Position numbers and translations under genes: made by a program. The notes beneath the pieces were generated by a model, which saw nothing but the letters and a program-made list of their open reading frames with translations, had not been told where the DNA came from and did not search any database. From Agromyces flavus (GTDB lineage Bacteria; Actinomycetota; Actinomycetes; Actinomycetales; Microbacteriaceae), in assembly GCF_900104685.1 (NCBI RefSeq), contig NZ_LT629755.1, forward strand, positions 1,612,001 through 1,676,000: 64,000 nucleotides of DNA, written 5' to 3'. Positions 1 through 64,000 of this stretch are shown here, one piece after another (position 1 is the first letter of the stretch; each line of letters begins with the position of its first letter).

Positions 1-955
1 GCCCGGCGGAGCATGGCAGCACCGGTGGGCGTCGCTGCGCATGGCGACGGTGAACGGCATCCACGAGCTGCCGGGATTCGCGGTGCCGCCGGCCGACCCG
101 AGCACGCCGAGCCGCGACGCGCTCCCGCCGTACTTCGCCGAATACGAACGGCGCTTCGGCCTCGACGTGCAGCGGCCCGTGCGGGTGCACGCGGTCCGCC
201 GTGCCGACGACGAGCCAGACGGTCGACTGCTCGTCGAGACCGACGGCGGCACGTGGGCCGCCCACTACGTCATCAACGCCACCGGGACGTGGACGCGCCC
301 GTTCCGCCCGTACTACCCCGGCATCCAGCGCTTCCGCGGCCGCCAGCTGCACGTGGCCGACTACGCGTCAGCCGAGGAGTTCGCCGGGAAGCGCGTGGTG
401 ATCGTCGGGGCCGGCGTCTCGGCGGTGCAGCTGCTCGACGAGATCTCGCACGTCGCCGACACCGTCTGGATGACGCGCCGCGAACCGCACTGGATCGACG
501 AGGGCGGGTTCGACCTCCCCGCGCGCACCGCTGCGATCGCGGGGGTCGAGGCGCGGGTGCGGCAGGGGCTCCCGCCCGGCAGCGTCATCTCGGTGACGGG
601 CATGCACTGGACGCCGTGGGCGCGGGCCGCCCAGGCGCGCGGCGTGCTGGTGCGCCATCCGATGTTCACCTCGATCGAGGAGCACGGCGTGCGCATGCCC
701 GATGGCTCGTTCATCGAGGCCGACGTGATCCTGTGGGCGACCGGGTTCCGTCCGGCCCTGGACCACCTCGCGCCGCTCCGCCTCCGTACCCCGGCGGGCG
801 GCTTCCGGGTCGCCGACACGCGCTCGCTCGACGAGCCGCGGCTGTTCCTCATCGGGTACGGGCCGTCGCAGTCGACCGTCGGCGCGAACCGAGCGGGCCG
901 AGCGGCCGTGCAGCAGATCGTCGCCGATCGTAAGACTGAGCGAGCCGCGGCCTGA
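1..955 (+). CDS. Flavin-containing monooxygenase-like NAD(P)/FAD oxidoreductase (5' end missing)
   Basis: The reading frame is already open at base 2, so the N-terminal FAD-binding part lies outside the window; about 317 residues remain. The first visible residues, GGAWQHRWASLRMATVNGIHELPG split around an internal Met at base 41, resemble the segment after the first FAD motif in flavin monooxygenases, so that Met is not the start. Visible signatures are INATGTW, typical of the second FAD-contact strand, and a complete NADPH dinucleotide motif VVIVGAGVSAVQ, followed by WATGFRP near the C-terminus. Family members oxygenate or oxidise small substrates with NADPH and FAD; substrate unknown. It ends in TGA 65 bp before the next gene and has no obvious partner. 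The family call is firm, the reaction is not. Confidence 0.8.
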   Translation, partial: PGGAWQHRWASLRMATVNGIHELPGFAVPPADPSTPSRDALPPYFAEYERRFGLDVQRPVRVHAVRRADDEPDGRLLVETDGGTWAAHYVINATGTWTRPFRPYYPGIQRFRGRQLHVADYASAEEFAGKRVVIVGAGVSAVQLLDEISHVADTVWMTRREPHWIDEGGFDLPARTAAIAGVEARVRQGLPPGSVISVTGMHWTPWARAAQARGVLVRHPMFTSIEEHGVRMPDGSFIEADVILWATGFRPALDHLAPLRLRTPAGGFRVADTRSLDEPRLFLIGYGPSQSTVGANRAGRAAVQQIVADRKTERAAA

Positions 956-1020
956 TGCTTGTGCGCGTGGCGCCCGCGGCGTAGCGTGCGGCGCATCGGC
1001 CGACTCGAAGGAGCCCGCAC

Positions 1021-1215
1021 GTGCGCAGACCCGTCCTCGTCACCGTCGGCCTCGTCGTCGCCCTGATGGGCGCGGTCTTCACCCTTCAGGGGCTGGGATT
1101 CCTCGGCGGCAGTCCGATGACCGGCTCGACGTTCTGGGCGGTGCTCGGCCCCGTCATCGCCCTGCTCGGCATCGTCCTGGTCGTGTACGGCCTGCGGAGC
1201 CGTGGCCGGAGCTGA
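1021..1215 (+). CDS. Small two-helix membrane protein
   Basis: A 64-residue protein with two hydrophobic segments (about residues 5-27 and 38-58) separated by a short Gly/Ser/Thr loop and ending in the basic tail RSRGRS, so both ends should be cytoplasmic. The GTG start is supported by GAAGGAG about 7 nt upstream. It sits alone between a monooxygenase and a strong hairpin terminator. I do not recognise the family and propose no function. Confidence 0.6.
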   Translation: MRRPVLVTVGLVVALMGAVFTLQGLGFLGGSPMTGSTFWAVLGPVIALLGIVLVVYGLRSRGRS

Positions 1216-1227
1216 TCAACAGATGAC

Positions 1228-1270
1228 GAAGGCCCCCGGCGGGCTCGTGATGAGCCGGCGGGGGGCCTTC
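1228..1270. terminator. Bidirectional hairpin terminator between converging genes
   Basis: The arms GAAGGCCCCCGGCGGGCTC and its near-complement ending GGGGGCCTTC form a long GC stem with a short loop. It lies between the end of the small membrane protein (plus strand) and the end of rpsO (minus strand), so it can serve both. There is no long U tract, which is usual in this GC range. Confidence 0.7.
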
Positions 1271-1316
1271 GCAAGAAGTTCGCGTTGTCGTCGAAGACTC
1301 GCGCAGTCTGCAGCGC

Positions 1317-1586
1317 TTAGCGGCGCAGCCCGAGACGCTCGATGAGCGAGCGGTAGCGGTTGATGTCGACGTCGGCGAGGTAGCCGAGCAGACGACGACG
1401 CTGACCGACGAGGAGCAGCAGGCCACGACGCGAGTGGTGGTCGTGCTTGTGCGCCTTGAGGTGCTCGGTGAGATCCTTGATCCGCTTGGTGAGGATCGCG
1501 ATCTGGACCTCGGGGGATCCAGTGTCACCGGGGTGCGTCGCGTACTCTTCGATGATCGCCTTCTTGTTCTCTGCATCCAGAGCCAT
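1317..1586 (-). CDS. rpsO: 30S ribosomal protein S15
   Basis: The 89-residue product is a full-length S15: it starts [16 protein letters not shown], carries the [11 protein letters not shown] motif, the [12 protein letters not shown] segment that contacts the 16S rRNA three-way junction, and ends [13 protein letters not shown]. An upstream in-frame start would add 26 residues, but a strong ribosome binding site, AAGGAAGGGG, stands directly before the ATG at 1586. S15 binds 16S rRNA early in assembly of the 30S platform. The usual partner pnp does not follow; the minus strand downstream leads to a terminator. A TAGACT box at 1678-1683 suggests a leader of about 85 nt, long enough for autoregulation, which is known for S15 in other bacteria. 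Confidence 0.97.
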
Positions 1587-1791
1587 AGATGGGATCCCCT
1601 TCCTTCTCGTTGCGCGCTGCCCGGGGCCTTGCGCCTGGGCTCTCTTGATGCGCGGCCGATTCACGGCAACCTCCAGAGTCTAGCAGAGCGGATGGCGCGA
1701 GCCCGACGCGCGGCCCCCGCCGGAATCACCCCCGTCCGCGGCTCAGTAGTGAGCATTACTCAGGAGTACCCTGCGGTCGGGGGAATCGGGC

Positions 1792-2637
1792 ATGGTCGGC
1801 GAGACGAGACGGTCGGAGCTCGAGGCGCGCGTGTACTCGCGCGCCGGGGCCGATGATCCACGCGTCCCCCGGGTCGATCCCCGGAACGGCCGGCCGATCT
1901 CCGTGACCGAGAGCGAATGGCGCCTGCTCCTGGACGACCCGGCGCGAGGCGCGCGACCCGCGCGCACTGGCGGTCGCTCCACGACGGACGCGGATGTCGC
2001 AGGCCAACGCGAACCGTCCGGGCTCCCGGCGCCGTCCGGGCTCCCGGCGCCGTCCACGCCGCCGCGTCGACGAGCCGGGCGACCCTCGCCGGCTGTCGTC
2101 GCGCTCGCCGGCGTGCTCGCCGGCGTCGGGCTCGCCGCCGGCTGGTCGTGGGCGGGCGACCTCGTCGATCGCTCCCTCGACGTGCACCTGGCGGTGACGC
2201 CGAGTCCGGCGGCCGATGCGCCCGGCGCCGAGGGCGTGCCGCCCGGTGCAGCGCTCGACGTGTTCCGCGACCCCGACCGTGTCGGCGGCTCCCTGCCCGG
2301 CTGGCTGCATCAGGTCTTCGACGTCTCGCGCGTGGCCCAGCTCGCGTCGCCGAACGGGCCCATCCGAGGCGCGGGCGTGTATGCCGCGGTGTCGCACGAC
2401 GCGATCGCATGCCTCATCGTGCGCCTCGATGCGAACGGCATGGTGTGGAACTGCACCTCGGTCGAGCGACTCGTGAGCTCCGGGATGACGCTGCGCAGCG
2501 CCATCCCAGCCGCACTGGACACCGGACGAGACCAGGACGGCGACGGCATCGCGGGCGCGGCGGATCGGTCGGACCTCCTCGTCGTGGACTGGAACCCGGA
2601 CGGCACGTTCGAGATCGAGCGGACGCAGGGAGGCTGA
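1792..2637 (+). CDS. Single-pass membrane protein, paralogue A of a tandem pair (unknown function)
   Basis: The 281-residue protein has a cytoplasmic N-terminal block (residues 1-50, RSELEARVYSRAGADDPRV), a Pro/Arg linker containing a perfect tandem repeat PSGLPA-PSGLPA, one transmembrane helix (about 100-120) and an extracytoplasmic domain of about 155 residues. That domain contains two cysteines 14 apart (C207, C221) around a CLIVRLDANG strand, a likely disulfide. No signal-peptidase site follows the helix, so type II topology is likely. The next gene encodes a paralogue. No zinc finger is seen, so an anti-sigma role is not supported. I do not recognise the family. Confidence 0.7.
   Translation: MVGETRRSELEARVYSRAGADDPRVPRVDPRNGRPISVTESEWRLLLDDPARGARPARTGGRSTTDADVAGQREPSGLPAPSGLPAPSTPPRRRAGRPSPAVVALAGVLAGVGLAAGWSWAGDLVDRSLDVHLAVTPSPAADAPGAEGVPPGAALDVFRDPDRVGGSLPGWLHQVFDVSRVAQLASPNGPIRGAGVYAAVSHDAIACLIVRLDANGMVWNCTSVERLVSSGMTLRSAIPAALDTGRDQDGDGIAGAADRSDLLVVDWNPDGTFEIERTQGG
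2014..2055 (+). repeat. 18-bp tandem repeat in coding sequence
   Basis: The unit CCGTCCGGGCTCCCGGCG occurs twice without mismatch (2014-2031 and 2032-2049) and starts a third copy. It encodes the duplicated PSGLPA hexapeptide in the linker of paralogue A and is absent from paralogue B, so it is probably a slippage duplication that changes linker length. Confidence 0.85.
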
Positions 2638-2660
2638 TCCGCCGTCGGAAGGGGGACGGG

Positions 2661-3473
2661 ATGACCGACGAGATGACGCGATCGGAGCTCGAGGCGCGGG
2701 TCTACTCACGCGCCGGAGCCGATGATCCTCGCGTCCAGCGCATCGACCCGCTGACGGGCAAGACGGTGAAGGTCTCGGACAGTGAATGGCAGCTCCTGCT
2801 CTCCCAGCCCTCAGAGCGACGATCTCCGCCTACGCCGTCCACCGAGACCGACAGCGATCCACGTGGGACGCCGCCGACCGACGCGTCACCGTCGACACGA
2901 CTTCGGCCGGGTCGACGGCCGCGGATCACGCCGGCGGCCGCCGCCCTGTCGGGCTTCGCCGTTGCGAGCGCGCTCATCGGCGGATGGCTGTGGATCAGCG
3001 AGTCGACGCGCACGGCACCGTCGCTGGCACTGACCATCGTGCCGACGCCCGCACCGGATGCGTCCGCGGGGGTGCTGCCCGAGGCCGCCGTCTTCGACGT
3101 CTTCCGCGATCCCGCTGTGGCGGCCGGCGTGCTGCCGTGGTGGCTGATGCGCGACTTCCCCATCCAGCAGGCCGCCGAGCTTGTGCCGCCTGACGACGCG
3201 ATTCCCGGCGCGAGCATCTACGCGGCGATCTCCGACAACACGGTGACCTGCCTGGTCGTTCGGCTCGACCCGAATGGGTTGAGCTGGAACTGCACTTCGA
3301 CCGAGCACGTGCTGAGCAGCGGATTGACCATGCACGTGGCCATCCCCGCCGATCTGGGTGCTCCGCGTGACGGCGACGACGACGGTATCTCGGGCGAGTG
3401 GACCGAGACGGATCTCCTGACGATCGAATGGCGCACCGATGGCACCTTCGTCGTGACGCGAGCCGGCGATTGA
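2661..3473 (+). CDS. Single-pass membrane protein, paralogue B of a tandem pair (unknown function)
   Basis: The 270-residue protein aligns without gaps to its upstream neighbour over the first 50 residues (MTRSELEARVYSRAGADDPR), then diverges in the Ser/Pro linker. It has one transmembrane helix (about 91-111) and an ectodomain with the same paired cysteines (C197, C211) around CLVVRLDPNG. Both proteins share FDVFRDP/LDVFRDP and an acidic run near the C-terminus (DGDDDG). The start at 2661 follows GAAGGGGGACGGG and lies 23 bp after the paralogue's stop, so the two are probably one transcript. The duplication is old, since only functional blocks remain similar. Function unknown. Confidence 0.75.
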   Translation: MTDEMTRSELEARVYSRAGADDPRVQRIDPLTGKTVKVSDSEWQLLLSQPSERRSPPTPSTETDSDPRGTPPTDASPSTRLRPGRRPRITPAAAALSGFAVASALIGGWLWISESTRTAPSLALTIVPTPAPDASAGVLPEAAVFDVFRDPAVAAGVLPWWLMRDFPIQQAAELVPPDDAIPGASIYAAISDNTVTCLVVRLDPNGLSWNCTSTEHVLSSGLTMHVAIPADLGAPRDGDDDGISGEWTETDLLTIEWRTDGTFVVTRAGD

Positions 3474-3616
3474 AGCGGGAACCGTCGCCGGCGGCGATCG
3501 CGCCTGGGCCAGCCGCACGGCACCCTCGAGGGCGACCGGATCCGGCCCGAGCCTTGCCGGTCCCGTCGGACGGGCGTAGCGTGCGAACCGACCCACGGAA
3601 CATGGGAGGTCCGCTC

Positions 3617-4066
3617 ATGCGCACGACCCGTACCATCCGCCTCGGAGCCCTCGGGCTCGCCGCCGCAGCCGCCTGCACGGTGGCGGTCGCCGGCCCTGCG
3701 AACGCCGTCGACCCGGGACGGGGCACCTCCGTCATCGCCCTCAACACCGGCCAGGAGGTCACCGATGCACGCGGCGGCGCCCACGGTCTCTTCCTGTACA
3801 CCATCGACGGTGACGAACTCTGCTACACGCTCGAGGTCTCCGGTCTCACCGAGCCCGCCGTCGCGGCGCACATCCACCTCGCACCCCGCGGGACTGCAGG
3901 CGACGTCGTCGTTCCGCTGACGGTGGAACCGTCGACCGATTTCGTCACCGAGGCGTGCGTCACCGATTCCGACGTGCCAGCCATTGCCGACGATCCCGCG
4001 GCGTACTACGTCAACGTGCACACGTCGACCTATCCCGGCGGCGAGATCCGCGGTCAGCTGCACTGA
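3617..4066 (+). CDS. Secreted CHRD-domain protein
   Basis: The 149-residue precursor has an Arg-rich N-terminus, a hydrophobic stretch and an A-x-A-like cleavage region (GPANAVDP, about residue 27), so it should be exported. The mature part is one CHRD domain: ALNTGQEV, then SGLTEPAVAAHIHLAPRG, and TYPGGEIRGQLH at the very end, which is the usual closing strand. An ATG at 3602 is in frame, but GGGAGGT at 3604-3610 sits 6 nt before the ATG at 3617, which fixes the start. CHRD domains occur in bacterial secreted proteins without known biochemistry. The mature protein is about 120 residues, a single repeat. Confidence 0.85.
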   Translation: MRTTRTIRLGALGLAAAAACTVAVAGPANAVDPGRGTSVIALNTGQEVTDARGGAHGLFLYTIDGDELCYTLEVSGLTEPAVAAHIHLAPRGTAGDVVVPLTVEPSTDFVTEACVTDSDVPAIADDPAAYYVNVHTSTYPGGEIRGQLH

Positions 4067-4118
4067 CCGGCGGCACGCACGCGGTGTGTCCGAGCGCGCA
4101 TCGGTGCAGACTGACGAC

Positions 4119-4487
4119 ATGGCATTCGCGATGAAGCGCGTGTACGACGCGCCTGAAGCGTCCGACGGCTACCGCGTCCTGGTCGACCGGCTCTGGCCAC
4201 GGGGCGTGTCGAAGGAGCGGGCCGAGCTCGACGACTGGGCGAAGGACGTCGCGCCCTCGCCGGAGCTGCGGACCGAGTGGCACCACAGCGGCGACCCGGA
4301 CCGATTCGACGAGTTCGCCGCGCGCTACCGCGACGAACTCGACGCGAACCCCGCGACCGAACCGCTCCTCGCCGCCGGGCGGGCGCACGACCGCGTCACC
4401 CTCCTCTACGGCGCACGCGACCAGCAGGTCAACCATGCGACGGTGCTGCTCGACTGGCTCGCGGCGCACGGGGCTGCCGTCGAGTGA
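4119..4487 (+). CDS. DUF488 (YeaO-like) protein
   Basis: The 122-residue product carries the hallmarks of the YeaO/DUF488 family: KRVYDAP near the start, then RVLVDRLWPRGVSKE, WAKDVAPSPELR, the W-[HF]-H-D/G stretch (EWHHSGDPDRF) and LLYGARDQQVNHA at the end. Members are small soluble proteins of unknown activity. Two starts are possible, 4119 and 4131 (MKRVYD). There is no ribosome binding site; a CAGACT hexamer ends 6 nt before 4119, consistent with a leaderless mRNA. A short membrane protein follows. Confidence 0.9.
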   Translation: MAFAMKRVYDAPEASDGYRVLVDRLWPRGVSKERAELDDWAKDVAPSPELRTEWHHSGDPDRFDEFAARYRDELDANPATEPLLAAGRAHDRVTLLYGARDQQVNHATVLLDWLAAHGAAVE

Positions 4488-4503
4488 GGCGAGAGGTGGC
4501 CGC

Positions 4504-4971
4504 ATGACGACCGCCGAACGCCGTACCGACGAGCGCGGCGGATACCCGCCGCCCGCGCTGACCGCCGCCGTGCTCGCACTCATCGCGGTCGTGCTCGGGG
4601 TGCTGGCCGTCGGAGCGATCGGCGAGACCGCCGCTCGCGCCTCCGCCACGTACAGGCCGACCGAAGCGATCGTCGTGGCCGTCCACAGTGAGGAGCAGCT
4701 GGTCGCCGATCGGCGAGGCAGCCGCCCCGAGACGGTCCGCGTCGTGAGCGTCGAGTTCGCCGACGGCGCGCGCGCCGACGTGCGAAGCGAGGAACTCGAT
4801 GTGGGCGTCACCGCAACGGTCTACCGAAGCGATTCCGGCGCGGTGTTCGAGACGCCGCCGCCGCGGCTGGGCGTGCTCGAGTGGAGCCTGTGCGCCGCGA
4901 TCGTGGCCGCCACGGCGGTGCTGGCACTGGCCACCGTTCGCGTCCTGGTGCGCCTGCGGCGGCCGCGTTGA
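4504..4971 (+). CDS. DUF3592-like membrane protein
   Basis: The 155-residue protein has transmembrane helices at about 20-42 and 126-148 flanking a soluble loop of about 80 residues. The loop pattern (ATYRPTEAIVVAVH..., VRVVSVEFADGARADV, VGVTATVYRSDSGAVFE) resembles DUF3592 proteins, which have this two-helix layout around a beta-rich extracytoplasmic domain. GAGGTGG upstream supports the ATG at 4504, 16 bp after the DUF488 gene, so the two are likely co-transcribed. Function is unknown; the family assignment is by architecture and moderate. Confidence 0.6.
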   Translation: MTTAERRTDERGGYPPPALTAAVLALIAVVLGVLAVGAIGETAARASATYRPTEAIVVAVHSEEQLVADRRGSRPETVRVVSVEFADGARADVRSEELDVGVTATVYRSDSGAVFETPPPRLGVLEWSLCAAIVAATAVLALATVRVLVRLRRPR

Positions 4972-4995
4972 ACCGGAGCCGCGGCCGGTCCGAGT

Positions 4996-5967
4996 TCACC
5001 CCTGCGGGACGATCACGAGCTTGCCGAGCACCGACCCCGCGCCGATGCGCGCGAGCGCCTCGGGAACGCGGTCGAGCGGCAGCACCTCCTCGATCACGGG
5101 CGTGACGTCGCCGGATGCCACGAGCTCGCCGAGTTCGTCGAGCCCGCCGTTCGCACGTGCCGCGAGCAGTCGGAGCGTGCGCTGCTCGGCGTCGGGCCGA
5201 CCGCCCGTGGCCGCGACCGCCGCGATCGTCCGCGTCGAACCGCCGACGACGACGAGCCGGCCGCCCGGCCGGAGCGCTCGACGGTAGGTCGAGCGGGGGC
5301 GCGAGGCGACCATGTCGACGATCACGTCGTAGCGGGCGGCACCCGCGAACGGATCCCGGTCGCGGTCATCGGCGTCGAGCACCTCACGCGCGCCGAGCCG
5401 ACGCAGCAGGTCGAGCTTGCCGGCCCGGTCCACGGCGACGACCTCGGCCCCGACCCGGCGCGCGAGCGCGACCGCGAACGTGCCCACGCCTCCGCCGGCG
5501 CCGACGACGAGCACCCGCTCCCTCGCCGCGACGTGGGCGACGTCGACGAGCGCCTGCCACGCGAGCCCGCCGGCCTGCGGCACGGCGGCGGCGACCGCCG
5601 GATCGATGCGGTCCGGCCGCGGCCGGAGGCCGACGGCATCCACCGCCGCGAACTCGGCGAACCCGCCCCACCCGGCGGCGGACACGTCGCCCCAGACCGC
5701 GTCGCCGACGCGGAACGCCCTGACCGCATCGCCCACCTCGACGACGTCGCCGACGAGGTCGGCGCCGAGCACCGGATGGGCCGGGCGCAACGGGCCGCCC
5801 AGCCGGGCGTACCACGGCCGACCGCGCAGCAGGTCCCAGTCCCACGAGTTCACCGACGACGCGCTCACGCGTACGAGCACCTGCCCGCGCGCCGGACGCG
5901 GGACGTCGACCTCGACGAGTCGCAGCCGATCAGGACCGCCGTAGCGGTCGTACCGCACGGCTCGCAT
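4996..5967 (-). CDS. NADPH:quinone oxidoreductase / zinc-independent alcohol dehydrogenase-like (MDR) protein
   Basis: The 323-residue enzyme belongs to the medium-chain dehydrogenase/reductase superfamily. It has the GroES-like N-terminal fold (SSVNSWDWDLLRGR, PVLGADLVGDVVEVG), the nucleotide-binding motif VLVVGAGGGVGTFAVALARRVGAEVV (shown in part: GAGGGVG) and the C-terminal strand GSVLGKLVIV. The structural-zinc cysteines of alcohol dehydrogenases are absent, which fits the quinone-oxidoreductase branch using NADPH. It starts with ATG at 5967, with GGAG four bases upstream, and lies 41 bp behind a CPBP-like membrane protein gene on the same strand. Substrate unknown. Confidence 0.85.
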   Translation of the reverse strand: MRAVRYDRYGGPDRLRLVEVDVPRPARGQVLVRVSASSVNSWDWDLLRGRPWYARLGGPLRPAHPVLGADLVGDVVEVGDAVRAFRVGDAVWGDVSAAGWGGFAEFAAVDAVGLRPRPDRIDPAVAAAVPQAGGLAWQALVDVAHVAARERVLVVGAGGGVGTFAVALARRVGAEVVAVDRAGKLDLLRRLGAREVLDADDRDRDPFAGAARYDVIVDMVASRPRSTYRRALRPGGRLVVVGGSTRTIAAVAATGGRPDAEQRTLRLLAARANGGLDELGELVASGDVTPVIEEVLPLDRVPEALARIGAGSVLGKLVIVPQG

Positions 5968-6008
5968 GCGCTCCGGCCGGCCCGCGGCATCCGCCGGTCG
6001 CACCGGCG

Positions 6009-6851
6009 TCACGCCGGCACCAACGGGAAGATCGCCGGCCACCCGTTGTGCGCGTACACGATGACGCAGAACACGACCGCGTCGAAGATGAGGTGGACGA
6101 CCAGCACGTAGGTGAGGGACTTGGTGAGCTTGAACGTGTAGCCCTGGATCAGCGCGAACGGGATGGTCAGCAGCGGGCCCCACGCCTGGTAGCCGAGCTC
6201 CCAGAGGAACGACACGAAGACGATCGCCTGCAGGATGTTGGCCTGCCAGGTCGTGAAGTGCCGGCGCAGCAGCGCGAACACGGTGCAGATGAAGAACAGT
6301 TCGTCCCACGTGCCGACCGCATTGACGCCGACGAAGAGGCGCGCGATCTCGCTCGGCTCGGTCACCGTGGGCCAGTTCTGGTACACGCCCGAGGTGATGA
6401 AGTAGAAGGGCAGGATGAGCCATCCGGCGACGGTCACGCCGATGAGGTAGAGCCACTGGGTGCGCGTCCAGCGGCGGCCGGTGCGCCACGGGAATCGGAT
6501 GACGCGCTCGCGATAGAGGAAGCGCGAGATGAGGAACGGCACCGCGACCGCGAGACCGAGCACGACCGCGAAGCGGGCCATGGCCGGGAACGAGATGTCG
6601 GCCTCGAGGGGCATCGTCGAGATGATCGCCTGGCCGATCGCGATGAGCGCGAGGTCGGCGGTGAGCCGTTCGGTGCGGCCGGAGCGGTCCACCAGCCAGG
6701 CGACCGCGAGCCCTGCCACGAGCATCGCGTAGCCCGCCAGGTTGAACTGGAAGCCGAACAGCAGCACGGCCGCCGAGCACACGAGCGCGGCAGGCACGAG
6801 CGCGATCGGGTGCGTGCGCACCTCGAGGGGGGCGGCGGCGGTCGCGGACAC
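6009..6851 (-). CDS. CPBP-like multi-pass membrane protein (degenerate protease motif)
   Basis: About 280 residues with seven or eight hydrophobic helices. Near residue 190 the sequence VGTWDELFFICTVFALLRR occupies the place of the EExxxR motif of CPBP (Abi/Rce1) intramembrane proteases, and HLIFDAVVF near the C-terminus matches the HxxxD/N motif; the first Glu is Asp and the Arg is displaced. It may be a family member without protease activity. The likely start is GTG at 6851, preceded by GGTAGGAGG, which is unusually close; a GTG further upstream cannot be excluded. It runs divergently from the M4 protease gene with 81 bp between them. Confidence 0.6.
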   Translation of the reverse strand: MSATAAAPLEVRTHPIALVPAALVCSAAVLLFGFQFNLAGYAMLVAGLAVAWLVDRSGRTERLTADLALIAIGQAIISTMPLEADISFPAMARFAVVLGLAVAVPFLISRFLYRERVIRFPWRTGRRWTRTQWLYLIGVTVAGWLILPFYFITSGVYQNWPTVTEPSEIARLFVGVNAVGTWDELFFICTVFALLRRHFTTWQANILQAIVFVSFLWELGYQAWGPLLTIPFALIQGYTFKLTKSLTYVLVVHLIFDAVVFCVIVYAHNGWPAIFPLVPA

Positions 6852-6932
6852 CCTCCTACCTTCGCACGCCGACCGCGTCGACACGTGGGCGCGCCGCGCG
6901 GTGCTGTCGGCGGCGCGTGCCACGATCGACGC

Positions 6933-8102
6933 ATGACCCGGATGCCGCAGGCCCCTGCACCGCGCGACGCTCGACCTGCGCACGGCATCGTGCCGCCCTG
7001 GCTGCTCCGCCGCATCGCCGAGGCGGTCGATCACTACGACGTGGCTGCCGACGCGGCACGACGGTCGCTCGTGCGCGACCGCCCGGTGCGCGATCTTCGC
7101 GCCGAGGGCGCGGCCCCGCCATTCGTCGCCCACGAGGACGAGCGAGCGGAATGGCCCTCGCTTCGCGCGAGCGCGGGCGTCGCGGTCGAGGCCGACGCCG
7201 AAGCCGAGGCCGAGGCCGAGGCACCGGGCGAGGTCGTGCCCGACCGTCGCATCTCCGACGCCGAGCACGTCGAGACCCTGCCGGGCCGCCTCGTCCGCCG
7301 CGAGGGGCAGCCCGAGACGGGCGACCGCTCGGTCGACCAGGCGTACGACGGGCTCGGCGAGGTGTTCCGGCTGTTCCACCGGGTCTACGGCCGCGACGCG
7401 ATCGACGGCGGGGGCGGGTCGCTCGAGGCGACGGTGCACTTCGGGGACCGCTACGACAACGCCTTCTGGGACGGCGAGCGCATGGTGTTCGGAGACGGCG
7501 ACGGCGAGGTGTTCCGCGGCTTCACGCACTCCCTGAGCGTCGTGGGGCACGAGCTCGCGCACGGTGTGACCGAGGCGACCGCGCGCCTTCGCTACCGCGA
7601 CCAGTCCGGCGCCCTCAACGAGCACGTGTCCGACGTGTTCGGCGCGCTCGTCGAGCAGTACGCCATGGGGCAGGATGCCGCGGCGGCGAGCTGGCTCATC
7701 GGCGAGGGCGTCTTCACCGAGCTGGTCCAGGGCCGCGCGCTGCGGTCGATGATCGAGCCCGGCACCGCGTACGACGACGACGTGCTCGGGCGCGACCCGC
7801 AGCCCGCCCACATGCGCGACTACGTGCGCACCGATGACGACAGCGGGGGCGTGCACCTGAACTCCGGCATCCCGAACCGCGCCTTCGCGCTCGCGGCGAC
7901 CGAGCTCGGAGGATTCGCGTGGGAGCACCTCGGTCGCGTCTGGTACGACACGCTCACCGGCGGGATGCTGAAGCCGAACACCGGCTTCGACGCCTTCGTC
8001 GCGGCCACGCTCGTCGCGACCAGGCATCGCTTCGGGCCCACCTCCTCCGAGGCCCGCGCGGTCGCCGGCGGATGGCGCGCCGTCGGCCTCGACGCCGAGT
8101 AG
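6933..8102 (+). CDS. Protealysin-like M4 metallopeptidase
   Basis: A 389-residue thermolysin-family zinc protease. The catalytic core is complete: HELAH at 206-210 (two His ligands and the Glu base), N229-E230 in ALNEHVSDVFG (third zinc ligand) and H308 in SGGVHLNSGIPN (transition-state His). The N-terminus has no signal peptide but the short protealysin-type propeptide HGIVPPWLLRRIAE (residues 17-30), unlike the long FTP/PepSY propeptides of secreted thermolysins. Residues 85-98 are a Glu/Ala run (EADAEAEAEAEA) that probably links propeptide and catalytic domain. The next gene encodes an emfourin-like protein, the known inhibitor partner of protealysins. Such proteases act inside the cell or leave by a non-classical route. 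Confidence 0.93.
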   Translation: MTRMPQAPAPRDARPAHGIVPPWLLRRIAEAVDHYDVAADAARRSLVRDRPVRDLRAEGAAPPFVAHEDERAEWPSLRASAGVAVEADAEAEAEAEAPGEVVPDRRISDAEHVETLPGRLVRREGQPETGDRSVDQAYDGLGEVFRLFHRVYGRDAIDGGGGSLEATVHFGDRYDNAFWDGERMVFGDGDGEVFRGFTHSLSVVGHELAHGVTEATARLRYRDQSGALNEHVSDVFGALVEQYAMGQDAAAASWLIGEGVFTELVQGRALRSMIEPGTAYDDDVLGRDPQPAHMRDYVRTDDDSGGVHLNSGIPNRAFALAATELGGFAWEHLGRVWYDTLTGGMLKPNTGFDAFVAATLVATRHRFGPTSSEARAVAGGWRAVGLDAE

Positions 8103-8112
8103 CATCGGCCCC
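8100..8112 (+). promoter_or_regulatory. Candidate leaderless promoter of the inhibitor gene
   Basis: A TAGCAT hexamer at 8100-8105 begins with the stop codon TAG of the protease and ends 7 nt before the inhibitor's ATG. This spacing is the one seen before many other starts in the window and puts the transcription start at or next to the ATG. No Shine-Dalgarno sequence is present. Inferred from spacing only. Confidence 0.45.
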
Positions 8113-8478
8113 ATGGATGTCGAGGTCGTTCGCAGCGGCGGCATCGCAGGGCTCCGGCTCTCGTGGACGGTGAACGTCGACGACCAGCCCGACCCCGAGG
8201 AATGGGTGCTCCTCATCGAGCGCCTCCCGTGGGGCGAGACGCCCGAGGCGCCGCTGGAGCCCGATCGCTACACGTACCGGATCCGGTGCGAGCCGCACGA
8301 GGAGACCCTCGCCGAGCGGCAGGTCACCGGGCCGTGGCGCGACCTCGTCGACCGTGTGCGGGATGTCGCCGAACCCGAACGGGCACCCCGCCCCACCGCC
8401 GACGACCGCCCGCCGGTCAACTCCGATCCGTCGTCGGGGCCGCCGTCGGCACGGCGGCGGCCGAAGCCCGGCTGCTGA
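8113..8478 (+). CDS. Emfourin-like protealysin inhibitor
   Basis: The 121-residue protein begins VEVVRSGGIAGLRLSWTVN, the opening typical of emfourin (M4in), the slow tight-binding inhibitor encoded next to protealysin genes. The conserved core runs to about residue 85 (TYRIRCEPHEETLAERQV); the last 35 residues are Pro/Arg-rich and look disordered. The gene starts 10 bp after the protease stop, the arrangement described for protealysin/emfourin operons. Its last 62 bp overlap, tail to tail, the end of the YhhN gene on the other strand, so the tail coding sequence is used on both strands. Identification rests on the N-terminal motif and on position. Confidence 0.85.
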   Translation: MDVEVVRSGGIAGLRLSWTVNVDDQPDPEEWVLLIERLPWGETPEAPLEPDRYTYRIRCEPHEETLAERQVTGPWRDLVDRVRDVAEPERAPRPTADDRPPVNSDPSSGPPSARRRPKPGC

Positions 8479-9127
8479 GCTCACCGGTCAGGTCGCGCGA
8501 CCGTCGCAGCACGCCGAACGCGATGAGCCACTGCGCGCCGAGGTAGGTCGACATCACGACGAGGTCGTGCATTGCGAACTCGTAGCCCGGCAGGAAGCGA
8601 CCCAGGGCCAGGATCGTGTCGGACACGACGAACAGCGCGCCGCCGACGGCGACGAGCCCTCCGACGCGTCCGGCGAACGCCGCCATGGCGCCGAGCACGA
8701 GCCCGTAGGCGGCGACCGGGGCGATGAGCGCGCCGAGGTGCGGCGCCAGCAGCGCGAGGAAGCCCGCGTACCAGGCCAAGTACACGGCGGTCCATGCGGG
8801 GAACCGCCCTCCGCCACGCGACTCGCGCGCGAACAGCACGACGTAGGCGAGGTGCGCGGCGAGGAAGCACAGCAGGCCGACGATGAACCAGGTCGCGCCG
8901 GACCCGGTGAGCGCGGCATCCCCCGCCCAGGAGAGCCCGATCGCGGCGAGCAGCAGCACGATCGTCGCGGAGCGACGACGTCCCCGGCCCAACCAGAGCA
9001 CCGCCACGGCGAGCGCCGGCATCAGGAGGAGCTTGGTGACGGTCACGGCCGCACCGTCGAGACCGCCGACCAGCACCACGAGGTGCACCGCGGACAGCAC
9101 GGCATAGGGCACGAAGGGCAGCGGCAC
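8417..9127 (-). CDS. YhhN (lysoplasmalogenase-like) membrane protein
   Basis: The 236-residue protein has about eight transmembrane helices and the YhhN family pattern: KLLLMPALAV, LSWAGDAALT (the conserved W-x-GD), FLAAHLAYVVLF, and VVSDTILALGRF with the conserved Ser-Asp. In animals the homologues TMEM86A/B cleave the vinyl-ether bond of lysoplasmalogens; the bacterial role is unproven. A GTG start at 9127 leaves a single base after the stop of the anti-sigma gene, so it is the last gene of the sigma-factor unit. Its 3' end overlaps the inhibitor gene on the opposite strand. Confidence 0.85.
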   Translation of the reverse strand: MPLPFVPYAVLSAVHLVVLVGGLDGAAVTVTKLLLMPALAVAVLWLGRGRRRSATIVLLLAAIGLSWAGDAALTGSGATWFIVGLLCFLAAHLAYVVLFARESRGGGRFPAWTAVYLAWYAGFLALLAPHLGALIAPVAAYGLVLGAMAAFAGRVGGLVAVGGALFVVSDTILALGRFLPGYEFAMHDLVVMSTYLGAQWLIAFGVLRRSRDLTGELSSRASAAAVPTAAPTTDRS

Positions 9128-9128
9128 G

Positions 9129-9917
9129 TCAGGTCTCCGTCAGCTCGCCGCGGACGATGGAATCCCCCGAGTGGGCCGGGTCGCCGTCGACGGGCTCGGC
9201 GGACACGTCGACGAGCGGGTATTCGGAGAGGTCGATGCCGTCGGGGACCGAGAAGCGCCCCGACGATCCCTCGAGGAGGCCGAGGCTCACCAGCCCCGAG
9301 GCATCCGACCTGATGAGCCACACCTCGCGGACGTCGCCCGCGGGGACGGCGGCGTCGAGGTCGACGACGATCGACCGGCCGCCTCCGGGATCCTCCTCGA
9401 CCGTCGCGTGACCCGTCGCGTCGTCCCAGCCGGGGAATGCGGCGAGGTCGGCGCTCGCGAGCACCACGGACGTGGGCTGCGGCGCCGGAGATCCGCCGTC
9501 GGTGCCGAGTCCGGCGAGCGCGATGCCGATCCCGACGCCGGCGAGGATTCCACCCACGGCCGCCGCCAAGGCGACCGGCCACCATGCGCGCCGAGGCCGG
9601 GCGGTGAGCGGGGCGACCGGCCGCGGCTCGGGTTCCAAATCGGCGGACTCGTCGAGCGGCTGGGGTGCGAGCGGGTCGGTCGCCAGTTCGGGCGCGAGGC
9701 CCAGCTCGGCGTGGATGCCCGCCCACACGGAGGACGGCGGTGCGTCGAATCCGTCATCGCTCGCGCCGCCGCGTCCGAGCGCGACCGTGCGCACGAGCGC
9801 GTCGTACTCGGTGCGGCACTCCGCGCACGCGTCGAGGTGGGCACGGGCCGCGTCATCGGGCTCGCGGCCGTCGAGCGCGAGCACGGCGAGCTCGTCAGGC
9901 TCGATGTGGTCCATCAT
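9129..9917 (-). CDS. rskA: Anti-sigma-K-type factor (RskA family)
   Basis: The 262-residue protein has an N-terminal zinc-finger anti-sigma motif, HLDACAECRTEY (H-x3-C-x2-C, about residues 27-34), an acidic/Pro linker, one transmembrane helix (about 112-136) and an RskA C-terminal domain outside the membrane (VREVWLIRSDASGLVSLG, RFSVPDGIDL). It should bind the adjacent ECF sigma factor and release it when the outer domain is cleaved. Two adjacent ATG codons compete; GGGAGG is 3 nt before 9917 and 6 nt before 9914. The start overlaps the sigma gene's stop by about 20 bp, a sign of coupled translation. Confidence 0.88.
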   Translation of the reverse strand: MMDHIEPDELAVLALDGREPDDAARAHLDACAECRTEYDALVRTVALGRGGASDDGFDAPPSSVWAGIHAELGLAPELATDPLAPQPLDESADLEPEPRPVAPLTARPRRAWWPVALAAAVGGILAGVGIGIALAGLGTDGGSPAPQPTSVVLASADLAAFPGWDDATGHATVEEDPGGGRSIVVDLDAAVPAGDVREVWLIRSDASGLVSLGLLEGSSGRFSVPDGIDLSEYPLVDVSAEPVDGDPAHSGDSIVRGELTET

Positions 9918-10464
9918 CCACCTCCCATCGTGTGCGCAGCCGGGTCAGGCTGCGTCGGACATGGCTCTTCACCGTGCCGATCGGGAGCCCCATGGCCTCC
10001 GCGATCTGCGAGTGGCTGAGCTGGTCGTAGAACGCCAGCTGCATGACGCGTCTCGGCACGGGCTCGAGGCGCTCCAGCTCCTCGGCCACCATGACCCGCT
10101 CGGCGAGGTCGTCATCGGCGGCCGTGGGGCCGATCGTCGCCTCGGAGACGAGCGTCTCCTCGAGGCGACGGGCGCGAGACCGCGCCTCGTGCGCATCGGC
10201 GATGCGGTGCTTCGTGATGCCCACGAGCCACGCGCTCAGGCTCGAGCGGGCCAGGTCGAACGTGTGCCGACCGCGCCACGCCGAGATGTACACCTGCTGC
10301 GTCACGTCTTCAGCGTCGGAGCGATCGCCCAGCGATCGGAGCGCGAGGCGAAACACCAGTGCGGACCAGCGGGCGTACGCCTCGCGGAGCGCTCGCTCGT
10401 CACCCGAGGCGAAGACCCTCGCGAGCTCCTGGTCGTCGAGGTCGGCGAATGAGGTCGTGGTCAC
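9895..10464 (-). CDS. sigK: ECF RNA polymerase sigma factor (SigK-like)
   Basis: A sigma-70 region 2 (SDAEDVTQQVYISAWRGR) and region 4 (RRVMQLAFYDQLSHSQIAEAM and GTVKSHVRRSLTRLR, the recognition helix) make up nearly the whole 189-residue protein, the size of ECF factors. Together with the overlapping zinc-type RskA anti-sigma downstream this is the SigK/RskA arrangement. The start used is GTG at 10464. An in-frame ATG at 10566 with GGATGGAG eight bases upstream would add 34 Pro/Ala/Arg-rich residues and cannot be excluded. Upstream genes encode a sortase and a DUF4397 protein, so the regulon may include surface proteins. Confidence 0.88.
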   Translation of the reverse strand: MTTTSFADLDDQELARVFASGDERALREAYARWSALVFRLALRSLGDRSDAEDVTQQVYISAWRGRHTFDLARSSLSAWLVGITKHRIADAHEARSRARRLEETLVSEATIGPTAADDDLAERVMVAEELERLEPVPRRVMQLAFYDQLSHSQIAEAMGLPIGTVKSHVRRSLTRLRTRWEVDDGPHRA

Positions 10465-10583
10465 CGCGTGACGTTCACCCCTTCGTGGACCGTCGAGACG
10501 CCCCGCGTCATGGGCGACGGGCGCGGGCGGCGCGGGCACGATCACCGGCGGCACCGGCATCAGCATAGCGACGCTCCATCCGT

Positions 10584-11255
10584 TCAGGTGGCGGGAACGG
10601 CCGTCACCACGAGGTTCGAGAGATAGCGGCGGTTCGCGTAGTCGAATTCGCCGCCGCACGTCACGAGCGTGAGACGCGGCGCACCGGATCGGTCGAAGGC
10701 GGCGTCCCAGTCGACGTCGGCCTTCTCGATCACCTGCATCGACTCGACCGCGTACGCATGACGCTCGCCCGCCGCATCCGTCACGACGACCTCGGTGCCG
10801 GGTGCCGCGTCCTTCAGCCGCGCGAACGGGAGCACGTCGTAGGTGAGCGAATCGACGTGCGCCGCGATGACGGTCGATCCGGCCGCACTCGCTGGCGCCG
10901 GGCCCCATCGGTACCAGGCGGCGATCGCCGGGTCCTCGAAGAGGCCCATGCGCCCCTGGTTGTCCAGCCCGACCGGTCTCACGGAGACGTCGATGCCGAG
11001 CGCCGGCACCTCGAGCCGCGTCGGTTCGGGCGGAGCGGCGGGCTGGTCGTCGAGAGCGGCCGACTGTCGCGGGATGTCCGGCAGCGGGGCCGGCGTGGCG
11101 GCCGCCGCGGGTTCCGAGACGGCTTGCGGCGGGTCGGATGCCACCGCGCCGCCGATCCCCGGCGGCGGCGCGGTGCACCCGGCCATCAGGCCGACCACGA
11201 CGGAGGCCGCGACCAGGGGCCCGATCCCCCCGGCCACGACCTCCGAACCCGGCAT
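10584..11255 (-). CDS. Class F-type sortase, lipoprotein-like N-terminus
   Basis: The 223-residue protein has the sortase catalytic residues: H133 in VIAAHVDS, C200 in LTLVTCGG and an Arg at 209/210 in ANRRYLSN. It lacks the extra helices of classes A-D and matches the short class F/E enzymes of actinobacteria. The N-terminus is hydrophobic and ends in LMAGC (C27), a good lipobox, so the enzyme may be lipid-anchored rather than held by a helix. It begins 5 bp after the DUF4397 gene, whose product ends in a helix plus basic tail, a plausible partner although no clear LPxTG-type motif is visible there. Confidence 0.88.
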   Translation of the reverse strand: MPGSEVVAGGIGPLVAASVVVGLMAGCTAPPPGIGGAVASDPPQAVSEPAAAATPAPLPDIPRQSAALDDQPAAPPEPTRLEVPALGIDVSVRPVGLDNQGRMGLFEDPAIAAWYRWGPAPASAAGSTVIAAHVDSLTYDVLPFARLKDAAPGTEVVVTDAAGERHAYAVESMQVIEKADVDWDAAFDRSGAPRLTLVTCGGEFDYANRRYLSNLVVTAVPAT

Positions 11256-11260
11256 GCGGA

Positions 11261-12094
11261 TCAGCGCTCCGCCTTCGCGGTCGCGATCCGCCGGACGCCC
11301 ACCACGGCGAGCGCGAGCATCGCGAGTGCGCCGAAGCCGATCGCCGCCCAGAGCCGCATCTGCTGCTCGGGCGAGTTCGTCGCGACGAGACCAGCGGATC
11401 CCGCGGGCACGCCGTCAGGGCTCGAGTGCATCCCTGCCACGGTCTGGACCGCGAGCGCCAGGTTGCCGTCGTCGAGGCTGCCCCACGCGTAGGCGATGGT
11501 CAGCGTGCCCTCGGCGACCTCGACGTCGGCCGGGCCGAGAACGGGCTCGGTCGTGCCCGCTGCGGCGATCGACGCGGACACGGTGCCGGCCGGGAGATCG
11601 AGCGTCGCCTCGCGCGGGTTCTCCAGCCCGGAGACGACGGCCTCGCCGCCCGCGAGCACGTCGACCGCCGGAGCGGCCGCGACATGGCGGACGGTCAGCC
11701 GGCCCTGCCCGGCCGGGATCTCGGAGACGTCGTTGGTGAAGAGCGTCGCCGTCGGGTTGCCCTCGACGTCGAGATGCGCGACGGCGGTGTAGTTGCCGCC
11801 TGCCTCGAGCGTGAGGTCGACGGGCCCGATCGCCGGATCGGACGCGTCCGCGGCGTCGGATGCCGTGATCGCGACCGAGTACGTACCGGCCGGCAGTTCG
11901 AGCGGACCGGCGAGGTCGCCGGGCGCGAAGTCGTCGAGCGTCAGCTCGTCGTCGACGTACACGTCGACCGTCAGGTCGGGCACGCCGTGGAGCACCGAGA
12001 GCATCGCCGCGTCCTCGGCGGCGTTGGCCGGTGCCACGGCGCCCAGGGCGACGAGCGCGCCCGCGCCGAGCCCGGCGATGAGGATCTTGTTCAT
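11261..12094 (-). CDS. DUF4397 surface protein
   Basis: The 277-residue precursor has a signal peptide (MNKILIAGLGAGALVALG, cleavage near PANA-AED) and two DUF4397 beta-domains: VLHGVPDLTVDVYVDDELTLDDF followed by YTAVAHLD (cited in part), and VRHVAAAPAVDVL later. A C-terminal helix (about 243-266) is followed by RRIATAKAER. GGAGGG a few bases upstream fixes the ATG at 12094. The gene is first in a minus-strand unit with sortase, ECF sigma, anti-sigma and YhhN. DUF4397 proteins are secreted adhesion-like repeats of unknown ligand. It probably stays at the membrane or is handed to the wall by the neighbouring sortase. Confidence 0.88.
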   Translation of the reverse strand: MNKILIAGLGAGALVALGAVAPANAAEDAAMLSVLHGVPDLTVDVYVDDELTLDDFAPGDLAGPLELPAGTYSVAITASDAADASDPAIGPVDLTLEAGGNYTAVAHLDVEGNPTATLFTNDVSEIPAGQGRLTVRHVAAAPAVDVLAGGEAVVSGLENPREATLDLPAGTVSASIAAAGTTEPVLGPADVEVAEGTLTIAYAWGSLDDGNLALAVQTVAGMHSSPDGVPAGSAGLVATNSPEQQMRLWAAIGFGALAMLALAVVGVRRIATAKAER

Positions 12095-12211
12095 GGTTCC
12101 CTCCAGGTCGGCCCCGCGAGGCGGAGCGTCGAGATTGCCTGTCACCACCTACTTCCGGGGCGACGGGCGATCTGGATGCACCTGAATGGAGATTCCTCGA
12201 GCGCACACGGC

Positions 12212-12248
12212 GAAGGCCGGCCCGGACCAGGTGGTCCGGCCGGCCTTC
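12212..12248. terminator. Hairpin terminator after the FKBP gene
   Basis: GAAGGCCGGCCCGGACCA pairs perfectly with TGGTCCGGCCGGCCTTC across a 2-base loop. On the minus strand it follows the FKBP stop codon at 12273 by 25 bp. It also lies in the upstream region of the DUF4397 gene, so it isolates the two transcripts. No T tract. Confidence 0.7.
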
Positions 12249-12272
12249 GGGTGAAGCGGATGTCGCGGCGCG

Positions 12273-12644
12273 TCAGCTCACGCCGAGCAGGTCGATCACG
12301 AAGATCAGCGTCTTGCCCGAGAGCTGGTGCCCGCCGCCCGCGGGGCCGTACGCCTTGTGCGGCGGGACGGTGAGCTTGCGGCGACCGCCGACCTTCATGC
12401 CGGGGATGCCCTCCTGCCAGCCGGAGATCAGCGCCTGCAGCGGGAAGTTGATGGACTGGCCGCGGCTCCACGAGGAGTCGAACTCCTCGCCGGTCTCGTA
12501 CTCGACGCCGAGGTAGTGCACGTCGACCGTCGAGCCGGGCGTCGCCTCGGGGCCGTCGCCCACGACGATGTCCTCGATGACCAGGTCGGCGGGTGCCGGA
12601 CCCTCGGGAGCGTCGACCTCGGGCTTGCTGTTGGTGTCAGTCAT
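12273..12644 (-). CDS. FKBP-type peptidyl-prolyl cis-trans isomerase
   Basis: The 123-residue protein is a single FKBP domain: VDVHYLGVEYETGEEFDSSW, then FPLQALISGWQEGIPGMKVGGRRKLTVP and LIFVIDLLGV (each cited in part) are the conserved strands that form the active-site pocket. There is no signal peptide or lipobox, so it acts in the cytoplasm, assisting proline isomerisation during folding. In-frame codons upstream would add up to 16 residues, but the conserved family N-terminus begins at MTDTNSKPEV. It is flanked by its terminator and by an unusual stem-loop region upstream. Confidence 0.93.
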   Translation of the reverse strand: MTDTNSKPEVDAPEGPAPADLVIEDIVVGDGPEATPGSTVDVHYLGVEYETGEEFDSSWSRGQSINFPLQALISGWQEGIPGMKVGGRRKLTVPPHKAYGPAGGGHQLSGKTLIFVIDLLGVS

Positions 12645-12720
12645 GCGCACCATCCAAACGGAAACCGGGCCCGGCGGACAACCGTCCACCACGCACTTGC
12701 GCCAACCGCGAACATCTTGC

Positions 12721-12804
12721 AGTCTGAAGCCCTAAAGACTCGTCGCCCCGTAGAGATGTCGGCATTGCCACACCACAGGGCGACGAGTTTTTCCGTGTAC
12801 GGAA
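12721..12804 (+). other. Orphan stem-loop with T tract and alternative pairing, possible small RNA or attenuator
   Basis: On the plus strand ACTCGTCGCCC (12738-12748) pairs perfectly with GGGCGACGAGT (12778-12788) around a 29-nt loop and runs straight into TTTTT (12788-12792). Just before it AGTCT (12721-12725) can pair with AGACT (12736-12740), whose last bases are shared with the big stem, so the two helices exclude each other. After the T tract lies the palindrome TTCCGT-GT-ACGGAA (12791-12804). Both neighbouring genes are on the minus strand, so no plus-strand gene is served. A minus-strand terminator for DUF779 is possible but its T run is poor. Confidence 0.5.
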
Positions 12805-12866
12805 GCGTGACGGAACAACAGGCAGGCGGGCGATCGCCGCCCCGTGGTGCGGGTTCGATGCGCGGC

Positions 12867-13283
12867 TCACTCCTTCATGAGCCGCGAGCGGATGAGGAAG
12901 CGCACCCCCTCGGGCGCCTCGAGCGAGAACCCGCTCCCGCGTCCGGGGACGACGTCGACCGTGAGGTGGGTGTGCCGCCAGTAGCCGAACTGCTCGGCCG
13001 ACATCCAGAACGGCACGATGCGACCCGAGCCGAGGTCGAGCTCGCCGAGCAGCACGTCGGCCGCACTGGTCGCGAAGTCGCCGGCCGGGTAGCACATCGG
13101 GGCGCTGCCGTCGCAGCATCCGCCGGACTGGTGGAACATGAGCGGACCGTGCTTCGCCCACAGCGTCGCGAGCAGGACGCTCGCCGCGGGCGTGAGCTCC
13201 ACCCGCGGCGAGACGTCGCCCTCGATCGTGATGGACGCGACCACGCGGCCCGTCAGCTGGTCGATCGACATGGACTGCACCAT
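12867..13283 (-). CDS. DUF779 protein, partner of aldehyde dehydrogenase
   Basis: The 138-residue protein is a DUF779 member: FHQSGGCCDGSAPMCYP with its Cys cluster, then WRHTHLTVDVVPGRGSGFSLE. The function is unknown, but DUF779 genes very often accompany acetaldehyde/chloroacetaldehyde dehydrogenases, as here, where the gene starts 21 bp after the dehydrogenase stop. The cysteines and histidines suggest metal binding (inference). Two starts 12 bp apart are possible (13283, 13271) and neither has a strong ribosome binding site. Confidence 0.88.
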   Translation of the reverse strand: MVQSMSIDQLTGRVVASITIEGDVSPRVELTPAASVLLATLWAKHGPLMFHQSGGCCDGSAPMCYPAGDFATSAADVLLGELDLGSGRIVPFWMSAEQFGYWRHTHLTVDVVPGRGSGFSLEAPEGVRFLIRSRLMKE

Positions 13284-13304
13284 CTCAGATCAGTGCCATC
13301 CGGA

Positions 13305-14828
13305 TCAGAAGAACCCGAGCGGGTTCTCGCTGTAGCTGACGAGGAGGTTCTTCGTCTGCTGGTAGTGGGCGAGCGCCTGCTTGTTGTTCTCGCGACCGAT
13401 GCCCGAGGACTTGTAGCCGCCGAACGCCGCGCCCGCGGGGTACGCATGGTAGTTGTTGACCCACACGCGACCAGCCTGGATGTCGCGGCCCGCGCGATAC
13501 GCCTCGTTGCCGTTGCGGCTCCAGACGCCGGCGCCGAGCCCGTAGAGCGTGTCGTTCGCGATCGAGATCGCGTCGTCGTAGTCGCGGAAGCTCGTGACCG
13601 CGACGACGGGGCCGAAGATCTCCTCTTGGAACAGCCGCATGCGGTTCTCGCCTTCGAAGATCGTCGGCGCGACGTAGTAGCCGTCGCTGAGATCGCCGCC
13701 GAGGTCGACGCGCTCGCCGCCGAGCAGCAGCTTCGCGCCCTCCTGCTTGCCGATGTCGATGTAGCTCAGGATCTTCTCGAGCTGGTCGTTGGAGGCCTGA
13801 GCGCCGACCTGCGTCTCGGTGTCGAGCGGGTTGCCCTGGCGCGCCTGCTTGGTGCGCTCGATCGCGTCGTCGAGGAACGTGTCGTAGATCGACTTCTGGA
13901 TGAGCGATCGGCTCGGGCAGGTGCAGACCTCGCCCTGGTTGAACGCGAAGAGGCTGAAGCCCTCGAGCGCCTTGTCGTAGAACGAGTCGCGTCGGTCGGC
14001 GACCGACTCGAACACGATGTTGGGGCTCTTGCCGCCGAGCTCGACGGTCGACGGGATGATGTTGTTCGATGCGTACTGCAGGATGAGTCGGCCCGTCGTG
14101 GTCTCACCGGTGAAGGCGATCTTGCGGATGCGGTTCGAGGAGGCGAGCGGCTTGCCCGCCTCGACGCCGAAGCCGTTCACGACGTTCAGGACCCCCGCCG
14201 GCAGCAGGTCGGCGATGAGCTCGACGAGCACGAGGATCGACACGGGAGTCTGCTCGGCGGGCTTGAGCACGACCGCGTTGCCGGCGGCGAGCGCCGGCGC
14301 GAGCTTCCACACGGCCATGAGCAGCGGGAAGTTCCACGGGATGATCTGGCCGACCACGCCGAGCGGCTCGTCGAAGTGGTAGGCGACCGTGTCCTCGTCG
14401 AGCTGGGTGAAGCTGCCCTCCTGGGCACGGATGAGGCTCGCGAAGTAGCGGAAGTGGTCGCTCGCGAGCGGCAGGTCGGCGTTGAGCGGCTCGCGGATCG
14501 ACTTGCCGTTGTCCCACGTCTCGGCGACCGCGAGCAGCTCGCGGTTCTGGTCGATGCGGTCGGCGATGGCGTTCAGGATGCCGGCCCGGTGCGCGGCGCT
14601 CGTCCGGCCCCAGGCGGGCGCCGCGCGGTGGGCCGCGTCGAGCGCCGCCTCGATGTCGGCGGCCGTGCCGCGCGCGACCTCGGTGAACGGCTTGCCGTTC
14701 ACCGGTGAGATGTCGTCGAAGTAGGCGCCGTCGAGCGGCTTCACCCACTCGCCCCCGATGAAGTGCTCGTAGCGGGGCTTGAACTGGATCAGTGCGCCGG
14801 TGGTGCCGGGCGCGGCGTACACGGTCAT
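13305..14828 (-). CDS. NAD-dependent (acet)aldehyde dehydrogenase
   Basis: The 507-residue enzyme has all ALDH catalytic features: N166 in IIPWNFPLL, the E264 base in VELGGKSPN, catalytic C302 in NQGEVC and FGPVV in the C-terminal domain. Length, N-terminal [12 protein letters not shown] and C-terminal NPLGFF match the ExaC/AldA group that oxidises acetaldehyde or chloroacetaldehyde to the acid with NAD. GAGGAG lies 6 nt before the ATG. Upstream are a TAGCGT -10 box and four phased GCAAC repeats, then the gene for a GAF-containing regulator on the same strand, so expression is probably substrate-induced. DUF779 follows in the same transcript. Confidence 0.92.
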
Positions 14829-14880
14829 CGTGTCTCCTCATGACGTCGTCGTCAGGTGCCCTCGAAACGGGGCGTCCGTC

Positions 14881-14886
14881 ACGCTA
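14881..14886 (-). promoter_or_regulatory. Candidate -10 box of the aldehyde dehydrogenase operon
   Basis: TAGCGT reads on the minus strand 11 nt after the last of four GCAAC repeats and about 50 bp before the ATG. No -35 consensus is needed if the repeats recruit an activator that contacts RNA polymerase, as SARP regulators do. Position and spacing are seen; activity is inferred. Confidence 0.5.
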
Positions 14887-14891
14887 GGCGC

Positions 14892-14935
14892 GCAGGCGTT
14901 GCGCCTCGGTTGCCCGAGGGTTGCAGGGAGGTTGC
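14892..14935 (-). promoter_or_regulatory. Operator: four GCAAC direct repeats at exact 11-bp spacing
   Basis: Reading the minus strand, GCAAC begins at 14935, 14924, 14913 and 14902, an exact 11-bp period, so all copies lie on one face of the helix. The array starts 2 bp after the regulator's stop codon and ends just before a -10 box. The third repeat is also the loop of the perfect palindrome CCTCGG-GCAA-CCGAGG. Direct repeats with 11-bp period next to -10 are the known recognition pattern of SARP-type winged-helix activators, and the adjacent regulator has a SARP-like C-terminal half. Confidence 0.7.
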
Positions 14936-14937
14936 AG

Positions 14938-16239
14938 TCAGCGCAGTGCGGACTCGATGCGCTCCAGGTGCGCCACGACCGACGCGCGGCGGGGCGAGCG
15001 CGGCGGAAGCAGCTCGAGGCACGTCCGCCACAGCTCGACGTCGTACCGATGCTCGTCGCGCTCGGCCCATGCGAGGAGCAGCTCGGGCGATGCGTCGGCC
15101 AGGAGGGACTCGCGGACGCGGCTCGCGAGCTCGTCGCGCAGTTCGACGATGCCGGGCGCGGTCGATGCGGGCAGCACGGGGCCGGGGTACTGCTCGACCG
15201 CCTTGCGCAGGGAGCCCTGGCCGACCAGCCTCGCAACCCGAGCGGCGTCGAGATCGAGCTCGCGGGCGAGGCGATACGGCCGCGATTCCAGCGGTGGTTC
15301 GCCCGCCGACTCGAGCACGCGACGCAGGCGCGTGATCTCGGCTCGGAGCGTCACCGGCGACGCGTCGCGTTCGTACAGCAACGCGGCGAGGCGCTCGGCA
15401 CTGATGCCGCGCGGGTTCCACGCGAGCAGCGTCAGGATCTCGGCGTGCCGTGGGCTCAGCTCGTGCGACCCGAGGCGGGAGCGCTGCTCGCCGAGCACGG
15501 TGAGTGGCGTGCGCGTCGGCCTGGCCCCCGGGACGGCGGCCATGCGCGACCGCCGCAGCGTCGCGTGCACGGTGGATTCGAGGTTCGCGATCCGCAGCTC
15601 GGCCTCGACCGCGGCGACCGTCGCCTGCACGAGCGACATGGTGTGGGGAGCGACGGCGTGGTCGGTGCCGGTGATGTCGATGACGCCGAGCAGCGCCCCG
15701 TTCGCCGGATCGTGCACCGGCGCCGCCGTGCAGCTCCACGGGTGCACGATGCGGTTGTAGTGCTCGGCGCCGCGGATCTGCACCGCGCGGTCGAGTTGCA
15801 GCGCCGTGCCCGGCGCGCTCGTGCCGATCCGCCGCTCGGACCAGTCGGCGCCGGCGACGAACAGCATGTCCTCGGCCCGGCGCCGGAGGTGGGCGTCGCC
15901 CTCGACCCAGAGCAGGCGGCCGTCGGCGTCGCCGACCGCGACGACCAGCCCCGCGTCATCGGCCCCGTCGACGAGCAGTCGACGGATCACCGGCATGACC
16001 GACGCGAGGGCGTGCGACGAACGGTACTGCCGGAACGCATCCTCGTCGAGCTCGATCGCGGGCAACGCCCGGTCGGGATCGATGGCGCCGCGGATGGCGC
16101 GCTCCCACGATTCCCGGACGACGGGACGCAGCGTCAGCGGGACCACTCCGGTCGCGATCGCGTCCTGCTGGGCGCGCAGCAGTCGGTCGCGCAGGTCGCC
16201 GGCTGCGCCTGCGTGCTCCGACCCGGTCGGCATGCTCAC
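14938..16239 (-). CDS. GAF-domain transcriptional regulator with winged helix and BTAD-like C-terminus
   Basis: About 433 residues. The N-terminal half resembles the sensory region of AcoR-type activators: VRESWERAIRGAID, then a GAF domain (GLVVAVGDADGRLLWVEG, RIGTSAPGTALQLDRAVQI, TAAPVHDPANGALLGVIDITG; each cited in part). There is no AAA+ sigma-54 module. Instead the C-terminal half has an OmpR/SARP-like winged helix (SPRHAEILTLLAW, VTLRAEITRLRRVLE) and a helical region like bacterial transcriptional activation domains (KAVEQYPGPVLPASTAPG). GGAG five bases upstream supports GTG at 16239; ATG at 16233 is the alternative. It most likely senses an aldehyde or alcohol and activates the downstream dehydrogenase. 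Confidence 0.82.
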   Translation of the reverse strand: MSMPTGSEHAGAAGDLRDRLLRAQQDAIATGVVPLTLRPVVRESWERAIRGAIDPDRALPAIELDEDAFRQYRSSHALASVMPVIRRLLVDGADDAGLVVAVGDADGRLLWVEGDAHLRRRAEDMLFVAGADWSERRIGTSAPGTALQLDRAVQIRGAEHYNRIVHPWSCTAAPVHDPANGALLGVIDITGTDHAVAPHTMSLVQATVAAVEAELRIANLESTVHATLRRSRMAAVPGARPTRTPLTVLGEQRSRLGSHELSPRHAEILTLLAWNPRGISAERLAALLYERDASPVTLRAEITRLRRVLESAGEPPLESRPYRLARELDLDAARVARLVGQGSLRKAVEQYPGPVLPASTAPGIVELRDELASRVRESLLADASPELLLAWAERDEHRYDVELWRTCLELLPPRSPRRASVVAHLERIESALR

Positions 16240-16301
16240 GCCGTCTCCGATCACCCTCGATTGCGGATGCGGCAAGCATAGACCGCGCGGCGGACCGTGG
16301 C

Positions 16302-17456
16302 TCAGGCGGAGATCGCCTGCCGGTCGCGGGTCACGGCGTCGAGCAGCGCCCGCTCGTCCTCGAAGCGACGCACGTCGCCGCGGCCGGTCGCCAGCGCGTT
16401 CCGGGTGAAGGCCAGGCGCGTGGCATCCGCGATGAAGCGCTTCACCTCTGCCGTGCGCGGCGGATGCTGCGCGCGTGCCCATGCGAGCGCGGCACGGCGC
16501 CCCGCGGGAGTCGACAGCCCGGCCACCTCGTCGGCGTTGAACCATCCCGCCGCGGCGTACTCGGCGAGTCGCCGGCGCGTGACGGCCTGCTCGCGCCGCC
16601 GCAGCAGGATCGTGAGCACGATCGCCGCGATGAAGATCGGCACCTGCACGGTGAAGTAGAGCGCGAAGGCGTCGGCGAAGGCGAGCGAACCGTTCCAGAA
16701 TGCGTGCAGAAGGATGGCGGCGACGAGGCCGAGGAGGAACCATCCGATCACGCGCGGCCCGCCGCCACGACTCGCGGCGATGCCGATCGCGACGCCGGTG
16801 CAGGCCGTGAAGAGCACGTGCGCGAACGGCGAGAAGATGCCGCGCACCAGGAAGGTCATGCCGAGCTCGCCCGCCCCGCCCTCGATGAGCGCGACGCCGA
16901 AGTAGAGGATGTTCTCGGTGAAGGCGAAGCCGGCCGCGACCGTCGCGGCGTACACGAGCCCGTCGACCGGCCCGTCGAAGTGCGACCGCGAGAACGCGTA
17001 GATGAGCAGGACGCCGACGCCCTTCGCGAGTTCCTCGACGATCGGGGCCTGCACCACCGCTCCGACCGCCTCGTCGCCCGTGGCGCCCGCGGGCCCCGAC
17101 AGTGCGGCGAACAGCTGCACGCCGAGGTCGACGACGAGCGCGATCGCGACCGAGACCGCAGCACCCCACAGGAACGCGAACCAGAGCGCCCAGCGCGGCT
17201 CGGGCTCCCACCGGTCGACCCAGCGGATCGCGAGGAGCACGATCACGAGCGGGACGACCGCCAGCAGCGTGCCGGTCGCGACCACCGAGACGCCGAGCGA
17301 GACGGCCAGGTAGCCGAGGACGAGGAGGGCGACGAGTCCGGCGATCGCGAACGCGATGATCCATCCGGCGCCGACCCCGCGACGGCGGGGCGCTGCCGGC
17401 GGCCACGCGGGCACGTACGACTGGGGACCGGGAGCGGGGCTCGGCGTGAGGCTCAC
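16302..17456 (-). CDS. PrsW-family intramembrane metalloprotease
   Basis: The 384-residue protein has about nine membrane helices and the PrsW motifs: EELAKG (paired Glu), GFAFTEN, SPFAHVLFT and LLHAFWN, which supply the predicted metal ligands in the membrane. PrsW cleaves an anti-sigma factor in Bacillus subtilis; the actinobacterial substrates are not known. A cytoplasmic tail of about 90 residues follows the last helix. The GTG start at 17456 has no ribosome binding site but a TAGGCT box ends 6 nt upstream, suggesting a leaderless mRNA. An RskA-type anti-sigma lies 6 kb away, but a link is speculative. Confidence 0.9.
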   Translation of the reverse strand: MSLTPSPAPGPQSYVPAWPPAAPRRRGVGAGWIIAFAIAGLVALLVLGYLAVSLGVSVVATGTLLAVVPLVIVLLAIRWVDRWEPEPRWALWFAFLWGAAVSVAIALVVDLGVQLFAALSGPAGATGDEAVGAVVQAPIVEELAKGVGVLLIYAFSRSHFDGPVDGLVYAATVAAGFAFTENILYFGVALIEGGAGELGMTFLVRGIFSPFAHVLFTACTGVAIGIAASRGGGPRVIGWFLLGLVAAILLHAFWNGSLAFADAFALYFTVQVPIFIAAIVLTILLRRREQAVTRRRLAEYAAAGWFNADEVAGLSTPAGRRAALAWARAQHPPRTAEVKRFIADATRLAFTRNALATGRGDVRRFEDERALLDAVTRDRQAISA

Positions 17457-17462
17457 GCCCGA

Positions 17463-17468
17463 AGCCTA
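17463..17468 (-). promoter_or_regulatory. -10 box for leaderless PrsW transcript
   Basis: TAGGCT on the minus strand with 6 nt between it and the GTG at 17456, so transcription should begin at or beside the start codon. Confidence 0.5.
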
Positions 17469-17489
17469 TCGACGGCCGCCCACGTCAGT

Positions 17490-18887
17490 TCAGGGCTTGA
17501 CGGGGTCGAACATCACGCCGGGGTTCAGGATGCCCCGCGGGTCGAACACCTCCTTGATCCGGCGCTGCAGTTCGACGGACGTGTCGCCGACCTCCTCGGC
17601 GAGCCAGCGGCGCTTCAGCAGGCCCACGCCGTGCTCGCCGGTGAGGGTCCCGCCGAGCCGGACCCCGGTGCGGAACAGCTCGTCGGCCGCGGCCCAGATG
17701 CGTTCCGGCACCTCGTCGCCCTCGAACACGAAGTTCGGGTGCAGGTTGCCGTCGCCCGCGTGCGCGAGCGTGGGGATCTCGACCTCGTAGCGCGCCCCGA
17801 TGTCCGCGATCGCGCGGAACATCTCGGGCAGGCGCGAGCGCGGCACCGCGACGTCCTCGATGAGCACGTTGCCGCGCGAGGCGAGCGCGGGGTGCATCGC
17901 GCGGCGGATGTCGAGCAGGCGCTCGCCCGTCGCCGCATCCGTCGAGCGGACCACGCGTCCGCCCGCGGCCTCGAAGACGTGGGCGATCGCCTCGGCGTCC
18001 GCGGCCGCGTCGCCCGCGTCGCACTGCGCGAGGAGGAACGTCTCGCCGGGTGCGAAGTCGGCCAGCGGCGTGCCCACGAGCGCGGCCGCGCCGAGGTGCT
18101 CGGTCACGCGTGCCAGCCCGACGGGATCGATGAGCTCGAGCAACGCCGGGCGGATGCGAGCACCCGCGACGCCGCCGACCGCGACACCCGCGGCCTCGAC
18201 GTCGGGGAAGGCGGCGGCGACCGTGTGGGTCTCGCCGACCACGAGCGGGAGCAGTCGCACCGTGGCCTCGACGATGATCGCGAGGGTGCCCTCCGAGCCG
18301 GTCAGCAGCGCCGTGAGGTCGTAGCCGGTGACGCCTTTCACCGTGCGGTGCCCCGTGCGGAGCAGCGTGCCGTCGGCGAGCACCGCGGCGAGGCCCAGGA
18401 CCGACTCGCGCGTGACGCCGTACTTCGCGCAGAGCAGGCCCCCGGCGTTCGTCGCGATGTTGCCGCCGATCGACGAGATGGCGCGGCTGGCCGGATCGGG
18501 CGCGAACCACAGTCCACGCTCCCTCGCTGCGCGATCGAGGTCGCCGTTGAGCACGCCGGCCTCAACGACCGCGAGCTGGTCGACCTCCGAGATCTCGAGG
18601 ATGCGATCCATCCGCGCCAGGTCGAGCACGATCGACCCGTCGCTCGAGATCGCTCCGCCCGCGAGTCCCGTACCGGCGCCGCGGGGCACCACCGGGGTCC
18701 CGGTGGAGCTCGCGATGCGCATCACGGCCTGCACGTCCTCGACGGATGCCGCGTGCACGACCGCGAGGGCCGGGTGCGGGCTGCGCCAACCGGAGCGGTC
18801 CTCGCGCACCGCGGCGAGCTCGGGCCCGCCGGTCACCACCGCGTCGCCGAGGAGGGAGGTGAGCTGGTCGACAGCGGCGGTGGGCAT
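17490..18887 (-). CDS. FAD-linked oxidase, glycolate oxidase / D-lactate dehydrogenase (GlcD-like)
   Basis: The 465-residue flavoprotein has the PCMH-type FAD domain (PVVPRGAGTGLAGGAI, SSIGGNIATNAGG) and the FAD-oxidase C-terminal domain (PTLAHAGDGNLHPNF, GEHGVGLLKRRWL, DPRGILNPGVMF). These are the GlcD and D-lactate dehydrogenase signatures, an enzyme that oxidises a 2-hydroxy acid to the 2-oxo acid and passes electrons to the membrane pool. No GlcE or GlcF partner is adjacent, which favours a single-subunit D-lactate or 2-hydroxyglutarate dehydrogenase. The ATG at 18887 is probably leaderless, with TACGCT ending 6 nt upstream. Confidence 0.9.
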   Translation of the reverse strand: MPTAAVDQLTSLLGDAVVTGGPELAAVREDRSGWRSPHPALAVVHAASVEDVQAVMRIASSTGTPVVPRGAGTGLAGGAISSDGSIVLDLARMDRILEISEVDQLAVVEAGVLNGDLDRAARERGLWFAPDPASRAISSIGGNIATNAGGLLCAKYGVTRESVLGLAAVLADGTLLRTGHRTVKGVTGYDLTALLTGSEGTLAIIVEATVRLLPLVVGETHTVAAAFPDVEAAGVAVGGVAGARIRPALLELIDPVGLARVTEHLGAAALVGTPLADFAPGETFLLAQCDAGDAAADAEAIAHVFEAAGGRVVRSTDAATGERLLDIRRAMHPALASRGNVLIEDVAVPRSRLPEMFRAIADIGARYEVEIPTLAHAGDGNLHPNFVFEGDEVPERIWAAADELFRTGVRLGGTLTGEHGVGLLKRRWLAEEVGDTSVELQRRIKEVFDPRGILNPGVMFDPVKP

Positions 18888-18893
18888 GCCGCC

Positions 18894-18899
18894 AGCGTA
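18894..18899 (-). promoter_or_regulatory. -10 box for leaderless FAD-oxidase transcript
   Basis: TACGCT on the minus strand, six bases before the ATG at 18887. No Shine-Dalgarno sequence is seen. Confidence 0.5.
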
Positions 18900-18961
18900 G
18901 CCGCCGTCGTCAGGTCCGATTTCCGCTACTCCACGTCGGCGGCGCGTGCGACGCTGGTGTC

Positions 18962-20455
18962 ATGACCACCATGACGGCCGAGCCGACCGCCGACCCGCTC
19001 GCCGACCCCGCGTTCGCGGAGCGGTACCGCGCGATGCTCGCACGCGACGACCGGTTCGACGGATGGTTCATCACCGGCGTGCACTCGACCGGCATCTACT
19101 GCCGGCCCAGTTGCCCCGCCGCACCCCCGAAGCCGTCGAACGTGACCTTCTACCGCACGGCCGCGGCGGCCCATGAGGCCGGGCTGCGCGCCTGCAAGCG
19201 ATGCCTGCCCGACGCCGTGCCCGGGTCGCCCGAGTGGGACCTGGGCGACGACCTCGCGGCGCGCGCGATGCGGCTCATCGCCGACGGCGTGGTCGAGCGC
19301 GACGGCGTGCCGGGTCTCGCCGCGCGACTCGGCTACACGCCCCGCCACCTCACGCGGGTGCTCGCGGCGGAGCTCGGCGCCGGGCCGCTCGCACTCGCCC
19401 GTGCCCACCGGGCGCAGACCGCCCGCGCGCTGCTGACCTCGACCTCCATGCGCGTGGCCGACGTCGCCTTCGCGTCGGGATTCGGCAGCATCCGGCAGTT
19501 CAACGACACCATCCGCGCCGTGTACGAGCGCAGCCCGCTCGAGCTCCGGGCGACCGCGCGACGCGCGACCCCGGTCGCGGACGCCGGCACAGTGCGGTTG
19601 CGCCTCCCGGCCCGGGCGCCCTTCGATGCGGCGGGCGTCTTCGCCTGGCTCGGCGACCGCGCGCTGGCCGGTGTCGAGGAGGCCGGGCCCACGCACTACG
19701 AGCGAACGCTCGCCCTCCCCTCCGGTCCGGCGCTCGTTCGACTCGCCGCCGTGCCCGACTCCCCCGCGCTCGACGTCGAGGCGCGGCTCGCGAGCCTCAC
19801 CGACCTCGCGCCGCTCGTCGCGCGCGTCCGCCGGCTGTTCGACCTCGACGCCGACGCGACCGCGATCGATGCGGCGCTCGCCGCCGATCCCGTCCTCGCC
19901 CCCTCGATCGCGGCGACCCCCGGCCTGCGCATGCCCGGCACACTCGACCCCCACGAACTCGTCGTGCGTGCGCTCATCGGCCAGCAGGTGTCCGTCGCCG
20001 CCGCGCGGACCGCCCTGACGCGGCTCGCGGCCGAGCTCGGCGAGCGAGTCGAGTTCGACGGCCGGACGCGCACGCTCTTCCCTCCGCCCGAGGCCATCGC
20101 CGAGCACGGCGCCGAGGTCCTGCGCGGTCCCGCCACCCGCATCCGCACCATCGTCGACGTGAGCACGCGACTGGCCACGGGCGAGCTCGTCGTCGCGGCC
20201 GAGTGCGAGCGCGCCCAGTTGCGCGCCGACCTCCTCGCGATCCCGGGAATCGGACCCTGGACCGCCGGCTACCTCGCCATGCGCGTCACGCGAGAACCCG
20301 ACGAACTGCTCGTCTCCGACCTCGCGCTGCGCAACGGGGCGGTGCGACTCGGACTGCCCGGCGACGCCAAGGCGCTGGCGGCGCACGGCGAGCGATGGGC
20401 GCCGTGGCGGAGCTACGCATCGATGCACCTGTGGCGGGCCGCGGCATCCGCCTGA
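18962..20455 (+). CDS. Ada-type regulator fused to AlkA-like DNA-3-methyladenine glycosylase
   Basis: The 497-residue protein joins three repair modules. The Ada zinc domain has C47, C51, C78 and C81 (GIYCRPSC, ACKRC); C47 is the expected methyl acceptor for phosphotriesters. An AraC-type helix-turn-helix pair follows (about 95-195: GVPGLAARLGYTPRHLTRVL, VADVAFASGFGSIRQFN). The rest is AlkA-like: the N-terminal beta domain and the HhH-GPD motif (LLAIPGIGPWTAGYLAMR with the catalytic Asp in VSDLALR). The O6-methylguanine transferase module of E. coli Ada is missing. It should sense methyl damage, activate genes and excise alkylated bases. The start is probably leaderless. Confidence 0.93.
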   Translation: MTTMTAEPTADPLADPAFAERYRAMLARDDRFDGWFITGVHSTGIYCRPSCPAAPPKPSNVTFYRTAAAAHEAGLRACKRCLPDAVPGSPEWDLGDDLAARAMRLIADGVVERDGVPGLAARLGYTPRHLTRVLAAELGAGPLALARAHRAQTARALLTSTSMRVADVAFASGFGSIRQFNDTIRAVYERSPLELRATARRATPVADAGTVRLRLPARAPFDAAGVFAWLGDRALAGVEEAGPTHYERTLALPSGPALVRLAAVPDSPALDVEARLASLTDLAPLVARVRRLFDLDADATAIDAALAADPVLAPSIAATPGLRMPGTLDPHELVVRALIGQQVSVAAARTALTRLAAELGERVEFDGRTRTLFPPPEAIAEHGAEVLRGPATRIRTIVDVSTRLATGELVVAAECERAQLRADLLAIPGIGPWTAGYLAMRVTREPDELLVSDLALRNGAVRLGLPGDAKALAAHGERWAPWRSYASMHLWRAAASA

Positions 20456-20538
20456 CCACACCCGCGGTTGTCGCCATCGAGGAGCGTCGGGGCGGTTTCG
20501 TTGTACCTCCCGCACAGCATGGCCGAATCGGCGGCCGA

Positions 20539-20544
20539 TAGCCT
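20539..20544 (+). promoter_or_regulatory. -10 box for leaderless FAH-family transcript
   Basis: TAGCCT with 6 nt before the GTG at 20551; no ribosome binding site. Confidence 0.5.
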
Positions 20545-20550
20545 AGACGG

Positions 20551-21426
20551 GTGAAGTTCGCACACCTCCGAGTCGAAGGCCAGACGACCCCACGACTCGC
20601 GGCGGTGATCGGCGACGACGCGCTCTTCCTCGACGAGGTCATGGGCGACCCCCCGCTCGACCTGCAGTGCCTCATCGAACGCGGGCCCGACGCGCTCGAC
20701 GCGGTCCGCGACGCGGTCTCCGGCGCGATGGCCGACGGCCCCGCGACCACGCCCGTCGCGCAGCTGCGCCACTCCTCGGCCGTCCTCCGCCCCGCACAGG
20801 TGCTCGCGATCGGCGCGAACTACGCCGCGCACGCGTCCGAGCTGAAGCTGCGCTCCGAGACGGCGATGACCATCTTCTCGCTCTGGCCGAACTCGCTCAG
20901 CGGCCACGGCGCCACGACGACCTGGGCGGGGGATGTCGCGACCCAGGTCGACTACGAGGCCGAGCTCGGCGTCATCATCGGCCGCCCCGCGAAGGACGTG
21001 GCCGTGCGCGACGCGCTCGACTACGTGTGGGGATACACGGTCGTGAACGACATCACGGCACGCGATATCCAGTTCAGCGAAGCCCAGTGGTCGCGCTGCA
21101 AGTCGTTCGACGGCTTCACGCCGACGGGCCCGGTCGTCGTGACCGCCGACGAGATCGCCGATCCGCAGGACCTGTGGCTCACGACGAACGTCGACGGGCA
21201 CGTCCTGCAGGACGCCTCGACCAACGAGATGGTCCGCAGCGTGGCCGAGATCATCTCCTACCTCTCGCGCACCTCGACCATCCCGCCCGGCACCCTGATC
21301 TCGACCGGCAGCCCGGGCGGCGCCGGCTACTCGCGCAACCCGCAGGTCTTCCTGCGCGACGGCTCGAGCGTGACCGTCACGATCGAGGGCATCGGGTCGT
21401 TGACGACGCACTGCCGCGTCGTCTGA
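20551..21426 (+). CDS. Fumarylacetoacetate hydrolase family protein
   Basis: The 291-residue protein has the FAH fold signatures: VLAIGANYAAHASE, DYEAELGVIIGRPAKDV with the metal-binding acidic residues, WGYTVVNDITARDIQ, and the closing TPTGPVVVT and STGSPGGAGYSRNP loops. Members hydrolyse or decarboxylate 2-hydroxy-dienoates, acylpyruvates or fumarylacetoacetate with Mg2+. No aromatic ring-cleavage genes are nearby, so acylpyruvase or oxaloacetate-decarboxylase activity is as likely as a catabolic role. The GTG at 20551 is the only start that keeps the N-terminal MKFAHLR strand. Confidence 0.9.
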   Translation: MKFAHLRVEGQTTPRLAAVIGDDALFLDEVMGDPPLDLQCLIERGPDALDAVRDAVSGAMADGPATTPVAQLRHSSAVLRPAQVLAIGANYAAHASELKLRSETAMTIFSLWPNSLSGHGATTTWAGDVATQVDYEAELGVIIGRPAKDVAVRDALDYVWGYTVVNDITARDIQFSEAQWSRCKSFDGFTPTGPVVVTADEIADPQDLWLTTNVDGHVLQDASTNEMVRSVAEIISYLSRTSTIPPGTLISTGSPGGAGYSRNPQVFLRDGSSVTVTIEGIGSLTTHCRVV

Positions 21427-21479
21427 CCCGCACTCGCCCACTCCCGTCGGGCGCGCGTGCCGGTGGCCCCGGCGGGTCA
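21424..21479. terminator. Inverted repeat enclosing both stop codons of converging genes
   Basis: TGACCCGC (21424-21431), which includes the FAH stop, pairs perfectly with GCGGGTCA (21472-21479), which includes the aspartase stop on the other strand. A smaller GC helix fits inside. It may end both transcripts; there is no T tract. Confidence 0.45.
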
Positions 21480-22988
21480 GTCGCTCGGCTCGCCCTTGCG
21501 CTCGATGACGGGGATCGCCTGCGTGATCGGCTGCGCACCCGAGAGCCGCGACGGCGCGAGGTGACGCGTGACGTCCTCGCGGGTCATGAGATTCGCCTCG
21601 ACCACGAGGTCGGCGACGGGGCGCCCCGTGGCGAGCGCGGCCTTGGCCAGCTTCGCCGCCTCGGTGTAGCCGATGAACGGGATGAGCGCGGTGATCACGC
21701 CGACGCTCGAGGCGACCTGCGACTCGAGGTGCTCGACGTTCGCGCTGATGCCGTCGACGCAGTTGACCCGGAGCGTCCAGCAGGCCTGTCGCATCCACGT
21801 GATCGACTGCAGCAGCGAGTGCGCGATCACGGGCTCGAACGCGTTGAGCTGGAGCTGGCCGTTCTCGGCGGCCATCATGACCGTGACATCCGCGCCGGCG
21901 ACCGCGTACGCCACCTGGCTCACGGCTTCGGGGATGACCGGGTTCACCTTGCCCGGCATGATGCTCGAACCCGCCTGCCGCGGCGGGAGGTGGATCTCGC
22001 CGAGGCCCGCCTGGGGACCCGAGGACAGCAGTCGGAGGTCGTTGCAGATCTTCGACAGCTTGATCGCGCTGCGCTTGAGCGCGCTCGAGAACGTCATGAA
22101 CACGCCGGTGTCGCTCGTGGCCTCGACGAGGTCGGGGGCCGTCTCGAGCGGTTGGCCGGCGATCTCGCTCAAGTGGCGCACCACGGCGGCGGCGTACCCG
22201 GGATCGGCGGTGATGCCCGTGCCGACGGCCGTGCCGCCGAGGTTGACCTCGGAGAGCAGCTTGATCGTCTCGCGGAGCCGCGCGATGTCCTCGCCGAGCG
22301 TCGTGGCGAATCCGTGGAATTCCTGGCCGAGCGTCATCGGAACGGCGTCCTGCAGCTGGGTGCGGCCGACCTTGAGGATGTCGTGGAACTCGCGGCCCTT
22401 GCGGCCGAACGCGATGCGCAGCTGGTCGAGCTCGGAGAGCATCGTCGTGAGCGACGCCGTCATGGACAGCTTGATCGCGGTCGGGTAGGTGTCGTTCGTC
22501 GACTGGCTGCGGTTGACGTCGTCGATGGGGTGCAGGATGTCGTACCGGCCCTTGGGGTACCCGGCGATCTCGAGCGCGACGTTGGTGATGACCTCGTTCG
22601 CGTTCATGTTGGTCGAGGTGCCCGCGCCGCCCTGGATGACGCCGACCACGAACTGGTCGTGGAACTCGCCGTCGATGATGCGCTGACAGGCTTCGTCGAT
22701 CCAGACCTGCTTCTGGGGCTCGAGCGCGCCGACCTCCTTGTTGGCGCGCGCCGCGGCCTGCTTGACCTGGGCGAACGCGACGACGAGCTCGGGATAGACC
22801 GAGATCGGGCGCTTGGAGATGGGGAAGTTGTCGAGCGCCCGCTTGGTGTGCACGCCCCAATACGCGTCGGCCGGCACGTCGACCGAGCCGAGCGAGTCGG
22901 TCTCGGTCCGCATCGGTCCGTGGCTGGTCTGGAACACCTCGTCCTCCCGTCCTTGGGTCAGCACGGTCTGGTGGTCAGGTCGGGTCAT
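21477..22988 (-). CDS. aspA: Aspartate ammonia-lyase
   Basis: The protein (about 503 residues) is a fumarate-lyase superfamily enzyme with the signature GSSIMPGKVNPV, the conserved QGGAGTSTNMNANEV and SQSTNDTYPTA motifs and EATSDTGVF. The substrate-loop sequences match aspartase rather than fumarase, so it should interconvert L-aspartate with fumarate and ammonia. A short N-terminal extension (HQTVLTQGREDEVFQ) precedes the usual start MRTETDSLG. GGAG precedes the alternative GTG at 22994 by five bases, so the true start may be two codons upstream. It stands alone, converging on the FAH gene. Confidence 0.9.
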   Translation of the reverse strand: MTRPDHQTVLTQGREDEVFQTSHGPMRTETDSLGSVDVPADAYWGVHTKRALDNFPISKRPISVYPELVVAFAQVKQAAARANKEVGALEPQKQVWIDEACQRIIDGEFHDQFVVGVIQGGAGTSTNMNANEVITNVALEIAGYPKGRYDILHPIDDVNRSQSTNDTYPTAIKLSMTASLTTMLSELDQLRIAFGRKGREFHDILKVGRTQLQDAVPMTLGQEFHGFATTLGEDIARLRETIKLLSEVNLGGTAVGTGITADPGYAAAVVRHLSEIAGQPLETAPDLVEATSDTGVFMTFSSALKRSAIKLSKICNDLRLLSSGPQAGLGEIHLPPRQAGSSIMPGKVNPVIPEAVSQVAYAVAGADVTVMMAAENGQLQLNAFEPVIAHSLLQSITWMRQACWTLRVNCVDGISANVEHLESQVASSVGVITALIPFIGYTEAAKLAKAALATGRPVADLVVEANLMTREDVTRHLAPSRLSGAQPITQAIPVIERKGEPSD

Positions 22989-23138
22989 CGACACGGTGGC
23001 TCCATCGCCTCGGGTGTGCACGGGATCGCCGCGCGGTTCCCCTCGAGCCTACCGCCGGGCCCTCCGGCGCGTTCCGGCACCGCGCGGTCGGTTCGTGCGC
23101 GGTTCCGGCGATGGCCGCACGATTCGTGCGCCGACTCG

Positions 23139-24494
23139 TCAGGAGCGCTCCGCCACCTCGAAGAGCCGCCACTCGTCGGGCACGCCCTTCAGGGCATGCG
23201 AGCCCCGGTCGACGAATCGGATGCCGGATCCGACGACGAGGTCCTTCACGGTTCCCGACACGAGCACGCGCCCCGGACCGGCGAGCGCGAGGACGCGGGC
23301 GGCGATGTGCACCGCGATGCCCGCGACCTGGCCCTCCCGCAGTTCGACCTCGCCGCTGTGCAGGCCGGCGCGGATGTCGATGCCGAGCGAGCGGACGGCC
23401 GCCGCGATGTCCGTGGCGCAGCGCACCGCACGGGCCGGACCGTCGAAGATCGCGAGGAAGCCGTCCCCCGTGGTCGCGATCTCACGGCCCCGGTACCGAT
23501 CGAGCTCCGCGCGGACCAGCTCGTCGTGCGCCGTCTTCAACTCGAGCCATCGCTGGTCGCCGAGGCGCGCCGCGGCGTCGGTCGAGCCGACGATGTCGGT
23601 GAAGAGCACGGTCGCGAGGACGCGGTCGTCGGCGACCGCCGGGCGGTCGCCCGTCAGGAACTCCTCGACCGCGTCGAGGATCCCGTCCGAGTCGACGAAC
23701 GCCGGGTACCAGTCCGCTCCCGGCACCTCGACGTACTTCGCATCGGGGATGCCCTCGGCGAGGAACCGACCCATCGCCGGGCGGTAGTGCCGATTCCCGG
23801 CCTTGTGCACGACGAGCGTCGGCGCCTTGATGCTCGGCAGGATCGACCGGACGTCGACATGGAGCACCCATCGATAGATGCGCGTGGAGGTCCGCGGTGA
23901 GGCCGACAGCCGGCCGTAGCGCGCGACCCAGCGCTGCAGCTGCGGATCGTCGGCGACGGTCGGTGCCGAGAGGCGCAGCACGCTCCCGGTGCCCCACGCG
24001 GGCTGCCACTCCTCGAGCAGCTTCTCGGACGATGCCTCCGGCATGCCGATCGGGTAATCGTCCGCACGCAGCATGCGCGCGAACGAGTTCACGAGCACCA
24101 GTGCCCGGGTGCGCTGCGGATGCGTCGCGGCGAACATCATGGCCATGGGGCCGCCCTCCGCATCGCCGAGGATCGCGACCTGCTCCGAGCCGGCGGCGTC
24201 GAGGACGCCACGGGCGTCGTCCACCCACTGCTCGAGCGTCGGCAGCGCGCCCATGGGAACCGGATCGGACAACCCGACGCCGCGCTTGTCGAAGCAGATG
24301 ACGCGCGCGAACCGGCCGAGGCGCTCGAGGTAACGCGCCATCGTGGGGTGCTCCCACATGATCTCGATGTTGCTGGCCCAGTTGCCGATCAGCAGCAGGT
24401 CGCGAGGGCCGTGCCCGAACACCTGGTACGCGACGTCGCCCTCATCGCTTCGCGCGTACCGCGGCTCCGGTCCGCCCGAGAGCCACATCGCCAT
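23139..24494 (-). CDS. Alpha/beta-hydrolase-like domain fused to class III nucleotide cyclase
   Basis: The 451-residue protein has an N-terminal alpha/beta-hydrolase fold (residues 1-270: VICFDKRGVGLSDP; PTLVVHKAGNRHY) and a C-terminal class III cyclase domain (about 280-445). The nucleophile elbow reads GDAEGG, with Ala where the catalytic Ser should be, so the hydrolase part is probably a ligand sensor. The cyclase keeps both metal aspartates (FTDIVGST; TTGDGFLAIF) and the AAR arginine, but VHIAAR has His in place of the usual Asn. Mycobacterium tuberculosis Rv1900c has the same two-domain layout. GGGAGGGGG precedes the ATG. Confidence 0.88.
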   Translation of the reverse strand: MAMWLSGGPEPRYARSDEGDVAYQVFGHGPRDLLLIGNWASNIEIMWEHPTMARYLERLGRFARVICFDKRGVGLSDPVPMGALPTLEQWVDDARGVLDAAGSEQVAILGDAEGGPMAMMFAATHPQRTRALVLVNSFARMLRADDYPIGMPEASSEKLLEEWQPAWGTGSVLRLSAPTVADDPQLQRWVARYGRLSASPRTSTRIYRWVLHVDVRSILPSIKAPTLVVHKAGNRHYRPAMGRFLAEGIPDAKYVEVPGADWYPAFVDSDGILDAVEEFLTGDRPAVADDRVLATVLFTDIVGSTDAAARLGDQRWLELKTAHDELVRAELDRYRGREIATTGDGFLAIFDGPARAVRCATDIAAAVRSLGIDIRAGLHSGEVELREGQVAGIAVHIAARVLALAGPGRVLVSGTVKDLVVGSGIRFVDRGSHALKGVPDEWRLFEVAERS

Positions 24495-24524
24495 CGCGTC
24501 CCCCTCCCGGCGCCAGCGTAGCGC

Positions 24525-24560
24525 CGAGGCGGCGGGACGCCCCCACGTCCCGCCGCCTCG
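24525..24560. terminator. 15-bp perfect hairpin after the permease gene
   Basis: CGAGGCGGCGGGACG pairs perfectly with CGTCCCGCCGCCTCG around a C-rich loop. It lies 41 bp past the stop of the APC permease on the minus strand and 31 bp before the next gene's start, so it probably separates their transcripts. Confidence 0.6.
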
Positions 24561-24600
24561 CGGTCCGGCGCGCCGCGCCGGTGGGCCGAAGCCCGGCCGG

Positions 24601-26172
24601 TCAGCCCTTCGTCTCGTCGGCCGGGGCGTCGACGCCGTCGGAGGCGAGGAGCTCCTCCTCGACCTCTCCCCCGTACCCCTCGACCTGCGGGTCGCCATGG
24701 AGGCCGCCGGAGACCGCGTACTCCTCCTCGGGCGACAGGACGAGCCGGTGCCGGCCGTACACGCCGAAGCCGATGAGCATGACGGCGTACACCACCGCGA
24801 TGGCGATGATCGCCGGCACGAAGGTCGGGTTGAGCAGGAACCCCAGGAAGATGAGTGCCGCGATCACGGCAGCGGCGACCGCTCCGGGCACGCCCCACGG
24901 GCTGCGGTACGGGCGCTTCGCGTTCGGGTACTTCCGGCGCAGGATCACGAACGCGACCATCTGCAGCAGGTACGCGAGCACCGCACCCCACACCGCGATG
25001 TTCAGGACGATCGCGCCCGCGACGGCGCCCGCACCCTCGGCGTCGGCCTGCGCCAGCAGGTCGAGCACGACGAGGGCGATGAAGCCGATCACGGCGCCCG
25101 CGACGAGCGCGACCCACGGGGTCTGCCGCTTGCCCGTGAGCGAGAGGAACTTCGGGTAATAGCCCGCGCGCGAGAGCGAGTACATGTTGCGCCCGTAGGC
25201 GAACATGATGCCTTGCAGCGACGCGAGCAGTCCGATGAGCGCGAAGAGCGCCAGCAGGGCCGCGAGCTCGTCGCCGACGATCGCCCGGAACCCGTCGAGC
25301 AGCGGCTCGCCGGCCACGCCCGTCGCCTCCGCACCGAGCACGCCGGTGTTGAGGAACAGCACCAGCAGGCCCGTCACGATGAGCGTCGCACGGGCGATGA
25401 TTCCCGCGCGCGGGATGTCGCGCACCGGATCGTGCGACTCCTCGGCGGCGAGCGGGAGCTCCTCGATCCCGAGGAAGAACCACATCGCGAAGGGCAGCGC
25501 GAACAGGATGGGCAGCACGCCGTGCGGCAGGAACGCGGTCTGGCCCGGGTCGGGCGCGATATCGAACAGCTTGTCCCACGAGAACTCGCCCGAGAACATC
25601 GCCATGACGCTGAAGACCAGGAGGATCGCGATCGAGATGATCGACACGACGATCGCGAACTTGAACGAGATGTTCGCGCCGGCCGCGTTGATGCCGATGA
25701 AGACGGCGTACAGGATGATCCACCAGAGCCAGCCGGGCATGGAGAACCCGAGCAGCTCGCTCGTGATGGCGTCGGCGTAGGAGGCGGAGAAGAAGACGAT
25801 CACCGCGGTGGTCGCGACGTACTCGATGGTTTCGGCGAGACCGGTGACGAAGCCGCCCCAGGGTCCCATGGCGGCCCGCGAGAACGAGTAGGCGCCGCCC
25901 GTGTGGGGCATGGCCGAGGCCATCTCGCCGATCGAGAAGATCAGGCCGTAGTACATGACGACGAGGATCGCGAAGGCGATCAGCATGCCGCCGAAGCCCG
26001 CGAAGTCGATGCCGAAGTTCCAGCCCGAGAAGTCGCCGGAGATGACCGCGGCGACCGCGAGGCCCCAGAGGCCCCACACGCCCGCGGCGCGGGTGAGCTT
26101 GCGTTTCTCGAAGTATCCCTGGTCGGCGGTCGTGTACGTCACGCCCGAGACCTTCAGGGTGTCTTTCGCCAT
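24601..26172 (-). CDS. APC-family amino acid/amine permease (ethanolamine permease-like)
   Basis: The 523-residue protein has 12 predicted helices and APC-family motifs: WGLAVAAVISGDFSGWNFG near helix 1, GGAYSFSRAAMGPWGGF, and FFLGIEELPLAAEESHDPVRDIPRA, a stretch strongly reminiscent of ethanolamine permeases. It should import an amine or amino acid by proton symport. The N-terminal tail and an acidic C-terminal tail (EEYAVSGG..., EVEEELLAS) are cytoplasmic. AGGAG fixes the ATG at 26172. It is divergent from the gamma-glutamyl ligase operon, which most likely handles its substrate. Confidence 0.85.
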   Translation of the reverse strand: MAKDTLKVSGVTYTTADQGYFEKRKLTRAAGVWGLWGLAVAAVISGDFSGWNFGIDFAGFGGMLIAFAILVVMYYGLIFSIGEMASAMPHTGGAYSFSRAAMGPWGGFVTGLAETIEYVATTAVIVFFSASYADAITSELLGFSMPGWLWWIILYAVFIGINAAGANISFKFAIVVSIISIAILLVFSVMAMFSGEFSWDKLFDIAPDPGQTAFLPHGVLPILFALPFAMWFFLGIEELPLAAEESHDPVRDIPRAGIIARATLIVTGLLVLFLNTGVLGAEATGVAGEPLLDGFRAIVGDELAALLALFALIGLLASLQGIMFAYGRNMYSLSRAGYYPKFLSLTGKRQTPWVALVAGAVIGFIALVVLDLLAQADAEGAGAVAGAIVLNIAVWGAVLAYLLQMVAFVILRRKYPNAKRPYRSPWGVPGAVAAAVIAALIFLGFLLNPTFVPAIIAIAVVYAVMLIGFGVYGRHRLVLSPEEEYAVSGGLHGDPQVEGYGGEVEEELLASDGVDAPADETKG

Positions 26173-26350
26173 GGCGCTCCTGTTCGTCATCGCGCGGGCC
26201 TCTGGGGGCGGGCGCGGGTGCGATGGTGGGTGCGCCACATGATAGGGCCCGCAATGGTTGCCCGTACAGACCTTTTTCGGATCCATCTTCGTCGGAATGC
26301 CCGAGATCCCGGGATTCGCGTCTGGTCCCGATGCGCGGGCGCGTGATGTA

Positions 26351-26371
26351 ATGGTCGCCGAACCCGACCAT
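26351..26371. promoter_or_regulatory. Palindromic operator ATGGTCG-N7-CGACCAT
   Basis: Seven-base perfect arms separated by 7 bp, 10 bp upstream of the ribosome binding site of the ligase gene and in the divergent permease/ligase intergenic region. GntR/FadR-type repressors favour T-G-G-T...A-C-C-A palindromes, and such a regulator is the last gene of the operon. Repression at this site is an inference. Confidence 0.5.
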
Positions 26372-26395
26372 TCCCCCACGCAAGGAGGCGCCGAG

Positions 26396-27763
26396 ATGGC
26401 GGCACCCACCGGTTTCCTGACTCTCGACGGCCTGCGCTCGGCCGTGGCCGACGGGCACGTCGACACCGTCGTCGTCGCCTTCACCGACATGCAGGGCCGG
26501 CTGGTCGGCAAGCGCACGTCGGCGCGGCTGTTCCTCGAGGAGATCGCGCTGCACGGCGCGGAGGCGTGCAACTACCTGCTCGCGGTCGACGTCGAGATGA
26601 ACACCGTCGACGGGTACGAGATGTCGAGCTGGGAACGCGGCTACGGCGACATGGCGCTCGTCCCCGACCTCTCCACGCTGCGGATGGCACCCTGGCTCGA
26701 GGCCACCGCGCTCGTCACCGCCGACCTGCAGTGGCTCGACGGCCGTCCCGTCGAGGCCTCGCCCCGTCGCATCCTGCAGCGCCAGCTCGAACGGCTCGCC
26801 GAGCGCGGCCTCACCGCATACGTCGGCACCGAGCTGGAGTTCATCGTCTTCGACGACTCGTACCGCGACGCCTGGCGCAAGGGCTATCGCGACCTCACGC
26901 CCGCGAGCGACTACAACATCGACTACGCGCTGCTCGCATCGACGCGGATGGAACCGCTGCTGCGCGACATCCGGAACGCCATGGACGGGGCCGGCATGTA
27001 CTGCGAGGGCGTGAAGGGCGAGTGCAACCTCGGCCAGCAGGAGATCGCGTTCCGGTACACCGACGCGCTCGGCACGTGCGACAACCACTCGATCTACAAG
27101 AACGGCGCCAAGGAGATCGCCGACCGGCACGGCAAGTCGCTCACGTACATGCCCAAGTTCAACGAACGCGAGGGCAACAGCTGCCATATCCACATCTCGC
27201 TGCGCGGCGAGGGCGGCAGCGCGGTGTTCGCCGACGACGCCGACGAGCGCGGCATGTCGACGATGTTCAAGCACTTCCTCGGCGGCCAGCTCGCCGTGAT
27301 GCGCGAACTGACGCTCTTCTCGGCGCCGAACATCAACTCGTACAAGCGGTACGTCGCGGGCAGCTTCGCCCCGACCGCGATCGCGTGGGGCCTCGACAAC
27401 CGCACATGCGCGCTGCGCGTGGTGGGACACGGCCACTCGATGCGGGTCGAGAACCGCGTGCCGGGCGGCGACGTGAACCAGTACCTCGCGGTCGCCGCGC
27501 TCATCGCCGCCGGCCTGCACGGCATCGACCACGAGCTCGACCCCGGCGACGTGTTCGTCGGCAATGCGTACGAGAGCGACGTCGAACGCGTTCCCCCGAC
27601 GCTGCGCGAGGCGGCCGACCTGTTCGCCGGCTCCGCCATCGCCCGCGAGGCGTTCGGCGACGAGGTCGTCGAGCACTACCTCAACAACGCGCGCGTCGAG
27701 CTCGCGGCCTACGATGCGGCCGTCACCGACTGGGAGCGGGTCCGTGGCTTCGAGCGCCTCTGA
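26396..27763 (+). CDS. Glutamine synthetase-like gamma-glutamyl-amine ligase
   Basis: The 455-residue enzyme is a class III/GlnA4-like member of the glutamine synthetase family: TDMQGRLVGKR in the N-terminal beta-grasp, GTELEFIVFDD, GECNLGQQEIAFRY (Glu metal ligands), NSCHIHISL (His) and NRTCALRVVG with VENRVPGGDVNQYLA. True GlnA residues around the ammonium site are altered, and the genomic setting (amine permease, gamma-glutamyl hydrolase, aldehyde dehydrogenase) indicates gamma-glutamylation of an amine such as ethanolamine, putrescine or a monoamine. AAGGAGG seven bases upstream fixes the ATG at 26396; earlier in-frame codons are rejected. Confidence 0.88.
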   Translation: MAAPTGFLTLDGLRSAVADGHVDTVVVAFTDMQGRLVGKRTSARLFLEEIALHGAEACNYLLAVDVEMNTVDGYEMSSWERGYGDMALVPDLSTLRMAPWLEATALVTADLQWLDGRPVEASPRRILQRQLERLAERGLTAYVGTELEFIVFDDSYRDAWRKGYRDLTPASDYNIDYALLASTRMEPLLRDIRNAMDGAGMYCEGVKGECNLGQQEIAFRYTDALGTCDNHSIYKNGAKEIADRHGKSLTYMPKFNEREGNSCHIHISLRGEGGSAVFADDADERGMSTMFKHFLGGQLAVMRELTLFSAPNINSYKRYVAGSFAPTAIAWGLDNRTCALRVVGHGHSMRVENRVPGGDVNQYLAVAALIAAGLHGIDHELDPGDVFVGNAYESDVERVPPTLREAADLFAGSAIAREAFGDEVVEHYLNNARVELAAYDAAVTDWERVRGFERL

Positions 27764-28553
27764 GGCCGGCCGGGCGACGGATGCCGCTGCGCCGACCTCC
27801 GAGGCCACCGCACCCCTCATCGGTGTCACGACCTACCTCGAGCGCTCGCAGACGGGTGTGTGGGACGTCCCCGCGTCGTTCCTGCCGAAGGTGTACCTCG
27901 ACGCGGTGACGGACGCCGGCGGCATCGCCGTGCTGCTGCCGCCGCAGCCCGCGAGCCCCGACATCGCCCGCCGCGTACTGGGCTCGCTCGACGGCCTCAT
28001 CGTCTCGGGCGGCGCCGATGTCGATCCGCGGCGCTACGGCCAGGAGCCGCACGCCCGCACGGGCGCTCCGCGCACCGATCGCGACGAGTGGGAGGACGCG
28101 CTGCTCACGGCGGCGATCGAACTCGACGTGCCGTTCCTCGGCATCTGCCGCGGCGCGCAGATGCTCAACGTCGCCCTCGGCGGCACGCTCGTGCAGCACC
28201 TGCCCGACGTCGTCGGGCACGAGGGCTACCAGCCGGCGCCCGCGGTCTTCGGCGAGACGGTCGTCAGCGTCGGTCGCGGCAGTCGGCTCGACGCGATGCT
28301 CGGAACCGCGGAAGACCCCGACGGCTCCGTCCCCGTGCACGTGTACCACCACCAGGCGATCGACCGCGTGGCCGAGGGCCTCGCCGTCACGGCGCGCACC
28401 GACGACGGCGTGATCGAGGCGGTCGAGCTCGAGGGCGCCGCGTTCGGCGTCGCCGTGCAATGGCACCCCGAGGAGAACGCCGCAGATCGCCGCCTGTTCG
28501 CCGGCCTCGTCGAGGCCGCGCGGCACCACCGCACCGGAAGGACGTCCGAGTGA
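27744..28553 (+). CDS. Class I glutamine amidotransferase-like gamma-glutamyl hydrolase (PuuD-like)
   Basis: The 269-residue protein has the peptidase C26 triad: nucleophile Cys in FLGICRGAQMLNVALGG, and His and Glu in VAVQWHPEENA. It resembles PuuD, which splits gamma-glutamyl-GABA into glutamate and GABA. Here it should release glutamate after the aldehyde dehydrogenase step. The GTG start, with GGGAG seven bases upstream, lies inside the end of the ligase gene (20-bp overlap), so translation is coupled. The next gene overlaps its stop by 4 bp (GTGA). Confidence 0.9.
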   Translation: MASSASEAGRATDAAAPTSEATAPLIGVTTYLERSQTGVWDVPASFLPKVYLDAVTDAGGIAVLLPPQPASPDIARRVLGSLDGLIVSGGADVDPRRYGQEPHARTGAPRTDRDEWEDALLTAAIELDVPFLGICRGAQMLNVALGGTLVQHLPDVVGHEGYQPAPAVFGETVVSVGRGSRLDAMLGTAEDPDGSVPVHVYHHQAIDRVAEGLAVTARTDDGVIEAVELEGAAFGVAVQWHPEENAADRRLFAGLVEAARHHRTGRTSE

Positions 28554-29911
28554 CCCACACCATCGTCAATCCCGCCGACGGGACCGTCGTGACGACGGTC
28601 GACGCCGCGACCGTCGAGGAGACGGATGTCGCGATCGAGCGCGCGGCCCGCGCCCAGCGGGACTGGGCGCGCGCCGCGCCCGCCGATCGTGCCAAGGTGC
28701 TGCGGCGGTTCGCCGACGCGGTGGACGGCGCACTCGAGGAGCTCGCGGCGCTCGAGGTCGCCAACTCGGGACACCCCGTCGGGCAGGCGCGGGGCGAGGC
28801 CGGGCACGTGCGCAACGTGCTCGAGTACTACGCGGCGGCGCCCGAGCGGCTCTCGGGACGCCAGATCCCGGTCGCCGGGGGGATGGACGTGACGTTCCAC
28901 GAGCCGCTCGGCGTGGTCGGCGTGATCACGCCGTGGAACTTCCCCATGACGATCGCCTCGTGGGGCTTCGCGCCGGCGCTCGCGGCGGGGAACGCGGTCG
29001 TGCTCAAGCCCGCCGAGTGGACGCCGCTGACCAGCCTGCGCCTGGCCGAGCTCGGCCTCGAGGCCGGCCTCCCCGAGCACCTGTTCCAGGTGATCCCCGG
29101 CAAGGGCTCGGTCGTGGGCGAGCGGTTCGTGACGAACGAGACCGTCCGCAAGATCGTGTTCACCGGCTCGACCGAGGTCGGTCGGCACATCATGGCCGGT
29201 TGCGCCGCGCAGGTGAAGCGCGTGACGCTCGAGCTCGGGGGCAAGAGCGCCAACATCGTGTTCGCCGACGCCGACCTCGAGCAGGCGGCGGCCACCGCTC
29301 CCTACGGCGTCTTCGAGAACGCCGGGCAGGACTGCTGCGCGCGCAGTCGCATCCTGGTCGAGCGCAGCGTCTACGACCGCTTCATGGAGCTGCTCGAGCC
29401 GGCCGTCCGCGGCGTCAAGGTCGGCGACCCGGCCGACGATACGACCGAGATGGGCCCGCTCGTCGCGCGCGAGCACCTCGAGCGCGTGGCGTCGTTCGTG
29501 CCGGACGACGCGGATGTCGCATTCCGCGGCACCGCGCCGGGCGGCCCCGGCTTCTGGTTCCCGCCGACCGTGCTCACCCCCGCGCGCGACGCCCGAGTCG
29601 CCCGCGAGGAGGTCTTCGGCCCGGTCGTCTCGGTCTTCCCGTTCGACGATGAAGCCGACGCGGTCCGCTTCGCCAACGCCACCGAGTACGGGCTGTCCGG
29701 CTCGATCTGGACCCGCGACCTCAGCCGCGGCATCCGCGTCGCGCGAGCCGTCGAGTCGGGCAACCTGTCGGTCAACTCGCACTCGTCGGTGCGCTACGCC
29801 ACGCCGTTCGGCGGGTTCAAGCAGTCCGGGCTCGGGCGCGAGCTCGGCCCCGACGCCCCGCTGGCCTTCACCGACACCAAGAACGTCTTCTTCGCCGTCG
29901 AATCCGCCTGA
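28550..29911 (+). CDS. Aldehyde dehydrogenase (gamma-glutamyl-aminoaldehyde type)
   Basis: The 453-residue ALDH has VITPWNFPMTI, LELGGKSANIVF (Glu base), the catalytic Cys in NAGQDCCARSR, and EEVFGPVVSVFPF. It is slightly short because the N-terminal region before NPADGTVV is trimmed. In this operon it should oxidise a gamma-glutamyl aminoaldehyde, or the aldehyde left after deamination, to the acid with NAD(P). GGAAGGA precedes the GTG, which overlaps the hydrolase stop. Confidence 0.92.
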   Translation: MTHTIVNPADGTVVTTVDAATVEETDVAIERAARAQRDWARAAPADRAKVLRRFADAVDGALEELAALEVANSGHPVGQARGEAGHVRNVLEYYAAAPERLSGRQIPVAGGMDVTFHEPLGVVGVITPWNFPMTIASWGFAPALAAGNAVVLKPAEWTPLTSLRLAELGLEAGLPEHLFQVIPGKGSVVGERFVTNETVRKIVFTGSTEVGRHIMAGCAAQVKRVTLELGGKSANIVFADADLEQAAATAPYGVFENAGQDCCARSRILVERSVYDRFMELLEPAVRGVKVGDPADDTTEMGPLVAREHLERVASFVPDDADVAFRGTAPGGPGFWFPPTVLTPARDARVAREEVFGPVVSVFPFDDEADAVRFANATEYGLSGSIWTRDLSRGIRVARAVESGNLSVNSHSSVRYATPFGGFKQSGLGRELGPDAPLAFTDTKNVFFAVESA

Positions 29912-29926
29912 TCACCAAGGAGCACC

Positions 29927-30718
29927 ATGGCAGACCTCAGTCCCATCGACCTCACCCGACGGCTCGCGGGGCGAGTCGCCGTCGTCACCGGCGGCGCGTC
30001 GGGCATCGGCCTCGCGACCGCCAAGCGGCTCGCCGCCGAGGGTGCGAAGGTCGTGATCGGCGACGTCGACCGGACCGCGGGCGACGCCGCGGCATCCGCC
30101 GTCGACGGCCTCTTCGTGCAGGTCGACGTGACCGACCCCGACCAGGTCGACCACCTGTTCGACGAAGCCGCGCGCGTCTACGGCTCGGTCGACATCGCGT
30201 TCAACAACGCCGGCATCTCGCCGCCCGACGACGACTCGATCGAGACCACCGAGCTGCCCGCCTGGCAGAAGGTCCAGGACGTGAACCTGAAGTCCGTGTA
30301 CCTCTGCTCGCGTGCGGCATTGCGCCATATGGTCGCGCAGGGCCGCGGCTCGATCATCAACACGGCCTCGTTCGTCGCGGTGCTCGGCTCCGCCACGTCG
30401 CAGATCTCGTACACGGCCTCGAAGGGCGGCGTGCTCGCGATGAGCCGCGAGCTCGGCGTCCAGTTCGCGCGCCAGGGCATCCGCGTGAACGCGCTCTGCC
30501 CCGGCCCCGTGAACACCCCGTTGCTGCAGGAGCTCTTCGCGAAGGATCCCGAGCGCGCGCAGCGCCGCCTCGTGCACGTGCCCGTCGGCCGCTTCGCCGA
30601 GCCGGAGGAGCTCGCCGCCGCCGTGGCGTTCCTCGCGAGCGACGACGCGTCGTTCATCACGGGCTCGACGTTCCTGGTCGACGGCGGGATCAGCTCCGCC
30701 TACGTCACGCCGCTCTAG
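29927..30718 (+). CDS. Short-chain dehydrogenase/reductase
   Basis: The 263-residue protein is a classical SDR: VVTGGASGIGLATAKRL cofactor motif, NNAGIS, the catalytic Ser in NTASFVAVLGS and YTASK (Tyr and Lys), and VDGGISSAY at the end. The Asp in IGDVDRT after strand 2 predicts NAD(H) preference. It follows the aldehyde dehydrogenase by 15 bp with AAGGAG upstream. It may oxidise an alcohol intermediate of the amine substrate. The annotation '3-oxoacyl-ACP reductase' often given to such genes is probably wrong here. Confidence 0.9.
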   Translation: MADLSPIDLTRRLAGRVAVVTGGASGIGLATAKRLAAEGAKVVIGDVDRTAGDAAASAVDGLFVQVDVTDPDQVDHLFDEAARVYGSVDIAFNNAGISPPDDDSIETTELPAWQKVQDVNLKSVYLCSRAALRHMVAQGRGSIINTASFVAVLGSATSQISYTASKGGVLAMSRELGVQFARQGIRVNALCPGPVNTPLLQELFAKDPERAQRRLVHVPVGRFAEPEELAAAVAFLASDDASFITGSTFLVDGGISSAYVTPL

Positions 30719-30721
30719 GCT
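30716..30721 (+). promoter_or_regulatory. -10 box overlapping the SDR stop codon
   Basis: TAGGCT starts with the SDR stop codon TAG and leaves 6 nt to the regulator's ATG at 30728. The regulator may therefore have its own leaderless transcript as well as read-through from the operon. GAAGG just before the ATG could also act as a weak ribosome binding site. Confidence 0.45.
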
Positions 30722-30727
30722 CGAAGG

Positions 30728-31540
30728 ATGAAGACGGGCGCGGGCGACGAGCGGGTCGTGGCGGATGCCGCGGCGGAGCCGGCCGCGCCCGTGCCCGTCT
30801 CGCCCGAGCCCGCCGAGGTGCTCAGCGCAGGCCTGCTGCTCACGCCCGCCCGGCCCGCCAACGCCTTCGAGGAGACGGTGCAGCGCCTGCTGCAGTCGAT
30901 CCGGCTGGGTCTCATCGGTCCCGGCGACCGGCTGCCGCCGGAGCGCGAGCTCGCCGGCATGCTCGAGGTCAGCCGCGACACGCTGCGCGAGGCGATCGCG
31001 TCGCTCGCCGAGGCGGGATGGGTGGTGTCGCGGCGCGGCCGGTACGGCGGCACGTTCGTCGCGGACGCCCCGCCCGAACGCACGACGCCGCACTCCCCCG
31101 CCCCACCCGCAGATCCGGCCTCGCTCGCGACCGAGCTCGAGGACACGCTCGCCCTGCGCGCCGTGATCGAAGTGGGGTCGGCACGCCGCGCCGCCGAGCG
31201 CCCGCTCACGGCGGGCGACCGCGAGCGCCTCTGGCAGGCGTACCGCGACTGCCATGACGCGGGCGCCGACCAGTACCGCACGGCCGACTCGCGCTTCCAC
31301 CTGCTCATCGCCGAGCTGCTCGGGGCTCCGAGCGTGATCCCGCTCATGGCCGACGTCCGGATGCGCGTGAACGCGTTCCTCGACGGCATCCCGCTCCTCG
31401 CGCCGAACATCCTGCACTCCGACGAGCAGCACCGCGCCATCGTGGGCGCGATCCTGCGCGGCTCGGGCGACGACGCCGCGCACGCCATGGCGGAGCACCT
31501 GGAGGGCACCGAGGCGCTGCTGCGCGGCTTCTACGGGTGA
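30728..31540 (+). CDS. FadR/GntR-family transcriptional regulator
   Basis: The 270-residue protein has a GntR winged helix (LIGPGDRLPPERELAGMLEVSRDTLREAIASL, cited in part; RRGRYGGTFV wing) and an FCD ligand domain whose metal-binding His/Asp residues are in DSRFHLLIAELL and DEQHRAIVGAI with the last His in AMAEHLEG. It should repress the amine catabolic operon until its ligand binds. A palindrome at 26351-26371 is the best operator candidate. A Pro/Ala-rich tail of about 40 residues precedes the winged helix. Confidence 0.9.
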   Translation: MKTGAGDERVVADAAAEPAAPVPVSPEPAEVLSAGLLLTPARPANAFEETVQRLLQSIRLGLIGPGDRLPPERELAGMLEVSRDTLREAIASLAEAGWVVSRRGRYGGTFVADAPPERTTPHSPAPPADPASLATELEDTLALRAVIEVGSARRAAERPLTAGDRERLWQAYRDCHDAGADQYRTADSRFHLLIAELLGAPSVIPLMADVRMRVNAFLDGIPLLAPNILHSDEQHRAIVGAILRGSGDDAAHAMAEHLEGTEALLRGFYG

Positions 31541-31550
31541 GCCCCGCGCA

Positions 31551-31586
31551 TGACGACGCCCCGGCCCCGAAGGCCGGGGCGTCGTC
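31551..31586. terminator. Hairpin terminator of the amine operon
   Basis: TGACGACGCCCCGGCC pairs perfectly with GGCCGGGGCGTCGTCA around a 4-base loop, 10 bp after the regulator's stop and 18 bp before the end of the converging DUF4190 gene. It serves both directions. Confidence 0.75.
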
Positions 31587-31604
31587 AGCACGGAGCGCCG
31601 GTGA

Positions 31605-31919
31605 TCAGACGAACACGAGCGGCAGGAACGGCAGCATCGCAAGTCCGAACACCGCGGCGGCGAGCCCGGCGATCACGACGCCGGCGAGCATCACGCCGTT
31701 CAGCACGATGCCCCAGATGGCCATCGTCCGGGCCGACGGTTCGCGACGGAGTGCGAGGATGCCGAGCACGAGACCGGCGACGGGCACCACGAAGGTGAAG
31801 CCGGCCACGATCGAGACGAGCCCGAGCACGAGGCTCGAGACGGCGAAGCCGCGCTGCTCGACATCGGTCGCGGCGGCTCCGGTGCTGACGGGCGCCGGTG
31901 CGGGGGTGACGGTGGTCAT
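31605..31919 (-). CDS. DUF4190-type small membrane protein
   Basis: The 104-residue protein has a Thr/Pro-rich cytoplasmic head and three hydrophobic segments with the DUF4190 pattern: GFAVSSLVLGLVSIVAGF, then AGLVLGILALRREPSAR and MAIWGIVLNGVMLAG. Family members are small integral membrane proteins of unknown role. AGGAG nine bases upstream supports the ATG at 31919. It converges on the FadR gene across a terminator and is divergent from the uracil permease. Confidence 0.8.
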   Translation of the reverse strand: MTTVTPAPAPVSTGAAATDVEQRGFAVSSLVLGLVSIVAGFTFVVPVAGLVLGILALRREPSARTMAIWGIVLNGVMLAGVVIAGLAAAVFGLAMLPFLPLVFV

Positions 31920-32078
31920 GGTCTGGTTCTCCTGTTCATGCGGATGCCTCCACGCTACGGAGGCACGGGGCAGTGCCGGTATGGGGCGAACCCCCCGATC
32001 GGCGGGGCGGCTGACGCGACCGCCCGCGGCCCGGTAGCATCCGTCCGACCCCCTCATGCCGACCGATCGGAGCCCCTG

Positions 32079-33428
32079 ATGCCCCTGCCCTGGACGCTGC
32101 ACGGCGACGGCACCCACGTCGCCCCGGGCGAGGTCGTCGCGCCCGGGGAGCGCCTGTCGTGGCCGCGCACCATCGGACTCGGCGCCCAGCACGTCGTCGC
32201 GATGTTCGGCGCGACGTTCCTCGTGCCCATCATCACGGGCTTCCCGCCCGCGACCACGCTGTTCTTCTCGGGGCTCGGCACCATCCTGTTCCTGCTCATC
32301 ACCCGCAACCGCGTGCCGAGCTACCTCGGCTCGTCGTTCGCGTTCATCGCGCCGATCACTGCGGCGATGGCGGCCGACCGGACGGCCGACCCGATGGGCG
32401 CCGCCCTCTTCGGCATCGTCGTGGTGGGCATCCTGCTCCTCATCGTCGGCCTCGTCGTGCAGTTCGCCGGATCGCGGTGGATCGACGCGCTCATGCCGCC
32501 CGTCGTCGCCGGCGCGATCGTGGCGCTCATCGGCCTCAACCTCGCGCCGGTCGCGCGCGACAACTTCGAGGCCGCGCCGCTCACGGCGCTCGTCACGCTC
32601 ACGGCCGTCATCGTCGCGAGCGTCGCGTTCCGCGGCATCCTCGGGCGCATGTCGATCCTGCTCGGCGTCGCCGTCGGCTACGTCGTCGCGGTGCTGCAGG
32701 GCGAGGTCGACTTCGCCGCCGTCGGCGAGGCGGCGTGGGTCGGCCTGCCAGCCTTCCACCTGCCGGCCAACCCGATCGCCGACGCCGCGGTCTGGGGCCT
32801 GCTCCCGGCATTCCTGCCCGTGGTCCTCGTGCTCGTCGCCGAGAACGTCGGCCACATCCGGGGCGTCGCGCAGATGACGGATGCCTCGATCAACGCCTCC
32901 ACGGGTCGCGCGCTCTTCGCGGACGGCCTCGCCACCACGATCGCCGGCTTCTTCGGCGGCTCGGGCACCACGACGTACGGCGAGAACATCGGAGTCATGG
33001 CCGCGACGCGCGTGTACTCGACCGCCGCCTACTGGGTCGCGGGAGGGTTCGCCGTGCTGCTCGGGCTCTCGCCCAAGGTCGGCGCCGTCATCAACACCAT
33101 CCCGCCGGGCGTGCTCGGCGGCGTGACGACCGCGCTCTACGGCCTGATCGGCATCATCGGCGTGAAGATCTGGGTCGACAACCGGGTCGACTTCACCAAC
33201 CCGGTCAACCAGTTCACCGCGGCCACCGCGCTCGTGGTGGGCATCGCCGACTTCACGTTCTCGGCGGGCGACGTGGTGTTCAACGGCATCGCGCTCGGCA
33301 CCATCGCGGCGATCGTGATCTACCACCTCATGCGGGGCATCGCACGCCTGCGCGGCACGGCGACGCCGGCCGAGCAGCCGGCGACCGGGGCGAGCGCGAC
33401 GACGCCCGACGCCCCGGCCGCACCCTGA
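32079..33428 (+). CDS. Uracil-xanthine permease family (NCS2/UraA-like) transporter
   Basis: The 449-residue membrane protein has 14 short helices in the UraA fold: LSWPRTIGLGAQHVVAMFG, PSYLGSSFAFIAP, the VLVAENVGHI and GFFGGSGTTTYGENIGVMA half-helix motifs carrying the substrate-binding Glu residues, and a C-terminal Ala/Pro tail. It is predicted to take up uracil with protons. GGAG before the ATG at 32079 sets the start; a TAGCAT at 32035-32040 may be the -10 box. Its stop is one base away from the stop of the converging NCS2 permease. Confidence 0.92.
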   Translation: MPLPWTLHGDGTHVAPGEVVAPGERLSWPRTIGLGAQHVVAMFGATFLVPIITGFPPATTLFFSGLGTILFLLITRNRVPSYLGSSFAFIAPITAAMAADRTADPMGAALFGIVVVGILLLIVGLVVQFAGSRWIDALMPPVVAGAIVALIGLNLAPVARDNFEAAPLTALVTLTAVIVASVAFRGILGRMSILLGVAVGYVVAVLQGEVDFAAVGEAAWVGLPAFHLPANPIADAAVWGLLPAFLPVVLVLVAENVGHIRGVAQMTDASINASTGRALFADGLATTIAGFFGGSGTTTYGENIGVMAATRVYSTAAYWVAGGFAVLLGLSPKVGAVINTIPPGVLGGVTTALYGLIGIIGVKIWVDNRVDFTNPVNQFTAATALVVGIADFTFSAGDVVFNGIALGTIAAIVIYHLMRGIARLRGTATPAEQPATGASATTPDAPAAP

Positions 33429-33429
33429 C

Positions 33430-34950
33430 TCAGCCCGCGAGCAACGCCTCGACGGGCCCGCGCGCGAAGTACACGAGGAAGCCCGCGGCGACCACCCACA
33501 GCAGCGGGCTGATCTCCCGCGCCTTGCCCCCTAGCGAGCGCACGACCACCCAGCCGATGAAGCCCGCGCCGATGCCGTTCGCGATCGAGTAGGTCAGCGG
33601 CATCACGGTCACGGTCAGGAACACCGGAAGCAGGACCGAGAAGTCGGACAGGTCGATGGATCGGATCTGCGCCATCATGAGCGCACCGACGATGACGAGT
33701 GCGGCCGCGGCGACCTCGGAGGGCACGATCGAGGTGAGCGGCGTCAGGAACATCGCGAGGAGGAAGAGGCCGCCGGTCACGAGGTTCGCGAGGCCGGTGC
33801 GCGCGCCCTCGCCGATGCCGGAGCCCGACTCGATGAAGACGGTGTTGGACGAGCTCGACGTGAACCCGCCCGCGACGGCGCCGACGCCCTCGACGACCAG
33901 CGCCGAGCGCAGGCGCGGGAACTCGCCCTTCGCGTCGGCCAGGCCGGCCTCCTTCGACAGGCCCGTCATCGTGCCGAGCGCATCGAAGAAGTTCGTGAAC
34001 ACGAGCGTGAAGACCAGCATGAGCGCGGCGAGCACGCCGATGCGCTCGAAGCTGCCGAGGCTCACCTGGCCGACGAGCGAGAGGTCGGGCAGGCTGACCC
34101 ACTGGGCGGGCAGCTCGGGCACCGACAAGCCCCAGCCCTGCGGGTTCACCGTGCCGTCGGCGCCGACCTTGGGACCGAGGTCGAGGACGGCTTCGAGCAC
34201 GAGCGCGAGCACCGTGCCCGAGAGCAGGCCGATGAGGATACCGCCCTTGACCTTGCGGGCCACGAGGACGCCGGTCAGCAGCAGGGTGACCACGAACACG
34301 ATCGTCGGCACGGTCCCGACGGAGCCGGCGACCCCGAGCCCGACCGGCGGCGATGCGGCGCCGGTCGCCGTCACGAATCCGGCGTCGACGAACCCGATGA
34401 ACGCGATGAAGAGGCCGATGCCCACCGTGATGGCGAGCTTGAGCTGCATCGGCACGGCGGTGAAGATCAGGCGGCGCAGCCCCGTGGCGGCCAGCAGCAC
34501 GATGATCAGGCCGTTCACGAGCACCAGGCCCATCGCCTCGGGCCAGGTCACCTGGCCGACGACGGACACCGCGAGGAACGAGTTGATGCCCAGGCCTGCC
34601 GCGAACGCGAAGGGCACGCGGGCGACCAGTCCGAAGAGGATCGTCATCACGCCGGCGGTCAGCGCCGTCACGGCCGCGACCTGCGGGAAGCCGAGCGTCT
34701 GCCCCGCGACATCCGTGCCGCTGGACAGGATGATCGGGTTGAGGATCACGATGTACGCCATGGTCACGAAGGTCACCACGCCGCCGCGCACCTCGGAGGC
34801 GACGGTCGATCCGCGCGCCGTGATGCCGAAGAAGCGGTCGAGCGCTGAGCGCGGAGCGGCAGGGGCGTCGAGCGCACGGGCGTCGGCACCGCGCTCGACC
34901 GCGGTCTCGAGCTCGTTCTCGGTCCTGGTGTCGGGTCCGTTCGGGTTCAT
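33430..34950 (-). CDS. NCS2-family purine permease (AzgA-like)
   Basis: The 506-residue protein matches the AzgA/PbuG branch that carries adenine, guanine and hypoxanthine: LDRFFGITARGSTVASEVRGG, VTFVTMAYIVILNP, FAFAAGLGINSFLA, TNFFDALGTMTGLSKEAGL and TSSSSNTVFIESGSGIGEGARTG (cited in parts). An unusual 35-residue acidic head precedes the conserved start. The ATG at 34950 is chosen by similarity, without a good ribosome binding site. It faces a uracil permease tail to tail with a single base between stops, so purine and pyrimidine uptake are adjacent but separately transcribed. Confidence 0.92.
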   Translation of the reverse strand: MNPNGPDTRTENELETAVERGADARALDAPAAPRSALDRFFGITARGSTVASEVRGGVVTFVTMAYIVILNPIILSSGTDVAGQTLGFPQVAAVTALTAGVMTILFGLVARVPFAFAAGLGINSFLAVSVVGQVTWPEAMGLVLVNGLIIVLLAATGLRRLIFTAVPMQLKLAITVGIGLFIAFIGFVDAGFVTATGAASPPVGLGVAGSVGTVPTIVFVVTLLLTGVLVARKVKGGILIGLLSGTVLALVLEAVLDLGPKVGADGTVNPQGWGLSVPELPAQWVSLPDLSLVGQVSLGSFERIGVLAALMLVFTLVFTNFFDALGTMTGLSKEAGLADAKGEFPRLRSALVVEGVGAVAGGFTSSSSNTVFIESGSGIGEGARTGLANLVTGGLFLLAMFLTPLTSIVPSEVAAAALVIVGALMMAQIRSIDLSDFSVLLPVFLTVTVMPLTYSIANGIGAGFIGWVVVRSLGGKAREISPLLWVVAAGFLVYFARGPVEALLAG

Positions 34951-35051
34951 CTCATCCACGGGGTCGGGGGTGCGCGCGCACCCGGTCGGATCCGCTCTCG
35001 TGAGCGGGGAGGTCGGGTGGGACGGCAGCGGCCCGTGGGGTCGCGGCCCGA

Positions 35052-35393
35052 TCAGGCCACGAAGCGGTGCAACGCCGGCACGATCAGGAAGATTCCGTAC
35101 AGGACGGAGATGCCGCCGAGGACGAAGCACGCCCACGCGCCGATGTGCGCCAGGCGCTTCTGGCCCTCGGTCAGCGGGCTCTTGCGCGCGGCCTTCTCGG
35201 CCCGCTTCGCGGCCTTGGCCGCCTCTTCGGGCGTGATCACGGTGATCGCGTCGGTGAACTCGGCGGGTGCCACGACGGGCGTCCGTCCGGAGATCGTGAG
35301 CAGCCGGATGCCCAGCGAGTACAGGCTGACGACGACGCTCGCCCCGACCAGCGCCGCCACGAGCACGACGACGAATGCGATCCAGTCGATCAC
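35052..35393 (-). CDS. Small membrane protein coupled to the phosphate transporter
   Basis: The 113-residue protein has an N-terminal helix (about 4-28), a soluble middle part with the basic run EEAAKAAKRAEKAARK (helical, possibly coiled) and two C-terminal helices (about 82-108). Its GTG start overlaps the stop of the PiT gene by 4 bp (GTGA), so it is made with the transporter. It could be an accessory or regulatory subunit. No family recognised. Confidence 0.7.
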   Translation of the reverse strand: MIDWIAFVVVLVAALVGASVVVSLYSLGIRLLTISGRTPVVAPAEFTDAITVITPEEAAKAAKRAEKAARKSPLTEGQKRLAHIGAWACFVLGGISVLYGIFLIVPALHRFVA

Positions 35394-36568
35394 TTGGCCA
35401 CCTTCTTCTTCGGCTTCGGGTTGCGCTTGATCTTGACCGCGCGGCCCGAGTCGGCCACCTCGCTGAGCACGTTGTGGTGCGACACCTCGTCGCGACGCGA
35501 CCACATGAAGATGCCGCCGATGATCACGGCCGCACCGATCGCGTCGATGATGACGCCGGCCGGCCCGGTGAGCGCGACGAAGGCCGCGAGGGCGCCCACG
35601 ATGCCCGACGCCGGGAGCGTCAGCAGCCAGCCCACGCCGATACGGCCCGCGGTGCGCCAGCGCACCTTCGAGCCGCGGCGTCCGAGACCCGAGCCGATCA
35701 CCGAGCCCGACGCGACCTGCGTGGTCGACAGTGCGAATCCGAGGTGGCTCGACGCGAGGATCGTGGCCGCCGTCGACGTCTCGGCCGCGAATCCCTGCGC
35801 GGGCTTGACGTCGGTGAGGCCGGTGCCGAGCGTCTTGATGATGCGCCATCCGCCCATGTACGTGCCCAGCGCGATCGCGATCGCGCACGTGACGATGACC
35901 CAGGTCTCGGGACCAGAGCCGACGGGCTGCGCGCCGACCGAGATGAGCGTGAGCGTGATGACGCCCATGGTCTTCTGCGCGTCGTTCGTGCCGTGCGCGA
36001 GCGCGACGAGCGAGCTGGAGTAGATCTGAGCGTGCCGGAAGCCGTCGCGCCCGTCGGGCTTGCCGTCGTAACGACGCGTGATCGCGTACGCGAGCTTGGT
36101 CGCCGTGAACGCGATGAGGCCCGCCGTGAGCGGTGCGAGGATCGCCGGGAGGATGATCTTCGACAGCACGACGCTGCCGTCGATGGCCTGCACGCCGAAG
36201 CCCACGATCGCGGCGCCGATGAGCCCGCCGAACAGCGCGTGGCTCGAGGAGGAGGGCAGGCCCAGCAGCCAGGTCACCATGTTCCAGGTGATGGCGCCGA
36301 TCAGGCCGGCGAAGATGAGCTCGGGCGTGATGAGGACGCCGTCCTGGCCCTCGCGGATCAGTCCGCCGGAGATGGTCTTGGCCACCTCGGTCGAGAGGAA
36401 GGCGCCGATCAGGTTCAGTACCGCGGCCAGGGCGACCGCGATCTTCGGCTTGAGCGCACCCGTCGCGATCGGCGTCGCCATCGCGTTCGCGGTGTCGTGG
36501 AAGCCGTTCGTGAAGTCGAAGAAGAGCGCCAGTGCGATGACCAGCACGACGATGAGGGTGAGATCCAC
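35390..36568 (-). CDS. PiT-family inorganic phosphate transporter
   Basis: The 392-residue transporter has the two PiT repeats, each with its signature: FDFTNGFHDTANAMAT in the first and ALAHGTNDAQKTMGVIT in the second, and SSSSHALFGGLIGAA / TTQVASGSVIGSGLGRRG. It should import phosphate, usually as a metal-phosphate complex, with protons. The C-terminus is strongly basic (KIKRNPKPKKKVAK). GTG at 36568 is preferred because the family N-terminus begins there; an earlier GTG at 36613 would add 15 polar residues. Confidence 0.93.
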   Translation of the reverse strand: MDLTLIVVLVIALALFFDFTNGFHDTANAMATPIATGALKPKIAVALAAVLNLIGAFLSTEVAKTISGGLIREGQDGVLITPELIFAGLIGAITWNMVTWLLGLPSSSSHALFGGLIGAAIVGFGVQAIDGSVVLSKIILPAILAPLTAGLIAFTATKLAYAITRRYDGKPDGRDGFRHAQIYSSSLVALAHGTNDAQKTMGVITLTLISVGAQPVGSGPETWVIVTCAIAIALGTYMGGWRIIKTLGTGLTDVKPAQGFAAETSTAATILASSHLGFALSTTQVASGSVIGSGLGRRGSKVRWRTAGRIGVGWLLTLPASGIVGALAAFVALTGPAGVIIDAIGAAVIIGGIFMWSRRDEVSHHNVLSEVADSGRAVKIKRNPKPKKKVAK

Positions 36569-36658
36569 CGGCGTCTTTCTGTGCGATCGGCGAGGAATTC
36601 GCCTGGTGTTCACGGATGGTGGGTGCGGTATCCGGCGAGCGCCGAACCTCGCATGATC

Positions 36659-37168
36659 CTACGCGACGTGATTGTGCTCGTGCACCACGCTTGACAGGTC
36701 CGCCCCGAACACGAAGGTCCGGCGGACGCGCCCGCCGGCGAGCACGCCGGGGAGCCAGCGCTTCGCGTCGTCCCACATCTCGTCGAGCGGGACCTCGTCG
36801 AGCGCGAACCATTCGGGGTCCAGCTCGTCGGATGGCGCGGGGTCGCCCGTGAACGAGCGGGCGACGAACACGCTCGATTCCTGGCTCCACGCCTCGCGGT
36901 GCGGGAAGTGGTAGGTCAGCAGCCCGCGGGGCTCGAGTTCGCCGGCGAGGACGATCAGGCCCGATTCCTCGTGGACCTCGCGGACGGCCGCGTCCGTGGC
37001 CGACTCGCCGGGCTCGAGCTTGCCGCCGAGACCCACGTAGTAGCCCCGTCCCAGTCCGTGCTTCTTGCGTCCGAGCAGCACCTCGGCGCGCCCGTCGACC
37101 TCGCGCAGCACGTAGCAGACGCACACCTGCGGCAGCGCCGTCGACGGACCGGGCACCGGCTCGCCCAT
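36659..37168 (-). CDS. Nudix hydrolase (8-oxo-dGTP diphosphatase-like)
   Basis: The 169-residue protein has a complete Nudix box, GGKLEPGESATDAAVREVHEESG (cited for its G, E and REVHEE residues), which binds Mg2+ and cleaves a nucleoside diphosphate linkage. The preceding HGLGRGYYVGLGGK resembles the MTH1/NUDT1 group that sanitises 8-oxo-dGTP. The start at 37168 lies 3 bp after the pfkA stop, so the two are co-transcribed. Confidence 0.9.
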   Translation of the reverse strand: MGEPVPGPSTALPQVCVCYVLREVDGRAEVLLGRKKHGLGRGYYVGLGGKLEPGESATDAAVREVHEESGLIVLAGELEPRGLLTYHFPHREAWSQESSVFVARSFTGDPAPSDELDPEWFALDEVPLDEMWDDAKRWLPGVLAGGRVRRTFVFGADLSSVVHEHNHVA

Positions 37169-37171
37169 CGA

Positions 37172-38209
37172 TCAGCCGAAGAGGATGCGGGCCTCGTCGT
37201 ACCGCGACTGAGGCACCAGGTTGAGGCCGCCGGTCGCCTCGGCGATCGTGACGCGGGCGATGTCGGTCCCGCGAAGCGTCACCATGCTGCCCCAGGCGCG
37301 GTCGACGGCTGCGTCGACGGCCGCCATGCCGAGGCGCGTGGCGAGCACCCGGTCGTACGCCGACGGCGCGCCGCCGCGCTGGATGTGACCCAGCACCGTG
37401 TGGCGGGACTCGATGCCGGTGCGCTCCTCGATGATGGGGGCGAGCTTCTCGGCGATGCCGCCGAGGCGCGGTCGGTTGAACGCGTCGAGGCCGAGGTGCG
37501 AGTGCGCTTCGTCCATCGTGTCGAGCTTGAAGCCCTCGGCGACGACGATGAGCGGGGCGCGGCCGCGCTCGCGGACCGACTCCACGTAGTGGCAGATCTC
37601 GTCGATGCTCATGGGCTGCTCGGGGATGAGGATGGCGTGGGCCCCACCGGCCATGCCGGAGTGCAGCGCGATCCAGCCCACGTGCCGGCCCATGACCTCG
37701 AGCACCATGCATCGGTTGTGCGATTCCGCGGTGGTGCGGAGTCGGTCGATGGCCTCGGTCGCGATCTCGACGGCCGTGTCGAACCCGAAGGAGTAGTCGG
37801 TCGCCGCGAGGTCGTTGTCGATCGTCTTGGGCACGCCGATGACGGGCAGTCCGCCTTCGTCGACCAGGCGGCGGGCCGCGGTCAGCGTGCCCTCGCCGCC
37901 GATCGCGATGATCGCGTCGATGCCCTCGGCCTCGAGCATGCGGCGGATGTTGTCGGGGCCGCCGTTCTCGCCCTCGAAGGGGTTCGTGCGGCTCGAGCCG
38001 AGGATCGTGCCGCCCTGCTTGGAGAGGCCCCGCACGTCGTGTCGCGTCACGGGCACGATGTCGCCCTCGACGACGCCCTTCCAGCCCCATCGGAATCCCA
38101 CGAACTCCGCTTCGTGCGAGATGACGCCCTTGAGCACCGCCCCGCGGATGACCGCGTTGAGGCCGGGGCAGTCGCCGCCGCTCGTGAGAATGCCGATCTT
38201 CATGACCAC
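37172..38209 (-). CDS. pfkA: 6-phosphofructokinase, probably ATP-dependent
   Basis: The 345-residue enzyme is a group III actinobacterial phosphofructokinase: ILTSGGDCPGLNAVIRG, AIGGEGTLTAARRL, VPKTIDNDLAATDYSFGFDTA and MGRHVGWIALHSG (cited in parts). The residue after GGE is Gly, which marks ATP use; pyrophosphate enzymes have Asp there. The Lys in PKTIDND occurs in both types in actinobacteria. AGGAG seven bases before GTG at 38209 fixes the start over the ATG two codons later. A hairpin-forming inverted repeat lies at the 5' end of the predicted mRNA. It commits fructose-6-phosphate to glycolysis. Confidence 0.95.
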   Translation of the reverse strand: MVMKIGILTSGGDCPGLNAVIRGAVLKGVISHEAEFVGFRWGWKGVVEGDIVPVTRHDVRGLSKQGGTILGSSRTNPFEGENGGPDNIRRMLEAEGIDAIIAIGGEGTLTAARRLVDEGGLPVIGVPKTIDNDLAATDYSFGFDTAVEIATEAIDRLRTTAESHNRCMVLEVMGRHVGWIALHSGMAGGAHAILIPEQPMSIDEICHYVESVRERGRAPLIVVAEGFKLDTMDEAHSHLGLDAFNRPRLGGIAEKLAPIIEERTGIESRHTVLGHIQRGGAPSAYDRVLATRLGMAAVDAAVDRAWGSMVTLRGTDIARVTIAEATGGLNLVPQSRYDEARILFG

Positions 38210-38231
38210 TGGGTGACTCCTCGTGAGGTGG

Positions 38232-38269
38232 ACGTTCGCGGGCTGGCCGCTTCATCGAGGCGCGAACGT
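38232..38269. repeat. pfkA: Inverted repeat in the pfkA leader
   Basis: ACGTTCGCG (38232-38240) and CGCGAACGT (38261-38269) are perfect 9-base arms with a 20-bp spacer. On the minus strand a TAGACT box ends about 5 bp upstream, so the repeat would begin at the transcript's 5' end. It could be an operator or a 5' hairpin. Confidence 0.5.
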
Positions 38270-38311
38270 GGGGAGTCTAGCGGGGCGCGACTCCGCCGTC
38301 CCAAACGTGGC

Positions 38312-40435
38312 CTACAGCGCACCGTCCAGGGCCTGGCGGAGCAGGTGCTGGAGCGCGTCGAGCTGCACCGAGTCGGCCGAGCCCGGCTCGACGTCGCTGC
38401 CGTCCAGCGCTCGGAGCGCGAGCCCCTGCTTCTGGTCGATGAGCTCGGCGATGCGCGCGTCCACGGTGTGCGCCGCGATGATGCGCCACGCCGTGACGGG
38501 CTCGTCCTGCCCGATGCGGTGCACGCGGTCGATCGCCTGCGTCTGCTCGGCGGCGGTCCAGCTCAGTTCGGCGAGCACGACGTTCGACGCCGACTGCAGG
38601 TTGACGCCGACGCCCGCCGCGGTGAGCGAGCACACCGCGACCGAGACCTCGGGGTCGGTGTTGAACGCGTCGATCGCCTGCTGTCGGGCGATGGCGTTCT
38701 GATCGCCCCGGATCGACACCGAGCGCAGCTCGCGGGCCGCGAACGAGGCCTCGGCCTGGTCCATGACGTCGATGTGCTTGGCGAAGAAGACGACCTTGCC
38801 GGCCGAGCGCGCCAGTTGCGCCGCGTAGTCGGCCGCGAGGCCGGCCTTGGCCTGCCCGATCCGGCGGACCATGGTGAAGACGTTCTCGCCCGACTTCGCC
38901 GACTTCGACTCCTCGAGCTCGGACATCGCGACGGCTCGGATGAACTGGTCGCGCTCGAGCTCGTCGAGATCGCCCACCCGCAGGCGGCGGGACTCGACGA
39001 GCGCGCGGAACCGGTTCGCGAGGCGGTGGCCGAGCTCGCGCTCGGCGGCGCGGATCGACCGCCCCAGCTCGTCGTCGAGTTCGACGGGCAGGTCGGCGAT
39101 GCGCTTGTCGGGCAGGTCGGCGGCCACGTCCTTCTTGCGGCGGCGCACGATGCCGAGGTCGATGACGGTGCGGCGCGCCTCGGCGTAGAATCCGGGCTCG
39201 GCGGGCGTGAGTCCCGTCTCTTCCAGCTTGCCGAGCAGCTCGGGCGACGGCCGGTCGCCGACGATCCAGCCGAGGAACTGCCAGATCGCACGGAAGTCGT
39301 CGACGTCGTTGATGAGCGGCGTGCCCGTGAGCGCGAGCAGCAACGGGTCGCCGCCCGGCGTGTTCCGGCGGATCCGCTCGGCCAGGGCGAGCACGTTGCG
39401 CGAGCGCTGCGACTGGAGGTTCTTGATGAAGTGCGCCTCGTCGACGACCATGCCGCGGAAGCCGAGCGTCGACAGCCACGCCATGTGCCGATCGAGCACG
39501 TCGTAGTTGACGACGATGACGTCGGCGAACGCATCGACGCTGTCGCCGTCGCCGTGGATGACGGTCGCACGGCGGTGCGGCGTCCAGCGCTCGACCTCGC
39601 GCGCCCAGTTCATCTTGACCACGTTCGGCACGACCGCGAGCAGCGGGTACGCGCCGGCGACGGATGCCGCGAGCACCGACTGCGCGGTCTTGCCGAGGCC
39701 CGGCTCGTCGGCGAGGAGGAATCGTCGGTGGCCCTGGCGCGCGGCCTCGATGAAGCGGGCCTGGTGGTGCATCAGTTCGAGCCCGCGCGGGGCGAGTCGG
39801 TCGACCTTCGGCGCCTCCGGCAGGTCCATCGACGCCGCCTGTCCGCCGGAACCGGTCTCGAACGACTTGAAGAGCGGGCCGAGCAGCTCCCAGTTCGCCA
39901 GCCGGCGGATGGGGACGGGCGGCTGCCCGCCGCGGTCGAAATCGGGCGCGAGGAACGGGTTGGCGAGCTGCCTCGACTTCACCGACGGCGGGATCACCTG
40001 GTTCTCGGCCAGCTCGGGCTTCGCCTCGGGCTCGCGGACGATGATGAGTTCGTCCTCGCTGAGCTCGGCACCCGACTCGAGCAGCCAGTCGCGGCGGAAC
40101 CGCTGCGCGACCGTGGAGATCGAGGCATCCGGTTCGAGGAGGGTGATCAGGCTGGTGTCGCGTGCGGCGGTCTTCGCGAGGATCTGCGCGATGCCGTCGA
40201 GGCGCTTCAGCAGCTCGGCGCGGGCGGAGTCGGCGAGTTCGCCGTCGCCCTTCACGCGGGCGCGCTCCTCGCGCATGAGCAGCGCGATGACCTGGAACTT
40301 CGTGCGGTTCGTGGGGCCCAGCTTGTTCTTCTGGGCCTTCTGCTCGACCTCGCGCACCTTGCGCGCGAGGATCGGGATGATGGGCGCGTCGTCGTCACGC
40401 GAGCGCGTACGCTGCCGCTGCCTCGTCTGGGCCAA
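38312..40435 (-). CDS. SNF2-family DNA helicase/ATPase
   Basis: The 707-residue protein has a SWI2/SNF2 core from about residue 220: LADEPGLGKTAQS (Walker A), VVDEAHFIKN (DEAH), LALTGTPLIND, and motif VI AIDRVHRIGQDEPV. The first 220 residues are charged and helical (KVREVEQKAQKNK, REERARVKGD) and not recognised. Such proteins remodel protein-DNA complexes using ATP. The start is TTG at 40435 with GGGAGGA four bases upstream; no ATG near it has a ribosome binding site, and the stretch further upstream is low-complexity Arg/Pro. It stands alone. Confidence 0.88.
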   Translation of the reverse strand: MAQTRQRQRTRSRDDDAPIIPILARKVREVEQKAQKNKLGPTNRTKFQVIALLMREERARVKGDGELADSARAELLKRLDGIAQILAKTAARDTSLITLLEPDASISTVAQRFRRDWLLESGAELSEDELIIVREPEAKPELAENQVIPPSVKSRQLANPFLAPDFDRGGQPPVPIRRLANWELLGPLFKSFETGSGGQAASMDLPEAPKVDRLAPRGLELMHHQARFIEAARQGHRRFLLADEPGLGKTAQSVLAASVAGAYPLLAVVPNVVKMNWAREVERWTPHRRATVIHGDGDSVDAFADVIVVNYDVLDRHMAWLSTLGFRGMVVDEAHFIKNLQSQRSRNVLALAERIRRNTPGGDPLLLALTGTPLINDVDDFRAIWQFLGWIVGDRPSPELLGKLEETGLTPAEPGFYAEARRTVIDLGIVRRRKKDVAADLPDKRIADLPVELDDELGRSIRAAERELGHRLANRFRALVESRRLRVGDLDELERDQFIRAVAMSELEESKSAKSGENVFTMVRRIGQAKAGLAADYAAQLARSAGKVVFFAKHIDVMDQAEASFAARELRSVSIRGDQNAIARQQAIDAFNTDPEVSVAVCSLTAAGVGVNLQSASNVVLAELSWTAAEQTQAIDRVHRIGQDEPVTAWRIIAAHTVDARIAELIDQKQGLALRALDGSDVEPGSADSVQLDALQHLLRQALDGAL

Positions 40436-40474
40436 TGGTCCTCCCCTGTCTGGGCCCGATGCGGACGGCTCCCT

Positions 40475-40493
40475 GGTCACCGGCACGGTGACC
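40475..40493. promoter_or_regulatory. Palindrome GGTCACCG-GCA-CGGTGACC upstream of the helicase
   Basis: Perfect 8-base arms with 3-bp spacer, 40 bp upstream of the TTG start. It may be an operator of the helicase gene. If translation began further upstream it would be coding, which is another reason for the TTG start. Confidence 0.45.
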
Positions 40494-40684
40494 GGCACCG
40501 CCGGACGGGATCGGACGTCGATGCCGTCGTCGCGGTGCGCCGAATCCCGGAGCCGAGCATGGCGGAGCGGAGTTCCCCTGCCGTCGGTCCGAAGAACGGA
40601 TTCGTCGGGCGCCTCGCACATTCTACGCGCCGTAGTGGCTCGGGCGCGAATGGACCCGCCCGGGCGGGTCCGGGGCCGACGCGC

Positions 40685-40690
40685 TACGCT
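40685..40690 (+). promoter_or_regulatory. -10 box for the acidic small protein
   Basis: TACGCT, 7 nt before the ATG at 40698; no ribosome binding site. Part of the leaderless pattern of this window. Confidence 0.45.
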
Positions 40691-40697
40691 CGATGCC

Positions 40698-40907
40698 ATG
40701 GACGAGTCGACGGGCATCGGCGGCGAGATCGCCGACGATCACGAGTTCCAGGTCGCTCAGGACGGTGAGCTGCCGCCCGAGCCCGAATCGGCCGACGACG
40801 ATGCGCGGCCGGTGGGCGAGGAGTCCGACGAGGACGACGTACCGGGGATCGACGCCGAGCGCCGCGTGCCGCTCCCCGAGGAGCGCGGCACGGCCGACGA
40901 GGGCTGA
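40698..40907 (+). CDS. Small acidic hypothetical protein
   Basis: A 69-residue protein made almost entirely of Asp, Glu, Gly and Pro (ESADDDARPVGEESDEDD), very acidic and probably unstructured. A leaderless promoter element stands upstream, and the frame is closed by TGA 28 bp before the end of the converging DUF2207 gene. Similar short acidic proteins are common in Microbacteriaceae, without known function. Coding status rests on start context and codon pattern only. Confidence 0.5.
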   Translation: MDESTGIGGEIADDHEFQVAQDGELPPEPESADDDARPVGEESDEDDVPGIDAERRVPLPEERGTADEG

Positions 40908-40935
40908 GCCCGCGCCGTCGCACGGGCCCCGGCGC

Positions 40936-42837
40936 TCACACGCCGCCGCCTCCCCCGCCGCCACCGCCGCCGCCGGAGGACCCGCCGCCGCCCGACCCGC
41001 CTGACGACGAGCTCGACGACGATCCCGACCAGCTGGTGCTCGACGCACTGGTGAACGAGCTGACCCCCGAGGAGAACGCGACCGCGTTGAATCCGTCGCG
41101 GCCCGAGTACCACTCAGGCTGTCGGCCGCGCTCGGCGTAGAGCGCGGCGAGCTCGTCGCTCCACTCGCGCTCCTGTCCGAAGAGCACGGCGTAGGGCAGC
41201 AGCCGCTCGGTGACCCGGAGGACCTGCTCGGGATCGACGCCCGGTGCCGGGGACGCGGCTCGCCCGTCCGCGGAGGGAACCCGCTCGGCTCCGCTCGGGC
41301 TCTGGAGCATCCTGATGCGGTCCGCCTCGGCGAGTCGGATGAACTCCCGCAGTCCCTCCAGGTGGTCCCGCAGCGCCCGGCCGCGCTCGGTGAGCGGGCG
41401 GACGCCGGCCACGATCCAGAGGGTCGCGAGCGCCCCGATCACCCCCACGCCGAGCGTCAGCCACGGCCACGCTCCGCCCATCCGGTCGTCGAGGGCGATG
41501 ATGCCGAACAGGACCGCGAGCGTTGCGGCGACGATGGCTGCCACGGCGAGCAGCACTCGCCATCCGAGATCGGGCCGGCGGCGCAGCCCCTCTTTCGACA
41601 CCCGCGAGCGCACCCACCGACGGAGGCTCTGGAGCTCGGTCGCGAGCGTGGAATCGCGGGACTTCAGATCGTGTCGGCTTCCGCGCGGGGCATGCGACCC
41701 GAACAGCGCGCGGAGCACCGACTGGGCGTCGCGTTCGCCGTCGTCGACACCGCCGACGAGCTCGACCGCGTACTTCTTGCGGCCGGTCTCGACGACACGC
41801 AGGCGTCCCGCGACCGCCTCGGCGAGGATCGTCGCCGTGATGCCCTTGCCCGGAGCGCGCACGAGGTCGGCGGCCTCCATGAGCGAGAGTCCCTCGGGCG
41901 GCTCGTACTCGGCCACGATGATGCCCCGGCCGGGATGGTTGCGCCAGCGCACGGCCCGCATCACCGCGGCCGCGATCGCGGTGGCGACCGCCAGGAGCGC
42001 GGTGATCGCCGACGTCATCGCCGCCGGCGACGACGTGAACCGCTCGTCGCGCGGTTCGAAGGTGCCGGGACGGAATCCGATCGCCACGGTCAGGTTCTCG
42101 TACGGCCCGAGCGAACTCGCCTGCGCGACCACGGCGGGATCGGCGGCGGAGTCCACCTCCAGCACCTCGCACGGCGTCGACGAGCCCTCGTACCCGCGAT
42201 AGCAGGCGCTGTCTCCCGAGAGCGCGTCGACGAGCCCGTCCTGCAGTCGCACCTCGCCTCGAACGACGCCGAAGGGCTGCGCCCAGCCGGTGCCGTTGAC
42301 GTCCCAGTAGAACTCCTGTTGCGGCACGTCATCGGGCTCGAACGTGACGTTGCGCTGGTGATACGTGATCACGTACGTCTGCTCGCCGTGCACGTAGTCG
42401 TCGGCGGCGATCGTGACGAGCTCGAACTCGCCGTCCTCGCTTCGCTCGGTCTCGAACGAGCGGGGCGTGCCCGAGCCATCCGTCACCGATTCGATGCGGA
42501 GGTCGGTGGGGTGCCCGTCGTAGTCGCGGGGGATGGCACGTCGGATGCCGCGATTCTGGTCGAACTCGGGGAAGACGGCGACGAGCGTCTCGGTCGTGCG
42601 AAGCTCCGAACGCCGATCGGCGTCGCGACCGAGCTCGTACACCGCGTCGAACCGCGCGAAGGTGAAGTCGTCGACATCGGCGGGGACGGCCCGCACGGGC
42701 GGGAGCACCGCCGCGGGTTCCGCGGCGACGGCGGGGGCGGCGAGCAATGCGACGGCGAGCGAGGCGGCGCTTGCGCCGACGACGGCGGCGCCGGTGACGG
42801 CCGCGGCGACGCGCGCGACGGGACGCGGTGCGGGCAT
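40936..42837 (-). CDS. DUF2207 membrane protein with Ser/Gly tail
   Basis: The 633-residue protein has a signal-like N-terminal helix, a DUF2207 extracytoplasmic domain (about 55-260: ELRTTETLVAVFPEFDQNRGI, VTYQ-like YVITYHQRNVTF, FYWDVNGTGW), a helix at about 280-300, a cytoplasmic part with the conserved EYEPPEGLSLMEAADLV, two more helices near 430-485 and a C-terminal cytoplasmic domain. The last 60 residues are Ser- and Gly-rich and end in a pure glycine run before GV. DUF2207 proteins are conserved actinobacterial membrane proteins of unknown role. The ATG is probably leaderless (TAGCGT 6 nt upstream). Confidence 0.88.
   Translation of the reverse strand: MPAPRPVARVAAAVTGAAVVGASAASLAVALLAAPAVAAEPAAVLPPVRAVPADVDDFTFARFDAVYELGRDADRRSELRTTETLVAVFPEFDQNRGIRRAIPRDYDGHPTDLRIESVTDGSGTPRSFETERSEDGEFELVTIAADDYVHGEQTYVITYHQRNVTFEPDDVPQQEFYWDVNGTGWAQPFGVVRGEVRLQDGLVDALSGDSACYRGYEGSSTPCEVLEVDSAADPAVVAQASSLGPYENLTVAIGFRPGTFEPRDERFTSSPAAMTSAITALLAVATAIAAAVMRAVRWRNHPGRGIIVAEYEPPEGLSLMEAADLVRAPGKGITATILAEAVAGRLRVVETGRKKYAVELVGGVDDGERDAQSVLRALFGSHAPRGSRHDLKSRDSTLATELQSLRRWVRSRVSKEGLRRRPDLGWRVLLAVAAIVAATLAVLFGIIALDDRMGGAWPWLTLGVGVIGALATLWIVAGVRPLTERGRALRDHLEGLREFIRLAEADRIRMLQSPSGAERVPSADGRAASPAPGVDPEQVLRVTERLLPYAVLFGQEREWSDELAALYAERGRQPEWYSGRDGFNAVAFSSGVSSFTSASSTSWSGSSSSSSSGGSGGGGSSGGGGGGGGGGGV
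40937..41015 (-). repeat. Glycine-codon microsatellite
   Basis: The 3' end of the DUF2207 gene is a nearly uninterrupted run of GGN codons interspersed with Ser codons. Slippage here would alter tail length without a frameshift when whole codons are gained or lost. Confidence 0.7.
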
Positions 42838-42843
42838 GCGCTC

Positions 42844-42849
42844 ACGCTA
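42844..42849 (-). promoter_or_regulatory. -10 box for leaderless DUF2207 transcript
   Basis: TAGCGT on the minus strand, 6 nt before the ATG at 42837. Confidence 0.5.
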
Positions 42850-42876
42850 GCGAACCGCGCGGCCTCGCGTCATCCG

Positions 42877-42901
42877 CGCGATACGGCCCAGGGGTATCGC
42901 G
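42877..42901 (+). promoter_or_regulatory. CsoR-type operator over the regulator's own promoter
   Basis: CGCGATAC (42877-42884) and GTATCGCG (42894-42901) are perfect 8-base arms around GGCCCAGGG. The pattern ATAC-GC-rich-GTAT is like the operators of CsoR/RcnR repressors. A TATCCT -10 box at 42910-42915 lies just downstream, so the palindrome covers the -35 region, and transcription should start at the GTG at 42922. Confidence 0.65.
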
Positions 42902-42921
42902 GTGCGGCGTATCCTGACAGG

Positions 42922-43200
42922 GTGATCGACGACATCAAGAAGCGCGCACTGCACCGCACGAAGATCATCGAGGGCCAGCTCCGCGGCATCGAGAAGATGA
43001 TCGAGAACGAGGACTACTGCGTCGACATCATCACGCTGTCGCTCGCCGTCCAGAAGTCCCTCGCCTCGCTCAACAAGCTCCTCGTCGAGAACCACCTGCG
43101 CACGCACGTCTCGCACATGTACGAGCAGGGCGGCGACCAGCGCGACGAGGCGGTCTCCGAGCTCGTGCGCATCTTCGAGCTCTCGAACAACCGGGGCTGA
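42922..43200 (+). CDS. Metal-sensing CsoR/RcnR-family repressor
   Basis: The 92-residue all-helical protein is a CsoR-family repressor (HRTKIIEGQLRGIEKMIENE; AVQKSLASLNKLLVENHLRTHV, cited in parts). The three metal-ligand positions read C33, H58 and H62. Copper-sensing CsoR has Cys-His-Cys; the last Cys is His here, as in the nickel/cobalt sensor RcnR, so copper specificity should not be assumed. It should bind the palindrome before its own start. No metal efflux gene is adjacent; the macrodomain gene follows after 3 bp. Confidence 0.9.
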   Translation: MIDDIKKRALHRTKIIEGQLRGIEKMIENEDYCVDIITLSLAVQKSLASLNKLLVENHLRTHVSHMYEQGGDQRDEAVSELVRIFELSNNRG

Positions 43201-43203
43201 CGG

Positions 43204-43773
43204 ATGGCGCGGCAGCCCTTCCGCGCACGGATCGAACTCGTCCGCGGCGACCTCACGCGCGAGCGGGTCGACGCGATCGTCAACGCGGCGAACTCGTCGC
43301 TCCTCGGCGGCGGCGGCGTCGACGGCGCCATCCATAGGGCGGGCGGGCCCGAGATCCTGGCCGAATGCCGGGCACTGCGCGCCACGACGCTGCCCGACGG
43401 GCTGCCGACGGGGCACGCGGTCGCCACGGGTGCCGGCCGGCTCGCCGCCCGCTGGGTCGTCCACACCGTCGGGCCGGTGTGGCCGGGCGAGGGTCCGCAG
43501 CTCGCGGAGCGTCGCGCGCTCCTCGAGGACGCCTACCGCAACTCGCTCGCCGTGGCGGCGTCGCTCGGGGCGACGTCGATCGCGCTGCCGGCGGTGTCGG
43601 CTGGCATCTACGGCTGGCCCGCCGACGACGCGGCCGAGGTCGCGCTCGGCACGGCGGCCACTGCCGCTGCCGCGCCCGCGCTCGTGCGGTTCGTGCTCTT
43701 CTCGACGGGCATGCACGCCACCTTCGCCGAGGCCGCCGACCGACTCGACCTCGACGCCGTCGTGGTCGGGTGA
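43204..43773 (+). CDS. Macrodomain protein (O-acetyl-ADP-ribose deacetylase-like)
   Basis: The 189-residue protein is one macrodomain of the MacroD/YmdB class: ELVRGDLTRERVDAIVNAANSSL, the catalytic loop GGGGVDGAIHRAGGPEI and LPAVSAGIYGWP (cited in parts). It should remove the acetyl group from O-acetyl-ADP-ribose or ADP-ribose from acidic residues. It begins 3 bp after the metal sensor gene and is likely co-transcribed with it, an unexplained pairing. Confidence 0.92.
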   Translation: MARQPFRARIELVRGDLTRERVDAIVNAANSSLLGGGGVDGAIHRAGGPEILAECRALRATTLPDGLPTGHAVATGAGRLAARWVVHTVGPVWPGEGPQLAERRALLEDAYRNSLAVAASLGATSIALPAVSAGIYGWPADDAAEVALGTAATAAAAPALVRFVLFSTGMHATFAEAADRLDLDAVVVG

Positions 43774-43785
43774 GCTCGGTCCGGC

Positions 43786-44748
43786 TCAGGTCCCGGGCGC
43801 CGTCGACGCGATCCACGCATCGAGGTCGCTGGGCTGGTCGGTGATGATGCCGTCGACCCCGAGCGCGCTCACCTGCTCCCACGTCTCCTGCGTGTTGAGC
43901 GTGTAGCACAGCACCGCGATGCCGGCCGCGTGCGCGAGGTCGACCGCACCCTGCGCCGCCGTGACGGAGGCCGCGGTGGTGCCGAATCCGATCACGCCGA
44001 GCTGCTCGGCGATCGGCACCGGGTCGGGCGGCAGTTCGCGGATCAGCATGATGCGTGGCATGGTCGGTGCGACGCGCTGCACGGACTGCAGCGTCTCGAT
44101 GCTGAAGCTCTGCAGCACGACGCGCCCGCGGAGCCCGTGGACCTCGACGAGGTCGACGACGCGACGCACCTCGTCGGGAGTCCAGGCCGCCTTGAGCTCG
44201 ACGAGGGCGCGGGCGCCCTCGCGTTCGGCGAGCGCATCGAGGAAGGCGTCGAGCGTCGGCACGCGCTCCCCCGACCACTGGTCGGCGTACCAGCTCCCCA
44301 CGTCGAGCCGTGCCACCTCGGCGTGGTCGAGGTCCTCGATGCGCTCGTGGCGTCCGGCGACCCGCTCGAGGTCGGTGTCGTGGAACAGCACGGGCACGCC
44401 GTCACGCGTGAGCCGCACGTCGGTCTCGACGTAGCGCAGGTCGTCCATCGCGAGCTCGAGCGCGGGCATGGTGTTCTCCGGAGCCATCGAGCGGTCGCCG
44501 CGATGTCCGATGATCGCGGCGGCCTCGCCCGGCTGTCGGAGCGCCCCGAACACGTCGATCGCGTAGACGTCGGTGGGCGTCGACACGGTCCAGAGCAGCG
44601 AGGCCACTGCGGCGACGCCCATTCCGGCGAGCGCGGCTCGCACGACCGGACGCGGCGGTACGGTGAGGCGGCGCAGGCCGGGGCGGCGGATCGACGGGAC
44701 TCGGGCGGGCGCGGTCGCGGGGTCGACCGCGTCGGGGGCACGACGCAC
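43786..44748 (-). CDS. Membrane-anchored glycerophosphodiester phosphodiesterase
   Basis: The 320-residue protein has a basic head, one helix (about 36-56) and a GDPD TIM-barrel outside the membrane: IIGHRGDRSMAPENTM (catalytic His and Arg, metal Glu), VETDVRLTRDGVPVLFHD with the second His, ELKAAWT, and TLNTQETWEQVSALGVDGIITDQP (cited in parts). It should split glycerophosphodiesters into glycerol-3-phosphate and alcohol. GAGGAAGG eight bases before the GTG at 44748 supports the start. Confidence 0.9.
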   Translation of the reverse strand: MRRAPDAVDPATAPARVPSIRRPGLRRLTVPPRPVVRAALAGMGVAAVASLLWTVSTPTDVYAIDVFGALRQPGEAAAIIGHRGDRSMAPENTMPALELAMDDLRYVETDVRLTRDGVPVLFHDTDLERVAGRHERIEDLDHAEVARLDVGSWYADQWSGERVPTLDAFLDALAEREGARALVELKAAWTPDEVRRVVDLVEVHGLRGRVVLQSFSIETLQSVQRVAPTMPRIMLIRELPPDPVPIAEQLGVIGFGTTAASVTAAQGAVDLAHAAGIAVLCYTLNTQETWEQVSALGVDGIITDQPSDLDAWIASTAPGT

Positions 44749-44813
44749 GGATTGGACCTTCCTCGGGTCCGAGCGCCGTCGCGCGGACCGTGCAGGTCAC
44801 TCTAGCAACGCCG

Positions 44814-46304
44814 TTACCGTTTCGTTACCTTCTCGGATGACGCCGCCTCGGCCTCGGCCGTGATGCGGTTCGCCATGCCCGCGAACACGATGCCGTGGAA
44901 CGGGAACACGGACCACCAGTAGAGCCGCCCCGCGAGCCCCTTCGGGAAGAAGACGGCGCGCTGGCGATACGTGGATCCGCCGTCGGGCCCTGCGCCGTCG
45001 GGTTCGGCCGACATCTCGAGCCAGGCGCGACCCGGCACGCGCATCTCGGCGCGCAGGCGCAGGAACCTCGGCCGCTCGAGCGCCTCCACGCGCCAGAAGT
45101 CGACCGCGTCGCCCGGATGGAGCGTGTCGGGGTCGCGGCGGCCGCGCCGCAGGCCGACTCCCCCGAACAGCTTGTCGATCCATCCGCGGACCGCCCATGC
45201 GAGGGGGAACGAGTACCAGCCGTTCTCGCCGCCGACGCCCTCGATGACCGCCCAGAGCGCCGCCGCCGGCGCGCCCGACCGGCGTTCGCGCTCGTCGACG
45301 TAGACCGTGTGCCCCGCCCAGTTCGGATCGCTCGGCAGCGGATCGCTCGGGGCGCCCGCCACCTCGGCGTTGCGCCAGCTCGTCTCGACCTCGGCGAGCC
45401 GCTCCTTCTCGAGCGCCAGGCGCACCGAGCGGCGGTAGCCGACCAGGCCCTCGGGCGGCGGCGGGATGACGGCATCGATGTCATGGTCGCGCATCACGCA
45501 GTCGAACTGGAGCGACTCGATGATCGGCACCGCGAGCCGGCGCGGGATCGGCGTGACGAGGTTGACCCATTGGCCGGCCAGCCACGGCGTGAGCACGGGC
45601 AGCGCCGCGATCGGGCGCTGGCGCAGGCCCGCCTCGAGGGCGTACCCGTTCATGAGCTGGCCGTAGCGCAGCACGTCGGGCCCGCCGATGTCGAACGCGC
45701 GGTTCACCTCGGCCGGCACGTCGGCCGCCTGGATCAGGTAGTGCAGCACGTCGCGCACCGCGATCGGCTGGATGAAGTTGCGGACCCACCGCGGGGCCGG
45801 CATGTACGGCAGCACCTCGGTCAGGTGGCGGATCATCTCGAACGAGGTCGAGCCGGAGCCGATGATGACGCCGGCCTGCAGCACGATCGTCGGCACGCCC
45901 GACGCGAGCAGGATCTCACCCACGCGGACACGCGAGCGCAGGTGGCGCGAGAGCCGGGCGCCGTCCGGGTGCAGGCCGCCCAGGTACACGATCCGACGGA
46001 CGCCGTTGGTCCGCGCCGCGACCGCGACATTGCGCGCGATGCGCTCCTCGACGTCCTCGAACGAGCCTCGCCCGCCCATCGAGTGGACGAGGTAGTACAC
46101 GACGTCGATCTCGCGCGTCGCCCGCTCGACGGCTGCGGCATCCGTGAGGTCGCCCTCGACGACCTCGACCTCGGCCGACCACGGGACGTCGCGGAGCCGC
46201 TCGGGGCGACGCACCAGCACCCTGACGTCGTGGCCGGCCGCGATGAGACGCGGAACGAGCCGGCCGCCGATGTACCCGGTCGCACCGGTCACCAGGATGC
46301 GCAT
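44814..46304 (-). CDS. NAD(P)-binding epimerase-like protein fused to DUF2867
   Basis: The 496-residue protein has an atypical extended SDR domain (RILVTGATGYIGGRLVPRL; VVYYLVHSMGGRGSFEDVE; VVYLGGLHPDG-type IVYLGGLHPDGARLS) and, after about residue 330, a DUF2867 (SRPBCC-like) domain: WYSFPLAWAVRGWIDKLFGGVGLRRGRRDP and RAVFFPKGLAGRLYWW (cited in parts). The SDR lacks the usual YxxxK spacing, so it may bind NADPH without classical dehydrogenase activity. The fusion occurs widely in actinobacteria; substrate unknown. The ATG is probably leaderless (TAGGGT 7 nt upstream). Confidence 0.88.
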   Translation of the reverse strand: MRILVTGATGYIGGRLVPRLIAAGHDVRVLVRRPERLRDVPWSAEVEVVEGDLTDAAAVERATREIDVVYYLVHSMGGRGSFEDVEERIARNVAVAARTNGVRRIVYLGGLHPDGARLSRHLRSRVRVGEILLASGVPTIVLQAGVIIGSGSTSFEMIRHLTEVLPYMPAPRWVRNFIQPIAVRDVLHYLIQAADVPAEVNRAFDIGGPDVLRYGQLMNGYALEAGLRQRPIAALPVLTPWLAGQWVNLVTPIPRRLAVPIIESLQFDCVMRDHDIDAVIPPPPEGLVGYRRSVRLALEKERLAEVETSWRNAEVAGAPSDPLPSDPNWAGHTVYVDERERRSGAPAAALWAVIEGVGGENGWYSFPLAWAVRGWIDKLFGGVGLRRGRRDPDTLHPGDAVDFWRVEALERPRFLRLRAEMRVPGRAWLEMSAEPDGAGPDGGSTYRQRAVFFPKGLAGRLYWWSVFPFHGIVFAGMANRITAEAEAASSEKVTKR

Positions 46305-46367
46305 GGCCCCGACCCTAGCCCGCGAGCGGCGGACCGGGCCGGGCGGGGACTGTGAATCCCCCGTGGC

Positions 46368-47228
46368 TCAGCGCAGGCTCTTGGTGTGCCAGACGGTCTT
46401 GGTCTCGGTGAACGCCGCGATGCGGTCGAGCGCCGGCGCCGCCGCATCGGCCCCGGTCTCGGGCCGCAGCACGCGCTTCAGCGTGTCGGCCGCCGCGATC
46501 TCGAGGTCGATCCAGTCGAGGGCGCCCGCGCCGACGAGGTCGATCGCGTTGACGTCGGAGTGGCTCGCGAGCCACGGCGCGATCTCGGCCGGCGATCCGG
46601 TGAGGATGTTCACCACGCCCTTCGGCACGTCGCTCGTGGCGAGCACCTCGGCGAGGCTGATCGCCGAGAGCGGGTAGCGCTCGCTCGCGACCACGACGAC
46701 GGAGTTGCCGGCGACGAGGGCCGGCGCGATCGCGGAGACGAGGCCCACGAGCGACGAGTCCTGGGGCGCGACGATCGCGACCACGCCGGTCGGCTCGGGC
46801 ACCGAGATGTTGAAGTACGGACCCGCGACCGGGTTGGCGTTGCCCGCCACCTGCGCGAACTTGTCGGCCCATCCGGCGTACCAGACCCAGCGGTCGATGG
46901 CCTCGTCGACCTGCGCGGTCGCCTGCGCCCGCGAGAGGCCTTCGGCGTCCTCGATCTCGGCGACGAACTGCGCGCGACGGCCCTCGAGCAGCTCGGCGAT
47001 GCGATAGAGCACCTGGCCGCGGTTGTAGGCGGTGGCGCCCGACCAGCTGCCGACCGCGCCGCGTGCAGCGAGGATCGCGTCGCGAGCATCCTTGCGCGAG
47101 GCCTTCGCGGCGTTGGCGAGGAACGCGCCGTCGGCCTTGAGCACCTCGTAGGTGCGGCCGGACTCGCTGCGCGGGAACGCGCCGCCGATGAAGAGCTTGT
47201 ACGTCTTGGGCACGGCGAGGCGGCTCAC
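46368..47228 (-). CDS. Half-length, cysteine-free aldehyde dehydrogenase-like protein
   Basis: The 286-residue protein aligns with the first half of aldehyde dehydrogenases (KLFIGGAFPRSESGRTYEV; PTGVVAIVAPQDSSLVGLVSAIAPALVAGN, cited in part). It ends before the catalytic cysteine, contains no Cys at all, has PQDSS where active enzymes have PWNFP, and lacks the ELGGK glutamate. It is not a broken gene: the frame is clean and its GTG overlaps the stop of the full ALDH gene by 4 bp. ALDH16 enzymes carry just such an inactive second ALDH domain on one chain; here the two seem to be separate subunits (inference). Confidence 0.85.
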   Translation of the reverse strand: MSRLAVPKTYKLFIGGAFPRSESGRTYEVLKADGAFLANAAKASRKDARDAILAARGAVGSWSGATAYNRGQVLYRIAELLEGRRAQFVAEIEDAEGLSRAQATAQVDEAIDRWVWYAGWADKFAQVAGNANPVAGPYFNISVPEPTGVVAIVAPQDSSLVGLVSAIAPALVAGNSVVVVASERYPLSAISLAEVLATSDVPKGVVNILTGSPAEIAPWLASHSDVNAIDLVGAGALDWIDLEIAAADTLKRVLRPETGADAAAPALDRIAAFTETKTVWHTKSLR

Positions 47229-48778
47229 TTGGCGACCCCCTTCTTCGCGGGCTTGGCAGGTCGGCGCGTGCGGCGAGCGGGCTTCTCGTCGAGGGATGCG
47301 GCGGCCTCGACGGCCCTCGCCGCCCCGCGACCCGAGGTCACCGAGCCGGGCGCGAGGTAGGCCCCGAGCCCGTGGCGTCCGCCCTCGCGGCCGTACCCGG
47401 ACTCCTTGTAACCGCCGAACGGGCTCGACGGGTCGAACCGGTTGAAGGTGTTGGCCCACACCACGCCCGCGCGCAGCTGGTCGGCAACGGCGAGGATGCG
47501 GCTGCCCTTGTCGGTCCAGATGCCGGCCGACAGGCCGTACGGCGTGTTGTTCGCCTTGGCGATGGCCTCCTGCGGCGTGCGGAAGGTCAGCACGGACAGC
47601 ACGGGCCCGAAGATCTCCTCGCGCGCGATCCGGCTCGACGTCTGCACGTCGGTGAAGATCGTCGGCGCGTACCAGAACCCGTTCTCGGGGATCTCGCACG
47701 GCGCGCTCCAGCGCGTGGCGCCCTCGTCGACGCCGGCCTGCGAGAGCTCGGTGATGCGATCGAGCTGCTCCTTGGAGTTGATCGCGCCGATGTCCGTGTT
47801 CTTGTCGAGCGGGTCGCCGAGGCGGAGCGTCGACAGCCGGTTCTTGAGGCGGTCGACGACCTCGTCGTGGATGGACTCCTGCACGAGCAGGCGCGAGCCG
47901 GCGCAGCACACGTGGCCCTGGTTGAAGAAGATGCCGTTGACGATGCCCTCGATGGCCTGGTCGATGGGCGCGTCGTCGAACACGATGTTCGCCGCCTTGC
48001 CGCCGAGCTCGAGCGTGACCTTCTTGCTCGTGCCCGCGACCTGCTTCGCGATCGCGCGGCCGACCGCCGTGGACCCCGTGAAGGCGACCTTGTCGACGCC
48101 GTCGTGGGCGACGAGCGCCGCACCGGTGTCGCCGGCGCCGGTCACGATGTTCACGACACCGGGCGGCAGGTCGGCCTGCTGCACGATCTCGGCGAAGATC
48201 AGGGCGCTCAGCGGCGTCGTCTCGGCGGGCTTCAGCACCACGGTGTTGCCTGCGGCCAGCGCGGGGGCGATCTTCCACGCGAGCATGAGCAGCGGGAAGT
48301 TCCACGGGATGACCTGAGCGGCCACGCCGAGCGCACGCGGGTTCGCGCCGAGGCCGGCGTAGTCGAGCTTGTCGGCCCAGCCGGCGTAGTAGAAGAACCA
48401 CGCGGCCACGAGGGGGACGTCGACGTCGCGGGACTCCTTGATGGGCTTGCCGTTGTCGAGCGACTCGGCCACGGCGAGCTCGCGCGAGCGCTCCTGGATG
48501 AGACGCGCGATGCGGAACAGGTACTTGCCGCGATCGCGGCCGGGCATGCGGGACCACACGTTGGCGTACGCGCGACGGGCCGCCGCGACGGCATCGTCGA
48601 TGTCGGCGGCGTTCGCGCTCGCGACGGTCGCGATCCGCTCCTCGGTGGCCGGCGAGATGGTCTGGAAGGGGGTGCCGCGCCCGTCGACGAACTCGCCGTC
48701 GATGAACAGGCCGTACTCGTCGCGCAGCGACAGGATGGCGCGCGACTCGGGCGCGGGAGCGTATTCGAGGAAGCTCAT
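47225..48778 (-). CDS. Aldehyde dehydrogenase of the deoxyribose locus
   Basis: The 517-residue enzyme has N160 in [11 protein letters not shown], the E257 base in LELGGKAAN, the catalytic C291 in NQGHVCCAGSR and EEIFGPVLSV. After the conserved end (GYGREGGRHGLGAYL) comes a 40-residue tail, ending in basic PARRTRRPAKPAKK, that is not part of normal ALDHs. Gene order deoR-deoC-ALDH suggests it oxidises the acetaldehyde released by DeoC, or a related aldehyde. It follows deoC after 22 bp. The coupled half-ALDH downstream probably binds it. Confidence 0.92.
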   Translation of the reverse strand: MSFLEYAPAPESRAILSLRDEYGLFIDGEFVDGRGTPFQTISPATEERIATVASANAADIDDAVAAARRAYANVWSRMPGRDRGKYLFRIARLIQERSRELAVAESLDNGKPIKESRDVDVPLVAAWFFYYAGWADKLDYAGLGANPRALGVAAQVIPWNFPLLMLAWKIAPALAAGNTVVLKPAETTPLSALIFAEIVQQADLPPGVVNIVTGAGDTGAALVAHDGVDKVAFTGSTAVGRAIAKQVAGTSKKVTLELGGKAANIVFDDAPIDQAIEGIVNGIFFNQGHVCCAGSRLLVQESIHDEVVDRLKNRLSTLRLGDPLDKNTDIGAINSKEQLDRITELSQAGVDEGATRWSAPCEIPENGFWYAPTIFTDVQTSSRIAREEIFGPVLSVLTFRTPQEAIAKANNTPYGLSAGIWTDKGSRILAVADQLRAGVVWANTFNRFDPSSPFGGYKESGYGREGGRHGLGAYLAPGSVTSGRGAARAVEAAASLDEKPARRTRRPAKPAKKGVAK

Positions 48779-48800
48779 GGTCGTCTCTTTCGTGATCGAC

Positions 48801-49808
48801 TCAGTCGATCGTCACGTAGTCGGGGCCGGAGTAGTGGCCGGTGGCCAGCTTCTGGCGCTGGAGGAGCACGTCGTTGAGCAGGCTCGACGCGCCGAAGCGG
48901 AACAGGTGCGGCACGAGCCACTCCTCGCCCACGGTCTCGGCCACCGTGACGAGGTACTTGATGGCGTCCTTCGAGGCGCGGATGCCGCCCGCGGGCTTCA
49001 CGCCGATGCGCTGGCCGGTCATCAGGTGCCAGTCGCGCACGACCTCGAGCATGAGCAGGGTCACGGGCAGGGTCGCGGCGGGCTGCACCTTGCCGGTCGA
49101 GGTCTTGATGAAGTCGCCGCCGGCGAGGATCGACAGCCACGAGGCGCGGCGCACGTTGTCGTACGTGACGAGCTCGCCGGTCTCGAGGATCACCTTGAGC
49201 GACGCGCTCGTGCCGTCGGGCCGACGGCACGCCTCCTTCACGGCGGCGATCTGGTCGAACACCAGGCCGTAGCGACCGGCGAGGAACGCGCCCCGGTCGA
49301 TGACCATGTCGATCTCGTCGGCGCCGTTCGCCACGGCCTCGGCGGTGTCGGCGAGCTTGATGTCGAGCGACGAGCGCCCGGACGGGAAGGCGGTCGCGAC
49401 CGCGGCGACCGCGATGCGCCCGTCGTCGGGGTCGCCGTGCAGCGCGCCGAGCGCATCGACCGCGTGGGGCACCATGTCGCCGTAGACGCAGACGGCCGCG
49501 ACGCGCGGCGTCGAGCCATCCGTCGGGTCGGGCGTCATGGCCTTGGCCACGAGCGAGCGCACCTTGCCGGGCGTGTCGGCGCCCTCGAGGGTCGTGAGGT
49601 CGATGAGCGAGATGATGCGGTCGAGCGCCCACTGCTTGGAGGTGGTCTTGATCGAGCGCGTGCCGAGTCCGGCGGCGCGCTGTTCGAGTCCGACGGCATC
49701 GACGCCGGCGATGCCGTGGAGGTAGCGCCGCAGCGTGGCGTCGTCGGGCTCGCCGCCGAGGACGGCGAGCGCGCGCTCGCGCGCGGTGACGAGGGAGGTG
49801 CCTGACAT
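48801..49808 (-). CDS. deoC: Deoxyribose-phosphate aldolase
   Basis: The 335-residue enzyme has the DeoC catalytic motifs: FIKTSTGKVQPAATLPV, whose first Lys forms the Schiff base, GVKPAGGIRASKDAIKY with the second Lys, and VAAVCVYGDMV. It splits 2-deoxyribose-5-phosphate into acetaldehyde and glyceraldehyde-3-phosphate. It is about 80-100 residues longer than E. coli DeoC at the N-terminus (residues 1-65, RYLHGIAGVDAVGLEQRA), as in the longer deoxyribose-phosphate aldolases of actinobacteria and animals. It is first structural gene after the regulator, 60 bp downstream. Confidence 0.95.
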   Translation of the reverse strand: MSGTSLVTARERALAVLGGEPDDATLRRYLHGIAGVDAVGLEQRAAGLGTRSIKTTSKQWALDRIISLIDLTTLEGADTPGKVRSLVAKAMTPDPTDGSTPRVAAVCVYGDMVPHAVDALGALHGDPDDGRIAVAAVATAFPSGRSSLDIKLADTAEAVANGADEIDMVIDRGAFLAGRYGLVFDQIAAVKEACRRPDGTSASLKVILETGELVTYDNVRRASWLSILAGGDFIKTSTGKVQPAATLPVTLLMLEVVRDWHLMTGQRIGVKPAGGIRASKDAIKYLVTVAETVGEEWLVPHLFRFGASSLLNDVLLQRQKLATGHYSGPDYVTID

Positions 49809-49868
49809 GTGGGGTGACCTGGCTTTCGTGTCGCGACGCCGGCCCGGGCGGATGGGAACCGTGCCGGG

Positions 49869-50813
49869 TCAGCCGTCGAGGAGGTGGAGGGCGGTGGCCT
49901 CGTCGGTGACCAGCACCGAGCACAGGCCCGAACGCACGACGGCGTCGGCGACGGCGTGCTTGGCGCGGCCGGCGATGACCGCGATGCGCAGCGAGCCCGC
50001 GCGCAGGTCGTCGAGCGTGAGCCCGACGGTGCGCGCGTCGAGCGCGGGGTCGACGATGTTGCCGTCGGAGTCGATGTACCGGCCGACCACGTCGCCGACG
50101 GCGCCCTTCTGGACGAGCAGGTCGACGTCGGGGTCGGTGAGGTAGCCGCTCTCGATGTGCACCGACGTGTGATCGGCCGGACCGGCGCTGAAGAGGTAGG
50201 CGTCGGCCGATCGGGCGAGGTCGATGACGCCCGCGACGACCCGATCGGACTCGATCGCCTGCTTGGTCGCGAGGTGCTCGAGGATCGCCGGGCTCGGCAG
50301 GAGGGTCGCGCTGCCGCCGCCCTTCTGCGCCATCGCCACGGCGGTCGCGGCCGCGGTGCCGGGTCGCCGGTTGAGGCTCACGCCGCCGTTGATCTGCACC
50401 ACGTTGACGCCGGTCGCCCAGCCGTTGCGGAGGTGCTGCGAGATCTCGAAGAGCGTGCGACCCCAGCTCACGCCCAGGGTGCGGGGCACCGGGCGCAGCG
50501 CGGTGAGGTAGTCGGCGGCCGCCTGCGCGGTGCGCGACTGCAGCTCGTCGGCCGAGCCGACGCCGGCGGCCGAGACGACGATGGCGTCGTCGAGCCCGCG
50601 CTCGTCGCGGAGGCGCCGTTCGATGGGCAGCCGACGGGCGCGCGGGTGCAGGATCTCGATGCGGATGAAGCCCTGCTGCTTGGCCTGCGCGAGGAGCCGC
50701 CCGACCTTCCAGCGCGTGAGCCGGAGCGCCTGCCCGATCTCGTCCTGCGTCTTGTTCTCTTCGTAGTAGAGCTCGGCAGCGCGGATCGAGAGGAGTTCGT
50801 CGGTCTCGTCCAT
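49869..50813 (-). CDS. deoR: SorC-family transcriptional regulator, DeoR-like
   Basis: The 314-residue protein has an N-terminal helix-turn-helix (ELYYEENKTQDEIGQAL, LTRWKVGRLLAQAKQQGFI) and a SorC sugar-phosphate binding domain (LGVSWGRTLFEISQHL; VQINGGVS; AVGDVVGRYIDSDGN; IAVIAGRAKHAVADAVVRSG, cited in parts). Bacillus subtilis DeoR, which senses deoxyribose-5-phosphate, belongs to this family. GGAAGGAG precedes the ATG. The promoter (TTGCCG-N17-TACGCT) has a palindrome just upstream of the -35 box. It heads the deoC/ALDH unit. Confidence 0.9.
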   Translation of the reverse strand: MDETDELLSIRAAELYYEENKTQDEIGQALRLTRWKVGRLLAQAKQQGFIRIEILHPRARRLPIERRLRDERGLDDAIVVSAAGVGSADELQSRTAQAAADYLTALRPVPRTLGVSWGRTLFEISQHLRNGWATGVNVVQINGGVSLNRRPGTAAATAVAMAQKGGGSATLLPSPAILEHLATKQAIESDRVVAGVIDLARSADAYLFSAGPADHTSVHIESGYLTDPDVDLLVQKGAVGDVVGRYIDSDGNIVDPALDARTVGLTLDDLRAGSLRIAVIAGRAKHAVADAVVRSGLCSVLVTDEATALHLLDG

Positions 50814-50834
50814 TCGTCTCCTTCCGCCTCATCC

Positions 50835-50863
50835 AGCGTAGGCAGCGTGATCGCTCGCGGCAA
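50835..50863 (-). promoter_or_regulatory. deoR: deoR promoter
   Basis: On the minus strand TTGCCG (50863-50858) and TACGCT (50840-50835) are separated by exactly 17 bp, a good sigma-A-type promoter about 20 bp before the ATG at 50813. Confidence 0.6.
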
Positions 50864-50878
50864 CATGCGCGGGTGATT

Positions 50879-50894
50879 CTGCTCACATGAGCAG
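50879..50894. promoter_or_regulatory. Palindrome CTGCTCA-CA-TGAGCAG upstream of deoR
   Basis: Perfect 7-base arms with a 2-bp spacer, centred about 22 bp upstream of the -35 box of deoR. It contains the TGNNCA half-site pattern. Being upstream of -35 it would suit activation more than repression. Confidence 0.55.
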
Positions 50895-50906
50895 ATCGAG
50901 ACCAGG

Positions 50907-52121
50907 TCAGCGCTCCCGCTCGTCCTCGAGGAATCGCGGCCGCGCCACGACGACGCCCGCGATGGCGGCGGGCACTGCCGAGGCCAGGAGCAGCCACAGT
51001 GGTGCCGTCCAGCCGCCCGTCGCCTCGTGGAGCAGGCCGACCGCGAGCGGCCCGATCGCGACCATGAGGTACCCGGCCGACTGCACGAATCCGCTCAGGG
51101 CCACCGCGCCCGCGTGCGTGCGCGTGCGCAGGTTGATGAGCACGAGCGCGAGCGGGAACAGGAGCGGGCCGATGCCCGCGAGCGCGACCCAGAGCCAGGT
51201 CGCGACCGCCGGGGCGGCGATGAGGCCCGCGTAGCCGACGACGATCGACACCACTCCGACCGCGATCAGCGAGCGGACGCGCCCACGTCGCTCGGCCAGC
51301 ACCGGCACCGCGACGGCGGCCGGCAGTCCCATCGCGGCGTAGAGCGAGAGCAGCGCGCCGGCCTGCGCCGGCGTGGCTCCGGCCGTCTGCTCGAGGATGG
51401 CCGGCAGCCATGCGAACAGCGAGTACGCGTTGAAGCCCGACACCGAGAAGACGATCGCGAGCGCCCAGGCCAGCCGCGAGCGGAGCGCGTGGCGCAGCAT
51501 GCCCGGTTCGGCCTCCTCGGGCAGCTCCGCGGCGACGCCGCGCCGGGGATGGACCAGCAGGGCGATCCACGGGACGAGCGCGGTCACCGCGACGACCGCC
51601 CAGACTCCGAGCGACGCGCGCCATCCCGCGGCGTCCGCGAGCGGCACGGCCACGAGCGGCGGAACGAACGTGCTCACCGACATCGCCGTGACGAAGACCG
51701 TGGTCAGCAGCCCGATCCGATCGGGGAAGTACCGCTTCACGAGCGGCGGCAGGAGCACGTTGCCCACGCCGATCGCCGCGAAGGTGAGCGTGCTCGCGGC
51801 GAGCAGCCACCACGCCGAGGGGGCGAGTCCGCGTCCGGCGAGCCCGGCGACCAGGACGACGAGCGCGACGATGAGCGACGGCTCGAGCCCGAAGCGGCGC
51901 GCCAGCACCGGGGTGACGATGCCGAACCCCGCGTAGCAGAGCGGCGGCAGCATGCCGAGGAGCCCGACGAGCGCCGTGGAGACCGGGATCTCCTGCTCGA
52001 GCTGCCCGAGGATCGGCGAGAGGGACGCGACCGCGGTCCGCAGGTTGAACGCCACGAGCACGATGCCCAGGAGGGCGAGCGTCCGACCGGCCCAGAGCGG
52101 CCTCACGGGTTCGGTCGTCAC
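50907..52121 (-). CDS. MFS transporter, CynX/NimT family
   Basis: The 404-residue protein has 12 helices and the CynX-type pattern: AFNLRTAVASLSPIL in helix 1, GLLGMLPPLCYAGFGIVTPVLARRFG, and LINLRTRTHAGAVALSGFVQSAGY (cited in parts). CynX (cyanate) and NimT (2-nitroimidazole efflux) relatives move small anions or drugs; the substrate here is unknown. The GTG at 52121 has no ribosome binding site; TAGACT ends 6 nt upstream. Its promoter overlaps that of the divergent gene. Confidence 0.88.
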   Translation of the reverse strand: MTTEPVRPLWAGRTLALLGIVLVAFNLRTAVASLSPILGQLEQEIPVSTALVGLLGMLPPLCYAGFGIVTPVLARRFGLEPSLIVALVVLVAGLAGRGLAPSAWWLLAASTLTFAAIGVGNVLLPPLVKRYFPDRIGLLTTVFVTAMSVSTFVPPLVAVPLADAAGWRASLGVWAVVAVTALVPWIALLVHPRRGVAAELPEEAEPGMLRHALRSRLAWALAIVFSVSGFNAYSLFAWLPAILEQTAGATPAQAGALLSLYAAMGLPAAVAVPVLAERRGRVRSLIAVGVVSIVVGYAGLIAAPAVATWLWVALAGIGPLLFPLALVLINLRTRTHAGAVALSGFVQSAGYLMVAIGPLAVGLLHEATGGWTAPLWLLLASAVPAAIAGVVVARPRFLEDERER

Positions 52122-52143
52122 CCGCCGAGTCTAGGCTGGTCGG
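52122..52143. promoter_or_regulatory. Overlapping divergent leaderless promoters
   Basis: Only 22 bp separate two divergent start codons. The minus-strand -10 box TAGACT (52133-52128) and the plus-strand -10 box TAGGCT (52132-52137) share the TA at 52132-52133. Each lies 6 nt before its GTG, so both transcripts start at their codon and RNA polymerase can use only one at a time. Confidence 0.6.
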
Positions 52144-52836
52144 GTGGCCGACCTGTCCCGCTACCTGCCGCTCAGCCGCCGCCCCGACGTCGACGAGTCG
52201 GGCGTCACGGCCGACCGCCGCGCCGAGACGGCCGAGGTGCTCGGCGGAGTGGCGAAGCTCATCCGCACCGGAGGCGACGCGCTGTGGTCGACCTCGACCG
52301 CGCGGGCCGGATGGCACGTCGCCGACGTCGTCGCCGAGCTCGTGCATGGCTTCGACCGCACCCGCACGCGTCGGGCGCTCGATGCGGCCGAGCGCCTCGT
52401 GCGCGGCGGCGAGGCCCGCCGCCTCGCCGAGCTGCCGAAGCTCGCGGGTCCGGCGGAGGCCGTCGACGCGATCGACGCGCGCACTCGCGGCATCCGCGAA
52501 CGCACGCGTCCGACCAGCGTCGCCGAGCTCGACGACGCGGTGGTCGCCGCGCTGCTCGTGGGCGGCGCGGCATCCGTCGACCCGCCGATGTCGCCCGTCG
52601 CCTCGGGTGCGGTGGCGCTGCGGCGCGCCGCGGCCGCGCCGACCGAGATCCGCGCCGTGATCGCGGGCCACACGCTGCGCGCCACCGACGCCGGGTGGGA
52701 GTTCGGGCACGGCAGCCCGCTCGTCGACACCGCCGCCGGGCTGCTTCGCTTCCTCACGGGCATCGGCACGGTCGCCCCGCACCCGCCCGGCCCGGGCGAC
52801 GCGCCCCCGCCGGCGACCGGCTCCCGCGCAGGCTGA
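52144..52836 (+). CDS. Hypothetical protein, weakly like mycothiol-dependent isomerase fold
   Basis: The 230-residue soluble protein is rich in Ala and charged helices. WHVADVVAELVHGF near residue 60 recalls the metal-binding helix of DinB/maleylpyruvate-isomerase-like proteins, but the match is short and I would not name a function. The C-terminus is Pro/Gly-rich. The GTG start is set by the TAGGCT box six bases upstream. It ends 15 bp before the converging ribF gene. Confidence 0.6.
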   Translation: MADLSRYLPLSRRPDVDESGVTADRRAETAEVLGGVAKLIRTGGDALWSTSTARAGWHVADVVAELVHGFDRTRTRRALDAAERLVRGGEARRLAELPKLAGPAEAVDAIDARTRGIRERTRPTSVAELDDAVVAALLVGGAASVDPPMSPVASGAVALRRAAAAPTEIRAVIAGHTLRATDAGWEFGHGSPLVDTAAGLLRFLTGIGTVAPHPPGPGDAPPPATGSRAG

Positions 52837-52851
52837 GCCAGCTGACCCGCA

Positions 52852-53781
52852 TCAGCCGAGCAGCACCCGCGCCCGGTCGACGTCGCGGCCCATCTGCGAG
52901 ATGAGCGCCTCGATGCCCTCGAACTTCTCCATCCCGCGGATGCGGTGCGCGAACTCGACGGCCACGACGTGGTCGTACAGGTCGAGGTCGCGGTCGAGCA
53001 CGTACGCCTCGACCTGCTTCTGCGGCACGCCCTCGAACGTCGGGTTGTTGCCCACCGAGATCGCGGCCGGATACCGAACGCCGCCGTCGATGAGCCAGCC
53101 CGCGTACACGCCGTCGCCGGGGATGAACCCCTCGCAGTCGGGCGCGAGGTTCGCCGTCGGGTAGCCGAGCTCGCGACCGCGCTTGAAGCCGTGCACGACG
53201 AGTCCGCTGACGGTCGGCACGTGGCCGAGCAGTTCGGCGGCGTGCTCGACGTCGCCGTCGTCGAGCAGCTCGCGGATCCACGTCGACGAGACGCGACGGC
53301 CGCCCTCGGGCACGACGTCCTCGACGACGACGACCTCGAAGCCGAACTGCTCGCCCTGGCGGCGGAGCAGGTCGACGTCGCCCTCGTTGCCCGCGCCGTA
53401 GCGGAAGTCGCGGCCCACGAGCAGCGCGCGTGCGTCGAGCGCCTCGACGAGGTGGCTCCGCACGAACGTGTCGGCCGACTGGGATGCGAGGGCGCCGTCG
53501 TAGTGCAGCAGCACGGTCGCGTCGAGTCCGGTCGTGGCGAGGAGCTCGAGCTTCTGGCGCGTGCTCACGAGCTGCGGCGGGCAGCGGTCGGGGGCGTGGT
53601 ACGCGGCGGGATGGCGGTCGAACGTGATCGCGACCGCGTCGAGCCGCCGCGCCTCGGCGATCTCGCGCAGTGCGGCGATGACCGCGCGGTGGCCCTGGTG
53701 GACGCCGTCGAACTTCCCGATCGTCACCGCGGACGGACCGTAGTGCGGCGGGACGGCGTCGATCCCCGTGAACGTCCTCAC
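52852..53781 (-). CDS. ribF: Bifunctional riboflavin kinase/FAD synthetase
   Basis: The 309-residue enzyme has the FAD synthetase nucleotidyltransferase domain (TIGKFDGVHQGHRAVI; LLVGRDFRYGAGNEGDVDLLR, cited in part; VSSTWIRELL) and the riboflavin kinase domain (VVHGFKRGRELGYPTANL; GVYAGWL; VGNNPTF; VAVEFAHRIRGMEKF). It makes FMN and FAD from riboflavin. The GTG start overlaps the stop of an upstream membrane-protein gene by 4 bp (GTGA), so translation is coupled to it. Gene order truB...ribF is retained from the ancestral cluster. Confidence 0.96.
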   Translation of the reverse strand: MRTFTGIDAVPPHYGPSAVTIGKFDGVHQGHRAVIAALREIAEARRLDAVAITFDRHPAAYHAPDRCPPQLVSTRQKLELLATTGLDATVLLHYDGALASQSADTFVRSHLVEALDARALLVGRDFRYGAGNEGDVDLLRRQGEQFGFEVVVVEDVVPEGGRRVSSTWIRELLDDGDVEHAAELLGHVPTVSGLVVHGFKRGRELGYPTANLAPDCEGFIPGDGVYAGWLIDGGVRYPAAISVGNNPTFEGVPQKQVEAYVLDRDLDLYDHVVAVEFAHRIRGMEKFEGIEALISQMGRDVDRARVLLG

Positions 53782-54230
53782 TCGGCGTCCTCGGGCGCGG
53801 CGAACGCGACGGGACGGTGGCGGGCGAGCCACCACATGCCGAGCACCGGCAGGACGAGCGGGATGAACAGGTATCCGCGCCCGAAGGCCGACCACACCGT
53901 GTCGTGGGGGAAGAGGTCGGGGCGCAGGACGCTGAGCGCGCCGATCACGATGACCCCCGTGAACTCGAAGACGATCGTGGCCCATGCCACCCGGTACCAG
54001 GTCAGGCCCGGTCGCACCAGCGCGATGGTCGCGACGATGTAGACGACCGCGGCGAGCCCCGAGAGCGAGTACGCGAGGGGCGCCTCGTCGAACTTCTCGA
54101 CGATCTGCACGAGCGAGCGGCCCGTCGCGGCGAGGGCGAGCACGCCGTACACGGCGACGAGGACGCGCCCGATGCCGCTGAGGCGCCGGGGACGCGTCGC
54201 GCGGCGGGGTTCGGTGGAGTGCGTGGTCAT
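53778..54230 (-). CDS. Four-helix membrane protein coupled to ribF
   Basis: The 150-residue protein has four predicted helices (about 22-45, 57-78, 84-108, 120-142) after a basic head (EPRRATRPRRLSG). Its stop overlaps the ribF start (GTGA). It begins 26 bp after another four-helix protein gene. I do not recognise the family; the position between truB and ribF suggests a link to translation or flavin supply, or simple convenience of expression. Confidence 0.7.
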   Translation of the reverse strand: MTTHSTEPRRATRPRRLSGIGRVLVAVYGVLALAATGRSLVQIVEKFDEAPLAYSLSGLAAVVYIVATIALVRPGLTWYRVAWATIVFEFTGVIVIGALSVLRPDLFPHDTVWSAFGRGYLFIPLVLPVLGMWWLARHRPVAFAAPEDAE

Positions 54231-54256
54231 GTCCGTCGATTCTCCCAGAACGCGCA

Positions 54257-54625
54257 TCACGCCTGCTGCACGGTCCAGATCTGGAGCATGCGGTAGACCA
54301 TCACGGCGACCGCGAGCGCCGCGACGCCGCACACGACCGTCGCCCAGCGGCCGCGGTCGAGCAGGGCCCAGAGCGCCGCGGCCGGCGGAAGCAGCACCGC
54401 GCTGACGAGGTACACCCAGAACTCGAGCAGGCTGCCGGTGGGCGGATTGCCGACCGTGGGCGCGACGATCGCGACGACGACCTGCACGATGAGCAGCAGC
54501 TCGACGACCGCGAGGGCGCCGAGCACGAGGTCGTTCGGCACGCGGCCGGCCAGCCCGAGCACGATGCAGAGGAGCCCGGCGACCACCGCCACGCCGACCT
54601 GCACCCACGCGAACCACTCGATCAT
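54257..54625 (-). CDS. Four-helix membrane protein coupled to truB
   Basis: The 122-residue protein is almost entirely membrane-embedded: helices at about 4-27, 33-57, 68-89 and 93-115. GAGGAGGGCGC precedes the ATG, which overlaps the truB stop by 4 bp (ATGA). No cytoplasmic domain of note. It resembles small integral membrane proteins of unknown function found near ribF in related genera. Confidence 0.7.
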   Translation of the reverse strand: MIEWFAWVQVGVAVVAGLLCIVLGLAGRVPNDLVLGALAVVELLLIVQVVVAIVAPTVGNPPTGSLLEFWVYLVSAVLLPPAAALWALLDRGRWATVVCGVAALAVAVMVYRMLQIWTVQQA

Positions 54626-55533
54626 GCGCCCTCCTCGGCGGGGAATCCGGTGACGACCTTCAGCTGGGGGCCACGGCGCTCGACGATCGCGACGAGCACG
54701 TCGTCGGGTCCGATCGCGGCGATCGGGCCGTCGGCGACGGGTTCGGCGCCGGCTGCACCCGACGTCGCCGCGATGCGCTTGCCGTGCCGGAGGTCGCGCA
54801 CCGCGTCGGCGTCGATCGCGATCGCCGGCAGTGCCCGCCGCGCGGCCTCGGCCGGAGCGAGGCGGGCCGCGGCCACGTCGAGGCCCTCGAGCGCGCCCGC
54901 CTCGGCCACGTCGAAGCGGCCGATCCGCGTACGCCGCAGCGCGGTCAGGTGTCCGCCGACGCCGAGGTCGGCGCCCAGGTCGCGTGCGAGCGCGCGCACG
55001 TACGTGCCCGACGAGCAGGCGACGCGCACGTCGAGGTCGAGCCATCCGTCGCCCGGCCGCTCGTCGAGCAGCTCGAAGGCCGAGATCGTGACCCTGCGGG
55101 CGGCGAGTTCGACGACCTCGCCCTCGCGGACGCGCTGGTAGGCCCGCTTGCCCGCGACCTTGACGGCGCTGACCGCGCTCGGCACCTGGTCGATGACGCC
55201 CGTGAGCGTCGCCATCCGTTCGGCCGCCTGCTCGCGCGTGATCGCCGCGACCGTCGCGGGCGGCGCGGCATCGAGCGGCTCGCCTTCGGCGTCGTCGGTC
55301 GTGGTGGCCCAGCCGAGGCGGATCGTCGCGAGGTACTCCTTGTCGAGGCCCACGAGGTGGTGCAGCAGGCGCGTGGACGACTCGACGCCGAGCAGCAGGA
55401 GGCCCGTGGCCATGGGATCGAGCGTGCCGGCGTGGCCGACCTTGCGCGTGCCGGCGAGGCGGCGGATGCGTGCGACGACGTCGTGGCTGGTCATCCCCTG
55501 CGGCTTGTCGACGAGGAGGATGCCGCTGTTCAC
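54622..55533 (-). CDS. truB: tRNA pseudouridine(55) synthase
   Basis: The 303-residue enzyme has the TruB motifs: SGILLVDKPQGMTSHDVVAR, then VGHAGTLDPMATGLL with the catalytic Asp (cited in part), KEYLATIRLG, QVPSAVSAVKVAGKRAYQRVREG and CSSGTYVRALARDLG (in parts), plus a C-terminal PUA-like domain. It isomerises U55 in the T loop of tRNAs. The GTG at 55533 is 7 nt after a TAGGGT box, so truB is transcribed separately from rbfA, which lies 7.7 kb upstream. Confidence 0.96.
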   Translation of the reverse strand: MNSGILLVDKPQGMTSHDVVARIRRLAGTRKVGHAGTLDPMATGLLLLGVESSTRLLHHLVGLDKEYLATIRLGWATTTDDAEGEPLDAAPPATVAAITREQAAERMATLTGVIDQVPSAVSAVKVAGKRAYQRVREGEVVELAARRVTISAFELLDERPGDGWLDLDVRVACSSGTYVRALARDLGADLGVGGHLTALRRTRIGRFDVAEAGALEGLDVAAARLAPAEAARRALPAIAIDADAVRDLRHGKRIAATSGAAGAEPVADGPIAAIGPDDVLVAIVERRGPQLKVVTGFPAEEGA

Positions 55534-55540
55534 GCCGTAC

Positions 55541-55546
55541 ACCCTA
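55541..55546 (-). promoter_or_regulatory. truB: -10 box of truB
   Basis: TAGGGT on the minus strand, 7 nt before GTG. It gives truB its own leaderless promoter, as expected after separation from infB-rbfA. Confidence 0.5.
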
Positions 55547-55578
55547 ACAGCGCGGGCGGATGGCTCCCCCCGGCGTCC

Positions 55579-55584
55579 TACGCT
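55579..55584 (+). promoter_or_regulatory. -10 box for leaderless ketopantoate reductase transcript
   Basis: TACGCT, 6 nt before the GTG at 55591. Confidence 0.5.
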
Positions 55585-55590
55585 GGTGCG

Positions 55591-56622
55591 GTGAGGATCG
55601 GGATCATCGGCGCCGGCGCGCTCGGCGGGACCTTCGCGGCGCTGCTCTCGCGCGCCGGGCACGACGTCGAGGTGACCGCGCGCGGCGCCGGGCTCGCGGC
55701 GATCCGCGAGGGCGGCATCCGCCTCTCGGGCGGCTACGGCGAGGCCCACGTCCACCCCGCCGTGGGCGAGCGCCTGGGCACGCGGCCCGACCTCGTGCTG
55801 GTGTGCACCAAGGCGCAGGATGCCGCGGCGGCGCTCGTCGCGAACGGCGCCATGATCGACGGGGTGCCGGTCGTCGTCGTGCAGAACGGCCTCGACGGCG
55901 TCGCGACCGCGGAGCGCGTGCTCCCCCGCTCGTCGTGCATGGGGATGCTCTCGATCATCGCCGCGAACTACACCGAGCCCGGCTCCGTGCGCGTGACGAC
56001 GACCGCCGCGAGCTACCTCGGACGGCCGGGGCTGCTCGAGCACGCGGGCGGGACCGATCCCGACGACGAGGTCCGGCGCATCGCGTCGCGGCTGTCCGAG
56101 GCCGTGCCGGTCGTCCCGATCGCGAACTTCCGCGGCGCGCAGTGGACCAAGCTCGTCGTCAACATGCTCAACGCCGTCCCGGCGATCGTCGGCCGGAGCG
56201 TGCAGGAGGTCGTGGACGATCCCCGGCTGCGCCGGGTGGTCGCGGCATCCATGCGCGAGACCGTCCGCGTGGGCGTCGCCCGCGGCATCCGGTTCGGATC
56301 GCTGCAGGGGCTCGGCGACCGGCGCCTGCGGTTCTTCGCGCGTCTCCCGCTCTCGCTCGGGCAGGTACTGCCCTGGTCCATGCGCGTGCGCATGGGCGAC
56401 GTGCCGAACCTCGGTTCGACGCAGCAGAGCGTGCGACGCGGGCAGCCGACCGAGGTCGACTACCTGAACGGCGCGGTCGTGCGCGAAGCGGAGGCGGCAG
56501 GGCTGGATGCGCCCGTCAACCGCGCGCTCGTCGAGCTCGTGCACGAGGTCGAGCGCGCGGGCGTGCACCTGCCCGCCGAACGCGTGCTCGCGGCGGTCGG
56601 CGGTCCCGACGGCCTCGGCTAG
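55591..56622 (+). CDS. 2-dehydropantoate 2-reductase family (PanE/ApbA-like)
   Basis: The 343-residue protein has the NADPH motif IGIIGAGALGGTFAALL, VCTKAQDAAAAL, VVVVQNGLDGVATAERVLP (in part) and the C-terminal helical domain with WTKLVVNMLNAVPAI and the substrate-binding PTEVDYLNGAVV. This is the PanE/ApbA fold, which reduces ketopantoate to pantoate in coenzyme A synthesis. Paralogues with other substrates are frequent, so panE is not assigned. The length and the extra helix around residue 250 are slightly above the family norm. Confidence 0.88.
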   Translation: MRIGIIGAGALGGTFAALLSRAGHDVEVTARGAGLAAIREGGIRLSGGYGEAHVHPAVGERLGTRPDLVLVCTKAQDAAAALVANGAMIDGVPVVVVQNGLDGVATAERVLPRSSCMGMLSIIAANYTEPGSVRVTTTAASYLGRPGLLEHAGGTDPDDEVRRIASRLSEAVPVVPIANFRGAQWTKLVVNMLNAVPAIVGRSVQEVVDDPRLRRVVAASMRETVRVGVARGIRFGSLQGLGDRRLRFFARLPLSLGQVLPWSMRVRMGDVPNLGSTQQSVRRGQPTEVDYLNGAVVREAEAAGLDAPVNRALVELVHEVERAGVHLPAERVLAAVGGPDGLG

Positions 56623-56633
56623 GCCGACGCGAA

Positions 56634-56639
56634 TAGGCT
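56634..56639 (+). promoter_or_regulatory. mutY: -10 box for leaderless mutY transcript
   Basis: TAGGCT, 6 nt before the ATG at 56646. Confidence 0.5.
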
Positions 56640-56645
56640 GGGCGG

Positions 56646-57539
56646 ATGCCGCAGCACCCCATCGACCGCGGCGGCATCGCGCCCGCCGTGGTGGCGTGGT
56701 TCGCGCACGCCGCGCGTCCGCTGCCGTGGCGCGCGGCCGACGTCTCGCCGTGGGCCGTCCTCGTCAGCGAGTTCATGCTGCAGCAGACCCAGGTCGGCCG
56801 CGTTCAGCCGCGCTGGGAGGAGTGGGTGCGGCGCTGGCCCACGCCGGCCGCGCTCGCCGCGGAGCCGGCGTCCGAAGCCGTGCGCGCGTGGGACCGCCTC
56901 GGGTACCCGCGTCGTGCGCTCTGGCTCCACCGGGCGGCGACCGAGATCGTCGAACGGCACGGCGGCGAGGTGCCGCGCGACCTCGACGCCCTGCTCGCAC
57001 TGCAGGGCATCGGGCCGTACACCGCGAGGGCGATCGCGGCGTTCGCGTTCGGCGACCGCCATCCGGTGGTCGACACCAACACCAGGCGGGTGATCGCCCG
57101 CGCGGTCGACGGGGCCGCCGAGTCGGGCCCGCCGGCCACCGCTCGGGACCTCGCGGCGATGGAGCGGCTGCTGCCGCCGGATCGCGAGGCCGCCCACCGA
57201 TTCAACGCCGGCGCCATGGAGCTCGGCGCGACGGTGTGCACCGCCCGGGCGCCGCGTTGCGACGCCTGCCCGATCGCGGATCTCTGCGCGTGGCGCGCTG
57301 CGGGCTATCCCGCCTACGAGGGTCCCCGTCGCGCTCGGCAGACGCGCTTCGAGGGAAGCGACCGGCAGGCGCGCGGCAAGGTCATGCGCGAGCTCCGCGC
57401 CGCGCACCGGGCGGTCGCCGGTGACGAGCTCGCGCGCGTGCTCGACGACCCCGCCCGGCTCGAACGCGCGATCGAGGGGCTCGTGGCCGACGGACTCGCC
57501 GTGCGGACCAGCGACGGGTACGTGCTGCCCGAGGTCTGA
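56646..57539 (+). CDS. mutY: A/G-specific adenine glycosylase
   Basis: The 297-residue enzyme has FMLQQTQVGRVQPRW, the HhH motif LQGIGPYTARAI with the catalytic Asp in HPVVDTNTRR, and the 4Fe-4S cluster cysteines C-x6-C-x2-C-x5-C (CTARAPRCDACPIADLC). It removes adenine paired with 8-oxoguanine. The C-terminal MutT-like domain of E. coli MutY is absent, replaced by a short basic helical region, as usual in actinobacteria. A Nudix enzyme of the 8-oxo-dGTP type is encoded 20 kb away, so both arms of the GO system are present. Confidence 0.95.
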   Translation: MPQHPIDRGGIAPAVVAWFAHAARPLPWRAADVSPWAVLVSEFMLQQTQVGRVQPRWEEWVRRWPTPAALAAEPASEAVRAWDRLGYPRRALWLHRAATEIVERHGGEVPRDLDALLALQGIGPYTARAIAAFAFGDRHPVVDTNTRRVIARAVDGAAESGPPATARDLAAMERLLPPDREAAHRFNAGAMELGATVCTARAPRCDACPIADLCAWRAAGYPAYEGPRRARQTRFEGSDRQARGKVMRELRAAHRAVAGDELARVLDDPARLERAIEGLVADGLAVRTSDGYVLPEV

Positions 57540-57560
57540 CCTGACGACGTGCGACCCGGG

Positions 57561-58967
57561 TCAGACGCCCTGGAGGCCCACGAGCAGGTGCGCCTCGACG
57601 GGCGCGTCGCGGCCGGCGACCTCGAGCTCGCCCAGCGGCTGCGTGATCGCCGCGTCGCCCAGCCGTTCGCGCGTCGCCGCGGCGATCGCGACCCCGCCGA
57701 CCGGCGCGCGATGCTCGATGCGCGAGGCCACGTTCACGGTGTCGCCGATCACGGTGTAGGTGCGGCCGCCCCCGGTCCCGAGGATGCCCACGTTGGCCCG
57801 TCCCGAGTTCACGCCGACGCGGAAGCGCGGCCAGTCGGGATGCGCCGCGGCGACGGCGCCCGTCGCCTGCTGGAGGGCGAGCGCAGCGCCAGCGGCGCGC
57901 TGCGCGTGCGACGGGCCGGACGAGCCATCCGATTCGAACACCGCCATGACCGCATCGCCGATCAGGCGATCGACGCGCCCGCCGAACCGCTCGACGAGCG
58001 GAGGGATGGCGTCGGTGAAGTAGGTGTTCAGCATGGCGGTCACCTCGGCCGGCTCGTGGGATTCCGAGAAGTGCGTGAATCCCGCCAGGTCGGCGAACAG
58101 GACCGACACGTCGCGCTCGCCCGCGGCGGTGTCCTGCGTGTAGAGGCCCGACCAGCGCTCCTCGCGCCACGACCGCTGCGCCGCGACCGCGATGATGATG
58201 AACGCGGCGAGCATGAGCACGTGCCACTCCCACCACGAGAGGTGCCAGTTGCGACCCACGACGACCGCGATCTCGGCCTCGGCCAGCAGGGTGAACGCCG
58301 CCGCGAACGCCAGCGGCAGCGGTGAGGCGGCATGGCGCGGCATCCGCAGGTAGCGGACCACCGCGACCGCGTAGCAGGCCAACCCGATCGTGGCGAGCAC
58401 GGCGAACGGCACCGTGGTCCGTTCGGGTGGTGCGGCGGCGTCGAGGGGCCCGAGGCGCAGCAGCGAGACGACGCCCCACAGCACCATGAGGGCGACGAGC
58501 CCGCCCACGAGCCACGGTGCGAGGCGAACGACGCGCGCGCCGTGCGCCCCGTCGAGGTCGAGGCTGGACCATGCGGCGAACACGGCGGCCACCGTGAGGC
58601 CCACCGGCGTCGCGAGGGCGAAGCCGGTGTTGCTCTCGGCGAGCAGGACGCCGGGCGTCGCGAGCGCGTGCAGGGCGAGGAACCCGGCCGCGGCTCCGAA
58701 CGACAGCGAGACGAGGACGAGCCGGGCGTCGCGGCGCAGACGCGCGGCCGCGCCGACCACCCACGCGAGCGCCGCGTTGATCGCCCCGACCGCAGCCACG
58801 AGCCAGAAGTGGGTCGGCTGGTGCTCCCACTGCAGGTCGAGCACCGGTCGCAGGATCAGCATCGCCAGCCCGATGAGCGGCAGCGCGAGGGCCGCGACCG
58901 TCAGCGCGGTCGCGCGCCGCGACGGCGGCGGCGCGACGGGCCCCGTGCCCGGAACGATGGCAGTCAC
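57561..58967 (-). CDS. Membrane-bound class III adenylate/guanylate cyclase
   Basis: The 468-residue protein has about eight helices in its first 280 residues and a C-terminal cyclase domain. All catalytic residues are present: SVLFADLAGFT and RLIGDAVMAVF with the metal aspartates, and VIGDTVNVASRIE with the Asn and Arg. It is therefore probably active, unlike the altered cyclase at 23139-24494. The GTG start overlaps by 4 bp the stop of a thioredoxin-reductase-like gene, so the two products are made together. Confidence 0.9.
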   Translation of the reverse strand: MTAIVPGTGPVAPPPSRRATALTVAALALPLIGLAMLILRPVLDLQWEHQPTHFWLVAAVGAINAALAWVVGAAARLRRDARLVLVSLSFGAAAGFLALHALATPGVLLAESNTGFALATPVGLTVAAVFAAWSSLDLDGAHGARVVRLAPWLVGGLVALMVLWGVVSLLRLGPLDAAAPPERTTVPFAVLATIGLACYAVAVVRYLRMPRHAASPLPLAFAAAFTLLAEAEIAVVVGRNWHLSWWEWHVLMLAAFIIIAVAAQRSWREERWSGLYTQDTAAGERDVSVLFADLAGFTHFSESHEPAEVTAMLNTYFTDAIPPLVERFGGRVDRLIGDAVMAVFESDGSSGPSHAQRAAGAALALQQATGAVAAAHPDWPRFRVGVNSGRANVGILGTGGGRTYTVIGDTVNVASRIEHRAPVGGVAIAAATRERLGDAAITQPLGELEVAGRDAPVEAHLLVGLQGV

Positions 58968-60667
58968 CGCACCGGCACCGCCTTGCCATCCGGATTGGCC
59001 AGGTGCCGATGCACCGCGGAGACGACGACCGAGCCCTCGCCGACCGCCGAGGCGACCCGCTTGACCGAGTCCCGACGCGCGTCGCCGACCGCGAACACCC
59101 CGGGAACGCTCGTCTCGTGCGGGAACGGCGGGCGTTCGAACGGCCAGCGGTGCCCGTTCTCATCGAGCACGGCGGGGCCGGTGAGCACGTAGCCCCACCG
59201 ATCGCGCAGGACCTCGGGCGGCAGCCAGTCGGTGCGCGGCGAGGCGCCGATGAGCACGAACAGCCCCCGGCACGCCTCTTCGGCCACCTCGCCCGTGGTC
59301 CGGTCGCGCACGAGGATGCGCTCGAGCCCCTCCTCGCCGCCCCCGCCGACCACCTCGGCATTGTTCCGCACCACCACGCCCTGCGCCTCGAGCTGGGCGA
59401 TGAGGTACTGCGACATGCTCGCGGCGAGGCCGGCACCGCGCACGAGCAGGGTGACGGATGACGCGTACCGCGCGAGGTGCAGCGCGGCCTGCCCCGCCGA
59501 GTTGCCGCCGCCCACGACGAACACGGGCTTGCCCGACACGCCCTGCGCCTCGACGGCGGACGCGCCGTAGAACACGCCGGCGCCCTCGAACGGCTCGAGC
59601 TCCTCCACGTCGATCCGTCGGTACGCGACGCCGGTGGCGAGCACGACCGAGCGACACCTGATCTCATCACCCGGCGCCACGCGGACGACGAATCCGCCCT
59701 CGGTGCGCTCGATGCCCGTCACCTCGCGCGCGTGCGCGAACCGGGCGCCGAACACCCACGCCTGCTGGTACGCGCGCTGCGCGAGTTCCGAGCCCGAGAT
59801 GCCGCGTGCGAACCCGAGGTAGTTGCGGATCAGCGAGCTCGACCCGGCCTGGCCGCCGATCGACTCGCGTTCGACGACGAGCACGTCCAGGCCCTCCGAC
59901 GCCGCGTAGACCGCCGCGGCCAGCCCGCCGGGTCCGGCACCGACCACGACGACGTCCGCATCGCGGGCGTCGTCCAACGCGGTCGTCAGCCCGTACGCCG
60001 CCGCGAGCGTCGCGTTGTCGGGGTTGCGGAGCGCGCGGCCGTCGAGCAGCAGCACGACCGGCTCGGTCGGCGTGTCGGTGATGCCCGACCGAGCAAGCCG
60101 TTCGCGCGCGGCATCCGAGTCGGGATCGAGCCATTCGTGCGGCACGCCGCCGCGCGCGAGGAGGCTCCGGATCTCGTGCGTCCGGGGCAGCCCGTCGCGC
60201 CCGACCACGGCGACCTCGCGTGGACGCAGGCCGATGGACCGCTCCCACTCCAGCAGGAACTCGGTGATCGTGCGGTGGAAGTACTCGTCGGGAGAATGCC
60301 AGGGGCGGATCACGTAGTACTCGAGCTCGCCCGCACCCATCAGGCGCAGGATCTCCTCGCGCACGCCGGGTTCGCCCCACTGGCCCCACTCGATCAGGCG
60401 GCCTCGACGCACGTCGGGGAACTCGCGGCGCGCGACGGCGAACAGCGATCGCCTGTCGATGTCGCCCGCACGGTCCGAGAGGACGAGCGCGAGCAGTCCG
60501 CCGGCCTCGGCGAGCGCGTGGATGCGCGCCGCGGCCGCGCGCTCGTCGAGCGCCTCGTCGATGCGGTAGTCGGCGCCGTATCGCCTCGCCAGCTCGGCGA
60601 CGATCGACGCGCGCGCATCGTCGTCGCGCGTGACGACGAGGATGACCGGCGGCGCTGAGGTCGGCAT
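58964..60667 (-). CDS. Receiver-like/thioredoxin-reductase-like fusion lacking the CxxC
   Basis: The 567-residue protein has a degenerate response-regulator-like domain (about 8-125: ILVVTRDDDARASIVAEL; LVLSDRAGD), a glutaredoxin-like domain without cysteines (about 153-218) and an FAD/NADPH reductase core (VVVVGAGPGGLAAAVYAASEG; VFVVGGGNSAGQAALHLARYA, in parts; GVFAVGDARR). Where thioredoxin reductases have CATC, it has YGAS, so disulfide chemistry is excluded. GGAGGA six bases upstream favours ATG at 60667 over the GTG two codons before. It is translationally coupled to the cyclase downstream. Confidence 0.88.
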   Translation of the reverse strand: MPTSAPPVILVVTRDDDARASIVAELARRYGADYRIDEALDERAAAARIHALAEAGGLLALVLSDRAGDIDRRSLFAVARREFPDVRRGRLIEWGQWGEPGVREEILRLMGAGELEYYVIRPWHSPDEYFHRTITEFLLEWERSIGLRPREVAVVGRDGLPRTHEIRSLLARGGVPHEWLDPDSDAARERLARSGITDTPTEPVVLLLDGRALRNPDNATLAAAYGLTTALDDARDADVVVVGAGPGGLAAAVYAASEGLDVLVVERESIGGQAGSSSLIRNYLGFARGISGSELAQRAYQQAWVFGARFAHAREVTGIERTEGGFVVRVAPGDEIRCRSVVLATGVAYRRIDVEELEPFEGAGVFYGASAVEAQGVSGKPVFVVGGGNSAGQAALHLARYASSVTLLVRGAGLAASMSQYLIAQLEAQGVVVRNNAEVVGGGGEEGLERILVRDRTTGEVAEEACRGLFVLIGASPRTDWLPPEVLRDRWGYVLTGPAVLDENGHRWPFERPPFPHETSVPGVFAVGDARRDSVKRVASAVGEGSVVVSAVHRHLANPDGKAVPVR

Positions 60668-60743
60668 GCCCACTCCTCCCCGGCGGGACGCGGGCTCCCC
60701 CGCCGCTCAGGACACAGTACTCCGCGGTCCCGGGCGCACGACA

Positions 60744-60796
60744 GCATCCGTCCGCGGACACGCGGATGCCCCGGGGGGGTCGCCCCGGGGCATCCG
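60744..60796. terminator. Hairpin region after the MHS transporter, with alternative pairing
   Basis: GGATGCCCCGGGG (60764-60776) pairs perfectly with CCCCGGGGCATCC (60783-60795). An upstream GCATCCG (60744-60750) can instead pair with CGGATGC (60763-60769), so two hairpins compete. It follows the MHS transporter stop (minus strand) by about 15 bp and probably ends that transcript. Confidence 0.6.
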
Positions 60797-60810
60797 TCAT
60801 GCGACGCCGA

Positions 60811-62175
60811 TCAGCCGGCCGTCGCGGCGACCCGCTCGCGGTCGGCCTCGTCGACCGCCCGCAGGTCGAGGCCGCGCGTCTCGCGGGCCGCCGCCACCGC
60901 CACGAGCGTGATCGCGCAGGCGACCGCGACGTAGATCGCGATCGGCACGCTCGATCCGAACTGGCCGAGCAGGGCCGTGGCGATGATCGGCGCGAGCGAG
61001 CCCGCGAAGATCGACGTCACCTGGTAGCCGAGCGAGACGCCCGAGTAGCGCATGCGCGTCGGGAACATCTCGGCCATGATCGCCGGCTGCGCGGCGTACA
61101 TGAGGGCGTGGAAGACCAGGCCGAGCGCGATCGCGGACCAGATCACCAGCGGGTTCGCGGTGTCCATGAGCGGGAAGGCGAAGAAGGCCCACGTCGCACC
61201 CAGGATCGCGCCCGCGGCGTAGACCGGCTTGCGGCCCAGGCGGTCGGAGAGGCGACCCGCGATGGGAATGGCGACGAAGTGCACGACGTGCGCGCCGACG
61301 AGGATCAGCAGCGTGTTGGCGGTGCCCTCCTTCACGACCTGCGTGAGGTAGACGATCGAGAAGGTCACCACGACGTAGTACAGGATGTTCTCGGCCACGC
61401 GGAGGCCCATCGCGGTGACGACGCCGCGCGGGTAGCGCTTGATGACCTCGAGCACCCCGTAGCTGGTGGCCTTCGCCTGCTCGCGCTCGGCCTGCATCTC
61501 GAGGAAGATGGGCGCGTCGGTGACCTTGGTGCGGATGTACCAGCCGATGAGGACGATCACGGCCGACAGCCAGAACGCCACGCGCCAGCCCCAGCCCAGG
61601 AACGCCTCCTCGGTGAGCGTCGACGACAGCACGAACAGCACGAGCGTCGCGAGCAGGTTGCCCACCGGCACGGCGGCCTGCGGCCAGCTGGCCCAGAATC
61701 CGCGGCTCTTCGACGGGCTGTGCTCGGCGACCAGCAGCACTGCGCCGCCCCACTCGCCGCCGAGCGCGAAGCCCTGCAGGAAGCGGAGCAGCACGAGCAG
61801 GGCCGGTGCGGCCAGGCCGATCTGGGCGTACGTCGGCAGGCAGCCGATCAGGAACGTCGCGACGCCGATGAGGATGATGCTGAACTGGAGCAGCTTCTTG
61901 CGGCCGTACTTGTCGCCCAGGTGGCCGAAGACGATGCCGCCGAGCGGACGCGCGATGAACCCGACCGCGTAGGTCAGGAACGCCGCGATGATGCCGGCGA
62001 ACGGGTCGTCGGACGGTGGGAAGAAGACGGTGCCGAACACGAGTGTGGCGGCCGAGGCGTAGAGGAAGAACTCGTACCACTCGACCACGGTGCCGGCCAT
62101 CGACGCGGTGACGACCCGGCGCAGGCCCGAGGTGGGGGTGGCGTCGGTCGTGTCCCGGACGGGTGCCTGGGTCAT
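60811..62175 (-). CDS. MHS-family MFS metabolite:H+ symporter
   Basis: The 454-residue protein has 12 helices and the MHS-family pattern: ASMAGTVVEWYEFFLYASAA, FLTYAVGFIARPLGGIVFGHLGDKYGRKK, LLRFLQGFALGGEWGGAVLLVAEHSP, GFWASWPQAAVPVGNLLAT (cited in parts). Relatives carry shikimate, alpha-ketoglutarate, proline/betaine or other organic acids. AAGGAG six bases upstream sets the ATG at 62175. The divergent LysR regulator probably controls it. Confidence 0.9.
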   Translation of the reverse strand: MTQAPVRDTTDATPTSGLRRVVTASMAGTVVEWYEFFLYASAATLVFGTVFFPPSDDPFAGIIAAFLTYAVGFIARPLGGIVFGHLGDKYGRKKLLQFSIILIGVATFLIGCLPTYAQIGLAAPALLVLLRFLQGFALGGEWGGAVLLVAEHSPSKSRGFWASWPQAAVPVGNLLATLVLFVLSSTLTEEAFLGWGWRVAFWLSAVIVLIGWYIRTKVTDAPIFLEMQAEREQAKATSYGVLEVIKRYPRGVVTAMGLRVAENILYYVVVTFSIVYLTQVVKEGTANTLLILVGAHVVHFVAIPIAGRLSDRLGRKPVYAAGAILGATWAFFAFPLMDTANPLVIWSAIALGLVFHALMYAAQPAIMAEMFPTRMRYSGVSLGYQVTSIFAGSLAPIIATALLGQFGSSVPIAIYVAVACAITLVAVAAARETRGLDLRAVDEADRERVAATAG

Positions 62176-62284
62176 TCGATGCTCCTTTGCATGACGACGT
62201 TGGGGGATGTCGGACGCTCTCGCGTCAACGACCGAGTCTGTCGTGCAACCTTCTGCATTCCAATGGCCACATGCGCGACCATGT

Positions 62285-62300
62285 TGTGCGAAACTGCACA
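62285..62300. promoter_or_regulatory. LysR-type operator TGTGC-N6-GCACA
   Basis: A perfect 5-base inverted repeat in the divergent LysR/MHS interval, two bases before the regulator's GTG. A second loosely similar site (GTGCAACCTTCTGCATT) is at about 62240-62256, closer to the transporter. Two sites of this kind are typical of LysR autoregulation and activation. Confidence 0.5.
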
Positions 62301-62302
62301 CC

Positions 62303-63229
62303 GTGTCACCGATCCCCACGCGTCGCCCGCCGAGCGCCGATGACCTCATCGTGCTGCTCGCCGTCGCCCGTGAAGGCCGCTTCACGGGGGCTGCCGAGCA
62401 GCTCGGCCTGAACCACACGACGATCGCGCGTCGCATCGAGGCGCTCGAGCAGGCGCTCGGCGGACGCGTCCTCGCGCGCGGCGCCGCGGGCTGGGTGCTG
62501 ACGCCGCTCGGCGAGCACGCGCTCGCGGCGGCCGAGGACGTCGAGCGCGCGATGCGGCGCCTCTCCCCCGACGACGCGCCGGTGCTCGCGGGGGTCGTGC
62601 GGCTCTCGGCGACCGACGGGTTCAGCGGGTTCATCGCGGCGCCCGCGATGGCCGCGCTGCGGTCGCGCCATCCGGATGTCTCGCTCGAGATCGTCGCGGC
62701 GACCCGTCGCGCCGCGCAGCAGCGCGTGGGGGTCGATCTGGAGGTCGTCGTCGGGCGCCCGCACGTCCAGCGTGCCGAGGCCATCCACCTGGGCGACTAC
62801 GTCCTCGGCCTCTACGCCGGCCGGGACTTCCTCGACCGCAACGGCACGCCGGCGTCGATGGCGGAGCTCTCGGGTGCACCGCTCGTCTACTTCATCGAGT
62901 CGATGCTGCAGGTCGATGCGCTCGACGAGGCGCGCCGGCCGACCCGCGGCATGGTCGACGCCGTCTCGAGCACGAACGTGTACGTGCACGTGGATGCCAC
63001 GCGCGCGGGCGCGGGCTACGGACTGCTTCCGGCGTTCCTCGCCGACCCGCACGACGACCTCGTGCGGCTGTTCCCCGACGAGGTCGAGGAGCGCCTGCCG
63101 TACTGGCTCGTCTGCCGCCCGGAGGCCCTCCGCCAACCGACCGCGGTCGCCTACATCGCGGCGCTGCGGGCGCGGATGACGGAGGCGGCCGACGCCCTGC
63201 TCGGGCGCGGCCGCCTCACCGCGGCGTGA
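62303..63229 (+). CDS. LysR-family transcriptional regulator
   Basis: The 308-residue protein has the LysR helix-turn-helix (DDLIVLLAVAREGRFTGAAEQ, in part; LNHTTIARRIEALEQALG; TPLGEHALAAAE) and a periplasmic-binding-protein-like effector domain. It starts with GTG at 62303, without a ribosome binding site and overlapping the operator region. An in-frame ATG at 62207 would add 32 residues not found in the family. It should respond to the substrate of the divergent MHS transporter. Confidence 0.9.
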   Translation: MSPIPTRRPPSADDLIVLLAVAREGRFTGAAEQLGLNHTTIARRIEALEQALGGRVLARGAAGWVLTPLGEHALAAAEDVERAMRRLSPDDAPVLAGVVRLSATDGFSGFIAAPAMAALRSRHPDVSLEIVAATRRAAQQRVGVDLEVVVGRPHVQRAEAIHLGDYVLGLYAGRDFLDRNGTPASMAELSGAPLVYFIESMLQVDALDEARRPTRGMVDAVSSTNVYVHVDATRAGAGYGLLPAFLADPHDDLVRLFPDEVEERLPYWLVCRPEALRQPTAVAYIAALRARMTEAADALLGRGRLTAA

Positions 63230-63250
63230 CCGAAGGGTGCGGAAGCGGGC

Positions 63251-63724
63251 TCAGGCCCGCAAGTCCTCGTCGCGGTCGTCGAGGTCGTCGTCGTCGGCGT
63301 CGAGGTCGCGCGGCTTGACGTACGGGTCGGCATCGCCGGCGTAGTCCGCCGTCGCGGCGACGGCCGAGGTCTCGGCGTCGCGCTCACGCGCCTCGCGCAG
63401 GAGGTCCTCGATGTGCTTCGCGTTCTCGGGAACCGCGTCGGCGATGAACTCGAGCGTGGGCGTCAGCCGCGCCGTGATGTTGCGCCCGACCTCGCTGCGG
63501 AGCATGCCGGTCGCGGCCTTGAGCGCGAGCGCCGAGTCCCGGCGCTCCTCGTCGGTGCCGTACACGGTGTAGAAGATGCTCGCGTGCTGCAGGTCGCCCG
63601 TCACGCGGACGTCGGTGATCGTCACGAACCCGAGCCGCGGGTCGCGAAGCCCCTTGTCGAGGCGTCGCGCGACGATCTCCTTGATGCGGTCGGCCAGCTT
63701 CCTGGCGCGCTGGGGGTCGGCCAT
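63251..63724 (-). CDS. rbfA: Ribosome-binding factor A
   Basis: The 157-residue protein has the RbfA KH-like fold: ADRIKEIVARRLDKGLRDPRLGFVTITDVRVTGDLQHASIFYTV (in parts), GRNITARLTPTLEFIADAVPENAKHIEDLL (in parts). It helps mature the 16S rRNA 5' end region in the small subunit. The last 35 residues are a highly acidic tail (DLDADDDDLDDRDED). AAAGGAG precedes the ATG. It follows infB by 60 bp, as in most bacteria, but truB does not come next. Confidence 0.95.
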   Translation of the reverse strand: MADPQRARKLADRIKEIVARRLDKGLRDPRLGFVTITDVRVTGDLQHASIFYTVYGTDEERRDSALALKAATGMLRSEVGRNITARLTPTLEFIADAVPENAKHIEDLLREARERDAETSAVAATADYAGDADPYVKPRDLDADDDDLDDRDEDLRA

Positions 63725-63747
63725 GGGGACTCCTTTCGAAGCATGAG

Positions 63748-63775
63748 CCGAGGGGGCGGAGCACCGCCCCCTCGG
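63748..63775. terminator. Hairpin between infB and rbfA
   Basis: CCGAGGGGGCGG pairs perfectly with CCGCCCCCTCGG around the tetraloop AGCA, in the 60-bp gap between infB and rbfA on the minus strand. It could attenuate rbfA relative to infB or protect the infB 3' end; there is no T tract. Confidence 0.55.
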
Positions 63776-63784
63776 ACCGGGACA

Positions 63785-64000
63785 CTAGGCCCGCGGCTTC
63801 TCGCGCATCTCGATGGTCTCGATCTCGTCGCCGACCTGGATGTCGTTGTACTTGCCGAGGCCGATGCCCGCCTCGAAGTCCGTGCGGACCTCGGTGACGT
63901 CGTCCTTGAACCGGCGGAGCGACTCGATCGCGAGGTTGTCGCCGACGACCACGCCATCGCGGATGACGCGTGCCTTGGCGTTGCGCGTGATCGTTCCCGA
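63785..64000 (-). CDS. infB: Translation initiation factor IF-2, C-terminal end (partial)
   Basis: The last 71 residues of IF-2 domain IV are visible: [52 protein letters not shown] and [13 protein letters not shown] at the end (cited in parts). This C-terminal beta-barrel binds the acceptor end of initiator tRNA. The gene continues beyond the right edge. Stop TAG at 63785-63787. Confidence 0.95.

What the first reader, a model, noticed from the sequence alone, without database searches (positions are those of the whole stretch)
14881..16239. AcoR-like sensor joined to a SARP-like DNA-binding half, with a four-copy 11-bp phased operator in front of an aldehyde dehydrogenase
GCAAC occurs four times on the minus strand at exactly 11-bp intervals (14935, 14924, 14913, 14902), followed 11 nt later by a TAGCGT -10 box. 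The array fills the gap between the regulator's stop and the dehydrogenase. SARP activators are known to bind direct repeats of this period next to -10. The adjacent regulator carries an AcoR-type GAF region but no AAA+ sigma-54 module; instead it has an OmpR/SARP-like winged helix and a BTAD-like tail. AcoR normally works with sigma-54, which actinobacteria lack, so this looks like a rewired sigma-54-free aldehyde/alcohol-responsive activator. The repeats are seen; the domain calls are family knowledge; the binding and effector are inference.
Basis: partly seen in the sequence, partly recalled or inferred. Interest (0 to 1): 0.8.

Follow-up and report, generated by a model that had tools for sequence, protein, structure and literature searches.

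The report
GAF-SARP switch for acetaldehyde genes
A regulator that joins a small-molecule sensor to an antibiotic-regulator-type DNA-binding half sits beside an acetaldehyde dehydrogenase gene whose promoter carries evenly spaced GCAAC repeats, and the same pairing recurs in many actinobacteria, which suggests a widespread, so far uncharacterised control switch for ethanol and acetaldehyde use.

The parts
14938..16239 (-). Regulator gene, 433 codons from GTG 16239 (an in-frame ATG lies two codons later, at 16233); GAF sensor plus SARP-like DNA-binding half
15526..16131 (-). Sensor half, about residues 37-238, DhaR-N-like; Pfam GAF at residues 105-214 (15598-15927)
14941..15525 (-). DNA-binding half, residues 239-433: OmpR-type winged helix and BTAD-like helical tail (SARP unit)
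14931..14935 (-). GCAAC copy 1 (farthest from the promoter)
14920..14924 (-). GCAAC copy 2
14909..14913 (-). GCAAC copy 3
14898..14902 (-). GCAAC copy 4 (next to the -10)
   Evidence: 11-nt distance to TAnnnT conserved
14881..14886 (-). -10-like hexamer TAGCGT
   Evidence: TAGCGT is the commonest hexamer at this place: 44 of 151
13305..14828 (-). exaC, acetaldehyde dehydrogenase
   Evidence: NF050026 AcaldDHExaC, 924.2 bits over cut-off 900; PF00171
12867..13283 (-). DUF779 gene behind exaC, same strand
   Evidence: PF05610, 156.6 bits over cut-off 25

Best explanation
The gene at 14938-16239 encodes a cytoplasmic one-component activator: an N-terminal DhaR/AcoR-type GAF sensor joined to a C-terminal SARP-type unit (OmpR-like winged helix plus BTAD). 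On binding a metabolite of ethanol or acetaldehyde use (inferred) it binds the GCAAC direct repeats as head-to-tail protomers on one face of the DNA, covering the -35 region, and recruits the housekeeping RNA polymerase to the -10 TAGCGT, 11 nt behind the last repeat, as AfsR does ('sigma adaptation'), switching on exaC-DUF779. In relatives the same box also precedes adhP and acetyl-CoA synthetase genes, so the family looks like an ethanol -> acetaldehyde -> acetate -> acetyl-CoA regulator that does without sigma-54. Shown: repeats, fixed -10 distance, co-occurrence with the regulator, target gene identities, predicted folds, absence of sigma-54. Inferred: binding by this protein, activation rather than repression, the effector, and the polymerase contacts.
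For: Array real and unique in the genome. Pair in 151 of 164 distinct 160-nt exaC upstream regions of regulator genomes, shuffles mean 0.165 and maximum 1 of 164; TAnnnT exactly 11 nt after the last copy in 144 of the 151, at no other spacing from 5 to 24 nt. After clustering at 70% identity, 89 of 97 cluster representatives have the pair and 94 of 97 have GCAAC-N11-TAnnnT. Control: 0 of 27 exaC genes of class genomes without a regulator match. The box follows exaC, not the regulator: 32 of 33 exaC-bearing loci of 40 class loci have it, also where exaC is far away or divergent, as in L184, L187 and L198. In G630 exaC (2.46 Mb) has the pair (L298) and the one listed full regulator match lies at 4.50 Mb. 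Fold. Other targets: adhP, acetyl/propionyl-CoA synthetase. Geometry equals that reported for SARPs, 3' repeat 8 bp from the -10 and 11-bp spacing (passages); 10-bp units are reported for PimR (passage). Sigma-54: 0 of 197 over cut-off, found in 4 of 14 control genomes.
Against: No binding or expression data. Another factor that co-occurs with the regulator could own the box. 13 of 164 upstream regions lack an exact pair within 160 nt (3 of them have it within 300 nt); L290, L292 and L294 lack any trace, and L290/L292 lie beside a 35-38% identical paralog. L291 and L293, dropped from the 164, also lack it, while L297 has it. adhP in three regulator genomes (L353, L356, L358) has no box. The class scan gives matches that precede no clear target and 8 of 197 genomes with reversed-pattern matches. 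Regulator absence in the control rests on a search that scored only the 4 best candidate stretches per genome. pTM 0.54: the relation of the two halves is not predicted well.
Confidence: 0.8

Rival explanations
1. The GCAAC repeats are bound by a different, separately encoded factor that is inherited together with exaC and the regulator; the neighbouring GAF-SARP protein regulates something else.
For: No binding test. In some genomes the regulator lies away from exaC. Some boxes lie where no target is clear.
Against: Box and regulator co-occur: 29 of 29 Agromyces regulator genomes have at least a pair and 0 of 27 regulator-less exaC genes do. The box geometry is the published SARP geometry and the protein has a SARP-like half. 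The regulator is divergent from box-bearing adhP in L347 and, with a single copy, L350.
Confidence: 0.12
2. The protein binds the repeats but represses: it sits on the -35/-10 spacer and blocks polymerase until an aldehyde releases it.
For: Any protein on these repeats would overlap the -35 region; many GAF-type or IclR-type sensors are repressors (general knowledge).
Against: No -35 hexamer is conserved at this place: GCAAC occupies it and the other positions there are variable (matrix), so the promoter should need an activator; the 11-nt placement equals that of SARP activators.
Confidence: 0.1
3. The repeats are a structural or neutral tandem repeat without regulatory role, spread by slippage.
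For: L003 (A. bracchium) has additional 17-bp tandem copies that run into the array.
Against: The GCAAC letters and the distance to the -10 are conserved class-wide while the letters between them vary and the period changes from 11 to 10; the array is absent where the regulator is absent.
Confidence: 0.02

Closest known systems
SARP activators (AfsR, EmbR; ActII-ORF4/OtcR type)
   Same: Predicted winged helix plus BTAD fold over residues 239-433; direct repeats at 11 bp with the 3' repeat 8 bp (here GCAAC + 3 nt + 8 nt) before the -10 and overlapping the -35 (passages); 10-bp units and variable copy number also reported (passage).
   Different: SARP unit is C-terminal behind a GAF sensor, while the SARPs described in the passages seen carry it at the N-terminus; core is GCAAC; targets are catabolic genes, not antibiotic clusters; Pfam BTAD gives no sequence match.
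DhaR / AcoR-type sigma-54 enhancer-binding proteins
   Different: No AAA+ module or Fis-type helix-turn-helix found; no sigma-54 in the class sample.
Regulator MYCCH_RS28740 of the smo alkane-monooxygenase cluster, Mycolicibacterium chubuense NBB4 ('AcoR; CadC1 HTH domain')
   Same: Homologous over residues 16-417 at 33% identity; a review calls it AcoR-like with a CadC1-type helix-turn-helix (passages).
   Different: Next to alkane monooxygenase genes and sigC; no GCAAC pair in the 15-kb stretch; the review states that no experimental evidence exists for it.
Acinetobacter regulator divergent from exaC (L361, L365-L367)
   Same: Full-length homolog, about 30% identity, divergent from exaC, with CCAAC-N6-CCAAC-N11-TAnnnT before exaC in 4 of 4 such loci.
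   Different: Core is CCAAC; organism is a gammaproteobacterium; Pfam GAF gives no match at E <= 1e-3.

Membership tests
SARP | OmpR-type winged helix followed by BTAD (fold) | tested here: met
SARP | Sequence match to BTAD (Pfam PF03704) and Trans_reg_C | tested here: not met
   no BTAD match at E <= 1; PF00486 19.3 bits, under its cut-off of 26.2
SARP | Direct repeats of 11 bp, 3' repeat about 8 bp from the -10, overlapping the -35 | tested here: met
   10-bp period in part of the family
SARP | SARP unit at the N-terminus | tested here: not met
   unit is C-terminal
SARP | Binds the repeats and activates transcription with the housekeeping sigma factor | not testable with these tools
   needs EMSA, in vitro transcription
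DhaR/AcoR-type sigma-54 activator | GAF-type sensor half | tested here: met
DhaR/AcoR-type sigma-54 activator | AAA+ sigma-54 interaction module | tested here: not met
   only GAF and Trans_reg_C appear at E <= 1
DhaR/AcoR-type sigma-54 activator | Host has sigma-54 | tested here: not met
   no PF04552 match in G000; 0 of 197 class genomes over cut-off
ExaC acetaldehyde dehydrogenase | NCBIfam equivalog over cut-off | tested here: met
   NF050026 924.2 bits, cut-off 900

The most novel reading that the evidence does not exclude
A GAF-SARP one-component family is a principal, sigma-54-free control system of ethanol/acetaldehyde catabolism in Actinomycetes (exaC, adhP, acs), and the same promoter plan (two .CAAC repeats 11 bp apart, N11, TAnnnT) is kept across phyla to Acinetobacter although the core base changed. 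If so, the SARP promoter mechanism is not confined to antibiotic regulation, and the repeat-to-promoter spacing is more conserved than the core sequence.
Probability: 0.5. Interest if true: 0.85.

Novelty: new variant of a known kind. Interest (0 to 1): 0.72.

Why it matters
SARPs are known from the papers seen here as antibiotic-cluster activators, and DhaR/AcoR-type sensors as sigma-54 activators. A protein that puts such a sensor on a SARP-type DNA-binding unit, with a recognisable operator in front of a central catabolic gene in many actinobacteria, would explain how bacteria without sigma-54 control ethanol and acetaldehyde use, give a predictive promoter signature (GCAAC-N5/6-GCAAC-N11-TAnnnT) for annotation and regulon reconstruction, and offer a small, ligand-driven SARP to study how this activator class works. 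It makes the question directly testable with one purified protein and one short promoter fragment.

Tried and rejected
Considered and rejected: chance or neutral tandem repeat; array tied to the regulator's 3' end rather than to exaC (rejected, where it follows exaC over intervening genes and in divergent arrangements); array unique to this genome (rejected). The reversed pattern CAACG-N5/6-CAACG (43 regions) is not a usable control, because GCAACG contains it; I relied on shuffles and on the regulator-less exaC set. A reactive-cysteine idea for the sensor (W168-S-C170) was dropped: the Cys is invariant in the 66-sequence alignment, but the DhaR alignment is offset by one there, so it says nothing about the effector.

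Led nowhere: six of ten fetched distant-relative loci (L360, L362, L363, L364, L368, L369) show no .CAAC pair with N11-TAnnnT. L304, L331, L335, L336 and L337 have boxes with no clear target, and in L333 a long-chain acyl-CoA ligase-type frame begins before the site. Acinetobacter AcoN (PMC6595428; abstract, and passages), a negative regulator of acetoin genes, could not be equated with or separated from the paralog beside acetoin-type dehydrogenase genes in L368/L369. Names of the newer Pfam entries PF26965 and PF27103 (listed) were not available. No whole-genome matrix scan of G000 was made. The C-terminal half was not folded alone.

Literature: ten searches of the open library listed no paper on a GAF-SARP regulator of exaC or on this box; subscription journals are mostly not held, so this is not proof of absence from print. 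Papers were seen as passages only (PMC10936776, PMC4393881, PMC8784404, PMC10972967, PMC12692060) or abstract plus passages (PMC6595428).

Full report
OBSERVATION. One search confirms four GCAAC on the minus strand at 14935, 14924, 14913 and 14902 and TAGCGT 11 nt behind the last one. The 3-copy pattern has 2 overlapping matches in the window, 0 in 100 shuffles, and no other match in the 3.69-Mb genome. The window is from Agromyces or a very near relative (nearest named proteins; nearest loci).

PROTEINS. The order on the minus strand is regulator (14938-16239), array, exaC (13305-14828), DUF779 gene (12867-13283). ExaC passes its NCBIfam equivalog cut-off and the DUF779 gene its Pfam cut-off. 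The regulator has a Pfam GAF domain (residues 105-214) and a sub-threshold Trans_reg_C match (260-313); nothing else appears at E <= 1. Its best NCBIfam match is the sensor part of DhaR.

CONSERVATION IN THE GENUS. The 3-copy array is in 22 of 60 genomes, the regulator in 29 of 60, ExaC at E <= 1e-200 in 28 of 60. All 22 array genomes and all 28 ExaC genomes are among the 29; in the 29th, G029, the exaC match is split in two pieces, which may be why it was missed. All 29 have at least a GCAAC pair before exaC.

CONSERVATION IN FAMILY AND CLASS. The regulator is matched in 96 of 249 family genomes (E <= 1e-30) and 187 of 394 class genomes (E <= 1e-20). I looked at loci from 90 of the 96 family genomes (30 listed, 60 fetched; six not fetched) and at part of the class matches (26 new loci, 40 fetched). 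Of 206 loci pooled with the genus, named-genome and second-copy loci, 176 gave a usable exaC start; 30 were dropped: 27 had no exaC in the stretch held, 3 had exaC under 60% identity, of which L297 has the pair and L291 and L293 do not. Merging identical sequences leaves 164. Of these, 154 have the pair within 300 nt and 151 within 160 nt; shuffles give a mean of 0.165 and at most 1; the opposite strand gives 1. The 151 have TAnnnT at 11 nt in 144 cases and at no other spacing from 5 to 24. Copy numbers in 160 nt are 2 in 115, 4 in 21, 3 in 15, 1 in 7 and 0 in 6; the 21 four-copy cases all lie in loci of the window's genus (rows). The step before the last copy is 11 bp in 98 and 10 bp in 56 of 154. 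Clustering at 70% identity leaves 97 groups, of which 89 representatives have the pair and 94 have GCAAC-N11-TAnnnT; letters between the repeats are weakly conserved.

CONTROLS. I took exaC from 27 class genomes with an ExaC match and no regulator match: 0 of 27 have the pair or GCAAC-N11-TAnnnT in 300 nt. Caveat: one search scored only four candidate stretches per genome. Among the 40 class loci, 33 hold exaC and 32 of 33 have the pair upstream of it; it follows exaC in divergent arrangements (L184, L198) and over intervening genes (L187). The exception, L196, has GCAGC in place of the distal GCAAC. In G630, exaC at 2.46 Mb has the pair (L298) while the one listed full regulator match is at 4.50 Mb; a second match in that genome was counted but not placed.

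OTHER TARGETS. A class scan for the whole box found it in 61 of 197 genomes, with the reversed pattern in 8 of 197. Of the 30 loci returned, 15 lie before exaC and one (L305) before an AdhP-like gene; most others lie by a paralogous regulator or have no clear target. Of nine further sites that I fetched, two precede adhP (L329, L334), two precede acetate/propionate-CoA ligases (L330, L332) and five have no clear target. Testing adhP separately: 21 of 150 family genomes have it at E <= 1e-110. Seven have the pair 73-97 nt upstream, one a single copy with TAnnnT, five lie directly behind exaC (two of these have a GCAAC pair over the start codon, which I set aside), and eight have nothing; of these eight, four are in genomes without a regulator match, one in a genome with only a weak match, and three in genomes with the regulator. 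The window's own genome has no adhP at that threshold.

MECHANISM. The AfsR paper (passages) states that SARP targets have direct repeats with the 3' repeat 8 bp from the -10 and 11 or 22 bp apart, that the afs box (two 11-bp repeats, upstream one -40 to -30) overlaps the -35, and that sigma region 4 sits on the SARP dimer. Counting the -10 hexamer as -12 to -7 (convention, recalled), the last two GCAAC here fall at -28 to -24 and -39 to -35, inside the same two 11-bp frames (inference). A review (passage) reports 10-bp units and variable copy number for some SARP sites, matching the variation seen here. Sigma-54 is over its cut-off in 0 of 197 class genomes and in 4 of 14 controls. I therefore think the protein activates with the housekeeping polymerase. 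The effector is unknown; the targets point to ethanol, acetaldehyde or a product.

BEYOND ACTINOBACTERIA. A full-length homolog in Acinetobacter (about 30% identity) is divergent from exaC, with CCAAC-N6-CCAAC-N11-TAnnnT before exaC in 4 of 4 such loci; three of these four are close relatives on plasmids, so this is few independent cases. Six other distant loci show nothing. Paralogs lie in alkane-monooxygenase clusters of M. chubuense and M. dioxanotrophicus plasmids.

VERDICT. The finding is real, and broader than reported. It works like a SARP at the promoter and like a DhaR/AcoR-type protein at the sensor, and is a standard member of neither: domain order and the BTAD sequence model fail for SARP, the AAA+ module and sigma-54 fail for the other. 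New variant of a known kind, confidence 0.8 in the explanation.

Noticed in passing
L176, L179, L181, L185, L192, L193, L313, L314, L318-L322: In one family of the class (f27) a paralogous GAF-SARP gene lies near what looks like MshB (recalled; not scanned) and peptide-transporter genes, and a GCAAC pair with N11-TAnnnT stands just beyond the regulator's 3' end, in either orientation, with no gene start behind it; perhaps an antisense or small RNA promoter.
   Followed up: partly
L003, 5266-5385: Agromyces bracchium carries further GCAAC copies at 17-bp steps, in tandem units that look like a duplication of the regulator's 3' end and run into the 11-bp array.
   Followed up: no
L048, L049, L051, L054, L056, L067, L082, L083, L109, L112: In these family loci the distal copies or the whole pair lie inside the 3' end of the regulator's coding sequence, so the operator overlaps codons.
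   Followed up: no
L368, L369: A second Acinetobacter paralog (about 50% identical to the first) lies near a thiamine-pyrophosphate-dependent dehydrogenase and, in L368, a lipoyl synthase gene, as in acetoin clusters.
   Followed up: partly
L360, L364: GAF-SARP paralogs beside AMP-binding and SigC genes in alkane-monooxygenase clusters; in L364 a second, longer helix-turn-helix gene with the sensor half lies before an aldehyde dehydrogenase.
   Followed up: no
L338 (G630): The regulator is followed about 20 nt later by a gene with acetyl-CoA synthetase N-terminal and AMP-binding domains, which supports a C2-metabolism role.
   Followed up: partly
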